Below are positions 1 through 64,000 of a DNA stretch of 64,000 nt, piece by piece (within the stretch, counting starts at the first letter, position 1; every line of letters begins with the position of its first letter). A program made the translations under genes and the position numbers. The stretch spans positions 124,001 to 188,000 of the forward strand of contig NZ_CP024965.1 of the NCBI RefSeq assembly GCF_002804005.1. The letters are read 5' to 3'. Under the pieces are notes generated by a model that was not told the DNA's origin, ran no database searches, and was given only the letters and a program-made list of their open reading frames with translations. Source of the DNA: Williamsoniiplasma somnilux. Its GTDB lineage: Bacteria > Bacillota_I > Bacilli_A > Mycoplasmatales > Mycoplasmataceae.

Positions 1-1
1 C

Positions 2-331
2 GAAGAACGTCTTCAATATTTCGACTATAACAAAGTTTATTCGAATATTGCCACAACTTTTTCAGCTCCTTTTATTCAAAGTTCTCATTTTTATAGTTAC
101 TATGTTTATGGATATTATTTATCAATGTTTTTAAATTTACATTATTTTGCAAATAAAGAATTGGTTCTTGAAAAAAATTCTTTATTTTTAGCAAAATTAA
201 AAATTCAAAACAAAATGATTGATGCCATCAGAACTATTACTCCAGAAGAATTTAATACATTTATTTTAAGAACAAACACTTGAATTAGTAAAATCAATTT
301 CAAAAAACTTAATAAGGGGGTATCAAAATAA
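2..331 (+). CDS. C-terminal part of an unrecognised protein (cut by window edge)
   Basis: An open frame enters from the left edge and ends at TAA 329-331, giving the last 109 residues with one UGA read as Trp. The stretch is rich in aromatic residues near its middle (for example FYSYYVYGYYLSMF) and basic at the end. I do not recognise a family. Its stop codon overlaps the ATG of the cardiolipin synthase gene by one base (ATAATG), and a GGGGG-containing ribosome-binding stretch for that gene lies inside its end, so the two are probably translationally coupled. The start and full length lie outside the window. Confidence 0.7.
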
Positions 332-1872
332 TGAGAAGACAAGTTGCATCATTTGGTTCATTATTATTCATGTTTTCTTTTTATGTGATAGCTGTCTCGT
401 TGTTAGCATATTTTTTATCAACTCAGTTTTTATGAATTTTATTAGGCGTTGAAATTTTATCAATATTTTTTGCTTTTTACGTAATGATTAATAAAAAAAG
501 AAGAATGGAAACTCGAATTAGATGATCAATCTTTATTGTGTTTTTTCCAATTCTTGGTATTGGTTCATATGTATATTTCGGACGTATGTACCATTATGAC
601 ACGGTGAAAGATTATAAGTATAAAAATTTTAGTGATTTTGGTAATAAAACCAAAGATCAAATGTTCGATCATGTTTTACCGGTAATGAATGAAGATATTC
701 CTGAATATAAACGAGCATTTATGATGGGGTTAAACGAGCAATCTGATTTAATTTATAAAAACACTTCTGTGTCTTTTTTACCAAACGGAACTGATGCTTG
801 AGTTTCTATTTTTAATGATATTAGTTCAGCTAAAAATTATATATTAATTAATTTGTACATAATCGAAGACGGAGAACTTTGTAGAAATTTTGTTCAAGCT
901 TTAAAAAATAAAATCGAAGAAGGAGTTAGAGTTTACATAATTTATGATTTTGCTGGGTCATATGCAAAATTTGATTTAAAAGTTCAAAAGGAATTAAAAA
1001 TGATGGGTGCACACTTAGTTCCTTTTTCTCCAATTGTTATGCCTTTTGTAGATTGAAAGGCTAACTATAGAGACCACAGAAAAGATTTTTCAATAGATGG
1101 AAGAATTGGTTATACTGGAGGAATTAATTTATCTGACGAATATATTAACATGAGCAAAAAATACGGTTATTGAAATGATAGTATGGTTAGGGTTGTCGGG
1201 GAAGCTGTTCAGGGTATAGAAAAAATATTTGCATCAGATTGAAAATTTATTAAAAAAGGTAAGGAAAAAATCACTGATTGAGAACCAGAAGTAGGGAAAT
1301 TACATCCTAAAAAAAATAATAACAAAGATTTAATCCAAATTGTTTCTTCTGGTCCAAATCATGCCTCACCTTTGCATTTAGATCTTTTACTAAACTTGAT
1401 AGGTTCTGCTCAAAAGCGTATATGATTATCTACACCATACTTTGTTCCACCAATAGAATTAATTAAGGCCATATCTTCTGCTGCCAAATCTGGTATTGAT
1501 GTTAGGTTGGTGTTGCCTGGAATGAGTGATAAATTCATGTTGTTGGATGTATCTAAAAAATGAACAGATGAACTTTATGAATCTGGTGTTAAAGTTTATT
1601 CGATGAATAATATTTTTAATCACACTAAAGCATTTTTGTTCGACGACGAGATTTGTTTCACAGGAACAACTAATATGGATTTTAGAGCTTTATTTACAGA
1701 CCAACAAACAATGTTATTGGTCAAGTCCAAAGAGTTTAATTCTCAGTTAGAAAATCGTTTTATAGATGATTTCAAAACATCTTTCTTATATAATTTCAAA
1801 CCTTCAAGAGAACATAAATGATTTACAAGACTTATTGTTAATATATACAACATTATTTCACCGTTGTTATAA
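331..1872 (+). CDS. cls: Cardiolipin synthase (phospholipase D superfamily)
   Basis: 513 residues, the usual size for bacterial cardiolipin synthases. It joins two phosphatidylglycerol molecules into cardiolipin and glycerol at the cell membrane. Hydrophobic segments lie at about residues 8-30, 33-50 and 67-85. Two PLD catalytic motifs are visible: HRKDFSID (H249, K251, D256) followed by GRIGYTGGINLSDEY, and HTKAFLFDD (H431, K433, D438) followed by FTGTTNMDFRA. Several UGA codons must be read as Trp. The start ATG overlaps the previous stop by one base, which supports this start. The next gene follows 16 bases later with an AGGAGG site. Confidence 0.95.
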
Positions 1873-1888
1873 TAATTAGGAGGTATTT

Positions 1889-2875
1889 ATGGAAACAAGC
1901 ACAATTGAAAAGGATTTAGCAAAATCTGGATGAAGCATTTTAAAAAAAGATCCGTTTATTAAAGACAATATTCTTCCACAACTTTATTTATATTTAAATG
2001 AAAAAGAGAAGGTGGAATCATTGGCATGAACTAGAAAAACTAACGAAAAAGGCGAATTAACAGCAACATATGTTTTATTAGTTTTAACAGAAAAGCGTAT
2101 TTTAGCATTATCTAAAAACTCTATTGTAGATGATTCAGAAATTCGTCAAAAATGATTTGATATTGACGAAATAAAATTTTTAGAAATGGAAAACTCTAAT
2201 ATTAGAGTGGGTTCTATAAGAATTAATTTCATTGCTAATGGTGTTGGTTATGCTTTAGAGTCAATTGACGAAAAATCTTCAAAACATTTTGTGGATTGAA
2301 CAGAAAAGGCTATTAAAAATTTTAAATTAAATCATGCTCATACAATGACTTATCCAAAATCAGATAATTTGAAAAATTTGCAAAAAATTGAACTCACTCA
2401 CAAAACTAAATCTAAAAAACAAAATCGTGAACATGTATTTGCAAATTATATTTTCGATCACCCTTCGCTAATTAAATCAAATCCAGCAATGCAAATTTTA
2501 TTATTCGCTTGTTCATTTGTATGACTGATTGTTGAATCTGTTGTTTCAGCAACCTTTGATAAAGATGGTTTTGTTGCTAGTGTAACAATCAGAGGAACCG
2601 GAATTTTTAGTTTAGTTTGAACAATTTTAGGATTGATTGTTTCCATATATTACATTATTAACATTTGAAAAAAAGATAAACTTGAAATTAATGTAATTTT
2701 AGCTTTAATAGTTTCAATAGGTTTTATATTTTTATTTGTTCTTTCTATTTTACAAATTACAGTTTCGTTATCATCAATTAATATGACATATATTGGAATT
2801 TTTACTTCCTTAATAATGTCCTCTACAACAGGAATTATTTTCGCTAAAGATTTTATTGAAAGAAATAATAAATAA
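1889..2875 (+). CDS. Membrane protein with soluble N-terminal half
   Basis: 328 residues; function not recognised. The first ~190 residues are soluble, with alternating hydrophobic strands (TYVLLVLTEKRILALS, INFIANGVGYALES) that resemble a PH-like beta fold; this is only an impression. The C-terminal part has four hydrophobic segments at about residues 200-223, 239-261, 270-291 and 302-319. TAGGAGG lies just upstream of the ATG. It probably shares a transcript with cls and is closed by a terminator two bases after its stop. A role in membrane lipid biology would be a guess from the neighbour only. Confidence 0.85.
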
Positions 2876-2877
2876 TG

Positions 2878-2902
2878 AAAACGGCTTGTCCGTTTTTCTT
2901 TT
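2878..2902 (+). terminator. Rho-independent terminator after the cls group
   Basis: Perfect 7-bp stem AAAACGG (2878-2884) / CCGTTTT (2890-2896) with loop CTTGT, followed by a T-rich run. It starts two bases after the stop of the membrane protein gene. Confidence 0.85.
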
Positions 2903-2931
2903 AATATAAAATATATCTTAAAGAGGTCTTT

Positions 2932-3642
2932 GTGATTATGTTTAACTTACAAAAATATTTTATAAAAATAATTGATGATACATTTAAACAAATAAAAATG
3001 AATGTTAACTTTGATTTGTCAGAAGAAGCAACTTCATTTTTTAAAAAAAATCATCGGATCACTAATTTTGCTCAATCTGTAGAATTTAATAATTTAGTTT
3101 TAAAACCACTAAAAATTTTACTAAACAACAATCAGCTTATTTATTCAAATGAATTTAAACTTGCTAGCAAAAAATGAGTTAGCGATTATGAATGTTGCAT
3201 TATAGTTTTAAACAAATTTCATGAGCATTTTGTCAATCTAATTGTTAATAAAGAAGACAATACCTTTATCAAATTAAAAAGTATTAATGAATTTTTGTTT
3301 AACAATTTTGTTGTTAAAATGTATGGTGAATATCATCTTGATTTTTTAAAAATGGATTTAGAAGTTATAACATCTAAAATTGTTCAAGTTTTTGATGAAA
3401 ATAATTTAGAGATTTTAAATTTAAACCAATTACTATCTTTAGAATCTGATTTGTTACAGAAAATAATTTTAAGTTTAAAAAATGCTCAAATTAGCGATGA
3501 CAATATTAAAAATGAATTTCTTTCGAAACTTTATCATTTTAAAAATTTATGCGCAATTTTATTATCATTGACATATAAAATACTAATAGAATTTAATTAC
3601 CCAGAAATTAATAAAAACATCGCTTACATATATATCAAATAA
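2932..3642 (+). CDS. Unrecognised protein, 236 aa
   Basis: Predicted 236-residue protein, Lys/Asn/Leu-rich and mostly helical in appearance, with no signal peptide or clear membrane segment. No family recognised. The start is uncertain: GTG 2932 lies 4 bases after AGAGGT and ATG 2938 lies 10 bases after it; the difference is two residues. One internal UGA is read as Trp. It is followed 17 bases later by another unrecognised gene with a strong AAGGAAAGGAG site, so the two form a pair between the cls group and the rpsL promoter. Confidence 0.7.
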
Positions 3643-3659
3643 GGAAAGGAGATATTTTT

Positions 3660-4580
3660 ATGTTAAATGAAAATCAAAAAACTAAATTTGAAAAAATAAT
3701 AATCAAATATGTTGATAAAAAAGATATTCATCCACGAACTCAAATTAAAGATATAAACATTTACAAAAATAAAATAATGGAAACATTATATGCTAATAAA
3801 GTTTTTACCTTATCTATTAATAAAGTTTTAAAATTATTACCTAAAAAATTATATGGAGATTTAAATTTGTTATGTGAAGCATTTTTTGACTTAAATGAAG
3901 AAGAATGATTAGAACTAACAATTAAATTTTTTGATAAATTCATTACCAATTCCGGAAGAGAATGGATTCCCCTTAATACTGTTGAAGAAAAAAAAGATGA
4001 AGCCGTTAATATAGAAGAAGAAATTTCTCATATTTATGAAGATTTAACAATTTTGAAAGAAACTAAAATTTTGAATCAAGAAAAGTATTCCAATCTTTTA
4101 GATGCTGGAGCATTCACGACTTATATTGATGAAAAAGGAAATACAAAACCAATAAAACATCTAGATGCAAAACAAGTTTCTCTAATTGATAAACTTCATC
4201 TTTTACAAAATATGATTGTTGATGAATTTGTTACTGATTTTGTTGAAAATCATTCAAAATCTACTTCAAAAGATAAAATGACTATCTTGATTGATTTAAT
4301 GAATTACAATAAAACTGTTATTGAATTTAAAAGAACGCAATTTGTTAATATTGATAAATTTGCAGATGAATTGCCAAATAAAGAAATCGAAAAAAATACT
4401 ATTAGAGCAATGAGAAGCGAGAAACGCCTTGTTTTAGTTAATGAAGTTTGAAACAACGATATTGAAGAACAATACCGTTGTTTTATCAAAAAACATTTAA
4501 GAAAAATCGGGTTTAGACCTGGAATCATTCTTATGAACAAAAATTACAAAACTTTATTTGAATTTTTAAGAACTAGATAA
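3660..4580 (+). CDS. Unrecognised cytoplasmic protein, 306 aa
   Basis: 306 residues, highly charged and helical, without membrane segments. An acidic linker (about residues 102-125, with runs of Glu) separates an N-terminal helical part from a C-terminal part that is rich in basic residues (KHLRKIGFRPGIILMNKNY near the end). No family recognised. Ribosome-binding site GGAAAGGAG precedes ATG 3660. It lies in an operon-like pair with the 236-residue gene, and a hairpin terminator directly downstream separates it from the rpsL operon. Confidence 0.75.
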
Positions 4581-4584
4581 TATT

Positions 4585-4620
4585 AAAAACATCAAAAGTT
4601 AATTAGACTTTTGGTGTTTT
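4585..4620 (+). terminator. Rho-independent terminator upstream of rpsL
   Basis: Stem AAAACATCAAAAGT / ACTTTTGGTGTTTT with a 7-nt loop and one G-T wobble pair, lying 4 bases after the preceding stop. The 3' arm ends in TTTT. Confidence 0.8.
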
Positions 4621-4669
4621 ATTGTTCTGCTTCAAAAAAATAAATTTGTCTTCTTTTTTCTTGTATTGT

Positions 4670-4678
4670 TGGTATAAT
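4670..4678 (+). promoter_or_regulatory. Extended -10 promoter of the rpsL operon
   Basis: TGGTATAAT, a perfect -10 hexamer (4673-4678) with the TGn extension. No convincing -35 lies at 16-18 bases. Transcription would begin near 4685. Confidence 0.75.
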
Positions 4679-4684
4679 TTTATA

Positions 4685-4705
4685 TGTGTGAGTTCGATAC
4701 ACACG
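4685..4705 (+). promoter_or_regulatory. Hairpin at the predicted 5' end of the rpsL mRNA
   Basis: GTGTG (4686-4690) pairs with CACAC (4700-4704), with a 9-nt loop. It sits at the predicted transcription start and about 15 bases upstream of the AAAGGAGG site. A similar GTGTG/CACAC hairpin occurs in the rpsJ leader. Confidence 0.45.
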
Positions 4706-4729
4706 GAAATGTGAAAGGAGGAAATTGCA

Positions 4730-5143
4730 ATGCCAACAATTAACCAATTAGTTAAAACTAGACGTAAAGCCAAAACTTGAAAAACTAAAGCTCCTGCTTT
4801 AAATAGAGGGATTAACTCTTTACAAAAAAAAGTTACCAGAGTTTCATCTCCACAAAAAAGAGGAGTATGTACTCGTGTGGCTACTATGACACCTAAAAAA
4901 CCCAACTCAGCATTACGTAAATATGCTCGTGTTAGATTAACAAATGGAATGGAAGTTAATGCCTACATCCCTGGTGAAGGACATAACCTACAAGAACACT
5001 CAGTTGTTTTAATCCGTGGTGGACGTGTAAAAGACTTACCTGGGGTACGTTACCACATTATTCGTGGAACACTTGATACTCAATCTGTTGATAAACGTCG
5101 TCAAAGCCGTTCTTTATATGGAACAAAAAGACCTAAATCTTAA
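4730..5143 (+). CDS. rpsL: 30S ribosomal protein S12
   Basis: 137 residues, full length. S12 sits at the decoding centre of the small subunit. The invariant blocks are present: MPTINQLV start, [11 protein letters not shown], and the loop [20 protein letters not shown] followed by DLPGVRYH. The decoding-site lysines and the P of TPKKPNS are all intact. A very strong AAAGGAGG lies upstream of the ATG. It is first in the rpsL-rpsG-fusA block driven by the extended -10 promoter at 4670-4678. One UGA codes for Trp in the N-terminal KTWKTK stretch. Confidence 0.99.
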
Positions 5144-5229
5144 TTATTTTTAAATAAAATAATCCGTGGAATACGAACCACAATTGATCGAAATTAAACA
5201 AAATATTTAAAATGAAAGGAGCAAAACCC

Positions 5230-5697
5230 ATGCGTAAAAATCAAGCCGAAAAAAGAGACGTTTTACCAGATCCTGTCTATAACTCAAAATTAGTTACTCG
5301 TGCTATTAACAAAATTATGTTAGATGGTAAGAGAGGAACTGCTCAAACAATTATTTATGATGCTTTTGCAATTATTAAAGAAAAAACTGGAGAAAATCCA
5401 ATTGATATCTTTAACAAAGCAATCAACAACATTGAGCCGCACTTAGAATTAAAAGTTCGTCGTATTGGAGGAGCTAACTATCAAGTTCCTGTTGAAGTAT
5501 CAGAAGAAAGAAAAGTTACTTTAGCATTACGTTGATTAATTAACTATTCAAGACTAAGAAATGAAAAAGTAATGACAGTTAAATTAGCAAACGAAATTAT
5601 TGATGCCTCAAACAATATTGGGGGATCAGTTAAAAAACGTGAAGATACTCACAAAATGGCAGAAGCAAATAAAGCCTTCGCACACTACCGTTGATAA
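5230..5697 (+). CDS. rpsG: 30S ribosomal protein S7
   Basis: 155 residues, normal length. S7 nucleates assembly of the 30S head and contacts the E-site t[18 protein letters not shown] at the start and the C-terminal AHYRW are typical. I chose ATG 5230, not the in-frame ATG 5212, because AAAGGAG (5215-5221) must lie upstream of the start and the family begins here. The final Trp is UGA followed directly by TAA. The 86-bp gap from rpsL contains a small GTGG/CCAC hairpin; in E. coli the S12-S7 spacer is where S7 represses its own operon. Confidence 0.98.
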
Positions 5698-5732
5698 TAA
5701 TCAATGTTCACTATTTATAGAAAGGATATAGT

Positions 5733-7802
5733 ATGGCAAGAGAATTTAGTTTAAAAGATACGCGTAACTTTGGAATTATGGCTCATATTGATGCTGGTAA
5801 AACCACAACTACAGAGCGTATCTTATTGCATACAGGAAAAATTCACAAAATTGGGGAAACTCATGAAGGTGAATCACAAATGGACTGAATGGCTCAAGAA
5901 CAAGAACGTGGAATTACTATTACTTCAGCTGCAACAACTGCATTTTGAAAAGGTAATCGTTTTAATATCATTGATACTCCTGGACACGTAGACTTCACAG
6001 TTGAAGTTGAACGTTCATTAAGAGTTCTTGATGGTGCAGTAGCCGTTCTTGATGGTCAATCAGGAGTTGAACCTCAAACAGAAACTGTTTGAAGACAAGC
6101 AACAACTTATAGAGTTCCCCGCATTGTTTTTGTTAACAAAATGGATAAAACAGGAGCTGATTTTGATTACTCAGTTAAATCAATTGGTGACCGTTTAGGA
6201 GCAAAAGCAGCACCAATTCAATTACCAATCGGAGCTGAAGAAAACTTTACTGGAATTATTGATTTAGTAGAAATGAAAGCGTACCACTTTGATGGTGCTG
6301 CTGAAGAAATCGCTAAAGAAATTGAAATTCCAGAAGATTTATTAGAAAAAGCAAAACAATTAAGATCTCAATTAGTTGAAACAGCTGTAGAATACGATGA
6401 AGAATTAATGATGAAATTCTTAGATGGAGAAGAAATTACCATTCCTGAATTGAAATCAGCAATTCGCAAGGGAGTTAACAGTGCTGACTTCTTCCCTGTT
6501 TTAGCAGGATCAGCATTTAAAAATAAAGGTGTTAAATTATTGCTTGATGCAGTTATTGATTACTTACCTTCACCAATTGATGTTCCTTCAATTAAAGGAA
6601 TTTTACCAAATGGAGAAGAAGCTGAAAGACATTCATCAGATGTTGAACCATTTTCAGCATTAGCTTTTAAAGTTATGACAGATCCATTTGTTGGTAAATT
6701 GACATTCTTCCGTGTTTATTCAGGAATTCTTGAAAAAGGAAGTTATGTTTTAAACTCAACAAAAGAACAAAAAGAACGTGTTGGACGTATTTTACAAATG
6801 CATGCCAATAATCGTACTGAAATTGATGTTGTTTATGCTGGAGATATTGCTGCTGCTGTTGGTTTAAAAAATACAACAACCGGAGATACTCTTTCAGATG
6901 AAAAGCACCAAATTATTTTAGAATCTATGGTTTTCCCAGAACCAGTTATTCAATTAGCATTAGAACCAAAAACTAAAGCTGATCAAGAAAAAATGGGAAT
7001 TGCTTTAAATAAATTAGCAGAAGAAGATCCAACTTTTAGAACATACACAGATGAAGAAACTGGACAAACAATTATTGCCGGAATGGGTGAATTACACTTA
7101 GACATTATTGTTGACCGTATGCGTCGTGAATTTAATGTTGAAACAAATGTTGGAGCACCACAAGTTTCATACCGTGAAACAGTTAAATTGCCAGGTAAAT
7201 CAGAAGGTAAATACATTAAACAATCAGGAGGGCGTGGATCATATGGTCACGTTGTTATTGAATTTGAACCAAACCCTGATAAAGGATTTGAATGAATTGA
7301 TAAAATCACTGGGGGACGTGTTTCAAAAGAATACATTAATGCTGCCCGTGCTGGTTTAGAAAGCGCTTTACAAAATGGTATTGTAGCCGGATTCCCAATG
7401 ATCGATGTTAAAGCAACTATCGTTGATGGGTCAATGCATGATGTCGATTCAAATGAAATGGCTTACAAAATTGCTGCTTCAATGGCACTAAAAGAAGCAG
7501 CTAAAAAAATGAACGCTGTTCTATTAGAACCAATTATGAATGTTGAAGTTACAATTCCTGATGAATACTACGGAGATGTAATGGGTAATATTTCTTCAAA
7601 ACGTGGACTAATTGAAGGTTCAGAACAAAGAGGAAATGCTCAAACTGTTAAAGCAAAAGTTCCATTAACAGAAATGTTTGGTTACGCAACAGAATTAAGA
7701 TCATTTACTCAAGGACGTGGAAATTACACAATGATTTTCAGTCACTATGCAGAAGCACCAAAATCAGTTGCTGAAGCAATTATCAAAAAAGCAGGTAAAT
7801 AG
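5733..7802 (+). CDS. fusA: Elongation factor G
   Basis: 689 residues. This ribosomal translocase GTPase moves tRNA and mRNA after peptide bond formation. The G1 loop [13 protein letters not shown], switch [10 protein letters not shown] and NKMDK are present. The switch I region contains the normal RGITI element. The C-terminal domains follow in standard order and contain GMGELHLDI. Five or more UGA codons are read as Trp at conserved positions. AAAGGA precedes the ATG, 35 bases after rpsG. It ends 136 bases before tuf, with a GC-rich hairpin in the gap. Confidence 0.99.
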
Positions 7803-7834
7803 TATTAATTTATAGTTTATTTCAAATATTATAT

Positions 7835-7845
7835 TAAAATAATAT
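7835..7845 (+). promoter_or_regulatory. Possible -10 region of tuf
   Basis: Two overlapping AT-rich hexamers, TAAAAT (7835-7840) and TAATAT (7840-7845), could serve as a -10 element. No good -35 is visible. A start at 7847-7852 would put the GC hairpin at the very 5' end of the tuf transcript. Confidence 0.35.
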
Positions 7846-7855
7846 GTGAATATGT

Positions 7856-7873
7856 CCGCCCCTACGGGGGCGG
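7856..7873 (+). promoter_or_regulatory. GC-rich hairpin with UACG tetraloop upstream of tuf
   Basis: CCGCCCC (7856-7862) pairs perfectly with GGGGCGG (7867-7873) around the loop TACG, so the closing unit is C(UACG)G, a member of the unusually stable UNCG tetraloops. No T-run follows, so it is not a standard terminator. It is an all-G/C stem in a very AT-rich genome, 65 bases before the tuf start. Confidence 0.8.
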
Positions 7874-7938
7874 TTAAGATACTAGAAAGTAAATCTAATA
7901 TCGCTATATAAAAAGATTTTTTAAGGAGAAATTACAAA

Positions 7939-9126
7939 ATGGCAAAAGAAGCATTTGATCGTAGTTTACCTCACGTTAACATTGGAACAATTGGACACGT
8001 TGACCACGGTAAAACTACTTTAACAGCTGCAATTACTAAAGTTTTGGCAGCAGAAGGTGGAGCAGAATTTAAAGATTATGCAAACATCGATAACGCACCA
8101 GAAGAAAGAGAACGTGGAATTACAATTAACACTTCTCACGTTGAATATAAAACTAAAAGCAGACACTACGCACACGTAGATTGTCCAGGACACGCCGATT
8201 ATGTTAAAAACATGATTACTGGTGCTGCACAAATGGATGGAGCAATCTTAGTTGTTGCTGCAACTGACGGACCAATGCCACAAACACGTGAACACATCTT
8301 GTTATCACGTCAAGTTGGAGTACCTCGTATGGTAGTTTTCTTGAACAAATGTGATATGGTTCAAGATGAAGAATTAATTGATTTAGTTGAAATGGAAGTT
8401 CGTGACTTATTAACAGCTTACGAATTTGACGGAGATAATGCACCAGTTATCCGTGGATCAGCTTTAGGAGCATTAAACGGAGAAGAAAAATGAGTTAATT
8501 CAGTTAAAGAATTAATGGATGCAGTTGATACATACATCCCAACTCCTGAAAGAGATTCAGCAAAACCATTCTTAATGCCTGTTGAAGACGTATTTACAAT
8601 CACAGGACGTGGAACTGTTGCTACTGGACGTGTTGAACGTGGAACTGTAAAAGTTAACGAAGAAATTGAAATCGTTGGTTTACATGAAGCAGCAACAAAA
8701 TCAGTTGTTACTGGATTAGAAATGTTTAGAAAATTATTAGACTTTGCTGAAGCAGGGGATAATGTTGGAGCATTACTACGTGGAGTTGATCGTGAATCAA
8801 TCGAACGTGGACAAGTTTTAGCAAAACCAGGAACAATTAAACCTCACACTAAATTAAAAGCATCAGTTTATGCTTTAACTAGTGAAGAAGGTGGACGTCA
8901 TAAACCATTCTTTAACAATTACCGTCCTCAATTCTACTTCCGTACAACTGACGTTACTGGAGAAGTGACTTTACCAGCCGGAACAGACATGGTTATGCCT
9001 GGAGATAATGTAGAAATTGAAATTTCATTAATTAAACCAGTTGCTATTGAGCAAGGAACAAAATTCTCAATCCGTGAAGGTGGAAGAACTATTGGTGCTG
9101 GAACAGTTATTGCTGTTGAAGCTTAA
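7939..9126 (+). CDS. tuf: Elongation factor Tu
   Basis: 395 residues, full length. EF-Tu delivers aminoacyl-tRNA to the ribosome as a GTP complex. G1 is GHVDHGKTT, switch I holds the RGITI element, then [26 protein letters not shown], and the domain 2/3 blocks [14 protein letters not shown] and [10 protein letters not shown]. Codon use is strongly biased (GGA, CGT, TTA), as expected for a highly expressed gene. Ribosome-binding site AAGGAGA. It is probably transcribed on its own as well as with fusA, and a terminator follows. Confidence 0.99.
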
Positions 9127-9147
9127 TCATTGATTTAATTAAAAATC

Positions 9148-9178
9148 AAAAAGAACTTTTAAAGTTCTTTTTTTATTT
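9148..9178 (+). terminator. Rho-independent terminator of tuf
   Basis: AAAAAGAACTT / AAGTTCTTTTT hairpin with a short TTTAA-type loop, followed by a long T run. It begins 21 bases after the tuf stop. Confidence 0.9.
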
Positions 9179-9196
9179 TTTTGATATAAATATATT

Positions 9197-9205
9197 TGGT
9201 AAAAT
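9197..9205 (+). promoter_or_regulatory. Extended -10 element upstream of the FtsX-type gene
   Basis: TGGTAAAAT, a -10-like hexamer with TGn extension, 26 bases before the ATG at 9232. Confidence 0.5.
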
Positions 9206-9231
9206 TAAACTATTAAAGGTTGGATGCTAAA

Positions 9232-12200
9232 ATGAAATTTAAAATATTAATTAAGCAATCATTTCGAGATTTTAGATCCAAAATTATTATTTATTTAACT
9301 TTTACAGTTTTTTTAATCATTGTTTTATCAATGGTTGTTGGACTCTTTTCTTTTTCTTGAAATTTTAGCAATGAAGCAAGTAATATTAATTCGAATAAAC
9401 ACATTAATTCTTCAATTTCAACAATTCAGTATCGTTTACAAGAAGACGAAGGTATCGGTGACACTGATGATTATTTAATTGTTAAAGAAACTAATAGTGA
9501 TGATGATTTAGATTTAATAAAATATACAGAAAATTTAATTAAACAAAGTGGACTAACAACTTCAATTAGCGCCAAAGATTTAATTGCTGTTTCAGGAGTT
9601 TTTGCTGGTAAATTATTTCATTTAGACTCAATTAATCATGGAACACATCCTATAATTGATAAACACATAAAAGTTGTAAATATCACAAGAAATGATGCTG
9701 ATCCGTATCAAGAATATAATACATTAATAGATGCTATTTTAAACATACCAAATTATTTGGAAACAAATTTAACTTTGGGACAAAATGCTAATAATTTATT
9801 TTTAAATTATTTTCAATCAAAATTGTTAAATAAATCTGGCATTTCTTTAACAAGTAATAGTCGTGGTAAATTTAATTGGATTTCTCCCGAAAAATGAATG
9901 GCCAATTATTATAAAGAAGCACCATTACAAATTCAAAAATCGCAAGTGTATAAAACTTATATTTATGATCATCTTAATTTGAATGCAATGAATGTGAAGC
10001 AGAAAGATTTATTTGAGAAAGGAAAGTTTGCTTTTGCAACACCCAAAACTTTAGTTTCACAAAATCATAAAATAGGAGACATTGCTTTAATTTCCCCAAC
10101 AGAAGATGAATATTTAATTATGGGTACCGCAAATAATCCGTCAACTTTTTTTCAAGGAGTTTCTGATTTAAAATATTTTGTAACTTATCAAAATTCTTTC
10201 GGTCATGACTCACTAGGTAATGATAATTTTGGAAAATCTAGTTTTTATAGCAATAGAATTTTAGTTCGTGTTGATTCAGCTAAAAATAACAAGAGCAAAG
10301 CACAATCAATATTAGAAAATTTAGCAACAAAATATTTCAGTCCCTCAGTTAATGAACCTTCAAAAATTTTGCCAGATACTTATAATGAAAATAATTATCC
10401 TGAAACCAAAATTATTAAAGTTGTTGAAACATACAATATTTTGGTTTATATCATAGCGCTTATGATGTTGTTTTTATTATTTGTAGTTTTTTATTTCATT
10501 ACTCAACAAATTATTATTCTACAAAGAAGAACATTGTTTTTTTTAAAAGCAATGGGAGAGTCTAATTTTGTATTAACATTATTAACTACATTAGCTATTA
10601 TTACACCAATTATTATTTCAGCAGTTTTTGCTATTTTTGGCGGTGCTTTTATCCAAAACATGATGTTTAATGCTATTAAAGCCGAATTATCTATTGTTTC
10701 GTCTTTCTGAAACCTCAACTGATTTTTTTGATTAGCGTTACTAGCATCAATAATCATTATGTTTATTTCCTTCTTTTTAATAAATATGATTATAATTCAA
10801 TCTAAAAAATTAACTATACAAGGCATTGGGGTTGGTAAAGCACCTGGAAAAGTAGTTATTAAGTTTAAAAGAACAGTTTTAAGAAAAATTCCAAGCAAAT
10901 TAAATATTGGAATTTCGTTTGCTTTTAAAAATATTTATAAAAACTTAATATCATTAGTTGTTTTATCTATTTGTTTTTCGGTTATTATATTCGCCTTTCA
11001 ATTTAACAAGTCAGTCGAAACTAGTGCAGCTACTTTCGCAAAATGGAATGAACCATATAAATCTGTTTATGATAATTCAGAATTAGAATCATTTCACTTT
11101 GAAAATCAGCAACTAGTTGAAAATTTTCAAATTATAGAAACAAATAGTGTCGAGGACACTGACCTTAAACCAATAAGCAAAAATGATATTGAAATTGCAA
11201 ATTTACCTAATGGTTTTAAACATACTTATATTGAAAAAAGTTTTACAAAATTTTTATTAACAATTGAGGGAAAAGAATATATTGATCAAAAGATGAACGA
11301 AATAAATCAAAATAGACCAAATACTATAAGCGAAAACGACCGAGAAAAAGTTCATCAAATGCTTGATAGTTTAAGAACCTATAATGATTTATTGATTGCA
11401 GATTTTGGTTATGATGATGGATTTAATATTTTAATGGGAACGATGCTAAAACCCAAGGGAGTTCGTTCTTATTTGAGTATGTCTACAAATTATAATTTCA
11501 ATGGTGATAATAATGTCATCAAAACAATTGCAGTTTCTAATAAAGATTTAAATACTAAAAAACATTATCAATTAAATGAAATTAGTTCTAACAATTCTAT
11601 TACTGACAATATTAAAAACAATAGTTACAAATATGCAATTAATGTTAATGTTTCTCAAGCTTTTGCAAATTATTTTTATGCTAAAAAGGGAGATGAAATC
11701 GAATTAAGAATAAAGCAAATTACAAATTCAAATGATGTTCCATTAAAAATACTTGTTAAAGTTAATGCGATTATTAAAGAACAATCATTATTAAGAGAAA
11801 TTTATACAACAAAAGAAGATCTCTTTAATTATGTAATCAAGGAATCTGAAGCAGATGAAAATATCGAAACAACAGAAATGTACTTAAAGGTATTAGAAAT
11901 TTTAAATCAATCTTCGGATTATACTTTTGATAACACTGTTTATTCATATGATGAAGTTCCGTTTGGTTTACAAAATCTAACTGCACCTTATTACAAAAAT
12001 AGTGAAAATTCATCAGAAGATAATCGCGGTAATAGCATAATGGATTATGTATCACCAAAAGCAGAAGATTATTATTTAGAAATAAAAAACTCAATAATTC
12101 CATTTAACTATTTTGCTAAAAAAGTTTTGCTTAAATCTGCTCCACTTCTTGGTGTTATGAAAAACTTTATTTTTATATGTATTGTAATAGCTTTTGCTGT

Positions 12201-12546
12201 TTCATTAATTTTAACTGCCTTAATTCTTTTAGAAAATAAAGAAATCATTTTATTAATGAAATCTATGGGATATAAAACTTCTGAAGTTAATTGGTATTTA
12301 ATTACTGGTTATTTGTTGTCAGCGATTTTATCAATTGTTGCCTCAGCACTAATTGCTTACTATTTGTTAAAAGTTTGTTCACCGTTATTTTATGATAGTT
12401 TTAATGTTTCGATTAATTTTATTTGAAATGTAAAAATATTTTTGATTGCATTTGGACTTGCTGCAACATTTTGTTTAATTGTTTCATCTTCAGTGCTGTA
12501 CTTCACAAGACTGCAAAAACCGAAGAATGCTTTTGCAACATTATAA
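9232..12546 (+). CDS. Large FtsX/MacB-type ABC permease, 1104 aa
   Basis: A 1104-residue membrane protein with the layout of a duplicated FtsX domain. One transmembrane segment at about 18-42 precedes a large extracellular loop (43-400). Three segments follow at about 402-428, 446-473 and 499-522, with the cytoplasmic loop motif LFFLKAMGES between the first two. The pattern repeats: a segment at 572-591, a second big loop, then segments at 979-1000, 1024-1046 and 1069-1091, with LLMKSMGYKTSE as the matching loop. Such permeases need an ABC ATPase, but none is adjacent, so it must use one encoded elsewhere. The substrate is unknown. It is a single transcription unit between terminators. Confidence 0.85.
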
Positions 12547-12569
12547 AACACTTTATATGAATGTTTTAT
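12543..12569 (+). terminator. Inverted repeat after the FtsX-type gene
   Basis: Perfect 8-bp arms ATAAAACA (12543-12550) and TGTTTTAT (12562-12569) with an 11-nt loop, overlapping the stop codon. No long T-run follows, so termination would be weak. Confidence 0.5.
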
Positions 12570-12582
12570 AAATTCTAAACAG

Positions 12583-12591
12583 TGTTATAAT
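12583..12591 (+). promoter_or_regulatory. Extended -10 promoter of the aminopeptidase gene
   Basis: TGTTATAAT with a perfect hexamer at 12586-12591, 35 bases upstream of the ATG. Confidence 0.7.
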
Positions 12592-12625
12592 TTAACTACT
12601 ATTATTAACGAGAGAGGTATAAAAA

Positions 12626-13978
12626 ATGATTACATTAAAAGGCAAAAAACAAGATTTAACATTAATCGCAATTGATGGAGTTAAAGTTCCTAAATTTGTA
12701 TCTGATGCAGATCTTGCAACAACATTAATATCAGAAGAAAAAGTTGTTTACATGGTGCTTAAAAAAGCAGCGCCCGACAAAAGAAAACAATTGAAAAAAG
12801 CATTAACAAGTTTTGTTGGAGGAAACAAACATAATATTAATATCGATGTTGATTCTTTCATTAAAGTAATAGGTAAAGATTTAGATAAAGAAATTATCTT
12901 TAACACAATCATTGAAACTATTGGTCAAGTTTCTTTTAAAGCTTTTTCAATGAAAGAAAAACAAAAAAATAATGATGCTATTTATAACTTAATAACAAGT
13001 GAAAAAATGGACAAACACTTTGAAAAAGAAATGATTAAAATTGAAGCAACAAATTTTGCAAGAGTTTTACAAGACACTCCTCCAAATATTGCTACTTCAG
13101 TTTATTTAGCAGAAAAAATTGTTGAAGAAGCTAAAAAAGTAAAAGGATTAAAAATTAAAGTTTTAGGTAAAAAAGAAGCAGAAAAATTTGGTATGGGACT
13201 ATTTTTAGGAGTTAATGCTGGATCAAACGTAGAACCTCAAGCTGTTGTTATTGAATATGTAAGTGATGCAAAACTTCCGCGTACTGCTTTGGTTGGTAAA
13301 GGAATTACATTCGATTCAGGAGGATATAATTTAAAACCTTCACAATTTATGGATGGAATGAAATTTGATATGTCAGGAGCTGCAATTATGTTGTCAACTA
13401 TTATTGCTTTAGCTAAGGCTGGGGCAAAAGCAAATGTGGTTGGAATTGGAATGTTTACTGATAACAGAATTGGTGGAACTGCAACAATGCCAGAATCAGT
13501 GTTGAAATCAATGAATGGTAAAACTGTTGAAATTAATAACACTGATGCAGAAGGTCGTTTAGTATTGGCTGATGGAATGACTTATGCAATTAGAGAAATG
13601 AAAGCAGAGAGAATTATTGAAGCTTCAACATTAACAGGGGCAATCGCAGTTGCCTTAGGACCATGATTCATAGGAGCATTTACAACTAATGATAAATTAT
13701 TTGAAGAATTCCATAAGGCAACTGAATACACTGGTGAATTAGCTTGAAGAATGCCTATTTTAGCTGAACATTTAGAAAAAATGCAAGAGTCAAAAATTGC
13801 TGATTTAACTAATTCTGAATCAGGAAGAGCGGCTGGTAGTTCAACAGCTGCCGCTTTCTTAAATGTTTTTGCTGAAGAAAAACCTTATTTACATTTAGAT
13901 ATTGCTGCAACAGCAGATGAAGGTAAACGTGGAACAGGTGTTTTAGTTAAAACTTTATTTGAATTATTGAATAAATAG
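12626..13978 (+). CDS. pepA: Leucyl aminopeptidase (M17 family)
   Basis: 450 residues. It removes N-terminal amino acids from peptides with a two-metal centre in the cytoplasm. The metal-binding and catalytic segments are complete: GKGITFDSGGYNLKP (K225, D230), MKFDMSGAA, and the family signature NTDAEGRLVLADGM (residues 305-318). The weakly conserved N-terminal ~150 residues match the M17 layout. Two UGA codons are read as Trp. Ribosome-binding site GAGAGG. It stands alone between an extended -10 promoter and a terminator, 70 bases before an unknown gene and oligoendopeptidase F, and fits an organism that salvages amino acids from peptides. Confidence 0.95.
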
Positions 13979-13982
13979 TTTC

Positions 13983-14007
13983 AAAAGAACCGAAAGGTTC
14001 TTTTTTT
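13983..14007 (+). terminator. Rho-independent terminator of the aminopeptidase gene
   Basis: AAAAGAACC / GGTTCTTTT with a GAAA (GNRA) tetraloop and a run of T, 4 bases after the stop. Confidence 0.93.
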
Positions 14008-14046
14008 AAACTTAATTGGTTAAAATTAAATAAATGGAGATAAAAA

Positions 14047-14748
14047 ATGAAATTACAAACATGAAGCATTTATAAAGGAAAAAAATTAAAAAATTTAGAA
14101 GGACAAACTTTAGTAGAAAAGGAATTTCCTTTTGTTTTATTGAGACCAGATTTAAATAAAGAAAATCGTGTTCTAGGTATAGTTATAAACGGTGAATATG
14201 CGAATACATCAATTTTAGATTTGCAAAACCGAATTTTAAGCAGTGATCATATTTATGATATTTTTAAAGATAAATTAGGATTAGTTGATATCGCTGATAT
14301 AAGTGAATACCATTTAGGAAGCGAGAACATTTCTCAAAATTCAATTCGTCAAGAAAATATTCAAATTCTTGTAGACGTTTATAATATTTTTATTAAAAAA
14401 GAAGTAATAACTTTTGAATCTGATGATTATTCTACAATTGAAAAAATTCGTCAACAACCCGATTTGTTTAGTGATGTGAATTTAGAAACGATGCCGTTGC
14501 CTCAATTATTAAATACACTTGGAGCAGGTCTTCAAGATTACAACGACAAAATGACATTAATTAAACAAGAAACTGATGAAGAAGCTAAAGTTTTAAAAGT
14601 TTTAAATGTTTCTAACTTACAAAGTAATTTGATTGTCTTTTTTGACGAAACACTAAAACGTTTTGACGAAATCATTAAAAATCAAGCCAAAGAACTTGAA
14701 AATTTAAGACAGGAATTAGCAAATTTTAAAAAAAATAAAGGAGAATAA
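14047..14748 (+). CDS. Unrecognised cytoplasmic protein, 233 aa
   Basis: 233 residues, no membrane segments. The C-terminal ~45 residues look like a coiled coil (FDEIIKNQAKELENLRQEL), and the middle is acidic. No family recognised. GGAGA precedes the ATG at 14047. It ends 4 bases before the oligoendopeptidase F gene, whose AAGGAGAA ribosome-binding site lies inside its last codons, so the two are almost certainly co-transcribed and coupled. A link to peptide metabolism is inferred only from that arrangement. Confidence 0.8.
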
Positions 14749-14752
14749 AAAA

Positions 14753-16546
14753 ATGAAAAGAAGTGAAGCTCAAGCAAAATACAAATGAGATTTTTCTCAT
14801 TTGTATAAAAGTGATCAAGAATGAAAAAATGACTTAGCTAATCTTGTTAGTTTAGCTGAAAATTTTCAAGCAATGAAAGGTAAGTTAAATCAAAAAGAAG
14901 TATTTTATAAATATTTAGATTTGGATAATAAAATTGATAAAATCGTCAATAAATTAGCTATTTATTTACATTACGGAGATACTGATACATCAGACCAAAG
15001 GTATCAAATTCTAGAAGGTCTTTTGATGAATGAATTTAGAAAAATCAATGTTGCTACAGCGTTTGTTTCTCCAGAAATTAAAAGTGTGGGTGAACAAACA
15101 ATTACAACTTGATTAACTGAGAAATCTGAATATAAAGTTTATCTAAAAGGAATGAAGAAATTTTTTGAAGAAGCTAAACACATTCTAAGTGAACATGACG
15201 AAGAATTATTAAGCAAAGTTGCCCGTAGTCTTGGTGCTATTGGGGGAATGTATGATACTTTAGCTTATGCTGATCGCCATGATGAAAATATTCATTATAA
15301 AGGTAAAGATCAAGTTTTAACAACTAGTTTAATGATGGAAATTTCTGAAGATTCTGATCCAATTAATGACCAAGAATTAAGAATTCAAGCAGCAAAAATA
15401 TATCGTAAAAACTTTTCGGATAAAAAACATTCTTTTGCTTCCATATATGAAGGAATTTTACAAAATTCAACTGATTCAATTAGAATTAGAAATTATGCAA
15501 CCGCAATTGAAGCTAGTTTAAATGGGGATAACATTCCGTTATCTATCTATTTAAAACTTTTAGAAATTGGTAAAAAATTTATTGATCCATTTAAAGAGTA
15601 TAATTTATTAATTAAAGATACTTTTAAAATGGATAAATTCTACGCAACCGATAGACAATTAAAATTAGTACATAAATATAATAAAAAATTCACAGTTGAA
15701 GAAGCACAAATTTTAATTAAAGATGCTTTACAAATTTTAGGAAAAGAATATTTGGATAATTTAGAGATTGCTTGAGGCGATAACAAAATTGATTATTATG
15801 AAGACACAAATAAACGCGATGGAGCATATTCAACTGGTGGGGCTGGGGTTGATCCAATTATTTTAATGAACTGAGATGATAAATTAAACTCAGTTAATAC
15901 TTTGGCCCACGAATCAGGACATTCTGTTCACACTTTATTCGCTGACCAAAATCAACCTTATCCTTTAAGCCAATACCCAATAATCTTAGCTGAAGTTGCT
16001 TCTACAATTAACGAACACTTACTATTTGAATATTTATACAATAAAGCAAATGATAAACAAGAAAAAATCTACTTATTGCAACAAAGAATTTCTGATCTAA
16101 TGTCTACTTTTTATCGTCAAATTCAGTTTGCTGATTTTGAGTATCGCGCTCACCAATTAGTTGAAAAAGATGAACCATTAACTGCAGATATTTTAGCTAA
16201 TTTGTTTAACGAAACACAAATAGATTACGGCTATGAAATTTTTGATAAAAATGAAGATGATAAAGATGCAATTTATGGCTGACCAAGAATTTCTCATTTT
16301 TTTCATTCTCCATTTTATGTTTATAAATATGCAATTGATGTAACCGCATCTTTTAAACTTTATAACGATATTAAAAACGGGAATGTGCAATCAACTCTTA
16401 ATTTCTTAAAAGCTGGAGGACATAAAGATCCTTTAGATGTTATGCTGGATGCTGGAATTGATTTCACTAAAGAAGAAACTTACATGCCTTTAATTAATGG
16501 AATTAAAGAATATTTAAAAGAATTAAAGACTTTATTACAAAAATAA
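14753..16546 (+). CDS. pepF: Oligoendopeptidase F (M3 metallopeptidase)
   Basis: 597 residues, normal for PepF (about 600). It cuts oligopeptides inside the cell, upstream of aminopeptidases such as the M17 enzyme encoded just before. The zinc site HESGH (H386, E387, H390) lies in the characteristic TLAHESGHSVHTLF context, and the third ligand region is AEVASTINEHLLFEY. The C-terminal helical domain is complete. The N-terminal KYKWDFSHLY is typical of the family. Several UGA-Trp codons. The start is 4 bases after the upstream gene. Confidence 0.96.
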
Positions 16547-16547
16547 A

Positions 16548-16856
16548 ATTAATTTGTTATCTTTGTTTAAGCAATTTTTTTGAAGTGGTTTTTACAAAAA
16601 CACTTTTTATACAATAACATGTATTTCTAACATAAATAGCGATCTTTCTTTAGATTTAACATTAATAATAAATTCAGGAATAAATCTAAAAGGTGAATTA
16701 TTTTTTAATAATTCCAAACCTTTTACAAGTATTGAATATAAATCTATAACAGGAAATGTTTCAATTTTTCAAAATATAGGCGATTTTTTAAAATTGCCAT
16801 CAAATTTAGAATTAAATGGTTCTAAGTTGAGTTTATCAAGTCACTATAAAAAATAA
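16548..16856 (+). pseudogene. Probable ORF remnant without a start codon
   Basis: Between pepF and the ABC ATPase gene one frame stays open for about 100 codons (UGA=Trp at 16581) and ends at TAA 16854-16856, but it has no ATG and no ribosome-binding site. The conceptual peptide contains alternating polar strands (SLDLTLIINSGINLKGELFF). That looks more like real protein than random AT-rich DNA. It may be the tail of a decayed surface or secreted protein. TTG codons at 16554 and 16563 could serve as starts but have no upstream signal. Low certainty. Confidence 0.35.
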
Positions 16857-16885
16857 TTATTAAATATATTTGAAAGGATAAAAAA

Positions 16886-17605
16886 ATGATTGAAATAAAA
16901 AATCTTTATAAATCTTTTAATGATAAAAAGGTTTTAGAAAATGTTAATTTAAAATTTGAAAAAAATCACATTTATGGTTTGTTAGGAAATAATGGGGCTG
17001 GTAAAACCACTTTAATTAAACTAATATTTTCTGAAATAAAATGTGATTCAGGAGATATTATAAGTTCTTATGATTCTAAAAATAATTGATTTTATTTTGT
17101 GGATAATATTGATTTGCCAAAAAATATTTCAATTCAAAATTATTTAAGTGAAGTTAGATTTTTAGCAAAAATTGATAAAAAAACATTTAATGACAATTTA
17201 AAAAAATCTGAAGAAATTTTAGAAATTAAATTTAAAAAAAATAGGAAGATTAAAACTTTATCTTCAGGACAACAAAAATTATTAAGTTTGTTAGTTTTGT
17301 TAACGGTAAAACCTGATGTTGTATTTTTCGATGAACCAACAGCTAATTTAGATCCGCAAAACAAAGAAATTATTATAAAAATTATTGCTAATTTAAAAAA
17401 CGAAAATAGAATAGTTGTGGTGGTAACACACTTAATCAAAGAAGTTGAAAACATTTTAACTGATGTAGTTATTTTAGATTCTTCTAAAATTGTTTATAAC
17501 AAACCAAGAAATAAAAAAGATGATGTACAAAATATTTTTAATTCACTCACTACATCATCTAATAATGTTACAAATAAAAAAATGGAGGAATATTTAAATG
17601 ATTAA
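16886..17605 (+). CDS. ABC transporter ATP-binding subunit, 239 aa
   Basis: 239 residues, the ATPase of an ABC-2-like transporter whose membrane part is the next gene. Walker A is GNNGAGKTT near residues 35-43, the ABC signature is LSSGQQK, Walker B is VVFFDEPTANLDP and the H-loop is VVVTHLIKEVE. The segment between Walker A and the signature is short, and where the Q-loop should be the protein reads NWFYFVDNIDLP with no glutamine. Only parts of the neighbouring unit give context: TTGAAAGGA precedes the ATG, and the last 8 bases overlap the permease start. Substrate unknown. Confidence 0.9.
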
Positions 17606-19205
17606 CTTATTAAAATTATCTTCACATAAATATTTTTCTTTGTTCAAAATAAAGGGATATCTTTTATCTTTGTTAATTGTTTTTGCAATCACATTGATTT
17701 TTAACATAACGGGATTATTTCAAATAATAAATTTTAACAGACGAAATGTTTTAACATTAATCAATCTTTTTATTTCCATTAATTCTTTAACATTTTTTGT
17801 ATTTATGACATTAATAACTATTAAGTTATTTAGAACTGATCTTGCTGATAAATTAGTTAATTTAGAAACTAGATACGGAATTTCTGTCTCAAAAGTTTTT
17901 TGGTCAAGATTTATTACAACATTAATGATTTTTGGTTCTATAATAATTGTTTCATTATTGGTTAATTTAGTTATTGCTTTTTCTTATGAAGGCTTAGAAA
18001 ATGTTTTTGTTTACAAATTATTTGTAAGTTCCGTTGGTTGATATTCGTTTTCACTAGCTTTAGCAATTTGTGTTGGTATCTTTTTTTCATCTTTTTTTAA
18101 AGAAGCAATTGCAACATCCTTTTCATTAATTATTTATATTTTCTTTATGGCAATTGCTGCATTTGGGACAAGTTACACCCCCACTTATTTAAGTGATAGA
18201 TCATCATCTATCCAAATGTATCAAGATATGAAAAATGCAGAAATTTATAATGCTGCCAAAAAAATATCGCCAAATTTATTTTTAATAGAAGAATTTGCAA
18301 ATAGCATTATATATAAAGATGGTCCATCAGACGCGCCGACAACATCTAGCAATAGCAACTTTATTAATTTAACATTTGGGCCAAAAAATTGAGAGAAATG
18401 GGAAATTGATCCAAAATATGATGATTTAATAAAAATGTATAAATATTTTGATAAAGAAATTTTCTCTAAAAAAGTTTTAAGTATAAATGATGACCAAATA
18501 TATGGATTTAACTACCAAAGTAGTTATCCAATTGAACCAACAAAGCAATTAATAAAAAATATTTTAAGCGAAGTTAAATATGAGTATCGCGATCTTGTAG
18601 CTACAATGTACAAATTTTACAATAATCCCGAAGCTTTGTATTATTTGAATTTACAAGTACAATTTGATAGAGATAGTGCTCCATTTCATTCTGGAGAACA
18701 ATTCAAGAAACATATCAAGTTTTTAGGAATAGAAAATGATGAATATTTATTTTTTAAAATTCTAAGCTTTTCATTAAAGGATGCATCTTCAATACACACA
18801 AAACAAGAATTACATAAAAATATTAAATACAGTCAAAAAAATTTGGGATCAATCTTAAATGATTCTTTTATAATGAATAATAATGTAAAAGAATATGATG
18901 TTCGCGCAAAAGAGGCAATTAATGAAAAATGATGAAATCCTATTACACAAATTGGTGCCATGTTTAATTCGACAAACTATTCAAATCCAATTCTTTCACA
19001 AATATTGATTGAAAGATCAGATTTATTTATTTCAAAAAACACATACTTCTTAAATCAAAAACCCAGCGATATTAATAGCGAAAATATTAAATTAATTAGA
19101 ACACCACAACTTGAAATTATATATTTTGAATATTCATTTATATTTATGTTAATAATTTTTGGATCATATTTTAAATTTAGAAATAATATTTTAAAAAATA
19201 AATAA
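17598..19205 (+). CDS. ABC transporter membrane subunit, 535 aa
   Basis: 535 residues, partner of the preceding ATPase, whose gene it overlaps by 8 bases. The first ~190 residues contain about five hydrophobic segments (for example near 20-40, 52-76, 107-130, 151-168 and 172-190). Then comes a long probably extracellular region (about 190-505) rich in charged residues, and a last hydrophobic segment near 508-526 followed by a basic tail. This is the layout of ABC-2-type permeases that carry a large outer domain between their last two membrane segments. Substrate not recognised. Closed by a symmetric terminator. Confidence 0.85.
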
Positions 19206-19233
19206 AAATCGGATTAATTAAATCCGATTTTTT
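19204..19233. terminator. Bidirectional terminator between convergent genes
   Basis: Near-perfect palindrome with arms AAAAATCGGATT and AATCCGATTTTT around a short AATTA centre. A-runs and T-runs on both sides let it end transcription from either strand. It lies between the plus-strand permease and the minus-strand ABC exporter, overlapping the exporter stop codon by two bases. Confidence 0.9.
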
Positions 19234-21070
19234 AATCCATTAAGCCAGCTTCATAAAGTTTTTTGAAATGTCCTGGCATTTTTTTTAGTTCTTCAAATGT
19301 TCCCCTTTGGACTATTCCTTTACCATTAGCACCAAGTACAATTATTTCGTCAACGTTTTGAATCGTGGATAAACGATGGGCTATTGAAATAGTTGTTCTA
19401 CCAATCATTAAACTTTCTAATTTTTCTTGAATTTCTTTTTCAACAATATTGTCTAATGCTGAAGTAGCTTCGTCTAAGATTAATAATTTAGGGTCTTTTA
19501 AAAACATTCTCGCAATTACTAATCTTTGTTTTTGTCCACCAGATAACATAAATCCACGCTCTCCAAGGATGGTTTTATAAGCATCTGGTCAAGTCATTAC
19601 TAAATTGTGTAATTCGGCTTTTTTACAAGCTTCAATAACTTCTTCATCACTAGTTTTAAAAGAGCCATAACGAACGTTTTCCAAAACATCACCAAATAAA
19701 ATTTGCGGATCTTGCTCAACGTATCCAACGTGGTTTAAATAAGATGCTAAGTTCACTTCTTGAAGATCAATTCCGTCATTAATGATTATTTTACCTTTAG
19801 TTGGGTCATAAAATCTTAACAATAATTTAGCAATTGTCGATTTTCCTGATCCAGTTTCTCCAACAAAGGCATATGATTTTCCTTCTTTAAAAGTGAAATC
19901 AAATTCGGGTAAAACAATTTTTTCTGGCTTTTCTGGATAAGCAAATTCTATATTTTCGAATCTAATATCACCATTAATTTTATCGATTAACATGCCATCA
20001 AAGTAATGAGGATTTAAAATGGAAGGAGCTTCAATTGATTCATCAACTCGACTAGCAGCAACAGATGCTTGTGCCATTCCAAATGTAGCATTCATAATTT
20101 GATAAATAGGTCCGATCATAATAGCTTGCGCTAAGTTGAAAGCTGCAAATGTGAAATCAAAATAATTAATTCCTACAAGCGGATCAGGATTAGAACCAAA
20201 AATAACCATTGCCCCAATAATTGAAGAGAACTGCAAAATAAAGACTCCACCTCACATTGTAGTTAACATTAAAGCTTGAATTCTCCCAACTGTTTCTGAG
20301 CGTTTATAATATTCTTTATGAACTTCTTTAAAACGTTCAGTTTCATAGTTTTCAGTTCCACTAGATTTAATCAATCTTACAGTGCTAATTCTGTCTGTTA
20401 CATTTCCGTTAATATCAGTAATAACTTCACGAACTTTATTGAATCTTTTTCTAGTTGTTAAAAATGATAAAGCCATTGCAACAATTATCATAAAGAATAC
20501 AACAATCACAATTAAAGCCAATTGTCATGCTAAAACCAACATCATTACTATTGATGCCGTTATTTCAAAGAATGAAATTCCCAATTGTAATGGGATTTGA
20601 ACTGCTTGATCACCAACAATTTGAGTATCAGAAACAACCTTAGTTAAAATTTCTCCAATTTTTTTATCAGAATAATAAGAAATATCTTGCCTAACCAATG
20701 ATTCTAATGAACGGTTACGCAAATCTATTTCAATTCTACGACCAATTAAATAAGCGAAATAATCATAAAAATAAGAAACACTACAATAGGTAGCAATAAT
20801 ACCGATCGCAATGTAAACTAATTTATCTCAAGTTAAACCCCAAAAATTATTTGGGGTTAAAAAACTTTGATTTGCATTTTCAGCAAGTGATTTTTTCACA
20901 GCAATTGTCATTTGTTCTGTCAATAGCGGCAACATAATTGAGCAGCCAACCGTTATTAAAACTAAGATCAACATAACAGTTGATAATTTTCATTCTTTTA
21001 AATAATAGTAAAAAATAGTTTTTCCTAATGCTTTAGGAACTTTTTTTGTTTCTTTATTTTTTTTAAACAT
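19232..21070 (-). CDS. ABC exporter with fused membrane and ATPase domains (MsbA/LmrA type)
   Basis: 612 residues, the usual size of a homodimeric half-transporter. The membrane domain (about 1-340) has six hydrophobic segments, with [18 protein letters not shown] in the family style. The ATPase domain shows Walker [10 protein letters not shown] near 404-412, Q-loop [10 protein letters not shown], signature LSGGQKQR (509-516), Walker [13 protein letters not shown] (about 529-540) and switch SIAHRLSTI. Exporters of this class move lipids, peptides or drugs out of the cell; the cargo here is unknown. It follows the HAD phosphatase gene by 14 bases. Several UGA-Trp codons. Confidence 0.93.
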
Positions 21071-21084
21071 TAAATCCCTACTTT

Positions 21085-21966
21085 CTAAATTTCTTTTCCG
21101 CTTAATAAAGCATCTAAATATTCTCCAACTCCGCCTTCATCATTGGTATGGTGAGTAATACCATTTGATACAAATTTTAATGATTCGTTACCGTTTCGCA
21201 TGGCTATTCCAATTCCAACTTTTTGCAACATTGCAAAATCATTTAATTGATCACCAAAAGCAATTACATCACGAATATCTTTGTTGTAATATTGAGCAAT
21301 AATGTCTGCTGCAAAACCCTTAGAGGCAATTTTGTTAGTTAATGTGATTACCGGTTTTTCATCACTATTTTTAACCCCATATAGAATATCACTTTGAATT
21401 TGTACAGCATCTTGGAATTTAGCTAAAGCACGAATAACACGGTTAGTATATTTATCACCTTTAAGTTTTAAAACGATGTTAGTTGAAGGCCCATTTCAAA
21501 GTGTTCATGGATCACCAACAATAAGTTGATCATAAACACTTTGTTTAATATCACTAATATGAAAAAAAGCATCTAACTTTGCATCTTCTTTTCAAATTAA
21601 AACTTTATCGTAATATTCAAACACAATATTTTCAACCGAGTCTTTGATTGTTGGTTCATTAATTATTTCACGAATAATATCATAGTTTACTGAAAGAACG
21701 ATTCTTTTAAATTCTCTTTTACTTGGATCAGAAATATGAGCACCATCAAAATTAGCTAAAATGGTGTCTAATTTTAACTCTCTATAGATATTAGCCATCG
21801 CTCTGAAAGGTCGCCCTGTCACGATGCAAACAATATGTCCTGCATCTTTCGCTTTTAGTAAAGCTTTTTTAGTTTTGGGATGAATCGACTCTCCATCATT
21901 TTTTAATGTAGTCCCATCTAAATCAACTAATATTAATCTTTTTTTATCTAAATCTTTAAGTTTCAT
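21085..21966 (-). CDS. Cof-type HAD-IIB phosphatase
   Basis: 293 residues. The HAD motifs are clear: LVDLDGTTL with the nucleophile Asp near residue 14, TGRP (motif II), the motif III lysine in TNKIASKG, and GDQLNDFAML (motif IV). The Cof/HAD-IIB cap lies in the middle. Members dephosphorylate sugar phosphates, flavin nucleotides or other small metabolites; the substrate cannot be told from sequence. It is the first gene of a minus-strand pair with the ABC exporter, divergent from alaS. The stop TAG (21085-21087) matches a typical ending. Confidence 0.93.
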
Positions 21967-22018
21967 AAAATACGCCTTTACATTCTTATTTTACAACAAC
22001 TATCAAACATAAAAAATG

Positions 22019-22024
22019 TATAAT
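22019..22024 (+). promoter_or_regulatory. -10 element of alaS
   Basis: Perfect TATAAT, 34 bases before the alaS ATG, in the 92-bp divergent spacer with the HAD gene. No clear -35 hexamer. Confidence 0.5.
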
Positions 22025-22058
22025 TTTATCAGATTAATTATTTATTAAGAGGTAGAAA

Positions 22059-24752
22059 ATGAAAAAATTAACAACAAATCAAATTAGAAAAATGTGATTA
22101 GATTTTTTTAAAGAAAAAAAACATCATTTTTTAGCGCCAGTATCATTAATTCCGGTTGATGATCCTTCTTTACTTTGGATTAACTCTGGTGTTGCCACAT
22201 TAAAACCTTATTTCGATGGCCGCAAAACTCCTCCTGCACCAAGATTGACTAATTCTCAAAAAGCAATCAGAACTAACGATATTGAAAATGTCGGAGTAAC
22301 TGCACGTCACCAGACAATGTTTGAAATGTTGGGTAATTTTTCAATTGGAGAATATTTTAAAAAAGAGGCTATTGAATTTGCTTGAGAATTGTTAACTTCT
22401 TCTAAATGATTTGCCATTCCGGTAGATAAACTTTATATTACTGTTTTTAGCGAAGATAAAGAAGCATATAAAATTTGAACAGAAGTAATTGGTATCGCCC
22501 CTGATCATATTTTTTCTCTTGGAAGAGAAACTAACTTTTGAGATGTTGGTCAAGGACCTTGCGGGCCTAATACAGAAATGTTTTTTGATCGTGGTGAAAA
22601 ATGAGATCCTAAAAAAATTGGACCTAGATTAATTGCTGATGATATTGAAAATGATCGCTTTATTGAAATTTGAAATATTGTATTCTCACAATTTAATAAT
22701 GACGGAACTAACAACTATACTGAGTTGCCAAGAAAAAATATTGATACAGGTGCTGGTTTAGAAAGAATTGCTTCAATTTTTCAAGATACACCAACTAACT
22801 TTGAAACTGATATTTTCTTTCCAACAATTAAAAAAGTAGAAACATTGTGTGACCCTCAATATACTTATTCAATCGATAATTATATGAATCCAACTCCTGA
22901 ACAAACTAAAATTAATACTGCTTTTAAAGTTATTGCCGATCACGTTAGAGCAACATCTTTTGCGATTGCTGATGGTGTTTTCCCAGGTAACAAAGATCGT
23001 GGGTATATCATTAGAAGATTAATTCGTCGTTCGTCTGTTTATGGTAAAGAATTAGGAATTCGAACAGCCTTTTTATATAAATTAGTTATTGAAGTTATTA
23101 ATGCTATGGGTGAATTTTATCCATATTTAAAAACTAAACAAACTTTGATTGAAGAAGCAATTAGAACTGAAGAAGAAAAGTTTTTAAAAACTCTAGCAAA
23201 AGGTTATGAGTTATTAGAAAAAATAATTAACGAAGACAATAAGGTTTCGGCAAAAAATGCACTTTTATTATTTGAATCATTTGGTTTTCCAATTGAACAA
23301 ACTTTGGAAATTGCTGAAAAAAGAAATGTTGATGTTGATCTAGTAGGTTTTGAAAAATTGTTGGCAGAAACCAAAGAATCAACACGTAATGCTCGAAAAG
23401 ATTTAAAAGCTTGAGATAAACAAAATGAATTATTTACAAAATTAACTGTTGAATCAAAATTTACTGGGTGAGAAGAAACAGAACATGAAAATTCTCAAAT
23501 TGTCTTTATGTTTTCCGGACAACAAGAAATTCAAACTGTAACTAATGATACTACTTTTGTAATTTTAGATAAAACTCCATTTTATGCAGAAAAAGGTGGT
23601 CAAGCAGCAGACACGGGAACAATGAGTAATGATACTGCTAACGCTATTGTTTTGGACACTCAACAAGGACCTAATCATCAACACATTCATCAAATAAAAG
23701 TTAATGGAACATTAAAAGTTGGTGATCATATCACAGCTAAAGTTGATGAAGATAAAAGAATCTACACAATGAAAAACCATTCAGGAACTCATATGGTTCA
23801 CTCAGCATTAAGAGAAGTATTGGGTTCAACAGTTATGCAAGCAGGTTCATTCAACGACGAAAACGGTTTAAGAATGGATTTTACTTTTAATCGTAATGCC
23901 ACAGAACAAGAACTAAAAGCAGTTGAAAACTTAGTTATTAAAAAGATTCATGAAAGCATTAATCGTGAAGTTCATTTTTGTTCAATGAACGACGCAATTA
24001 ATAAATACCATGCTTTAGCTTTTTTTGCAGACAAATATGATGATATTGTACGTGTTGTTAAGTTTGGTGATTTCTCTTCTGAACTTTGTGGAGGAACTCA
24101 TGTTGAAAATACTAAAGATATTGAGGACTTTATTATTACCGGTATTGAGTCTAAAGGATCAGGATTATTTAGAATTAAATGTTTAACATCTTTTGAAACA
24201 GTCAACGAATATTTAAGAAATCAATTTAAGCATTATTTTGAAGAAGTTGAAATCTTAATTGATAAATACAACATTGCTAAAAATCATTTAGTTGATAAAC
24301 AAATTGAACAACATTTTGATAAAATTAAGTCTTTAGAAATTTCTAAAAATAATCTTGATATAGTTAAAAAATTGATTAGTGAATTTAAAGATCTTTACAA
24401 AAGTTATGATAAAAAAATTAATGATATATTAATGGCGCAAAAATTAAATCAATTCAAGGATTTAAAACCAACATTAAATAGTCATGGTGTTAATGAAATA
24501 AAATTATTTACTAAAGGTTTAAATATTGCAGATTTAAAACAATTAGCCGACGAGCTTAGAAATAAATTTGCAGATTTAATTCTAATTTTGGGTAGCGAAA
24601 CTGAAAATGATAATTTTATTGTTGTAGCTGTTTCGCGTTCTTTACAAAATAAATACCGAGCAATTGATATTTTTAATAATTTAAAAGAATTCACAACCAA
24701 AGGTGGGGGTAACGCCAACCTGGCTCAAGGAAAATATTTTTATAAACAATAA
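22059..24752 (+). CDS. alaS: Alanyl-tRNA synthetase
   Basis: 897 residues, full length. It charges tRNA-Ala with alanine and edits mischarged Ser/Gly. The class II catalytic core is at the N terminus (starting [16 protein letters not shown]), with [13 protein letters not shown] and [18 protein letters not shown]. The editing domain carries HSGTH (H574, H578) and CGGTH (C677, H681), the four metal ligands of that site. A C-terminal helical and C-Ala region follows and ends [24 protein letters not shown] precedes the ATG. No clear terminator follows; about 500 bp of non-coding DNA lie downstream. Confidence 0.98.
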
Positions 24753-24753
24753 A

Positions 24754-24843
24754 TATACAAAAAACAAACAATAATTAAGTATTTGTGAACTAACTATATT
24801 TTCTAAGTATATAAAAAACAAAAAACAAACATCATTAATGTAT
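24754..24843. repeat. Imperfect direct repeat of an A/C-rich element
   Basis: Copy 1 (24754-24782) and copy 2 (24808-24843) share the order TATA, a run of A, ACAAACA, AT-rich spacer, TTAA, GTAT. Copy 2 carries a duplicated AAAAAAC unit. Function unknown. Confidence 0.4.
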
Positions 24844-25136
24844 ATAAAGAAAATTTTTTACAATTGGTGTATTTGAAAAATATTTTAGCAACTTAGTTAA
24901 AAGAAAAAAAATTTCAAAAAAATCTAAAAAATTAAAGAATATAGTAGTAATTATTTAAAAGTTAGAAAATGACATTTAAATTATTATAATTTTTTGAATA
25001 TAAAGTCATATAAATATTAAACTAATCGAATTCTTTATTTTTATAGATTTAAAAAATAGTTAAAAAACTTAATAAATACCTATAAATTAATTAGCTATTA
25101 ATATTTCTAATAATCATTCATTTTTATTTTAATTAA

Positions 25137-25166
25137 ATAAAAGGCCAAACAAATACATGTTTAACC
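25137..25166 (-). terminator. Terminator of the secreted-protein gene (minus strand)
   Basis: On the minus strand the RNA reads GGUUAAACA, loop, UGUUUGGCC, then UUUUAUUU. The 9-bp stem has two G-U pairs. On the plus strand the same positions would be C-A mismatches, so the element works in one direction only. It lies about 90 bases past the stop. Confidence 0.7.
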
Positions 25167-25257
25167 TCATTAAAAAATTTTTATATACTTGCAAAATTAT
25201 ATTCAATTGCAAATAGTTATAATTTTTTTTGCTTACCTTAAAATTATTTTCATCTTA

Positions 25258-25893
25258 TTATTTGTTTTTATAACCTACTAAAAACGATAAGTTATTAATT
25301 TTAGAATAAGTTGATGATTTATGTACTGATCCAGCTGTTCTAATGTATGTGTAGTTTGATAACATTAAGGAAGTTATTCCTTCATCGGTGTTGTATTCGG
25401 CTATTAAGCGAATTTTGATTTTTGATGTTTGATGTCCTCAACCAGATCATTTATCATTTACTTTTTCTTCTTCGAAAACAATTCTTGAGATGCTCGATTC
25501 TGAATCAATTTTTTTAAGCATAAAATTTTTGGTATTAACTGGCTCTTTATATGTGTTTAAATCAAACTGTCCGGAAACATCTACAAAACGTGAATTGCTA
25601 ATTGTGTTTTCCCAAGAAATTTTTGCTGTTGCTTTTTGAGCTGTTTTTACATCATCATCTTTGTGTGTTCCTGCAGCAGGAACTGAACATTCCGAAATTA
25701 AATTAATATCGTTTCATTGATTATTTTGTTGATTAATTTTTGTTTTTTTAATATCGTTTCTATTTTCATTATTTGCTTTATATACTTCAATTTCAGCATT
25801 TTCATTTGTTGTGTTTCTTCCAATAAATGCAGCTGTTCCAACTGCTGGAACCGCTAGTGCAATAGTGCTTAGTAAAATTAATAATTGTTTCAT
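25258..25893 (-). CDS. Secreted or surface-anchored protein, 211 aa, unrecognised
   Basis: 211 residues, readable only when UGA is Trp (three UGA codons break it otherwise). The start is set by a perfect AGGAGG 10 bases before the ATG. The N terminus MKQLLILLSTIALAVPAVG is a signal peptide or membrane anchor; there is no lipobox Cys, and the only Cys is near residue 69 (ISECSVPAAG). A polar Asn-rich linker (about 28-65) leads to a domain with alternating beta-like strands (KIKIRLIAEYNTDEGITSLM). No family recognised. The organisation suggests an exported protein. It is divergent from an ABC transporter gene pair. Confidence 0.8.
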
Positions 25894-26024
25894 ATATTTT
25901 ATTGCCTCCTATAAAATTACTTTACTTTAAATTTTATTTAAAATATAGAATTATTTCTAAATTCTTTTAATTTATATCGATTTTTTTCCATATAATTCAA
26001 ATAAACTCGTTTACATTATCGCAA

Positions 26025-26033
26025 TGGTATAAT
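26025..26033 (+). promoter_or_regulatory. Extended -10 promoter of the ABC-2 pair
   Basis: TGGTATAAT, identical to the rpsL promoter element, 32 bases upstream of ATG 26066. Confidence 0.65.
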
Positions 26034-26065
26034 TATTTTATAAAAATTGCCTAAAAGGAGAACAC

Positions 26066-26779
26066 ATGCAAAACTTTATAGTTATTGATAATGCAACTAA
26101 AAAATACGGAGATCACATTGGGAATTTTAATATAAACATTAACATTAAAAAGGGAGAGACTTTTGCTATTGTTGGACCTAACGGTGCTGGGAAAACTACT
26201 TTGATTAGGCAAATATTAGGTTTTATAAAAAGTGACGAAGGAACTGTCGCTATAAATAATTTTAATTCTTGAATTAATCGAGAAGAAATTATGAAATTTA
26301 CTGGTTATGTTGCTGGAGAAATTAGTTTGTATGATGATTTTACAGGAATAAAATTTTTAAAACTTGTTTCAAAAATGAAAAAAGATTCTGATTGGCAATT
26401 CGTTGAAAAATTAATCAAACATTTTGATTTGGATGCTTCACGTAAAATTAAAAAAATGTCTAAAGGAATGAAACAAAAAATAGCTATTATTGCCGCAACT
26501 ATGAATAAACCTGCATTTTTAGTTTTAGACGAACCAACTTCAGGACTAGACCCGATTATGCAACAAAAATTTAAAGAATTAATCAATAAATTAAAAAAGG
26601 AATTTAGCACAACAATTATTATTTGTTCACATATATTTGAAGAAGTGATTAATTTTTCTGATAGAGTTGGAATATTAAAAAAAGGTGTCTTGATTGATGA
26701 ATATAATGTTGGAAAAACAGGAATTAAAGAATTAAACAAAAAATTTAAGAAAATTTTTGAAGAAGAAGGAGTTCTGTAA
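26066..26779 (+). CDS. ABC-2 type transporter ATPase, 237 aa
   Basis: 237 residues. Walker A GPNGAGKTT (about 39-47), signature MSKGMKQK in place of LSGGQ (the form common in NatA-like ABC-2 ATPases), Walker B FLVLDEPTSGLDP and H-loop IICSHIFEEV. The Q-loop region reads GYVAGEISLYDDFTG without Gln, which is also seen in some ABC-2 subfamilies. AAAAGGAGAA precedes the ATG. The permease gene starts one base after the stop. Such pairs export drugs, peptides or ions; the substrate is unknown. Confidence 0.92.
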
Positions 26780-26780
26780 A

Positions 26781-27743
26781 ATGTTAAAAGTTAAAAAACA
26801 ATTTTTACTAGACAAAAAATTGCTTTCCACTCATCTAGGAGTTAATTGAAAATTGATAACATTTTATGCAGTTTTTTGATTGATTGTTTCAGTTATTGTT
26901 TTAGTAACTTTGGTTATGTTATCGGGACAAACAACAATCGCTTCCTTTGCAATGATAAAAAGAGACCAGGATGCGCATTGAGGTGGATGAACTACGACTT
27001 CAGGTTATGGCATTTCATGAGGATTGCATAATGTAATTGCATCTACTCCGGGAATTGTTTTCTTTGGGATAGTGACAATTTCATTAGTTTCAGTCGCAAT
27101 AATTAAGGAATTAAAATCTGGACAAATAAACTTATGAATGACTAGTCAATTATCAAGAAATCAAATTTTATTTTCTAAGAACATTTATATTTGGATATCT
27201 TTATTAATTATTCAATCACCAAGTTTTATATTCATTTTAATTTTTTCGGGAATATCAAATGATGCTACTACAAATCTTGTTTATGTATTTTTACAAATGC
27301 TTTACTTTTTTATTTTTACTTTATTAATGTCCTCTTTGTTTACTTTTATAGCAGTTAGTTTAAGCGAAAAAGGATATCTTTGAGTAATAATTTGTTCAGC
27401 AATTTTGTTTTATGCATTAGTGATGTGAGTTTTGACTTTAGTATATGCTTTGTTTAAAGAGAATCCAGATTTAAATTCGATAACCCAAGTTTTAAAATAT
27501 GTTCAATATTTTACTCCTGAGTCGTTAATTGCAAATTGAATTAATTATGTTTCTATTAGTGATCCGGATTTAGAAAAAATTAAAGAAACACTTGCGCCAG
27601 GAGAGCAAATAACAATATATGGAAATCGTGTTTCTACAAATATTGTTTGAAGCGTTTTATCCCCAATTATTAATATTTTCATATCTAGTGTATTTACTTT
27701 TTTAGCAATCTCTATGTTTAAAAACAAAGACTTAAGTATTTAA
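26781..27743 (+). CDS. ABC-2 type transporter permease, 320 aa
   Basis: 320 residues with about six hydrophobic segments: near 25-50, 90-112, 130-155, 165-200, 205-228 and 290-312. A Trp/Gly-rich outer loop (HWGGWTTTSGYG) lies between the first two. It starts one base after the ATPase stop, so the two are translationally linked partners. It is unusually rich in UGA-Trp codons, which would break it into short pieces under the standard code. The hairpin terminator downstream ends the unit. Confidence 0.88.
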
Positions 27744-27770
27744 TTATTTATATATATATCCAAATTTTAA

Positions 27771-27796
27771 AGTACTCATGTTTGAGTATTTTTTGT
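27771..27796 (+). terminator. Terminator of the ABC-2 pair
   Basis: TACTCA (27773-27778) / TGAGTA (27783-27788) with a TGTT loop and a following T run. Confidence 0.8.
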
Positions 27797-27824
27797 TTAT
27801 AATTTTTTTAAGAGGCAGTGCAAA

Positions 27825-28835
27825 ATGTTATTTATTTATAATCAAAATATTTTAGTTGAAATAAAAGAATTGGAAAAAAATCATTTTCTAATTGGAGATA
27901 CTATTTATGATAATCTACCACAATCATTAATTGACGATGCTTTTAATTTGTCTAATTGAAACCGAGCTTTAAAATTTAAAACTATTGAAACTACTACCAA
28001 AATTTTAAAAAATGGATTTTTCATTATTAAATTTGAAGTTTATTACGATTATGCTAATTCAAAAATCGTAACAATATCCAAAAATCAATTTCACCAAAAA
28101 GTTTTAGAACAAAATTTGTTTAAGAATGATTTTTTGCAAACTGTTTTTGATTTTAGAAATAGAAACAAACAAAATTACCAAACTAAGACTCTTCAACAAA
28201 ATTTCTTTGATAAAAATTTTGTTGAAGTAATTAATGAAATTAATTTAGATTTAAATAGATGTTTAATTAATGATGATTTTGAAACTAAGAATAATAAATT
28301 CAAAGTTTTATTTAAAATGGGAACTAAATTTAAAATTGAACAAAACGAACTAAGCCAAACAATTTACACGCTACCCTTTAGCGATTCAAATTTAACATTG
28401 ATTGATTTCAAGACTAACAAAATTTATATTAAGGGACAGTTTTCTTGAAAATATAATTTAAATCTAGACTTGGTCTATGAAGATAAAATTCTTATAAATG
28501 ATTTAAAAACTTTACTTGTGAACAACATTGTAGAACATACAGATGTTAAATTCAAAAACTGGCATTTATTTAATGCAACTTATGATCCTAAATATTTAGT
28601 AGATGAAATAGCATTTTTGAGCACGAACAATTTCGATGTTATTAATAATTATTTAAAAGCTTTATTTAATGAAATGAGAATTAATTTTTATTCATCGTTG
28701 TACCAAAATCAAGAAGTTAAAAATGCTCTCGCTTTAACTGCTAAAACACCAGAAGAGAAAACAACATTAATTACAGAAATTAATCGCTATTCCGTTTTTA
28801 CAACTTTAGACAAAAACAGCTTAAAACATTCTTAA
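27825..28835 (+). CDS. Unrecognised protein, 336 aa
   Basis: 336 residues, rich in Asn, Lys and Phe, apparently soluble. Alternating strands fill the N-terminal part (FFIIKFEVYYDYANSKIV) and a helical C-terminal part ends with NSLKHS. No family recognised. AAGAGGC lies upstream of the ATG. It is a single-gene unit between two terminators and directly precedes the S10 ribosomal operon. An 18-bp inverted repeat begins inside its last codons. Confidence 0.8.
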
Positions 28836-28872
28836 AAACAATTTCCATAAATGTTTTTAAGAATGTTTTTTC
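28823..28872 (+). terminator. Long terminator hairpin overlapping the stop codon
   Basis: Perfect 18-bp arms AAAACATTCTTAAAAACA (28823-28840) and its complement (28852-28869) with an 11-nt loop, followed by T. The 5' arm includes the last four codons and stop of the preceding gene. Confidence 0.9.
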
Positions 28873-28916
28873 TAAATAAAAATAATTCTTTTTTTGTAAA
28901 AAACCCTTATTATTAG

Positions 28917-28925
28917 TGCTATAAT
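28917..28925 (+). promoter_or_regulatory. Extended -10 promoter of the S10 operon
   Basis: TGCTATAAT with a perfect hexamer at 28920-28925. A TTGTAA at 28894 is 20 bases away, too far for a standard -35. The start would be near 28932, giving an ~80-nt leader. Confidence 0.75.
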
Positions 28926-28944
28926 TTTATTTGCATGTATATTT

Positions 28945-28991
28945 TGTGTGCGCAAAGACAACACACAGGAGTGAGTTGTCGACAAAACAAC
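28945..28991 (+). promoter_or_regulatory. Structured leader of the S10 operon
   Basis: Two adjacent hairpins: TGTGTG (28945-28950) / CACACA (28962-28967), then GTTGT (28975-28979) / ACAAC (28987-28991), the latter overlapping the palindrome TTGTCGACAA. In other bacteria S10 operon leaders bind L4; that role here is a guess. Confidence 0.45.
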
Positions 28992-29012
28992 TAAAAAAAG
29001 GAGGATTTACCT

Positions 29013-29321
29013 ATGGCAGACCAAAAAATGAGAATTAAACTTAAGGGTTATGACCACGCAATCATTGATCAAAGCATTGCAAAGATCATTGAAGCTGCTG
29101 AAGGAACAGGTGCTAAAGTAAGAGGACCTATCCCATTACCAACGGACAAAGAAATCGTTACAATTCTTCGTGCTGTTCACAAATACAAGTCATCACGTGA
29201 ACAATTCGAAATGAGAACACACAAAAGATTACTAGAAATTATCAATCCAACACCTACAACAATTGACACTTTAAAAAGAGTTAAATTACCATCAGGTGTT
29301 GAAATTGAAATTAAACTTTAG
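29013..29321 (+). CDS. rpsJ: 30S ribosomal protein S10
   Basis: 102 residues, full length. S10 is a 30S head protein and also the antitermination factor NusE. Typical blocks: [41 protein letters not shown], and the C-terminal [20 protein letters not shown] is the ribosome-binding site. It is the first gene of the S10-spc operon, under the extended -10 promoter and structured leader. Confidence 0.99.
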
Positions 29322-29386
29322 TCTTTAAAAAGATAAAGACAAATAACAAAGTATACATGATTATCAATATTTAGGAGGATAAAAAA

Positions 29387-30169
29387 ATGAAAGGAATCTT
29401 AGGACGTAAGGTAGAAATGACTCAAATTTTTACAGAAGATGGAAGATTAGTTCCAGTTACTGTTGTTGAAGTTCTACCAAATACAGTTTTACAAGTTAAG
29501 ACTCTTGAAAAAGACGGATATGTTGCAACTCAATTAGGAGTTCAAGATAAAAGAGCTAATTTAGTAAACAAACCAGAAACAGGTCACTTTAAAAAAGCTA
29601 CTTCTGCACCTAAGCGCTACGTAAAAGAAATCAGAAACATGGAAGGTTTTGAATTCGGTACTCAAGTTACTGCTGATCAAATCTTTGTTTCTGGAGAATT
29701 CGTTGACGTTACAGGAATATCAAAAGGAAAAGGTTTCCAAGGATCAATCGTAAGACATAACTACTCAAGAGGACCAATGGGTCATGGGTCAGGTTACCAC
29801 CGTGGAGTTGGATCAATGGGAGCAATCATTAACCGTATTTTTAAATCTAAAAAAATGCCAGGACACATGGGACATGCTAAAACTACAATCCAAAACTTGG
29901 AAGTAATTTTAGTTGATGCTGCAAATAACTTAATGTTAATTAAAGGATCAATTCCTGGACCAAAAAACCAATTTGTTCAAGTTAAACAAAATGTTAAAGG
30001 TTTAAAAGCTTTAGAAGCAGCTAAATTATTATCAAGAAAAGCAACTATTGTTGAAGAAACACCAGTTGTTGAAGCAGCACCAGTTGTTGAAGCACCAATT
30101 GTAGAAGAAACTTCAAATGTTGAAGAAAAACCAGTTGTTGAAGAATCAACAACTGAAGTAGCGGAATAG
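29387..30169 (+). CDS. rplC: 50S ribosomal protein L3 with acidic C-terminal tail
   Basis: 260 residues; bacterial L3 is usually about 210. The standard body covers about 1-215, starting [15 protein letters not shown] and including the [20 protein letters not shown] loop near the peptidyl transferase centre. The last ~40 residues are a repetitive Glu/Val/Pro tail ([16 protein letters not shown] style). GGAGGA precedes the ATG. Next comes rplD, whose GGAGGA site directly follows the stop. The tail sits on a protein normally ending in a basic segment. Confidence 0.98.
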
Positions 30170-30182
30170 GGAGGAGCATAAT

Positions 30183-30809
30183 ATGAAATTACAAGTATTA
30201 GATGTTAAAGGTTCTAAAGTAAAAGATATTACTTTAAACGATAATGTTTGAGGAATCGAACCTCATGCTCAAGCTATTTATGACACTGTTATATCTCAAC
30301 AAGCTGCAATAAGACAAGGAACAAAAAAGGTTAAAACTCGTGCTGAAGTTTCAGGAGGAGGACGTAAACCTTGAAGACAAAAAGGAACAGGACGTGCTCG
30401 TCAAGGATCTATTAGAGCACCTCAATGAAGAGGTGGGGGAGTTACTTTTGGTCCAACACCAGACATTAACTACAAAAAATCTATAAATAAAAAAGTTAGA
30501 GCATTAGCTTTCAAATCAGCATTATCAATTAAAGCTAATGAAAACAACTTAATAATCGTTGACAAATTCGATTTTTCTAAACCATCAACTAAAGAAATGG
30601 TCGGAGTTATGAAAAACTTAAATATTGATGATCAAAAAACATTAATAATTACAAAAGAAAAAGAACAATTAGTTATTAAATCAGCAAACAACATTTGCGG
30701 AGTTAAAACTTTACCAGCTAACCAATTAAATGTATTTGATTTATTAAATGCAACTAAATTGGTTATGACTGAAGAAGCTGCTATGGCTGTGGAAGGAGTG
30801 TACGCATAA
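30183..30809 (+). CDS. rplD: 50S ribosomal protein L4
   Basis: 208 residues, full length. L4 lines the exit tunnel with the long loop [19 protein letters not shown], visible near residues 59-77 with its Trp codon as UGA, followed by [14 protein letters not shown]. The globular domain ([18 protein letters not shown]) follows. Its stop overlaps the rplW ATG by one base. In some bacteria L4 represses its own operon by binding the leader. Confidence 0.98.
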
Positions 30810-31093
30810 TGCATTTAACTGAAGTTATTAAAAAACCAGTGTTAACTGAAAAATCATACTTAGGTCATGCTGGCAATGTTTACACTTTCTTAGTGGACAA
30901 AAAAGCTAATAAAACTCAAATCAAAAAAACTTTTGAAGAAATTTTTGAAGTAAAAGTTGAAACAGTTAGAACAATGAACTACTCAGGAAAAGATAAAAGA
31001 ATGGGTAAATTTGTTGGAAAAACAAACGCTTATAAAAAAGCAATCATCGTTTTAAAAGATGGTGAAAAATTAGACGTATTAAACGATTTATAG
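30809..31093 (+). CDS. rplW: 50S ribosomal protein L23
   Basis: 94 residues, normal length. L23 sits at the tunnel exit and docks trigger factor and [18 protein letters not shown] and the basic stretch [19 protein letters not shown] match the family. Its start overlaps the rplD stop by one base (TAATG). A 68-bp gap follows before rplB, with nothing notable beyond the rplB ribosome-binding site. Confidence 0.98.
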
Positions 31094-31161
31094 AAAAATC
31101 TTGCCCAAAGATAAATTATTGTAAATCACCAAAACATTACGCTATATAGAAAGGGATAATT

Positions 31162-32001
31162 ATGGCAATTAAAAAATATAAAGCGACCACGAATGGTCGC
31201 AGAAATATGACAACTATTGATTACAGCCAAGTTTTAACAACTGGAACACCTGAAAAATCATTAGTGACATCATTAAATGCTAAAGCCGGGAGAAATAACC
31301 AAGGTAGAATTACAACTCGCCACAAAGGTTCGGGACATAAACGTAAATACCGTGTTATTGATTTCAAAAGAAATAAATTAGATATCGTAGGAACTATTGC
31401 AACTGTTGAATACGATCCAAATAGAAACGCATTCATTTGTTTAGTAAATTATATTGACGGAGAAAAACGTTATATCTTATTTGCAAAAGGGATGGAAGTA
31501 GGAATGAAAGTTGTGGCATCAGAGCATGCTGATATTAAAATCGGAAATGCTGCACCTTTAAAAAATATTCCAGAAGGGACATTGGTTCACAACGTTGAAT
31601 TACGTCCTGGAAAAGGTGGACAAATGGCTAGATCAGCTGGTGCATCTGTTCAAATTTTAGGAAAAGACGAAGATGGTAAATATGTAACTCTTCGTTTAGC
31701 TTCAGGAGAAGTAAGAAAAGTATTGGCTGAATGTTTCGCAACAATCGGCGAAGTAGGAAACGAAGAATACAACTTAGTTAACTGAGGAAAAGCCGGACGT
31801 AACCGTTGAAAAGGAATTCGTCCAACAGTTCGTGGTTCAGTTATGAACCCTAACGATCACCCACACGGAGGGGGAGAAGGACGTACACCAATTGGTCGTA
31901 AGAAACCTGTTACTCCATGGGGGAAAGCTGCTTTAGGAGTGCAAACTCGTAATAAGAAAAAAGCATCTCAAAAATTGATCGTAAGAAGAAGAAATAAATA
32001 G
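31162..32001 (+). CDS. rplB: 50S ribosomal protein L2
   Basis: 279 residues, full length. L2 helps join subunits and supports peptidyl transfer. [19 protein letters not shown] near the N terminus and the C-terminal [19 protein letters not shown] are both present, the latter holding the conserved active-site-adjacent His. Three UGA codons serve as Trp in WGKAGRNRWKGIRP. GAAAGGGA precedes the ATG. The rpsS site GGAAGGGAG overlaps the stop. Confidence 0.98.
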
Positions 32002-32016
32002 GAAGGGAGAATTAAG

Positions 32017-32283
32017 ATGTCTAGATCATTAAAAAAAGGACCATTCATTGATGAATACTTATTTAAAAAAGTAGAAGCATTGGGTGAGAAAAAAGAAGTA
32101 ATTAAAACTTGATCACGCAGATCAACAATTTTCCCTGAATTCATCGGGCATACATTCGGTGTTTATAATGGAAAAGAATTTATCCCAGTTTACGTGACTG
32201 AAGATATGGTTGGACACAAATTAGGTGAATTTGCTCCAACTCGTAAATTCGGTGGTCATGGTGACGACAAAGGGAAGAAATAG
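32017..32283 (+). CDS. rpsS: 30S ribosomal protein S19
   Basis: 88 residues, slightly short of the common 91-93 but complete. S19 forms the top of the 30S head with S13. [28 protein letters not shown] and [19 protein letters not shown] are all typical. One UGA-Trp. Coordinates are set by ATG 32017 after GGGAG and TAG 32281-32283. Confidence 0.98.
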
Positions 32284-32302
32284 GTAGGAGAGAAGAATAT
32301 AT

Positions 32303-32641
32303 ATGGAAGCTATCGCAAAATTAAATATGATTCGTATCTCACCTAGAAAAGTAAGATTGGTTGTGGATGCAATTAGAAATAAACCTGTAGCTCACGCAAT
32401 CGCTACTTTAAATAACTTAGATAAAGTATCAACTGAACCAATTTTAAAATTATTAAATTCAGCTATTGCAAATGCTGTTAATAATAACGGAATGGAAGCT
32501 GATAAATTATTTGTTAAAACTGTTTTTGTGAACGAAGGTCCAACATTAAAACGTTTCAGACCAAGAGCTCACGGAAGAGCATACGAAATTTTAAAAAGAA
32601 CAAGTCATATTACAATCATTGTAAGTGATGAAGTTAAATAG
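32303..32641 (+). CDS. rplV: 50S ribosomal protein L22
   Basis: 112 residues, complete. L22 contributes the beta-hairpin that narrows the exit tunnel. [18 protein letters not shown] and the hairpin/tail block [20 protein letters not shown] with [11 protein letters not shown] are typical. AGGAGAG ribosome-binding site. It lies between rpsS and rpsC in the normal order. Confidence 0.98.
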
Positions 32642-32655
32642 GAAGGGGCAGTAAT

Positions 32656-33354
32656 ATGGGACAAAAAGTATCACCAAATGCATTACGTTTAGGAATAGTT
32701 AGAGACTGAGAAAACAGATGATATGCTGAAAAAGGTCAATATGTAACTTGATTAGCTCAAGATATTAAAATTCGTGATGTATTGAAAAAATTATTAAAAG
32801 ATGCAGCAGTTTCTAAAATTGATATCGAAAGAACTTCAAGAGATTTAACTTTAGTTATCAAAACTGCTCGTCCAGCTATTGTTAAAGGTGATAACAACAA
32901 ACGTTTTGAAGATATCACTTTAGCTGTAAGAAAAACTGTTAAAAATAAAAATTTAGATGTACAAATTAAAGTTGTTGAAATTTCTAATCCAGATGCAGAT
33001 GCTACTTTAGTTGCTCGTTGAATTGGAGAACAAATTTCAAACCGTGCTTCATTTAGAACAGTTCAAAAATTAGCAATTAGAAAAGCATTAAAATCACCAG
33101 GAGTTAAAGGTATTAAAACATCTGTAAGTGGACGTTTAGGAGGGGTTGAAATGGCTCGTACTGAAGGTTACTTAGAAGGTTCAGTACCATTGACAACTTT
33201 AAGATCAGATATTGATTATGCATTATATGAAGCAAAAACTACTTATGGTCAAATCGGGGTTAAAGTTTGAATTAACCACGGTGAAGTTTTCCAAGCTAAA
33301 AACAAAAAAGATGGAAAAGTAATGGAAACTAAACCAAAAGGAGGTCAAAGATAA
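32656..33354 (+). CDS. rpsC: 30S ribosomal protein S3
   Basis: 232 residues, full length. S3 lines the mRNA entry channel and helps unwind m[29 protein letters not shown] starts it in family form (given in two parts: [13 protein letters not shown] and RDWENRWYAEK). The KH domain is followed by the C-terminal [20 protein letters not shown] block. Five UGA-Trp codons at conserved positions break it under the standard code. The stop lies one base before the rplP ATG. Confidence 0.98.
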
Positions 33355-33355
33355 T

Positions 33356-33769
33356 ATGTTAATCCCAAAGAGAACAAAATATCGTAAACCTCACCGTGTT
33401 AGTTATGAAGGAAAAGCTAAAGGAGCTAAAAAAGTTGACTTTGGTGAATTCGGATTAATGGCATTAGATGGTGCATGAATTAATGATCATCAAATCGAAG
33501 CAGCCCGTGTTGCTTTAACACGTTACATGAAACGTGATGGAAAAGTTTGAGTAAGAATTTTCCCTCACATGTCAATGACAAAAAAACCTGCTGAAGTACG
33601 TATGGGATCTGGAAAAGGTAACCCTGAGTTTTGAGTAGCAGTTGTAAAACAAGGGACAGTAATGTTCGAAATTGCTGGCGTATCTGAAGAAATCGCAAGA
33701 GAAGCTTTAAGATTGGCTATGCATAAATTACCAATTCGTTGCAAATTTGTTAAGAGAGGTGAAGAATAA
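33356..33769 (+). CDS. rplP: 50S ribosomal protein L16
   Basis: 137 residues, exact family length. L16 sits near the A site of the 50S subunit. [48 protein letters not shown], and PEFWVAVVKQG are typical, with Trp residues encoded by UGA. The ribosome-binding site GGAGGT lies in the end of rpsC. The stop overlaps the rpmC start by one base. Confidence 0.98.
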
Positions 33770-34170
33770 TGCCTAAAAAAAATCCAATCACTGATTTAAA
33801 AGCTAAATCAGTTGATGAATTAATTCAATTAGGTGAAACTAAAAGAGCTGAATTATTCGCTCTTAAATTCCAAGCGGCTGTAGGAAGCTTAGAAAAAACT
33901 CACCATATCCCTACAATTAGAAAAGAAATTGCAAGAATTGAACTAGTTCTAGGTGAAAAACGTAGAGCTGGAGAAAACACTAACAAAACAATTAAGGCAA
34001 ACTACAATGAAGCAGTAGCTAACGCTGAACAATCAGGAAAAGCAGTTCGTGAAAAGCATAGAAAAATGATCGAAGAAATGCAAGCTGAACAATTCGGTGG
34101 AGTTGATGCTGATGCTATGGCAGCTGCTATGGCAAACGGAGATAACGCAATCGAAGGAGAAAACAAATAA
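33769..34170 (+). CDS. rpmC: 50S ribosomal protein L29 with long C-terminal extension
   Basis: 133 residues, about twice the usual 65-70. Residues 1-66 are the L29 helical hairpin ([20 protein letters not shown], then [21 protein letters not shown]). Residues 67-133 are an extra helical, Ala/Glu-rich part ([20 protein letters not shown], then [14 protein letters not shown]). L29 sits by the tunnel exit, so the extension could reach nascent-chain factors. Starts and stops overlap both neighbours by one base. Confidence 0.95.
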
Positions 34171-34427
34171 TGGAAAGAAATACTCGTAAAGTATTAGTTG
34201 GTAAAGTTGTGTCTGACAAAATGGACAAAACTATTACTGTACTAGTTGAAACATACAAAAACCACCCTATTTACAAAAAACGTGTTAAGTATTCAAAAAA
34301 ATACAAAGCACACGATGAACAACAAGTTGCTAAAATTGGTGACAAAGTTGAAATTATGGAAACACGTCCTTTATCAGCAACTAAAAACTTTAGATTAGTT
34401 AGAGTTGTAGAAAAATCAGTTCTTTAA
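34170..34427 (+). CDS. rpsQ: 30S ribosomal protein S17
   Basis: 85 residues, complete. S17 is an early-assembling RNA-binding OB-fold protein. [20 protein letters not shown] and the block [20 protein letters not shown] followed by [14 protein letters not shown] are typical. ATG overlaps the rpmC stop by one base. Confidence 0.98.
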
Positions 34428-34452
34428 TATAAGAAAGTATAGGTAAAAAAAG

Positions 34453-34821
34453 ATGATCCAAAACTTATCGGTATTAAAAGTAGCTGACAACTCAGGTGCT
34501 AAAGAAGTTCGTGTTATTCGTAATTTAGGTGGTTCGGTTAGAAAATTCACTGGTATTGGTGATATTATTGTTTGCTCAGTTATCTCAGCAGCTCCAGGTG
34601 GAACTGTTAAAAAAGGAACAGTAGTTAAAGCTGTTATTGTTAGAACAAAAAGAGAATTAAGAAGAGAAGATGGAACTTACATCAAATTTTCTGAAAACGC
34701 TGTTGTCTTAGTAAAAGATGACAAAAACCCACGTGGGACTCGTATCTTCGGGCCAATCGCACGTGAAGTAAAAGACGCAGGATTTGTAAAAATTGCATCT
34801 CTTGCACCAGAAGTATTATAG
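34453..34821 (+). CDS. rplN: 50S ribosomal protein L14
   Basis: 122 residues, exact family length. L14 lies at the subunit interface and touches h14 of 16S r[42 protein letters not shown] and [12 protein letters not shown] are typical. The ribosome-binding site is weak (AGGT, 11 bases upstream), which is unusual in this operon. Confidence 0.98.
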
Positions 34822-34836
34822 GAGGGAACCAAAATA

Positions 34837-35154
34837 ATGGCTAAATCAAAATTATTAAAAGGTGATATTGTTAAAGTTATTTCTGGTTCTCGTAAAGGTG
34901 AATCAGGACCAATTACTTCATTATCAAAAGACAAAAAATTTGTAACAGTTCAAGGAATTGATGTTATTAAACATGTAAAACCTTCACAAACTGATACAGA
35001 GGGTGGAATTAAAAAAGTTCCAGCTAAATTAAATGCATCAAACGTAGGATTGTTAGACCCAAAACAAAAAGAATCAACAACTCGTGTTGGTTACTCAATT
35101 GAAAATGGTAAGAAAGTTAGAATTGCTAAAAAATCTAACTCTCAAGTTAAGTAG
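34837..35154 (+). CDS. rplX: 50S ribosomal protein L24
   Basis: 105 residues, complete. L24 starts 50S assembly and contains a KOW motif: LLKGDIVKVISGSRKGESG near residues 5-23. VQGIDVIKHVKPSQTDTEGG is also typical. Ribosome-binding site AGGAGGGA overlaps the rplN stop. Confidence 0.97.
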   Translation: MAKSKLLKGDIVKVISGSRKGESGPITSLSKDKKFVTVQGIDVIKHVKPSQTDTEGGIKKVPAKLNASNVGLLDPKQKESTTRVGYSIENGKKVRIAKKSNSQVK

Positions 35155-35172
35155 TAGGGAGAACGAAGAAAT

Positions 35173-35715
35173 ATGAAATCTAGATTAGAAATTAAATATA
35201 CTGAACAAGTTGCTCCAGCTATATTCAAAGAACAAGGGTACAAATCAATCATGCAAGTTCCTAAAATTACAAAAATTGTAATTAACATGGGAATTGGAGA
35301 TGCAACAACAGATCCTAAGAAATTAGACAATGCTGTTGCTGAATTACAATTAATTACTGGTCAAAAACCATTAGTTACTAAAGCAAAAAAATCATTGGCA
35401 GTATTTAAATTACGTGAAGGAATGCCAATCGGAACAAAAGTTACTTTAAGAGGTAAAAAAATGTACGATTTCCTTGACAAATTATTAAACGTAGCATTAC
35501 CACGTGTTCGTGACTTTAGAGGGGTATCAAAAACAGCATTTGATGGTTTTGGTAACTATACACTAGGGATCAAAGAACAAATCATTTTCCCAGAAATTGA
35601 TTATGATAAAGTTCAAAGAGTTCGTGGAATGGATATCACAATTGTAACAACTGCAAAATCAAACAAAGAAGCGTTCACATTATTAGAAAAAATGGGAATG
35701 CCATTCAGTAAATAA
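35173..35715 (+). CDS. rplE: 50S ribosomal protein L5
   Basis: 180 residues, exact family length. L5 binds 5S rRNA and contacts P-site t[42 protein letters not shown], and [20 protein letters not shown] are typical. AGGGAG precedes the ATG. Confidence 0.98.
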
Positions 35716-35735
35716 TAACGGAGGGTAAGAAAAAT

Positions 35736-35921
35736 ATGGCAAAGAAATCATTAAAAGTAAAACAACAAAAACAACAAAAATTCGCTGTTAGAGCTTACAC
35801 ACGTTGTAATCACTGTGGAAGACCGCACGCTGTGCTAAAAAAATTCGGAATTTGCCGTCTATGCTTTAGAAAATTTGCATACGAAGGGCAAATCCCTGGT
35901 GTTAGAAAAGCATCTTGATAG
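35736..35921 (+). CDS. rpsN: 30S ribosomal protein S14, zinc-binding type Z
   Basis: 61 residues, exact length for the type Z form. Two CxxC pairs (CNHC and CRLC) bind zinc. The family ends in KASW; here the Trp is UGA (35916-35918) followed at once by TAG, so standard-code calling would lose the last residue. GGAGGGT is the ribosome-binding site. Location between rplE and rpsH is normal. Confidence 0.98.
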
Positions 35922-35944
35922 AAAGTATTGAAAGGAAATAGAAT

Positions 35945-36334
35945 ATGACAACAGACGTAATTGCAGATATGCTTACTAGAATTCGTAATGCTAACCAAAG
36001 ATATCTAAAAACTGTAGAAATCCCTGGCAGCAAAACGAAACTAGAAATTGCAAAAATCTTAAAAGACGAAGGATTCATTGCGAACTTCACAGTTGCTGAA
36101 AACTTTAAAAAGAACATTACTATTGAATTAAAATACAAAGGTAAAACAAGAGTAATTCAAGGGCTTAAAAAAATCTCAAAACCAGGATTAAGAGTATATG
36201 CACCAGCAAACGAAATTCCACAAGTATTGAATGGTTTAGGAATCGCAGTTGTATCAACATCACAAGGAATCATGACAGATAAGCAAGCTCGTGCCAATAA
36301 AGTTGGTGGAGAAGTACTTGCTTTCATCTGATAG
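35945..36334 (+). CDS. rpsH: 30S ribosomal protein S8
   Basis: 129 residues. S8 is a central-domain assembly protein and, in E. coli, the repressor of the spc operon. [17 protein letters not shown] and [20 protein letters not shown] are typical. The last residue before the stop is Trp encoded by UGA 36329-36331, followed by TAG. GAAAGGAAA precedes the ATG. Confidence 0.98.
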
Positions 36335-36354
36335 AAAGGGAGAGGAAATAAGAT

Positions 36355-36897
36355 ATGTCACGTATTGGGAATAGATTATTAACGATCCCAGCTGGAGTTG
36401 AAGTAAGCATTGCTGATGACAACACAGTTACTGTTAAAGGACCAAAAGGAACTTTAGTACAAAAATTTGCTTCAGTAATTAAAATTGAAGTAAAAGAAGG
36501 TGTGCTTTCAACTGTTCGTGCTAACGAAATTAAACACACAAAACAATTACACGGAACTACTAACTCACTATTACAAGGAATGTTAGTGGGAGCAAGTGAA
36601 GGATTTAAAAAAGAACTAACTATTATCGGGGTTGGGTATAAAGCTGCTTTGGCTGGAAATAAACTAAACTTAGCTTTAGGTTATTCACACCCAATTGAAT
36701 ACATCATTCCTGAAGGAATTGTTGTTGAAGTACCAAAACCTACTCAAGTAATTATTAGTGGAATTAACAAACAATTAGTTGGAGAAGTTGCAGCAAATAT
36801 TAGAGCATACAGAAAACCTGAACCTTACAAAGGTAAAGGAGTTAAATATGTTGATGAGTTTATTATTAGAAAAGAAGGGAAAGCTGCTGGTAAATAG
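36355..36897 (+). CDS. rplF: 50S ribosomal protein L6
   Basis: 180 residues, complete. L6 has two repeated domains near the GTPase-factor-binding site. [17 protein letters not shown] starts it and [20 protein letters not shown] ends the second domain in family form. AAAGGGAGAGG precedes the ATG. Confidence 0.98.
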
Positions 36898-36922
36898 CCA
36901 ACGCTAAATAGAGGTAATTAAA

Positions 36923-37273
36923 ATGAAATTTACTAAACATGAAGCAAGAAAACGTAGACATTTCCGTGTCCGTTCGAAAATTACTGGAACAACAGAACGC
37001 CCAAGATTAAACGTATACAAATCAAACACTAACTTTTATGCTCAAATTATCGATGATACTACAGGAACAACTTTAGTATCAGCTTCAACATTAAAAACTG
37101 ATTTTAAATCAAAATCAAATATCGAAGCAGCAATTGCTTGTGGCCAAGAAATTGCCCAAAAAGCGAAAGCAGCTAAAATTACTGAAGTAGTATTCGATCG
37201 TGGTGGATACCAATACCACGGTAAAGTAAAAGCTTTTGCAGAAGCTGCAAGAGAAAACGGATTGAAATTCTAA
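36923..37273 (+). CDS. rplR: 50S ribosomal protein L18
   Basis: 116 residues, complete. L18 binds 5S rRNA with L5. [20 protein letters not shown], then [16 protein letters not shown] and [20 protein letters not shown] are typical. GAGGT lies upstream of the ATG. Confidence 0.98.
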
Positions 37274-37292
37274 GAAAGGCAGGAAGAAAAAT

Positions 37293-37922
37293 ATGGCAAA
37301 CGAAAACACAAACGTAGAAGTAGTCGTAGAAGCAAAAGCTGAACAAAAAGCTCCTGCTAGAAACGGTGAAAGAAAATTCGAAAAAAGATCAAACGGACCA
37401 AGACGTTTTGAAAAACCAAAAGACGATTTTGAAGAAAGAGTTGTAACAATTAGACGTGTTACTAAAGTTACTAAAGGTGGACGTCACTTTAGATTTGCAG
37501 CAGTTGTTGTTGTAGGAAATAAAAAAGGTCAAGTTGGTCTAGGAACAGGAAAAGCAAACGAAGTGCCTGATGCAATTAAAAAAGCAATCAAAGAAGCTCG
37601 TAAAAACTTAGTATCTGTTAAATTAAAAGGAACAACTGTTCCTCACGAAATTCTAGGACAATTTGGAGCTGGACAAGTATTAATTAAACCAGCAAAACCA
37701 GGAACTGGAGTTATTGCCGGAGGACCTTCACGTGCTGTTATGGAATTAGCAGGAATATCTGATATTTACACTAAATCATTAGGACGTAATACACCAATCA
37801 ATATGATTAGAGCAACTTTAGACGGTTTGCAAAAAATGCAAACTGCAAAAAGAGTCCAAGAATTAAGATTTGGTAAAGTTGTAGAAAATAAAACAGCTGA
37901 TAAAGAAGCTGTTAAAGCTTAA
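37293..37922 (+). CDS. rpsE: 30S ribosomal protein S5 with N-terminal extension
   Basis: 209 residues; bacterial S5 is usually about 166. Residues 1-45 are a charged, low-complexity extension (repeated Lys/Glu/Arg, e.g. [19 protein letters not shown]). The normal protein begins near [40 protein letters not shown] and the C-terminal [13 protein letters not shown] are typical. It is followed 17 bases later by rplO; no rpmD (L30) lies between. Confidence 0.97.
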
Positions 37923-37939
37923 GAAAGGAGCCTGGGTTT

Positions 37940-38377
37940 ATGAAATTACATGAATTAAAATATACTGAAGGTAGCAAAAAAGAAGCTACTCGTGTTGGTA
38001 GAGGAATGGCTTCTGGAAAAGGTAAAACTTCTACAAGAGGTCATAAAGGACAAAATTCACGTTCTGGTGGAGGGGTTCGTCCTGGTTTTGAAGGGGGTCA
38101 AACACCTTTATTCAGAAGACTTCCAAAAGTTGGATTTACTTCAAGAAACCAAAAAGAATTCACTTTATTAAACTTAACTCAACTTGAAGCTTTAGGATTA
38201 ACTACTGTTGATCACAAAACTTTAATTGAAGCCAAAGTTATTAAACGCGAAGACCAATTAGTTAAAATTTTAGCAAATGGGTCAATCTCAAAGAAAATTA
38301 ATGTTAAAATTAATAAAATATCTGTTGCAGCTAAAAAAGCTATTGAAGCAGCAGGAGGAAGTGTTGAGGTAATATAG
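37940..38377 (+). CDS. rplO: 50S ribosomal protein L15
   Basis: 145 residues, complete. L15 is an assembly protein of the 50S core. [40 protein letters not shown] and [11 protein letters not shown] are typical. GAAAGGAG precedes the ATG. Its stop lies 3 bases before the secY start, and GGAG spans this junction, so the two are coupled. Confidence 0.98.
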
Positions 38378-38380
38378 GAG

Positions 38381-39826
38381 ATGAAAGCGAAAAAACTTAC
38401 CATTAAACGTAAGACCAATTTCGTTAAGACTTCTAAAAATAAAAACGATTTTGAGAAGTCCAATTTCTTTGTTAAGAATAAAGATTTGGTTTTTAGAATC
38501 GTTTTTACTTTATTAATCTTGGTAATAATAAGAGCAGGAATGTATTTAACCGTTCCTGGTATTTCAATCTCTGATGATTATTCACAAAAAGTTAGTGATA
38601 TCCAATTTTTTCAATTATTGGCAACGCTTGGAGGAGGGAGTATAGGTAAGTTCTCAATCTTAGCATTGGGTGTATCGCCTTATATTACCGCTTCGATAAT
38701 TGTGCAATTACTTTCAACCGATGTTATTCCAGTCCTAACTAGATGATCTAAATCTGGTGAACGAGGACGTAAAAAAATTGATAAATTAACGAAAGTTTTA
38801 ATGATTCCTTTTGCGATTATGCAAGGAGAAGCAACTGTCTTTACGTTAATTTCTCAAGGTTTAATTACACCAAAATGGAGTTTAGACACTCCTGGAATTG
38901 GACCTGCTGCATTCTATTACATTTTAGTGCCAGTGATCATGTTAGCTGGAAGTTATTTAATGTTATGAATCTCTGATCAAATCACTATTAAGGGAGTTGG
39001 AAACGGAGTTTCAATAATTATTTTCTTAGGGATTATTACAACAATGCCTAATAACTTTAAAGCAACATTCCAATTTTGAGTATCAAACAATGAACAAGCA
39101 AACATTTTCTTTGATGGAGTTATTAAATTCATCATCTATGTAGTGGTGTTCTTGTTAATAATTTTCTTTGTTGTGTTAATGAACGAAGCAGAACGAAAAA
39201 TTCCGATTCAACAAACGGGATCAGGATTGGTTGATTCAAAAGATCATACTCCATATTTACCATTGAAAATAAACAATGCAGGAGTTATTCCGGTTATCTT
39301 TGCTTCTGCAATTATTTCAACACCAGTTACAATTTCCCAAATTGTGGCAGTAACAAACCCTAGCTCAGGATTTGTTGCGTTTACAAATGTGTATCTGTCC
39401 TTTGGAACTTGGTGAGGAATTGGGGTTTATGCGGTCTTAACTATTCTGTTTACATTCTTGTATGCTCAAGTTCAAATTAACCCAGAAAAGGTTGCTGAAA
39501 ACTTTCAAAAATCAGGAACGTTTATTCCTGGAGTTAAACCAGGAAATGATACGAAACGTTTCTTGCAAGGAACGATTACAAGATTATCTGTTTTAGGTTC
39601 TGTTTTCTTAGCTTTAATTGCGGTGTTACCGTACATTATTTCTAAATTAACGGATCTACCTTCTAATTTAGCAATCGGGGGAACCGGATTAATCATTATT
39701 ATTTCTGTAGCTATTCAAACTACTCAACAATTAAAAGGACGTATTACACAACAAAATTTAATTGATAAGAAGAAAGAAAAATTTACAGACATTAACAACG
39801 AAGAACGTTCTTCACACATTTGATAA
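38381..39826 (+). CDS. secY: Protein translocase subunit SecY
   Basis: 481 residues. SecY is the protein-conducting channel in the cell membrane. It shows ten hydrophobic segments with family landmarks: GMYLTVPGI near the first, LGVSPYITASIIVQLL, the cytoplasmic EAERKIPIQQTGSG loop, and LPLKINNAGVIPVIFA. An N-terminal Lys-rich cytoplasmic stretch precedes the first segment. It ends HIW with UGA-TAA. It closes the S10-spc transcript: a terminator begins inside its stop codon, where most relatives continue to adk. Confidence 0.98.
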
Positions 39827-39851
39827 AATACCTACGGGTATTTTTTTTCTT
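39825..39851 (+). terminator. Terminator of the S10-spc operon after secY
   Basis: AAAATACC (39825-39832) / GGTATTTT (39837-39844) with a TACG tetraloop and a run of T. It overlaps the secY stop codon and has the same C(UACG)G closing unit as the tuf leader hairpin. Confidence 0.92.
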
Positions 39852-39859
39852 TTCTTGTT

Positions 39860-39890
39860 GGTTTTTTTTGGTTTTTTTTGGTTTTTTTGG
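39860..39890 (+). repeat. GGT8 tandem repeat upstream of fruR
   Basis: GG(T)8 GG(T)8 GG(T)7 GG: three near-identical 10-base units on this strand. The third unit lies between the -35-like and -10 hexamers of the fruR promoter. Repeats of this kind change length by slipped-strand mispairing. Confidence 0.9.
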
Positions 39891-39907
39891 AAAAAATACC
39901 ATATAAT
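39878..39907 (+). promoter_or_regulatory. Promoter of the fructose operon with repeat in its spacer
   Basis: TTGGTT (39878-39883), spacer 18 bases, perfect TATAAT (39902-39907). The spacer is made of T7, GG and A6. Transcription would begin near 39914, only ~11 bases before the fruR ATG. Confidence 0.6.
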
Positions 39908-39924
39908 CAAAATGGGGAAACTTT

Positions 39925-40620
39925 ATGCTTAAGGAAATAAGATTTGAAAATATTTTAAATTATTTAAAAAATAATGATATTGCTGAAATTGAAAAAATGT
40001 CTAAAGATCTAAAAATTTCTTTAACAACTTTACGTAGAGATTTATCAGAATTAGAAATTGAAAATAAAATCGTAAAGTTGCATGGTGGAGCTAAATTAGT
40101 TAAGGAAAAACTTATTTCTGAAGATTTTTTAGAAAATAAATTGCAAACTAATGTTGAAGAAAAAAAACAATTAGCACAAATTGCTAATAGAAAAATCAAA
40201 GCAAATACTACTCTTTTTTTAGACGCTGGGTCTAATCCTTATTTTTTGGCTAAAATTATTGATCCATCACTTAACTTAACAATCGTAACTAACTCAATTA
40301 TTAATGTTCAAGAACTAGTTAAAAATGGTCATCAAAAAATTTATCTTTTAGGAGGTAAATTTACAGATGTTACAGGAGCAATTCTTGGTTATGAAGCAAT
40401 TGAAGCACTTAAAAATTATGCCTTTGATTTAAGTTTTGTTGGAGTTAATGCTGTTGATGATCAAGGTAATGTTTATACAACTAGTTCAGATCATGCGCAA
40501 ATTAAAATTGAAATAATTAAACATTCATCTAAAGCATTTGGATTAGCAGACAGCAGCAAATTACATTCAAAATCATTTTACAAATTTACAACTATAAAAG
40601 ATCTTGAAATTATAAGTTAG
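39925..40620 (+). CDS. fruR: DeoR-family transcriptional regulator of the fructose operon
   Basis: 231 residues. The N-terminal DeoR helix-turn-helix (about 5-57) shows RFENILNYLKNNDIAEIEKM and the recognition-helix context ISLTTLRRDLSELE, followed by KLHGGAKLV. The C-terminal effector domain (75-230) has NTTLFLDAGSNPYFLAK-like and VNAVDDQGNVYTTSSDHAQI blocks; DeoR regulators of this type sense phosphorylated sugars. It is first in fruR-fruK-fruA, 8 bases before fruK, so it likely controls its own operon through fructose-1-phosphate. The transcript leader is very short. Confidence 0.93.
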   Translation: MLKEIRFENILNYLKNNDIAEIEKMSKDLKISLTTLRRDLSELEIENKIVKLHGGAKLVKEKLISEDFLENKLQTNVEEKKQLAQIANRKIKANTTLFLDAGSNPYFLAKIIDPSLNLTIVTNSIINVQELVKNGHQKIYLLGGKFTDVTGAILGYEAIEALKNYAFDLSFVGVNAVDDQGNVYTTSSDHAQIKIEIIKHSSKAFGLADSSKLHSKSFYKFTTIKDLEIIS

Positions 40621-40628
40621 GAGGAAAT

Positions 40629-41561
40629 ATGCTTTATACAATTACTTTAAACCCGGCCCTTGATCACATTATCGAGACCACTGGATTTAACATCAATGAA
40701 ACTAATTACTATAACAATGATTATGTTGTTATTGGTGGTAAAGGGATTAATGTTTCAGTTGTTTTAAATAATTTAAAAGCTAATGTTTTATCAACTGGGG
40801 TTATGGGTGAACATAACAAAAATGAATTTGTTAAAAAATTCACTGAGTTAAATGTTAAAAATAATTTTTTTACATTTAATGGCAAAACGAGAACCAATTT
40901 TAAAATTAAAAATTTGGCAGCAGGAGAAGAAACCGAACTTAATGGTCTAGGTGAAGAAATCCCTGAAGACATTGTTAACAATTTACTTACGTATTTAGAT
41001 CAAAATATTGAACAAGATGACATAGTAATTGCGGCGGGTTCAATACCTAAATCAGTAAGCACAGATATTTATTTTAAAATTGGTCAACTTGCGAACCAAA
41101 AAAAAGCGATTTTTATTTTAGATACTTCTAAAAAACAAATGCTTGAAGGTCTTAAATCACATCCCTATTTAATTAAACCTAACATTGAAGAAATTTGTGA
41201 AATTTTGGACAAACCATTTAAAAAATACGATTTACCTGAAATTAAGATAATGATTCAAGAATTAAAAAATTTAGGTGCTCAAAATATCTTATTATCAATG
41301 GGTTCAAAAGGAAGTTTGTACTTTGATAAAAATGGAGATATATATCAAGTTGGAATTGCTGAAGGTAAGCTTGTTAATTCTGTAGGTTCTGGAGATTCTA
41401 TGATCGCAGGATTTGCCTATGGTGTATATAAAAAAATGGATATTATAAAAACTTTACAATATGGATCAGCTGCTGGAGGCGCCACTGCATTTACGCAGTG
41501 GCTTGGTACAAAAGCTGAGATCGAAAATCTAGTAAATAAAATTATAGTTAAAAAAATTTAA
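40629..41561 (+). CDS. fruK: 1-phosphofructokinase (PfkB family)
   Basis: 310 residues, full length. It phosphorylates fructose-1-phosphate, the product of FruA, to fructose-1,6-bisphosphate. N-terminal LYTITLNPALDHIIE and GGKGINVSVVLNNL bind substrate; the C-terminal PfkB motif NSVGSGDSMIAGFAYG carries the catalytic base D256. Related tagatose-6-phosphate kinases share these motifs, but the neighbours decide for fruK. AGGAGG precedes the ATG. It is the middle gene of the cassette, with fruA starting 9 bases later. Confidence 0.95.
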   Translation: MLYTITLNPALDHIIETTGFNINETNYYNNDYVVIGGKGINVSVVLNNLKANVLSTGVMGEHNKNEFVKKFTELNVKNNFFTFNGKTRTNFKIKNLAAGEETELNGLGEEIPEDIVNNLLTYLDQNIEQDDIVIAAGSIPKSVSTDIYFKIGQLANQKKAIFILDTSKKQMLEGLKSHPYLIKPNIEEICEILDKPFKKYDLPEIKIMIQELKNLGAQNILLSMGSKGSLYFDKNGDIYQVGIAEGKLVNSVGSGDSMIAGFAYGVYKKMDIIKTLQYGSAAGGATAFTQWLGTKAEIENLVNKIIVKKI

Positions 41562-41570
41562 GGAGGATAT

Positions 41571-43691
41571 ATGAAATTAATTGATTTATTTAAAAGTAAA
41601 TCATCATTCTTTAACAAAGACTTAAAGTCAAAAAAAGAAGTGATTGATTTTTTAGCAGATAATTTATTAAATCAAAAAATAATTAAGTCAAAAGCTGAAT
41701 TTACTAAAGCAATTTTAGCTCGTGAAAAACAAGATTCTACAGGAATTGGTGATGGAATTGCTATTCCCCACGCTTTAAACAAAACTGTTTTAGACGCTAC
41801 TGTTGCTTTTGTTAGTTTAAAAAAACCAATTGAATGAGGTAGTTTAGATAATAAACCAGTGGACTTAATTTTTATGATTGCTACAAACGGAACAGATGGT
41901 GAAGAACATTTAGTAGCGTTGTCACAATTATCAACTCATTTAATGAAGTCAGAAAAACAAGCACAATTACGTAAAACTAAAACATTTACAGAGTTTAAAG
42001 CAATTTTTGCTGAAGAGAAGAAAACTGAAGTAAAACTAGTTGCAACAAATAAACATTTTGATGTTATTGGAATTACAGCTTGTCCGACTGGAATCGCTCA
42101 TACTTACATGGCTCAAGAAAAACTCTTAGAATCAGCTCATGAGTTAGGTTTGACTGCCAAAATCGAAACACAAGGTCGCCGCGGAACAGAAGACAGATTA
42201 ACTAAAGAAGATATTGATAATGCTAAAGTAATTATTTTAGCCCACGATAAAGCAATTGCAGGTTTAGACCGTTTTAACGGTAAAGAAGTTATTGACACAA
42301 CTTCTAAAGATGCTATTTACAATGGTAAAAAATTAATTGAAAACTTTAAAGACAATCCTAAAAAAGTTGTTATTAAAGCAGCTAAATCTAAAGATGATGA
42401 TAATAGTGATTTCTCATTAAAGAAATTTAAAGATATTAAAGGTAACCTGCTGGGGGGGGTATCAAGAATGTTGCCCTTCGTTGTTGCTGGGGGAATCATT
42501 TTAGGATTAGGATTCTTAATCGATTCATTAACAGGAACAACTGGAGGTAATCTGGGAGTAACAAACGAATTTGCAGGAATTTTATCAGGATTAGGTAAAA
42601 CTGCAATGTTCATGATGGTTCCAATCCTTGGTGGATATATTGCTTACTCAATCGTAGGTCCGCAAGGATTAATGCCAGGAATTATTGCTGGGATGATTGC
42701 TGATGGATCAGGTGGTTTCTTGTGAGGAAAATTTAGTAATGACAACATGTGAGCGGCATTATGATCAAGAATTTTACCAAATAACATTCCAACCACTTCA
42801 GGATTTATCGGAGCAATGGTCGGAGCTTATGTAGCAGCCTTTATTGTCTTTGGTTTAACTAAAGGAATGAGTAAAATGCCAAAATCATTTGCTGGAGTTA
42901 GAGATATTGTCTTTATTCCTTTATTATCATTAATTGGAGTGGGAGTTTCAATGCTTGCATTAAGTATTCCACTTGGTTATGCAATGTTCGGAATGCAAGA
43001 AGGATTAAAATGATTAGCATACCAAAACTTAATTGTTTTAGTAGCAGGAATTTTAGGATTAATGATGTGTGTTGATATGGGAGGACCAATCAATAAAATT
43101 GCATATGTAATCGGAACTTTAACAGTTGGAGCAGCTGCTAATAAAGGTATCTATATCGAATTTATTCAAAATGGAACAACTTATAACTATGCTTCAATCT
43201 TTATGGGAGCATCGATGGCTGCTGGAATGATTCCACCATTGGGAATTGCCTTATGTACAGTTGTCTTTAAAAAGACATGAGCCGCTAAAGAACGTGATGC
43301 CGCCAAAGCTAACTGATTAATGGGTGCGTTTTTCATTACTGAAGGAGCAATTCCATTTATGGTTAGTGATCCAAAAAGAATTTCAGTTTCTGCATTAGTT
43401 GGTGGAACAATTACTGGGCTTTTAGTTGGAGCATTAGAAATTGGACTTGGTTCACCTCATGGGGGAGTTGTAGTTTTCCCACTCTTAAGATCTTTCTTAT
43501 TTGAAGGACAACTTGGTGTAGCAATGGGAATTGTTTTCTACATTTTAGCAATTATTGTCGGAGTAGCAATTATGGCTTTAATATTAGGATTCTGAAAAAC
43601 AGCTGATATTAAAAAAGGAAAATTATTAGTTGAATCAGAAATTGTTAAAAAAGAAAAAGTTAGAGTTGCTAAAAAAGCTATTAGAGCTTAA
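41571..43691 (+). CDS. fruA: Fructose-specific PTS enzyme IIABC
   Basis: 706 residues with domains in order A-B-C. EIIA (about 1-145) has the phospho-acceptor H67 in GIGDGIAIPHALNK. EIIB (about 160-260) has C171 in GITACPTGIAHTYMAQEKL. EIIC (about 290-690) is the membrane part, with NLLGGVSRMLPFVVAGGI and FFITEGAIPFMVSDP. It imports fructose as fructose-1-phosphate using HPr phosphate. The G-run at 42452-42459 encodes part of the LLGGV motif. Several UGA-Trp codons. AGGAGG precedes the ATG, and a symmetric terminator follows. Confidence 0.96.
42452..42459 (+). repeat. G8 homopolymer inside fruA
   Basis: Eight G in a row within codons CTG CTG GGG GGG GTA. Neighbouring Leu and Gly codons in this gene are mostly TTA and GGA, so the run is not forced by the protein. 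It is the longest G tract seen in the window. Confidence 0.9.
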
Positions 43692-43696
43692 TTAAT

Positions 43697-43728
43697 AAAA
43701 AAAGATAAGTTTAAACTTATCTTTTTTT
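43697..43728. terminator. Symmetric terminator after fruA
   Basis: Perfect palindrome: arms AAAAAAAGATAAGTTT and AAACTTATCTTTTTTT. It can work on both strands; it closes the fructose cassette before adk. Confidence 0.93.
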
Positions 43729-43828
43729 ATTCCTATAATTTTTATTACAACAGACCCAAAAAATTAATTTATTATTTATTTTAAATTAGGTAAAATATAC
43801 TTATATATAAAGAGAAAGTGTGAAATAA

Positions 43829-44470
43829 ATGAATATTATTTTATTAGGGGCTCCGGGTTCAGGAAAAGGAACTCAAGCAGAAAAATTAGTTGAAAGAATG
43901 CATTTAACGCAATTTTCAACAGGAGATATTTTTCGTCGTAACATTAGTGAAAATACCCCTTTAGGAGTTGAAGCTGCTAAATATATGAATGAAGGTAAAT
44001 TGGTACCTGATGCAATTACTAATGCAATGGTTGAAAATGCTTTACAAGCAAAACACGACGGATTTATTTTTGATGGATATCCAAGAACTATTGAACAAGC
44101 TGATGCACTAGGAATTATGTTGGTTAAATTAGGTTCAACAATTGACCATGTTATTTATATTGATGTTGACAAACAGATTTTATTAAACAGAATTGCTGGT
44201 AGAGTGGTTTGCCCAAAATGTAAACGTTCTTACCACATAACTTCTCGTCCACCAAAAACCACAGGCATTTGCGATTATGATCAAGTCAAACTAGAACGTC
44301 GCCCTGATGATGAACCAAGCAAAGTACAAGTGAGATTAGATGCATATGAATCTCAAACAGCACCATTGATTGATTATTATAAAAATATTGAAACTTTAAT
44401 CCATGTCGATGCACAAGAAATGGATGGAGAATCTGTTTATAAAATTATCCAAAAGGCAATTAGTGAATAA
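43829..44470 (+). CDS. adk: Adenylate kinase
   Basis: 213 residues, normal for the long (zinc-lid) form. It balances ATP, ADP and AMP. P-loop GAPGSGKGTQ (7-16), FDGYPRT in the AMP site, and a LID with CPKCKRSYH and CDYD, giving the Cys-Cys-Cys-Asp metal set. In relatives adk follows secY directly; here it is cut off by the fructose cassette and must use its own promoter in the 137-bp spacer (TAAAAT at 43791 is a weak -10 candidate). The stop overlaps the map ATG by one base. Confidence 0.98.
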   Translation: MNIILLGAPGSGKGTQAEKLVERMHLTQFSTGDIFRRNISENTPLGVEAAKYMNEGKLVPDAITNAMVENALQAKHDGFIFDGYPRTIEQADALGIMLVKLGSTIDHVIYIDVDKQILLNRIAGRVVCPKCKRSYHITSRPPKTTGICDYDQVKLERRPDDEPSKVQVRLDAYESQTAPLIDYYKNIETLIHVDAQEMDGESVYKIIQKAISE

Positions 44471-45216
44471 TGGTAACTGTTAAAAATTATGAACAAATCA
44501 GCAAAATGAAAATTGCTGGTAAAGTTTTAGGTGAAGCAATTGCAATGTTAAAAGAGAAAACTCAAATTGGAGTTAACTGTTTAGATTTAGATAAAGCTTT
44601 TGAAGAGTTTATTACTAAAAAAGGTTGCACTTCAAACTTTAAGGGTTACGGAGGTTTTCCAAAAACTATTTGCATTTCGATTAATGATCAATTAGTCCAC
44701 GGAATTCCACAAAATAGAGTACTTGAAGATGGGGATATTGTGTCTATTGATACAGGCTGTGTTTTTGAAGGCTATCATGCTGATGCTGCTTTTACTAAAA
44801 TTGTTGGAAATCCAAAAAATGATCAAGCAGTGCAATTATTAAATGTAACTGAAGAATCACTTAATTTAGCAATCAAAATGCTAAAATCAGGTGTTCGAAT
44901 TGGTGATATTGGTCATACAATTCAAAGTTATGTTGAATCATTTGGTTTTAGTGTTCCTAGAGAATACACAGGTCACGGAATTGGCACAGCAATGCATGAA
45001 GATCCGTTTATTCCTAATTATGGAGCTGCCGGAACTGGAATGCGTTTAACTGAAGGAATGATCATTTGTATTGAACCGATGGTTCAAGTTGGACATTTCT
45101 CAACAAAAGTAGCTTCTGATAAGTGAACAGTTTATTCAAAAGACGGCAGCATGGCCGCTCATTTCGAACACACTATTTTAATCACTCAAGATTCATGTGA
45201 AGTATTAACCAAATAA
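44470..45216 (+). CDS. map: Methionine aminopeptidase type I
   Basis: 248 residues, full length. It removes the initiator Met from new proteins. The five metal ligands are in place: DTGCVFEGYHADAAF (two Asp), GHGIGTAMHEDP (His), CIEPM (Glu), and HFEHTILI (Glu). One UGA is Trp (45124-45126, KWTVYSKDGS). It overlaps adk by one base. Its stop is followed by 307 bases with a terminator, before the beta-glucoside cassette; in relatives infA would come next. Confidence 0.98.
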
Positions 45217-45293
45217 CAAAATTAGATAAATTTATGTTTTTAGTTAAATAAAAACAACTTGAATTAATTCCGATTCTAAAGTTATTTTGAAGG

Positions 45294-45309
45294 TTTTGAG
45301 TACTCAAAA
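45294..45309. promoter_or_regulatory. 16-bp perfect palindrome between map and the beta-glucoside cassette
   Basis: TTTTGAGTACTCAAAA, fully self-complementary, 78 bases after map. It lies upstream of the map terminator, so it may be a protein-binding site or part of the map 3' region. No second copy was noticed in the window. The rest of this 307-bp gap holds the terminator at 45350 and a promoter at 45463. Confidence 0.4.
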
Positions 45310-45349
45310 AAAAATTAATAAAAAATGTATCGTTATTACAAAACATGAC

Positions 45350-45386
45350 AAAACAACCCGAAAAATATTTTTGGGTTGTTTTTATT
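45350..45386 (+). terminator. Terminator of adk-map
   Basis: AAAACAACCC (45350-45359) / GGGTTGTTTT (45373-45382), 13-nt loop, followed by T-rich sequence. Confidence 0.9.
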
Positions 45387-45462
45387 TAATTAAATTTTTA
45401 ATAACTAAATAAATATTTTTTAAGTAATTAAAAAAGCCGCCTTTTGTCTTTTATTAAATCTC

Positions 45463-45491
45463 TTGAAGTATTTAAATAATTAATGTATGTA
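45463..45491 (+). promoter_or_regulatory. Promoter candidate of the beta-glucoside cassette
   Basis: TTGAAG (45463-45468), 17-base spacer, TATGTA (45486-45491), 32 bases before the ATG. Confidence 0.5.
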
Positions 45492-45523
45492 AATTAATTT
45501 TAATAAAGAAGGGAGACATAATT

Positions 45524-48175
45524 ATGAATATGCCCCAAAAGGTTATCGTATATTCTCCGTGCGATGGTGAAATTAAAAAGCTAAAAGAATTAAATGATGG
45601 ATTTTTTTCAGAAGGTCTACTTGGAGAAGGATTTTATATATTACCAAAATCTTCAGATTTTTATTCACCTTTTGAAAACGGAAAAATGTTACAAATTTTT
45701 AATACAAAACATGCTTTTTTTATCGAAGATCAGAGTGGAGTTAATCTTTTAATTCATATTGGTCTTGATACTGTTGTTTTGGAAGGCAAACCTTATAATG
45801 TCTTGGTGAAAACTGGAGACCTATTAAATTTAAAAACAATATTTACAAAAGTAAATTTTAAATTAATTAAGGAAAAAAAATTAAGTTTAGCTACTCCAAT
45901 AGTTTTAGATAATAATGAAAACCCAGGTTGAAAATTTGTTTGAAAAACAAAAGCAAAAGAAGTGAAACACGGAGATAAAATCGGTTATTTAATTTATACA
46001 AAACCAAAATCACAAGTAATAAGCAATCAAAAAAAACCATTGTTTTCTTTTAAAGATGCAATTAAAAATGGTATATCTTTTAAAAATAGGTATGAAGAAA
46101 TAGCTTCAAATATTTATCATGCTGTAGGAGAAAAAAATAACTACGAGAAATATTATAATTGCGTGACACGTTTGAGGTTTATTATTAAAGATAAGTCTTT
46201 AGTTAATGAACAAGAAATTAAGAAAAACAAAATAGTCAAAGGAATTGTTTGAAGTGGTTCTGAAATTCAAATAATTATTGGAGGAGAAGTAGAAAAACTG
46301 AAAGAAGGGTTAGATCAATATTTGGATAATTTTTTAAAATCTCAAAATTTTGAACTAAATAACAAAAAAATTGAAAACAAAAGTTTAGGTAAAACATTTT
46401 TAGCTTTAATAAAAGGTGTAATTATGCCCGGTTTACCATTTATGATAGGAGTTGGAATATTAAATGCTCTTGCTGCAATTTTTCAACAAGCTGGTTTAAT
46501 TGAAAATGTTGCTCCTTCAGCACCCTTTGAGTCTTATACAATAGCAACACAATTAATATATTTAATTGGTGGTGGAGCTTTGTTGTTTATGGGAATTTTT
46601 TTCACATATAATGCTGTGAAATATTTTGGAGGGAACCCAATTTTAGGACTCGGAATGGGTTTAATATTAACGGCCCCAATTTTATTTAAAGGCAATCTTG
46701 TAATTAGTGGTAATGGGGTGATTTCGGCAACTCCGTGAAGTTTGCCATTAATAACTTCAAAATTAAATGGCTTAGATTATGTTTGAATGAAAATAGGACC
46801 ATCTCCAGGTTCTATAATAACAGCAATCATTGTTGCTTATATTTTTGTAAAAGCAGAAAAATTTGCGAAAAACAATTTTCCTAATTGAAGCCAATCAATA
46901 TCAACGCCAACATTTAGTATTTTTATAGCTTCTTTCTTAGCGTTTTTTATTGTTTCTCCAATAGTTTCATCATTTGAAGCAATAATAGGATTTATATTTT
47001 CTTATATGGATAAAATCCCATTCGGCTTATCAATTGGCTTGTTTGCTCTTTTATGACAACCACTTGTTTTAACTGGTGCTCATGGAGCCTTAATAACAAT
47101 TTTACAAATGCCTATGATGAATGATCCTGAACCATACATTTTAGGAATTAAAACAATTCAAATTTTAGCGGGAATAACATTTGGAACATTGGGGCAAGTA
47201 GGTGCTGGTATTGGTCTTGCATTTATTACAAAAAATAAAAGTATTTCACAAATTTTATATGGTGGTATACCAGCTGGTTTATTTGGAATTACAGAACCAA
47301 TTATTTTTGGTGCAAATCTTCCTAAATTTAAACCATTCTTATATGGATGTCTAGGTTCTGGAATAGCAGGATTTGTAGCTGGAGCAATGGGGGCCACTTA
47401 TTATGCCGGAATTGCCACAGGTATGGGTGGGTTGTTCTCGATATTAAATGCAAACGGACCTAATGGAGACACTAAATCTTTAATAGCTACTATTATTGGA
47501 TTTGCCATATCTTTATCACTACCTGCTTTGCTGGTTGCATTTCTTGCAAAAGATCGTTTAAGCGAAACTAGAGGTATTAACCTAACAAATAAAATTGTTA
47601 ATAAAATTGTAAAATCAAAAAATATTTCAAATAAAATTCTTTTATCAAGCACAAAAGATTTAAATTCTTTTTATACAAAAGAAATTATTTCAAAAATTAA
47701 AACATTTGAAAAAAATGAATCCAAAATTCAAAATATTGTTAGCAGAATAAATTTTTTGCACGACAAAGATGAAGTAAACAAAAACAATTTAGCAAATAAA
47801 TTCAATAAATATAAAAATAGTTTAGAATTATCAAAACATAAATCTAAACTTGAAAAGAAAATGCAAAATATTATAGAAAAGCTTAATAATTCAAAATTTG
47901 AAATCAAAATAAAAAAATATGAACTTGATTTAGAAAAACAAAAAGTAAATAATTCACAAATTGAAAAAGAAATTAAAATTTTTACCAATAACAATATTAT
48001 AAAAGCACAAAACATTACAAATGTTTTAAAAAAAATAATAAGCGTAAAAGTGGCTAATAAAATTTTTAACAAATACTGAAATTCACTTAATTCGGTGTTT
48101 ATTAATTTTGGCTACGAAGATAAAAAGAAAGATAAATTTTCTAAACAGGACAAAAACATTTTAAAAAATATTTAA
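45524..48175 (+). CDS. Beta-glucoside-type PTS enzyme IIABC with ~195-residue C-terminal tail
   Basis: 883 residues. EIIA (about 1-160) is of the glucose type: H63 in TKHAFFIED and phospho-acceptor H78 in LLIHIGLDTVVLEGK. EIIB (about 190-275) has C213 in YYNCVTRLRF. EIIC (about 280-685) has the sugar-binding GITE motif (588-591) in FGITEPIIFGANLP. The order A-B-C differs from the common B-C-A of beta-glucoside enzymes. After residue ~685 a Lys/Asn/Ile-rich tail of about 195 residues follows, coiled-coil-like and not part of any PTS domain I know. It imports a beta-glucoside as its 6-phosphate for the next gene. GAAGGGAGA precedes the ATG. Confidence 0.93.
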
Positions 48176-48191
48176 AATTTAAGGGGACAAA

Positions 48192-49598
48192 ATGAAAAAA
48201 ACTATAAATAGCAATTTCCTTTGAGGAGGAAGCACAAGCGCTTATCAAATTGAAGGTGGCTGAAATGAAGATGGTAAAGAAATGTCTGTTCAAGATACTA
48301 AAACTAATATTCCAAAAAATACAACAGATTTCAAATTTGCATCAGATCATTATCATCATTGAAGAGAAGGTGTTGCAATGATGGCAGAAATGGGATTTAA
48401 AAGTTATAGATTTTCAATTTCTTGGACTAGAGTATGAAGTTATAAAAATAATAAAGCAAACGAAAAAGGAATTAAATTTTATAGGGATTTAATTAATGAA
48501 TTATTAAAACATAGAATCGAACCTATAGTAACTATGTATCATTTTGATTTGCCCGATTTTTTAGAAAAAAAGGGTGGTTGAAATTCAAGAGAGACAATCG
48601 AGGAATTTGTTAATTATGCAAAGTTATTAATTGATAATTTTGGAAAAAAAGTTAAATATTGATTAACTATTAATGAACAAAATATGATGACATTAGCTTC
48701 TGGTGCAATATCGGGTTTAAGAGATTATACATTAAAAGAAATTTATCAGCAAAATCATAATATGTTTTTAGCACAAGCAAAAGTTATTAAATTAATTCAT
48801 GAATTAACATCCGCAAAAGTAGGACCTGCGCCAAACATATCATCAATATATCCTAATAGTAGTGCTCCAGAAGACAATTTAGCAGCTTTAACATTTTCAA
48901 ATATTCGTAATTGATTTTATTTAGATATTGCGGTATTTGGCAAATATAATGTTTTTGCACTTGATATGCTAAATAAAAATGATTCAATGTTTGATGTTAA
49001 ACCAGAAGATATGAAAATTTTAAATAATCCTTTATCAAAACCAGATTTTATTGCATTTAACTATTATGCTTCAGGGACGGTTAAAGCAACTGATCCTAAC
49101 AAAAATTATATTTCAAAATATGGCGGTAAACTTGATCAACAAACTGGATTTGGTTTAAAGGGCTTTTATGAACAAGTTCAAAATCCAAACTTAAAGAAAA
49201 CTCAATTTGGTTGAGAAATAGATGCTGTTGGTTTTAAAAATACAATGTTAGAATTAACCTCAAGATATAATTTGCCGCTTTTACTTACAGAAAACGGAAT
49301 CGGAGGTTATGATGAGCTTGATGAAAAGAATCAAATAAATGATCAATACAGAATTGATTATTATAAAAATCATTTAAAAGAAATGCTAAAAGCTATTGAA
49401 ATGGGTGTTGATTTAATTGGTTACAATCCTTGAAGTGCAATTGACTTAGTCTCAACTCATGAAGGAATCAAAAAACGTTACGGTTTTGTTTTTGTCAATA
49501 GAACTGAAGATGATCTTAAAGATTTAAAACGCTATCCTAAAAAATCTTTTGCTTGATATAAAAAAGTAATTGCTACTAACGGCAAAGATTTAAAATAA
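48192..49598 (+). CDS. 6-phospho-beta-glucosidase (glycoside hydrolase family 1)
   Basis: 468 residues, normal for GH1. It splits the phosphorylated beta-glucoside imported by the preceding PTS protein into glucose-6-phosphate and an aglycone. FLWGGSTSAYQIEGG starts the barrel; the acid/base is E162 in LTINEQN and the nucleophile E367 in LLTENGIGG. The segment DLVSTHEGIKKRYGFVFV has the Ser-Lys-Tyr set that binds the 6-phosphate, which separates it from plain beta-glucosidases. AAGGGGAC precedes the ATG, 16 bases after the PTS gene. Many UGA-Trp codons. bglA and ascB-type names would be equally apt. Confidence 0.95.
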
Positions 49599-49603
49599 TT
49601 AAT

Positions 49604-49635
49604 TAACCCCTATTTAGATACAGGGGTTATTATTT
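49604..49635 (+). terminator. Terminator after the 6-phospho-beta-glucosidase gene
   Basis: TAACCCCT (49604-49611) / AGGGGTTA (49622-49629), 10-nt loop, then TTATTTTATT. The T-run is imperfect, so some read-through into the regulator gene is possible. Confidence 0.8.
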
Positions 49636-49678
49636 TATTGGTCTACTACATTTGGGCATGACATCAAAAGAGGTATAA

Positions 49679-50461
49679 ATGAAAAATAATTTTAATAAAT
49701 TAATAGAAGTAGCAAATTCCCTTGAAAATTCTTCTTATAAAATAATTGCTGAAACTATATTGAAAAATTTCAAAAAGGGTTGTTTTTTATCACAACAAAA
49801 ATTATCTGAAGAAGCACATGTATCAGCACCTTTAATAACTATTTTTTGTCAGAAAATTGGTTATAGTGGTTATCGAGAATTTTTAATATATTTAAAATTA
49901 GATTATGAAAAATATTTTAGTAGAAATAATATTAATTTAAATATGCAAAAAAAGAAGTACTCATTAAATATTGATTATATGCGTGAAATTTATGACAATT
50001 TTTTTAAAGACATTATTCTTAGCTCAAATTTTTTTGAAAAATTTATAAAAAATTTAAATAAATTACAAAATTTAATAATTTATAATAGTCATCAAACTAA
50101 TAAAGTTGGAGATTTTATAATGAATTTATTGAATGGAAAAGGTTTCAAAAGTGTAAAAAATTTTAATCCAAGCGAAAACGATATTAATTCTTGGCAAAAT
50201 TATTGTCATGCAAATGCTATTTATTTATTTTTTTTATTAGGTCATGACACTAATGAAATTATGGATGCAATTCAAAACAATGAAAATAGGGAGAAAATCT
50301 TTATAATAACTAGTAACGGACAAAAAGAAAAAGTTCAAGATTTCCCCAATGTTTTTGTAATTTCATCTCACATTGCTTATAACGATTTTTTTTATAGAAC
50401 AATTCTTTTACAAACTATGTTTTTAATAGTTTGTGAAAGTTTAAAAATAGAAAAAATTTAA
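49679..50461 (+). CDS. RpiR-family transcriptional regulator
   Basis: 260 residues. The N-terminal helix-turn-helix (about 1-75) shows CFLSQQKLSEEAHVSAPLIT and FCQKIGYSGYREFLIYLK, which are RpiR signatures. The C-terminal half (about 100-255) has the SIS-like phosphosugar-binding layout, though weakly conserved (NLIIYNSHQTNKVGDF, IYLFFLLGHDT). It likely senses the sugar phosphate made by the two genes upstream and regulates them. AGAGGT precedes the ATG. It is separated from them by a hairpin, so it may be made at a lower level. Confidence 0.88.
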   Translation: MKNNFNKLIEVANSLENSSYKIIAETILKNFKKGCFLSQQKLSEEAHVSAPLITIFCQKIGYSGYREFLIYLKLDYEKYFSRNNINLNMQKKKYSLNIDYMREIYDNFFKDIILSSNFFEKFIKNLNKLQNLIIYNSHQTNKVGDFIMNLLNGKGFKSVKNFNPSENDINSWQNYCHANAIYLFFLLGHDTNEIMDAIQNNENREKIFIITSNGQKEKVQDFPNVFVISSHIAYNDFFYRTILLQTMFLIVCESLKIEKI

Positions 50462-50525
50462 CTATGATAATATGCCGAAATTTAAAGTGTAAAATTAAAC
50501 ATACATAAAATATTTTGGTGCCTTA

Positions 50526-50534
50526 TGTTATACT
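50526..50534 (+). promoter_or_regulatory. Extended -10 promoter of the infA-rplQ operon
   Basis: TGTTATACT, a one-mismatch -10 hexamer (50529-50534) with TGn extension. Start near 50541, giving a ~75-nt leader. Confidence 0.6.
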
Positions 50535-50542
50535 TAATAAGG

Positions 50543-50586
50543 TGACATTTTGTATTAAGCATGCCTGCAGTTTGCTTAAGGTGTCA
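50543..50586 (+). promoter_or_regulatory. Structured 5' leader of infA
   Basis: An outer stem TGACA (50543-50547) / TGTCA (50582-50586) encloses a perfect 7-bp stem TTAAGCA (50555-50561) / TGCTTAA (50573-50579) with loop TGCCTGCAGTT. It starts at the predicted transcription start and ends ~15 bases before the ribosome-binding site. Confidence 0.6.
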
Positions 50587-50614
50587 TTAGCAGAAAGAAA
50601 GGAGAACTAAAATT

Positions 50615-50833
50615 ATGGCTAAAGAAGACTTGTTAGAAGTTGAAGGAATTGTTGTTGAGGTTCTTCCTAACGCTGCATTTAAAGTGAAATTGGAAAACGA
50701 AATTGTTATCGATGCCCACGTGTCGGGTAAAATCCGAATGAATTACATTCGCATCTTACCCGGAGACAAGGTAACAGTTGCTATTTCACCATATGATATG
50801 ACACGTGGAAGAATTACTTACAGATTTAAATAA
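50615..50833 (+). CDS. infA: Translation initiation factor IF-1
   Basis: 72 residues, exact family length. IF-1 occupies the A site of the 30S subunit during initiation. [40 protein letters not shown] and [15 protein letters not shown] show the complete OB fold. Strong GAAAGGAGAA. In relatives it follows map; here the beta-glucoside cassette comes between, and it has its own promoter and folded leader. Confidence 0.99.
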
Positions 50834-50849
50834 TCAAAAGTAATTAGTT

Positions 50850-50876
50850 AACTTAGTTATCTAAGTTATTTTTTTG
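50850..50876 (+). terminator. Hairpin with T-run between infA and rpmJ
   Basis: AACTTAG (50850-50856) / CTAAGTT (50861-50867) with loop TTAT, then ATTTTTTTG. It could partly terminate after infA, lowering expression of rpmJ and following genes, unless another promoter lies just after it. Confidence 0.65.
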
Positions 50877-50925
50877 TTTTTCTAAACAAAAAGAATCAAT
50901 AGACAAAAAAGTACGGAGGTTCACG

Positions 50926-51039
50926 ATGAAAGTAAGATCATCAGTCAAAAAAATGTGCGACAACTGTCGTGTTATTAGACGTAAAGGCCGCGTAATGATT
51001 ATTTGTGCTCAACCAAAGCATAAACAACGTCAAGGTTAA
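50926..51039 (+). CDS. rpmJ: 50S ribosomal protein L36
   Basis: 37 residues, exact length of the zinc-binding form. [19 protein letters not shown] and [12 protein letters not shown] supply the Cys-Cys-Cys-His zinc set (C11, C14, C27, H32). ACGGAGG precedes the ATG. Normal position between infA and rpsM. Confidence 0.98.
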
Positions 51040-51078
51040 TTATTAGTCTAAAAAATTTATTCAGAAAGGAAACGAAAT

Positions 51079-51444
51079 ATGGCTCGTATTAATGGAGTTG
51101 AAATCCCAAATGATAAAAGAGTTGTTATCGCTTTAACATACATCTATGGTGTAGGGTTAACAACTTCGCAAGAAATCTTAGCTAAAACAAAAATTAGCGA
51201 AGAAATTCGTGTTAAAGATTTAACAGAAGAACAAATTAAAATAATTTCTTCAGCATTAGCAACAGTTAAAACTGAAGGAGAATTAAGAAGAGAAGTTTCT
51301 TTAAACATTAAACGTTTAATGGAAAATGGAAGCTACAGAGGACTACGTCACCGTAAAGGGCTTCCAGCAAGAGGACAATCTTCAAAAACAAACGCAAGAA
51401 CAGTTAAAGGTCCTAGAAAAACTGTAGCTAACAAGAAAAAATAG
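51079..51444 (+). CDS. rpsM: 30S ribosomal protein S13
   Basis: 121 residues, complete. S13 forms intersubunit bridges at the top of the 30S head. [36 protein letters not shown] and [18 protein letters not shown] are typical. GAAAGGAAA precedes the ATG. Confidence 0.98.
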
Positions 51445-51463
51445 GTAGAAGGAGAATATTAAG

Positions 51464-51853
51464 ATGGCAAATCCAAAACCACAAGGTAAAAAACGTATCA
51501 AGAAAAATATTCCTAAAGGTATCGCTCACGTTCATTCTACTTTTAACAATACAATTGTTACTATTAGTGATGAAAAAGGTAATGTATTATCATGATCTTC
51601 AGCAGGTGCTTTAGGATTTAAAGGTTCTAAAAAATCAACACCTTATGCAGCACAAATGATCGCAGAAGCTGCTGCAAAAGGAGCAATGGATAATGGGGTT
51701 AAAACTATTTCTGTTGAAGTTAAAGGTCCAGGACCAGGAAGAGATGCAGCTGTAAGAAGTTTACAAGCAGCTGGATTAGAAATCACAGCAATTAAAGATA
51801 CAACACCAATCCCACATAATGGAGTGCGTCCACCAAAACGCCCAAGAGGTTAA
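51464..51853 (+). CDS. rpsK: 30S ribosomal protein S11
   Basis: 129 residues, exact family length. S11 lies in the 30S platform. [40 protein letters not shown] and [13 protein letters not shown] are typical. AAGGAGAA precedes the ATG. Its stop lies one base before the rpoA start. Confidence 0.98.
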
Positions 51854-51854
51854 G

Positions 51855-52808
51855 ATGAAGCAATTTATGAGACCAGAATTCACTCTTCTTAAAGAGGAAA
51901 ATAATAAAACATATGGTAAGTTTATGGTTGAACCACTTGAAAGAGGATTCGGAGTTACTCTAGGAAACGCAATTAGAAGAACTTTATTAGCAGCAACCCC
52001 TGGAGCAGCAGTATTCGCAATCAAACTTGACGGTGCGGCTCATGAATTTACAGCAATCAACGGAATTGTTGAAAATGTATCAAGAATAATCTTGAACATT
52101 AAAAACTTAGTTTTAAAAATTGATGAAAAAATGTATAGTGATGATGAAGTAGTTGAATTAAAAATCAAATCATCAGTAACTGGACCAGTTAAAGCTGCAG
52201 AACTTGTAGTTCCTGCTGGAGTTGAAGTTTTAAATAAAGATTTACACATCGCAACAATCGCTGATGGAGGAGTTTTTAATTTAACATTATTTGCTAAAAA
52301 CTCACGTGGATATAAATCATTTAAAGACAACAAAAAAGAAAAGGGTGTAGAAAATGGAGCAATTACAATTGATTCAAACTACTCACCAATCGTTAAAGTT
52401 GCTTACAATGTAGATACTACTAAAATCGGTCGTTCAATTGATTTAGAAAAATTAGAAATCGAAGTTAATACTGATGGATCAATTACAGCTGTTGAAGCAA
52501 TTGCAACAGCTGCTAAAGTTCTTGTAGCACACTTAGAGTTCTTTGTTAACTTGTCTTCACAATTAGATAATGTTGAAATTATTGGAATTGCTGATGAAGA
52601 TGAAAAAGAATTAGATAAAACAGTTGAAGAATTAGACTTTACACAAAGAAGTTTAAACTGTTTAAAACGTGCCGGAATTGATAGCTTAAGAGAATTAGTT
52701 TCTCGTAGTGAAGATGAAATCCAAGAAATTAGAAACTTAGGACGTAAATCATTTAAAGAAATTAAAGATAAAGTTGCTCAATTAAGTTTAACTTTTAAAC
52801 AAGTATAA
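51855..52808 (+). CDS. rpoA: RNA polymerase alpha subunit
   Basis: 317 residues, normal length. The N-terminal domain (about 1-230) dimerises and starts polymerase assembly: VEPLERGFGVTLGNAIRRTL is its hallmark. The C-terminal domain (about 250-312) binds DNA and regulators: RSLNCLKRAGIDSLRELVSR and IRNLGRKSFKEIK. I start at ATG 51855 (MKQFMRPEF), one base after the rpsK stop, with GAGGT five bases upstream; an in-frame ATG at 51819 lies inside rpsK and is rejected. Confidence 0.98.
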   Translation: MKQFMRPEFTLLKEENNKTYGKFMVEPLERGFGVTLGNAIRRTLLAATPGAAVFAIKLDGAAHEFTAINGIVENVSRIILNIKNLVLKIDEKMYSDDEVVELKIKSSVTGPVKAAELVVPAGVEVLNKDLHIATIADGGVFNLTLFAKNSRGYKSFKDNKKEKGVENGAITIDSNYSPIVKVAYNVDTTKIGRSIDLEKLEIEVNTDGSITAVEAIATAAKVLVAHLEFFVNLSSQLDNVEIIGIADEDEKELDKTVEELDFTQRSLNCLKRAGIDSLRELVSRSEDEIQEIRNLGRKSFKEIKDKVAQLSLTFKQV

Positions 52809-52835
52809 GAAATAGAATTTAGGAGGTAAAAATTA

Positions 52836-53195
52836 ATGTCATACATTCCCAAAAGAGGTAAGAATACAGCATGAAGACAATCTCTTATGCGTAACTTAAC
52901 TTCAGAATTAATTATTTCTGAAAAATTAGAAATAACTGAAACTAGAGCTAAAGAATTAAGAAAACATTTTGATAAAATGATCACTTTAGCAAAACGCGGA
53001 GATTTACACGCAAGAAGACAAGCGGCTGCTTGATTGCGTGATATTGAAACAGCTAAACAAGAACCAATTTTAACAAAATTATTTACTGATTTAGCAAAAA
53101 GATATAAATCAAGAAATGGTGGATACACTAGAATTCTTAAATTAGATAATCGTAAAGGTGATAACGCCCCAATCGTAATTATCGAATTGGTATAG
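52836..53195 (+). CDS. rplQ: 50S ribosomal protein L17
   Basis: 119 residues, complete. L17 lies near the tunnel exit. [40 protein letters not shown] and [19 protein letters not shown] are typical, with two UGA-Trp codons. AGGAGG precedes the ATG. It closes the alpha operon with a terminator directly downstream. Confidence 0.98.
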
Positions 53196-53198
53196 TCT

Positions 53199-53231
53199 TA
53201 AAAAAATAAACCATTTTCGGTTTATTTTTTT
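53199..53231 (+). terminator. Terminator after rplQ
   Basis: AAAAAATAAACC / GGTTTATTTTTT with loop ATTTTC and a T-run, 4 bases after the stop. Confidence 0.93.
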
Positions 53232-53239
53232 GTTTTATC

Positions 53240-53268
53240 TTGTTTCTATTTTATAAAAATTATAAAAT
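53240..53268 (+). promoter_or_regulatory. Promoter of the ECF operon
   Basis: TTGTTT (53240-53245), 17-base spacer, TAAAAT (53263-53268), 46 bases before the ATG. Confidence 0.6.
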
Positions 53269-53313
53269 ACATAATAGATTGTATTTAATTATAATAATGG
53301 AGGTTTATTTATT

Positions 53314-54531
53314 ATGTCATTACAAAAATTTAAAGAAATAAAATTAACAGATAATGACTTAAATGAATTTAAGTTATTACTAAGTGAATTTTATTTAAAA
53401 AAAGCAACTGAACAAGAAAAATTGTTTGTAGCTCGTAAAGCTTTAAAAAGAGAAGAAATCTCAAAAGAAGAGTTTACAAAAATCAAAAATCATGTGGAAT
53501 TATTAAATAATGAATATGCAAAAATTGCCGTGAGCAAAGCCTTTAAAGAAAATTACAAGAATGCCAAATTTTTATTAAAACCAATTAAAGAAGGCCACGT
53601 CGATTTTGCTAATGCTAAAAGCGAACTTGCTTTTGCTCGTCATATGTATAGAGAATCAAAAACGGTCATTAAAGAACGTGGACGTGGAGCTCAGTTAGAA
53701 AAATTAAATGACATTGCTGTTGAAGTTAAAAAATTAAGTTTTAAATATGGACCTGAATTTCCTTACGCTTTATCGAATGTTAATTTTCAAATTAAACATG
53801 GAGAGTATGTAACCATAATTGGACACAACGGTTCTGGTAAATCAACTTTATCAAAAATTTTGATTGGAGTGTTAACTCCTGAGGTTGGAGATTTACAAAT
53901 TTTTGGAAACACTGTAAACAAAAACACCTTAGACCAAATTCGTCGTTTCTTAGGAATTGTTTTTCAAAATCCTGATAATCAATTTATTGGTTCAACAGTT
54001 AGAGCAGATATCGCTTTTGGCTTAGAAAATAAACGTGTTGATCCTAAAGACATGGAAACAATGATTACTTCGGCTGCTAAAAAAGTTCGTATGACTGACT
54101 TTTTAGATCATGAGCCTCTAAATTTATCTGGAGGACAAAAACAACGTGTGGCAATTGCTTCAACTTTAGCTTTAAATCCAGACATTATCATTTTTGATGA
54201 AGCTACTTCAATGCTAGATCCTAAAGGTAAAAGAGAAATCAAAGAAATTATGGTTCAACTACGCGATGCGGGAAATAAAACAATTATTTCAATAACTCAT
54301 GATATGGATGAAATTTTAAATGCCGATAAAGTAATTGTAATGAACGGTGGTAAATTAGTAAAAATGGGAACTCCAAGTGAAGTTTTATCAGATAAAGAGT
54401 TCTTGCGTTCTATTCATTTAGATATTCCGTTTATTGCAAATGTTGAAGAGAAATTACAAAATGTGGGAATTAATGTTTCTGGTTCAAAAAATATGGATGA
54501 GTTGGTGGATAAATTATGGCAAAAAAAATAA
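53314..54531 (+). CDS. ecfA1: ECF transporter ATPase A1 with N-terminal extension
   Basis: 405 residues; EcfA proteins are usually ~280. Residues ~1-130 are an extra charged helical region (e.g. [20 protein letters not shown]). The ATPase begins near [18 protein letters not shown]. Walker [11 protein letters not shown]-loop [11 protein letters not shown], signature LSGGQKQR, Walker [14 protein letters not shown] and H-loop SITHDMDE are complete. With EcfA2 and EcfT it energises vitamin/cofactor uptake through separate S components. AATGGAGGT precedes the ATG; its end overlaps ecfA2 by 16 bases. Confidence 0.96.
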
Positions 54532-55487
54532 TTGATAACAAAGAAAAACAACTTCAAAAACAATATATGAATGAATTAAAAGCTGATCGTAAAGCGAAAA
54601 AGGTTTTTGATTTTTCGGGTGATATTGTTTTAGAAAATGTTTCATACACATACTCAAAAAAAACTCCCTTTGAATTTAGAGCATTGGATAACGCTAACTT
54701 AACGATTACTAAGGGAAAAATCACTTGTGTAATCGGTACTACTGGTTCAGGAAAATCAACATTAATTCAATTGACTAATGGTTTATTAGTGAGTGAAACA
54801 GGAAGAACAATTATTGGTGATTATCAAATTCCTGCATCAATTGAAAAAATTAACGAAGTTAAAGAATTAAGAAAAGAAATCGGATTAGTTTTTCAATTTC
54901 CTGAATATCAATTATTTCAAGAAACTGTGGAAAAAGATATCGCTTTTGGTCCGATCAATTTGGGTGGTAATAAATTAGAGGCTTATCGTCAAGTTCCTGA
55001 TTTATTAAAAATAATTGACATTCCTGCTGATTACTTAACACGTTCACCTTTTGAATTATCAGGAGGACAAAAACGTCGTGTGGCCATTGCTGGAATTATT
55101 GCAATGAATGGTAACACATTAGTACTTGATGAACCTACGGGAGGTTTAGATCCTCAAGGTGAAAATGATTTCATGGAATTATTTTTGAAATTAAATCGTG
55201 AACAAGGCAAAAGAATTGTTATGGTTACTCACAATATGGACCAAGTATTAAGAATCGCCGATGAAGTTGTGGTTTTACACAAAGGAAAATTAATTGATCG
55301 TGGAACACCATTTGAAATTTTTGGTAATGAGAAATTATTGAAAACAATTGAAATTGATGCTCCAAAAATTTATCAATTAATTTACAAATTAAAAGAAAAA
55401 GGTTTAGATTTAACCAAAAAAGCAATTCGAACAGAAACTGATTTTGCAAAAGAATATAGTTTAGCGATATCAAATAAGAAAAAATAG
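54516..55487 (+). CDS. ecfA2: ECF transporter ATPase A2
   Basis: 323 residues. A ~35-residue basic N-terminal stretch precedes the ATPase, which starts [20 protein letters not shown]. Walker [11 protein letters not shown]-loop [11 protein letters not shown], signature LSGGQKRR, Walker [13 protein letters not shown] and H-loop [10 protein letters not shown] are intact. It pairs with EcfA1 in the asymmetric ATPase dimer. The start lies 16 bases inside ecfA1 in another frame, so translation is coupled. The ecfT gene follows after 15 bases. Confidence 0.96.
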
Positions 55488-55502
55488 AAAGGAGTAATAA
55501 TT

Positions 55503-56534
55503 ATGAGAGTTACCTTTGGTAGATATATTCCAACAAATTCAATAATTCATAAAATGGATCCAAGAATGAAATTGTTTATGATTTTATTATTAATTGTTTC
55601 AGTCTTTTTTCCAATTGGATTTACAGGATATATAATTTTATCAGCAACAATTTTAACTTTATTTGCTGCATCAAAATTAAGTTGAAGAATGTTATTAACT
55701 TTATTAGCTCCCGTAGGAATTATCTTCTTTGTTATTTTCCTTATTAATATTTTCATGATGCATCCAAGTGCTGATAATATTAATACTATTGTGACTAATG
55801 CATCTAGCATTCCAAATTTACAAAATTGAAACGTAACTTTTAGTAGTAGTGATTACATTTATGGTTTTATTGGTCCTAGTGCTTGAAGTAATGTTGATAT
55901 GAACAATTTAGATCCTAAAGTTGCTAGTGCATTTAGTCAAATGGTTTCTTTAGGGCATTTTGTTAAATGAAAAGTATTTTGAGTTAGTGAAAAAGCCTTA
56001 TACTCAGCATTTATGATGGGTTGAAGAATTTACTTAATGATAACTTTAACAACTATTTTAACGGGTTCAACTCAACCATTAGAGTTAACATTAGCAATCG
56101 AAGACTTGTTATATCCTTTAAAAATGATTGGAATTCCTATTTATATTCTTTCAATGATTATTTCAATTGCTCTACGTATGATTCCAACTTTAATTGATGA
56201 AGCAGGAAGAATTATGAAGGCTCAATCTTCAAGAGGAATTGATATTAAAAATGGAAAATCCAAAGACAAGGTTAAAGGTTTAACTTCATTAATTATTCCG
56301 CTATTAGTTTCTGCTTTCCAAAAAGCTGAAGATTTAGCCTATGCTATGGATGCTCGTGGGTATGATCCACATGCAAAAAGAACAAGATATATTCAATTTA
56401 AATTTAGAGGAATTGACGTGGCAATTTTTTTAGCAGGAATTGCTATTGCAACGTTTATTATTACTTATTCATTTGTGTTCCCCGTATCTGAAGCATTTTT
56501 ACATATTCCATATGTAGATCAATTATTAAGTTAA
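55503..56534 (+). CDS. ecfT: ECF transporter transmembrane protein T
   Basis: 343 residues, a little longer than common EcfT (~265). It begins FGRYIPTNSIIHKMDPRMKL, the family hallmark, followed by hydrophobic segments. The two coupling-helix motifs that touch the ATPases are SSRGID and DARGYDP. A polar insert between the early membrane segments (about residues 90-160) accounts for the extra length. It ends in hydrophobic segments, and its TAA overlaps the truA ATG by one base. No substrate-binding S gene lies in this cluster. Confidence 0.95.
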
Positions 56535-57277
56535 TGATGAGTTTATTATTAACACTAGCTTATGATGGTTCAGATTATAGTGGTTGAGTTATTCAAAAAA
56601 AACATCTAACCATTCAAGGGGAATTGAATAAAGCAATTAAAAATGTTATTAAAAATAATGATTTTAAAACAATAGGATCTTCAAAAACAGATGCTCATGT
56701 GCATGCAAGTGATCAAAAAGTTTTATTAACTATTAATTTTGAAATAAAAAATTTAGAACGTTTTCAACAAGCGCTAAATAAAGCTTTGTCTACAGCAATA
56801 CAAATTCTTTCTATTGAAATTGTTAGCTCTGACTTTAATATTCGTCATGCTCGACAAAAAGAATATGAGTATACTCTTAATGATGTTGACACTAATGTTT
56901 TTAGCGCTCGTTTTGAAGAACAATGAAAATACGGAAAAATTGATATTGCAAAATTACAAAGTATTTTAAAGGTTTTTATTGGTGAGCATGATTTTAAACT
57001 TTTTTCAGGTTTAAGTCTTGAAGAGCAAAAAACCATTACAACGGTACGTACAATTGAAAATATTAAAGTGTTAAGGATCGACAACAAGGTTAAAATCATT
57101 TTTAACGGTAAAGCTTTTATTCGTTATCAAATTAGAATGATTGTCGGTACTGCTCTTAAAGCATATTTGGGTAAAGTCTCGCTTTCAACCATTTCAGAAA
57201 AACTTCAGGGATCAGGAACTAAATTACCTTATGTAGCTAATGCTGCTGGTTTGTGTTTAAAGAAAATAATTTTTTAA
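56534..57277 (+). CDS. truA: tRNA pseudouridine synthase A
   Basis: 247 residues. TruA makes pseudouridine at positions 38-40 of tRNA anticodon arms. LTLAYDGSDYSGWVIQ starts the fold, and the catalytic Asp lies in SSKTDAHVHA (family form GRTDAGVHA, so two Gly/Arg positions have changed). FIRYQIRMIVGTAL is the second hallmark. The start can be ATG 56534, overlapping the ecfT stop, or ATG 56537 directly after it; the proteins differ by one Met. A terminator follows. Confidence 0.95.
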
Positions 57278-57311
57278 AAAATAAGTATTTTTAAACTTAT
57301 TTTTTATTTTT
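57276..57311 (+). terminator. Terminator after truA
   Basis: AAAAAATAAGT / ACTTATTTTTT with loop ATTTTTAA and further T. Confidence 0.85.
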
Positions 57312-57317
57312 TTATTG

Positions 57318-57326
57318 TATTATTAT
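57318..57326 (+). promoter_or_regulatory. -10 element of the small RNA gene
   Basis: Two overlapping TATTAT hexamers (57318-57323 and 57321-57326) end 6-9 bases before the G at 57332, the first base of the closing stem of the RNA described next. Confidence 0.5.
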
Positions 57327-57331
57327 TTTAT

Positions 57332-57492
57332 GAGAGACAAAGTTTAAAACAATGTCACGTTAGTTAAAAAATACTATTTTTAAATACTTTTGGATGATCT
57401 TCGGTGAGAAGGAAGTGTTTATTAATAATAATTTTTAACAAATTTAGTCTCTCAGTTAATATGAAAATCTCTATGAAAATAGAGTTTTTTTT
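57332..57492 (+). ncRNA. Probable structured small RNA or leader of unknown class
   Basis: A ~160-nt unit without ORF. GAGAGAC (57332-57338) pairs perfectly with GTCTCTC (57447-57453), closing a ~122-nt domain. Inside lie an AT-rich hairpin (TTAAAAA / TTTTTAA near 57364-57383) and a CTTC/GAAG hairpin near 57399-57411. A perfect terminator follows: CTCTAT (57469-57474), GAAA loop, ATAGAG (57479-57484), T8. The terminal stem, -10 element and terminator are spaced like an independent transcript or a riboswitch that ends transcription before the gene at 57536. I could not match it to SRP RNA, tmRNA, RNase P RNA, 6S or any riboswitch I know. Confidence 0.55.
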
Positions 57493-57535
57493 ATGCAATT
57501 TTAGTAAAATTATATAAATATGAAGGAATGATAAA

Positions 57536-58267
57536 ATGGAAAGAAAAAAAACTTTAGTTGATAAAATTTCAATTTTCTTTACAGCTACATCGCTAGCTCA
57601 TTTTTTATTGGCGTTTTTAATCACTCCAGATAAATGATTTTATTCTTTTGCTTTTACAACTTTAAACTTAGGATTAATTTTTGCAACATTATTGTTTTCG
57701 TTAACAATTTTAATTTTGTTGTCAAAGATTTTAAAAAATTATCGATTAGGCATTAAAAATTTGGTTAAAGTTCAGATTTCAAAAAACTTTAAAATTGCAT
57801 TATTTTTATGAGCATTTGAAGTTTTAATAGAAATTATTATTTTCATTTCGTCTTTAACAAACCATATGGGAGAAATGAACTCTCTAATTGAATTAGGAAA
57901 AATGAATAATGAAGTTTTATATGCTGTTTATATTACTGAAATTGTTTCGATTTCACTAATGTTAGTAACAACAATCACTTCAACTGTCTTGCTATTATTA
58001 GCTTCAAAAGCACTTGCTTTTGTTTCTCAAAATGGTGATTTGGTAACTGGAGTTTGAACACTAGCTTATAACGTTTCTTTATTAATTAAAGATTTATTTA
58101 AAAAAAGAACCAAAGAAATTAAGGACATAGAAGAAAAAAAATCATTTAAAAATGATAATTTTGTTGTTGATAAATATAGTGACGTTGAATTAAAAATAAC
58201 AACAATAGAAAATCAAAAGCTAAAAGAAGCAAAAAAAGGTTTAACACCTCCAGACTATTTATTTTAA
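57536..58267 (+). CDS. Four-helix membrane protein, 243 aa
   Basis: 243 residues with four long hydrophobic segments at about 10-30, 37-63, 82-103 and 124-160, then a charged cytoplasmic tail of ~70 residues ending in GLTPPDYLF. No family recognised. It lies 44 bases after the small-RNA terminator and 31 bases before the 1416-residue FtsX-type permease, with which it probably forms an operon. It might be an accessory of that permease or controlled by the RNA upstream; both ideas rest on position only. Confidence 0.8.
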
Positions 58268-58298
58268 TTTTTAAAAATAAATAGGAGGAAATTTTAAC

Positions 58299-61200
58299 AT
58301 GAGAAAGAGCGTACATTTAACGTTCAAAAACTCAATTAAAAATACTTTTAGTAATTTTAGTCAACTTTTTGGGATGATAATGCTAGTTACAATGCTAGCT
58401 TTGGTCATCACTTTAATGACCTCTATTAATGATAGGGTATTGAGTAAACACGAACAATTAATTAAAGACTCGAATCAACACAATGTTGTTTTAAAAATGG
58501 ATCCTGACTTAGGAGCTATCGTTCAAGCTAATAGTTTAGGATACAAAACAACAAATAACACAGAAGCTCAACAGTATTTGGTTAAAGAATTGCAAAAAGC
58601 ATTTAAAGATGATGCGGATTTAGCTTTTAATTGATCACGTACAGAAGGAAGAGACTTCTCACAAACTTTTAACGAAAAAGGTCAACAAATGACAGTTAAA
58701 GCTGTCTCAAAATTAACAATTGATGGATCAACAGGGGTTGATAATTTAGTATTATCTTCTGGAAGAAAACCTGCTGATACTGATTTTGGATGACACGAAG
58801 TTGTTTTGGATTCAACTTTTGCTGAAATCAATAATATTCAAATTGGTTCGTTAATTAGAATGCAATTAGATGATTTTGGTGAACAATTTTTAGTAACTTC
58901 AGATAAAAATGCAAAAATGACTGAAGACCTTAAAAAAGACTTAGAAACTATTAAAAGTGAAGGAATTGCTAAAGCTGGGGGATTATACGAACGTTTATAT
59001 AGTAATTACGGATGATTCCAAGTTGTGGGGTTAGGAAATTCTGCTGACTTTATGGCTCCGGTTTTAACTCAAGCTGGAGTTTTACCTAATCGTGAAACTG
59101 AAGCTTTAGTATATTTACAACCACAAGCTATGGGAATAGTTAAAAACGATGCAAATGATGCTTTTCGTTTTGATATTTCTTTAGGAAGATTAGAACCAGC
59201 TTCAACAGCTGATCAAGAGGTTTTTTATTCATTCAAAACTATTAATGGAAAAGAACCTAGCTATGATCTTTTACAAAAAATGAATGATTACTTTAGAACT
59301 GAAATTTTAAAGAATAATGATAAATCTGCTAAATATATTTATGGACTTAGCGATCATGATTATGTTTATGTTTCACGTACTTCAATGATTGAATCAACAA
59401 TTAAAATTTATCAAATAATTGCCGGATGTATTTTGATTCTTATTTTTGGAGTGGCATTATACGTAATGGCATTAATTACTAAAAAACAAATTGAAAAAGC
59501 ACGTGGCCAAATTGGAGTTATGAAAGCTCTTGGTTACAAAAAAATTAGTATTATTACAAACTTTATTATGACACCATTAATTACTTCAATTATTGGGGGA
59601 GTTTTAGGATTTATAATTTCAATTGGAGTTCAATCTGTTCTTGTTAGTCAATTAAAATTATATTTCTCATTAGATATTGCTGCTTTCAGTTTTGACTGAG
59701 TAGGATTTTTAGTTGTTGTTATTTTCATGTGAGTAGCATTAACAGCAATTGCTTTCTTAATGGCTTGATTAATCTTAAGAGCATCAGCACTATCATTAAT
59801 TGCTGCCAACCAAAGCGCCAAAATTAATCGTTGAGGATTATTTGTTAAAAAAATTAATTTACGTCGTTCATTTGGTTCAAAATTAAGAACTGCTTTATTA
59901 ATTGATGCTGGTGGTAAAATGGCTGGTGTTGGATTAGTTGTTCTCTTCTCAACATTCTTAATGACGATTTCTTATTTGGCCCCAAATATATTAAACAAAT
60001 ATAAAACAATGTCGTTTAACGGAATTAATTATGAACAATTAGTCGAATATGCAGAACCGGTTGCTAATAATCCATATACATTCTTGAAAACTTATAATAA
60101 AAATTCAACTTACAATGGTAATGGTGAATTTGATAACTTTAAGTACTCTTCGAAACTTCAAGGAATAACTGGATTACCTTTAAATGAAGATGGTTCATAT
60201 GATATGGCAGCAATTACTAAAGCATATGTTGAAGGTAATGTGAGTTCAGACTTTTATTCACCATTTATTAAAACAGCAAATGAAATTCCGACAAGTCAAG
60301 AACTATCTTATGCAAATTCAAGAATGCTGGTTGGATCAAATGTTGCACTTTCTAATTCATTTCTTAAGTATATGGCACATTTAGCTCAACCTATGGACAT
60401 GAAAGCAGGGGGTCTAATAGGAATGATTGCTAATCGAATAATGTGAGGCACATTATCAAATGAATGAGTGGATAGAAGAGTTATGATTGAAGAGTTAAAA
60501 AATATTTATTCTAGTTCGTATTCAGATATGTCTAATATTAATGAAATAAATAAAATTTTTAATATTTTTCAACAATTTTATTTAAAATATATTAATAGTA
60601 TCGGGCTTACAATTTCTAATTTAAAAGGTGAAAATTTAAGTCAAGAAGAAATAATTTTAAGATTTAATAAAAATCAAAACAATTTACAAAATGAAAAATA
60701 TCTAACCGTTCTTGAAGAAGATAATGATTTTATGTTTAGCAAAGTTTATATGACTTCATTAGAACAAAATATAGTAAAAGATATTACTGTTAAAATTTCT
60801 GATGGAATAAATGATAAAAAGTTCTCAATACAAGCGCAGGATTCAGGATTTGATTTTTCTAGATATAATCCAGAAAATGAAACTAACCTAGAAATTAGAA
60901 ATAAAAATATGCAAATAGGTATTTATGAATTTTTAATATGATACTCAGCTATGTTTGGTTTAAGAGTTGATGAAGCAATCATACAAGCAGCATATTCTAG
61001 AGCTCCATATTTTGTTCAACAATATATGAAAAAAGATTGAGACTCAGAAACTTACACTCAGGCTTTCAATGTAATAAATTTTAATTTTGAAAGTGATGAA
61101 TTAGGTACTTTGTTAAGGGCTCGAAACAACAAATTAAATTTCAAAATTTTTGGAATCAGTGGAGAAAAAAATTTAATGCAACTTTTTGATAAAGATAAAG

Positions 61201-62549
61201 AACTAAACAAATTATTATATAAAAATAATAAGAAAGAAATTGTCATTAATAAAACACTTTCTAAAAAGTTAGATATCAAAAGCGGTGATTCAATTATTGT
61301 TGATATTGAACAAAATGTCTTAAAACACAATGGAAAAATTATAAATTTATCACAATGAAAAGATGAAAAACAAAACACAAATTTAGTGAATAAAACTTTG
61401 TTTGCACCAGCCTTAGGTGAGGTGCCACACTATGATAAAGAAATGGGATTTATTCAACAAAGCGCAATTAATCCTTTGCACTCAACAATTGTTGGAGAAA
61501 AAGCAGCTGATGCTAAAGAGGATATTAGTATCTATTCTAAAATAGATCCAATGAAATCTCCTCAAGTGCACTCACCGCTTTTTGAAGATTATCTAAAAGG
61601 TAACTGAGATAATTCAAAAGTTTCTCATTCTGAAGAATTTAAAGTTGTAGGAATTCATGAACAATATGGAGAACCAGCAGCATGAATTAATAATGATGTT
61701 GCTAATGAAATTTTAGGATACGATAAAGTTCAAGAATATCTATGAGAAAATCAATTTGTTCCGCAATTTGGGAATTTCTTCGAAAACCCTGATTTAGAAG
61801 AATATAAATTAAAAAATTATGATGCAAATAAATTTAAAAAATTTGCTGATTTTGAAACCAATTATTTAAAACCAGAAATTGACAGCAAAGAAGAGGGTGT
61901 TGCTCACAACATTTTAAAACTATTTCAAAAAGTTGACCCAGTCTTTAACTATAAATATTCAAAAGATCCAAACATGGGAGACCTGGATTCATTAATTAGT
62001 GTTTGAACGCAATTTGGTGATTACAACCCTACAACTATGAATGGTAATAACAAAGATGTTGAAGGAATTGGTCAATCAGGATTCTCGGGAATTGTTCCTG
62101 TTGAAATGTCAAAAGCAATTTTAAATCAAATTTCAAATGTAATTCTTTCAGTATTAGTTCTAATTATTTTATTAGTATTAGTATTAACTTTTGTAATCAT
62201 TTTATTAACCACATCATTGATAATTAGCGATAATGCTAAATTTATTTCAACAATGAAAGTGTTGGGTTACTCAAACAAATACATTGCCAAAAATATGTTA
62301 GGAATGTACTTCATCGTTATTGCTATTACCTTTGTAATTGGTTTTGTAGCAAGTTACTTATTATCAGCATTTATGATTAGTTTCTTAGCAAAAAATACCG
62401 CCTTAGTCTTACCATTTAGTTTCACTTGGTGAATTTTACCAGCAGTTATTTTATCTGTTATGGGAATTTATGCTGTAACAATTGCAGTTGGATTTAAATC
62501 AATTGCAAAAATTAACCCAACACACGTTTTACAAGCACAAACTATTTAA
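58299..62549 (+). CDS. Giant FtsX/MacB-type ABC permease, 1416 aa
   Basis: 1416 residues, the largest gene here, with two FtsX modules. First module: membrane segment 24-43, outer loop to ~370, segments 373-393, 424-449 and 467-493, with the loop IGVMKALGYKK. Second module: segment 541-560, a ~715-residue outer domain, then segments 1281-1308, 1333-1360 and 1377-1400, with FISTMKVLGYSNKY and ending KINPTHVLQAQTI. The conserved short loops are the ATPase contact sites of this family. No ATPase is adjacent. Within the second loop, bases 60480-61385 are much richer in A+T than the flanks. AGGAGGA precedes the ATG. Substrate unknown. Confidence 0.9.
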
Positions 62550-62560
62550 TGGATTTTTGA

Positions 62561-62589
62561 TTGAAAAAGCAATTGCTTTAAAATATAAT
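62561..62589 (+). promoter_or_regulatory. Promoter of rplM-rpsI
   Basis: TTGAAA (62561-62566), 17-base spacer, TATAAT (62584-62589): the most canonical promoter in the window, 52 bases before the ATG. Confidence 0.85.
62566..62579. promoter_or_regulatory. Palindrome in the rplM promoter spacer
   Basis: AAAGCAATTGCTTT, a perfect 14-bp palindrome that fills most of the space between -35 and -10. It could be an operator; it may also act as a weak terminator hairpin for the gene upstream. Confidence 0.4.
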
Positions 62590-62641
62590 TATTTATGCTT
62601 ATACATTCAAGACCCCGGACAATGTCAAGGAGATATAGCAC

Positions 62642-63097
62642 ATGAAACAAACAACACTTATTTCTGCTAAAGATATTAAAAAAGATTGATATATCGTTGA
62701 TGCAGAAGGACAAACAGTGGGACGTTTAGCAACTCAAGTTGCCTTAATTTTAAGAGGTAAAAATAAAGTTACTTTTACACCCCACATTAATAACGGAGAT
62801 CACGTTATTATCATTAATGCTGAAAAAGCAATTTTTACAGGTAATAAAGAATCTGATAAAAACTACTATCACCACTCAATGCACCCAGGTGGATTGAGAA
62901 GAAGAAATGTTGCTACACAAAGAGAATTAGACGCAAGAAAAATTCTTGAACGTGCAATTAAATTAATGTTGCCAAAAAATGTGCAGGGAGCTAACCAATT
63001 TAGAGCTTTACATGTTTTTGCCGGAACAGAACACCCATATGCAGCTCAAAAACCAGAAGTATTAGTAATTAATACTAAAAAAGGAGAAACTAAATAA
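62642..63097 (+). CDS. rplM: 50S ribosomal protein L13
   Basis: 151 residues, complete. L13 is an early 50S assembly protein. [33 protein letters not shown], and HPGGLRRRN are typical. The first 25 residues include a UGA-Trp (in KKDWYIVD); I start at ATG 62642, preceded by AAGGAGA, rather than at any later GTG. The stop overlaps the rpsI ATG by one base. Confidence 0.98.
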
Positions 63098-63495
63098 TGG
63101 CATCAAGTAAAGTTATTTATCGTGGAACAGGAAGAAGAAAAACTTCTGTTGCTCAAGTTATCCTAACACCAGGAACAGGTTCAATCATTGTTAATGGTGT
63201 TGCTGCATTAGAATTCTTTCCATACCCAACATTAGTTCAAGACATGGAACAACCATTAGTTGCAACTTCAACTTCAAAAGACTTCGACATCACTGTTGTA
63301 GTTAAAGGTGGAGGATTTACAGGTCAAGCTGGAGCAGCTCGTTTAGGAATCGCAAGAGCCCTAATCGAAGCTAGTGAAGATTACCGTAAACAATTGAGAG
63401 CTCACGGATTATTAACTCGCGATGCTCGTATTAAAGAACGTAAAAAATACGGACTACGTGGAGCACGTAGAGCACCTCAATACTCAAAACGTTAA
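63097..63495 (+). CDS. rpsI: 30S ribosomal protein S9
   Basis: 132 residues, normal length. S9's C-terminal tail touches the P-site tRNA anticodon. [39 protein letters not shown] and [19 protein letters not shown] are typical, and it ends in the universal SKR followed by stop (here QYSKR). It overlaps rplM by one base; a terminator follows. Confidence 0.99.
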
Positions 63496-63501
63496 TGAAA
63501 G

Positions 63502-63529
63502 AAAAAACAGCTTTACAGTTGTTTTTTTT
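63502..63529 (+). terminator. Terminator after rpsI
   Basis: AAAAAACAGC (63502-63511) / GTTGTTTTTT (63518-63527) with loop TTTACA and one G-T pair, then T. Confidence 0.88.
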
Positions 63530-63555
63530 ATTTTAAAAAAAGTGCTGTTTTTGCC

Positions 63556-63584
63556 TTGCTTTTAATGACGAAAATCAATAAAAT
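63556..63584 (+). promoter_or_regulatory. Promoter of the tRNA-Ile gene
   Basis: TTGCTT (63556-63561), 17-base spacer, TAAAAT (63579-63584), 12 bases before the tRNA 5' end. Confidence 0.6.
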
Positions 63585-63596
63585 AAATATGTTGTT

Positions 63597-63673
63597 CGGA
63601 ATATAGCTCAGCTGGTTAGAGCACTCCGCTGATAACGGAGAGGTCGTTGGTTCAAGTCCAATTATTCCGACCA
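63597..63673 (+). tRNA. tRNA-Ile, anticodon GAU
   Basis: 77 nt including an encoded CCA end. Acceptor CGGAATA / TATTCCG pairs over all 7 bp with discriminator A. D arm starts GCTC with AGCTGGTTA loop. Anticodon stem CTCCG / CGGAG encloses CTGATAA, giving anticodon GAT. T arm GTTGG / CCAAT has loop TTCAAGT. It reads AUU and AUC. The first pair is C1-G72. It stands alone with its own promoter and terminator. Confidence 0.97.
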
Positions 63674-63690
63674 TTATAAAAAACAACAAA

Positions 63691-63715
63691 AGCACCACTA
63701 ATTGGTGTTTTTTTT
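63691..63715 (+). terminator. Terminator after tRNA-Ile
   Basis: CACCA (63693-63697) / TGGTG (63703-63707), extended by a G-T pair, with loop CTAAT and a run of eight T. Confidence 0.88.
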
Positions 63716-63783
63716 ATTGCTATTTTAAATTAAACATTTAAGATTATATAAAAGTCATTTTTTAGAGGGGAAGGGGTCTTAAA

Positions 63784-64000
63784 ATGTTTAAACGAACTAG
63801 GGGCGAAAAGAAGAATCGCTGGTTCGCTAGTCGTGCGTGATATGTGGCAGCTCTATCAATAATTTTATGAGCAATTTTACAAGAAATAATTATGGCCTCT
63901 ACAGATATAGTTGATAATATTTTTGTTAATTTTTTGAAAGATGATCAAGTCAAAGGATTGAGTGGTTTAAACGATTCAATCAAGATGTCAGGTTTTTTAA
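63784..64000 (+). CDS. N-terminal part of a probable MATE-family transporter (cut by window edge)
   Basis: The first 72 residues only. A basic start (MFKRTRGEKKNRWFASRAWY) leads into one long hydrophobic segment, SIILWAILQEIIMASTDIVD, whose Gln/Glu and Thr-Asp-Ile-Val-Asp pattern resembles the first helix of MATE multidrug/Na+ antiporters. Two UGA-Trp codons. A GGGGAAGGGG stretch, rather than a normal AGGAGG, lies 9 bases before the ATG. The assignment is tentative since most of the protein lies outside. Confidence 0.5.

Follow-up and report, generated by a model that had tools for sequence, protein, structure and literature searches.

The spacer 3' of truA in Williamsoniiplasma somnilux (57318-57492, + strand) contains a structured RNA that is kept as a single copy across eight related genera and matches no Rfam 15 family at a meaningful score. 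The structure is no chance fold, because it is conserved with covariation in relatives. The RNA is probably an independent, single-copy small RNA of ~125-165 nt, which may act in trans as a structural RNA. All coordinates refer to the analysed window, a stretch of 64,000 nucleotides of Mollicute DNA (translation code 4, TGA = Trp) corresponding to positions 124001-188000 of the single 868,413-base chromosome.

The constant upstream neighbour of the RNA is truA (56534-57277, + strand, read in code 4; TIGR00071, E 1e-42). An AT-rich hairpin with a T run was predicted by folding at 57278-57316, between the truA stop and the small-RNA promoter; it is probably the truA terminator, so that truA probably ends upstream of the RNA start. 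A -10 promoter element without a clear -35, TATTATTAT, was located at 57318-57326 (+ strand), the TATTAT box being placed by inspection at 57318-57323 or, alternatively, at 57321-57326. The predicted transcript (57330-57492, + strand), with its start set from the -10 box and its end from the terminator, would measure ~160 nt, or ~125 nt without the terminator.

Within this transcript, the closing stem P1 is formed by GAGAGAC (57332-57338) and GTCTCTC (57447-57453), a 7-bp stem spanning 122 nt, and the P2/P3 helix by strands at 57363-57391 and 57411-57439; both helices are supported by covariation, and these and the elements named below are on the + strand. The overall shape is a rod, consisting of P1, an asymmetric bulge carrying the unpaired box A (AAAACAATGTCA, 57346-57357) on its 5' side, the long P2/P3 helix, and an apical internal loop (GGATGA / GAGAA, 57392-57410) enclosing a variable tip, UUCG in this copy. 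Box A is kept in alignments A1-A3, with the consensus AAAACAAURUCA, Apis-clade copies carrying AUAACGUCA or AUACACCA instead, and the two boxes of the apical loop, UUUUUGRAURA and GARAAGGAAA, are near invariant in the same alignments. An intrinsic terminator, CTCTAT-GAAA-ATAGAG-T8, was recognized from sequence and fold at 57469-57492, with the hairpin at 57469-57484 and eight T at 57485-57492.

The -10 box, the closing stem across 122 nt, the GAAA-capped terminator and the lack of an ORF in the spacer had all been listed in the first-pass annotation and were found as described; of the internal hairpins it proposed, the inner pairing is present, but this is really one long helix (P2/P3) capped by the conserved internal loop. 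The longest open frame starting inside the RNA on the + strand encodes 14 aa. A peptide-coding small mRNA was rejected, as the copies in relatives share no conserved short ORF and their longest frames are unlike one another in position, length and sequence.

The segment 57318-57492 folds at -41.2 kcal/mol, compared with -25.3 ± 3.34 kcal/mol for dinucleotide shuffles (z -4.76; 0 of 200 shuffles as low), and its reverse strand folds less well (z -3.55). Over 35 homologous cores (median length 127 nt, range 109-148) the mean z was -2.86, with values below -2 in 31. Covariation was scored on A2, in which 16 copies were aligned by sequence alone, and gave 0.526 against 0.194 ± 0.020 for shuffled alignments (0 of 500 as high) and at most 0.154 with slid partners, a comparison in which the true pairing is favoured, the structure having been derived from A2; 27 of 32 pairs showed changes on both sides. 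For A3, comprising 35 sequences fitted to the model, the score was 0.606 (shuffled 0.190 ± 0.013, 0 of 500 as high; slid, at most 0.155), with both-sided changes at 28 of 32 pairs. P1 was paired in 97.1% of the A3 cells, with both-sided changes at 6 of 6 modelled pairs, and P2/P3 in 83-86%, with such changes at 22 of 26 pairs. In 19 relatives outside the training set, whose rows were likewise aligned by the model, 86.9% of cells were paired, compared with 46-56% in slid versions, and P1 was paired in 110 of 114 cells. Compensatory changes, the absence of which had been named beforehand as evidence against a structured RNA, are therefore present, and the base pairs covary strongly.

An alternative hairpin was also observed in the window, where the 5' strand of P1 can pair with box A (57332-57357). 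In 19 of the 35 copies the 5' segment, as far as box A, is more stably folded than its shuffles (z below -1), mostly through this pairing, which is strong in Mesoplasma-type copies and missing from many Apis-clade copies. Being common yet not universal, the hairpin was left out of the claimed core; it could represent a folding intermediate, or else a switch.

A direct blastn search with the spacer against 60 relatives returned only AT-rich noise, and homologous copies were reached through synteny with truA, a gene found in all 60 genomes of the family and followed by a recognizable RNA in many genera. A covariance model (R1) built from the 16-copy alignment A2 gave exactly one match per genome in 36 of the 60 family genomes, with E-values down to 3e-18, while the order's 260 remaining genomes gave no match; the match in the window covers 57333-57452 (77.3 bits, E 5e-14). 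A second model (R2), built from 35 copies, had no match beyond the family among 395 genomes sampled from the class. Four matches that are weak by score, in G002 (E 0.003) and in G082, G077 and G072 (E 0.03-0.4), were counted as true copies because they lie directly after truA and have a good P1. With these four weak syntenic copies, 40 of the 60 family genomes carry the RNA, one copy each. The carriers are all genomes of g1, g2, g3, g4, g6, g8, g9 and g11, which make up eight genera of the Entomoplasma/Mesoplasma/Spiroplasma Apis-clade type; no genome of g5, g7, g10 or g12 is among them, and weak model matches in g7 genomes were treated as chance, lacking truA or an RNA-like context where read. 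When presence and absence were placed on the truA tree, some branches of which are long, four changes were required compared with 17 in shuffles, so presence of the RNA follows lineage.

The RNA probably has a transcription unit of its own, in which a promoter of sigma-70 type would lie at the base of P1 and an intrinsic terminator would follow that stem closely. A TANNNT box lies 3-13 nt 5' of P1 in 35 of 35 copies, a weak test given that -10-like boxes are frequent by chance in A+T-rich DNA (shuffled mean 21.7, maximum 31 of 35; 300 rounds). A terminator 3' of P1 was present in 33 of 35 copies, against a mean of 0.67 in shuffled downstream sequence. The start was placed at the base of P1 from the spacing described for Mesoplasma florum, in which transcription begins 6-7 nt downstream of a TAWAAT box that has no -35 partner (PMC7745072). 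The same study mentions, as possible sRNAs, putative non-coding transcription units whose intergenic start site is followed at once by a terminator, an arrangement predicted for the present RNA too, and its main text names no RNA at the truA locus (PMC7745072). It speaks against the proposed small RNA that in S. diminutum and S. taiwanense, both Apis-clade Spiroplasma, RNA-seq gave tmRNA and rnpB as the only ncRNAs highly expressed in the two species (PMC5726471); short RNAs may have been under-sampled there, because SRP RNA is likewise unnamed (PMC5726471).

Downstream of the RNA in the window stand a 243-aa membrane protein (57536-58267), for which no family scored above its cut-off, and a 1416-aa protein with an FtsX domain (58299-62549). 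Several relatives likewise have a protein of about the size of the 243-aa one between this RNA and FtsX. Another very large membrane protein, permease-like and of 1108 aa, is encoded at 9220-12546. truA adjoins the RNA in nearly all relatives, and the genes after the RNA differ: some copies are followed at once by the FtsX permease, others by a protein of 225-243 aa with FtsX behind it, by rplM-rpsI, or by a gene running in the opposite direction. The RNA of G076 and G008 precedes rplM and has no truA nearby. Varied in both identity and strand, these downstream genes fit an ancestral order truA-RNA-rplM into which other genes were inserted later, and a product working in trans.

A candidate ribosomal-protein leader, GACCCCGGACAATGTCAAGGAGATATAGCAC, was noted before rplM at 62590-62643, with no Rfam gathering match in the window, and in G069, G076, G008 and G014 an element resembling it, CCCCGGA..AAGGAG, also stands before rplM. 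A link between the RNA and this leader through a common ACAATGTCA (near 62620) was considered and dropped, since the leaders of those four genomes lack ACAATGTCA.

The spacer had been read at first pass as either a small RNA or a terminating riboswitch. A riboswitch or attenuator, in which the terminator ends the leader of the membrane-protein genes and is controlled by P1 or by the alternative 5' hairpin, would suit the position of the terminator immediately before the gene, and pairing of the 5' P1 strand with box A would open P1. The terminator is, however, a hairpin of its own and shares no bases with P1, so that opening of P1 would leave it in place, and the alternative hairpin is the very element that many Apis-clade copies lack. 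Among the relatives, the RNA is not tied to any single downstream gene or pathway, as a riboswitch would be: the FtsX permease, another membrane protein, rplM-rpsI and convergent genes take this place in turn, with truA constant, and a riboswitch for the downstream membrane proteins was rejected for this reason. A riboswitch or attenuator is accordingly very improbable. The small-RNA half of the first reading stands, with covariation, a promoter-like box and the terminator behind it; the variable and partly convergent downstream genes, the -10 box before P1 and the near-constant terminator together argue for an independent small RNA.

No known class was recognized in the spacer at first pass, and this was borne out by comparison with Rfam, where a strong match would have spoken against a new RNA and none occurred. 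A gathering search of the 64-kb window with Rfam 15 returned only a tRNA, a permissive search of the spacer gave nothing above noise (best 17.5 bits, cut-off 39), and a search of 19 loci with relatives, Apis-clade included, gave nothing relevant. RNase P RNA (RF00011; G000:542716-543050) and SRP RNA (RF00169; G000:865434-865523) were placed elsewhere, neither having a match at the truA locus. Bacterial SRP RNA resembles the present RNA in its small size, its hairpin-like form and its conserved apical internal loop, but the true SRP RNA is the one located elsewhere in the genome. The resemblance to 6S RNA (RF00013) is that of a small rod-like RNA with a closed stem, an internal bulge and its own terminator; the truA-linked RNA is shorter, its bulge is one-sided, and the 6S covariance model has no match here. 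As 6S RNA was not detected in the genome, a functional replacement that binds RNA polymerase might be imagined from the rod with its internal bulge and closed ends. Such a role is improbable, the bulge being strongly one-sided where 6S has a two-sided bubble, and no relative scanned gave a 6S score.

The MCS4 RNA of Mycoplasma capricolum is reportedly an abundant RNA of ~125 nt, described in 1993 as resembling U6 snRNA, and is said to have two gene copies. Mycoplasma capricolum belongs to the Mycoides clade, close to the clades holding the truA-linked RNA. That this RNA is the Entomoplasma counterpart of MCS4, in which case the RNA species would be known already and its family and role would not, is a possibility of some substance, though we lean against it. 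The length is near (core median 127 nt against ~125 nt) and the Mollicute clade related, and in comparison with human U6 the two most similar copies, G011 and G018, score a little higher than shuffles (z 1.4 and 1.8). U6 similarity is nevertheless at chance across the family (z -1.9 to 1.8; window z -1.5), and one copy per genome is present here instead of the two reported for MCS4. Identity with MCS4 would be compatible with an independent structural small RNA.

An antisense regulator that base-pairs with mRNAs, either by box A or by the GARAAGGAAA strand, would make use of the conserved unpaired boxes, and AAGGA resembles a Shine-Dalgarno sequence. Such a role appears unlikely, if less so than a replacement of 6S: complements of box A in the window are at chance (34 found, 32.4 expected), box A differs between clades, and a search of this genome gave no Hfq gene, so that the RNA would probably be independent of Hfq.

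The independent structural RNA acting in trans thus remains the preferred reading. Its transcription would start from the sigma-70 type promoter and end at the terminator described above, and it would involve no ligand sensing for the next gene. P1 and P2 would serve as a scaffold, and the two conserved loop modules may be the places at which a protein, the ribosome or RNA polymerase makes contact, as suggested by loop conservation. Conserved unpaired loops on a covarying scaffold, together with the single copy in each genome, suggest that the RNA is structural and binds a partner, and a protein- or ribosome-bound RNA is favoured with moderate confidence on these sequence features; action in trans as a structural RNA is the weaker part of the proposal. 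More tentatively still, and with somewhat less expectation than the link to MCS4, the RNA could be a previously unclassified housekeeping ribonucleoprotein RNA, present once per genome in the Apis and Entomoplasma/Mesoplasma clades, whose bacteria are near-minimal, and having its own undescribed protein or ribosome partner.

The carriers include Mesoplasma florum, a chassis for minimal-genome work, and a structured RNA without an Rfam family could be deleted unnoticed in genome design or could conceal an essential role. Near-minimal cells of this family seem to keep an RNA part that stands outside the named families. With the covariance model, the locus and the conserved loops, the function of the RNA becomes directly testable.
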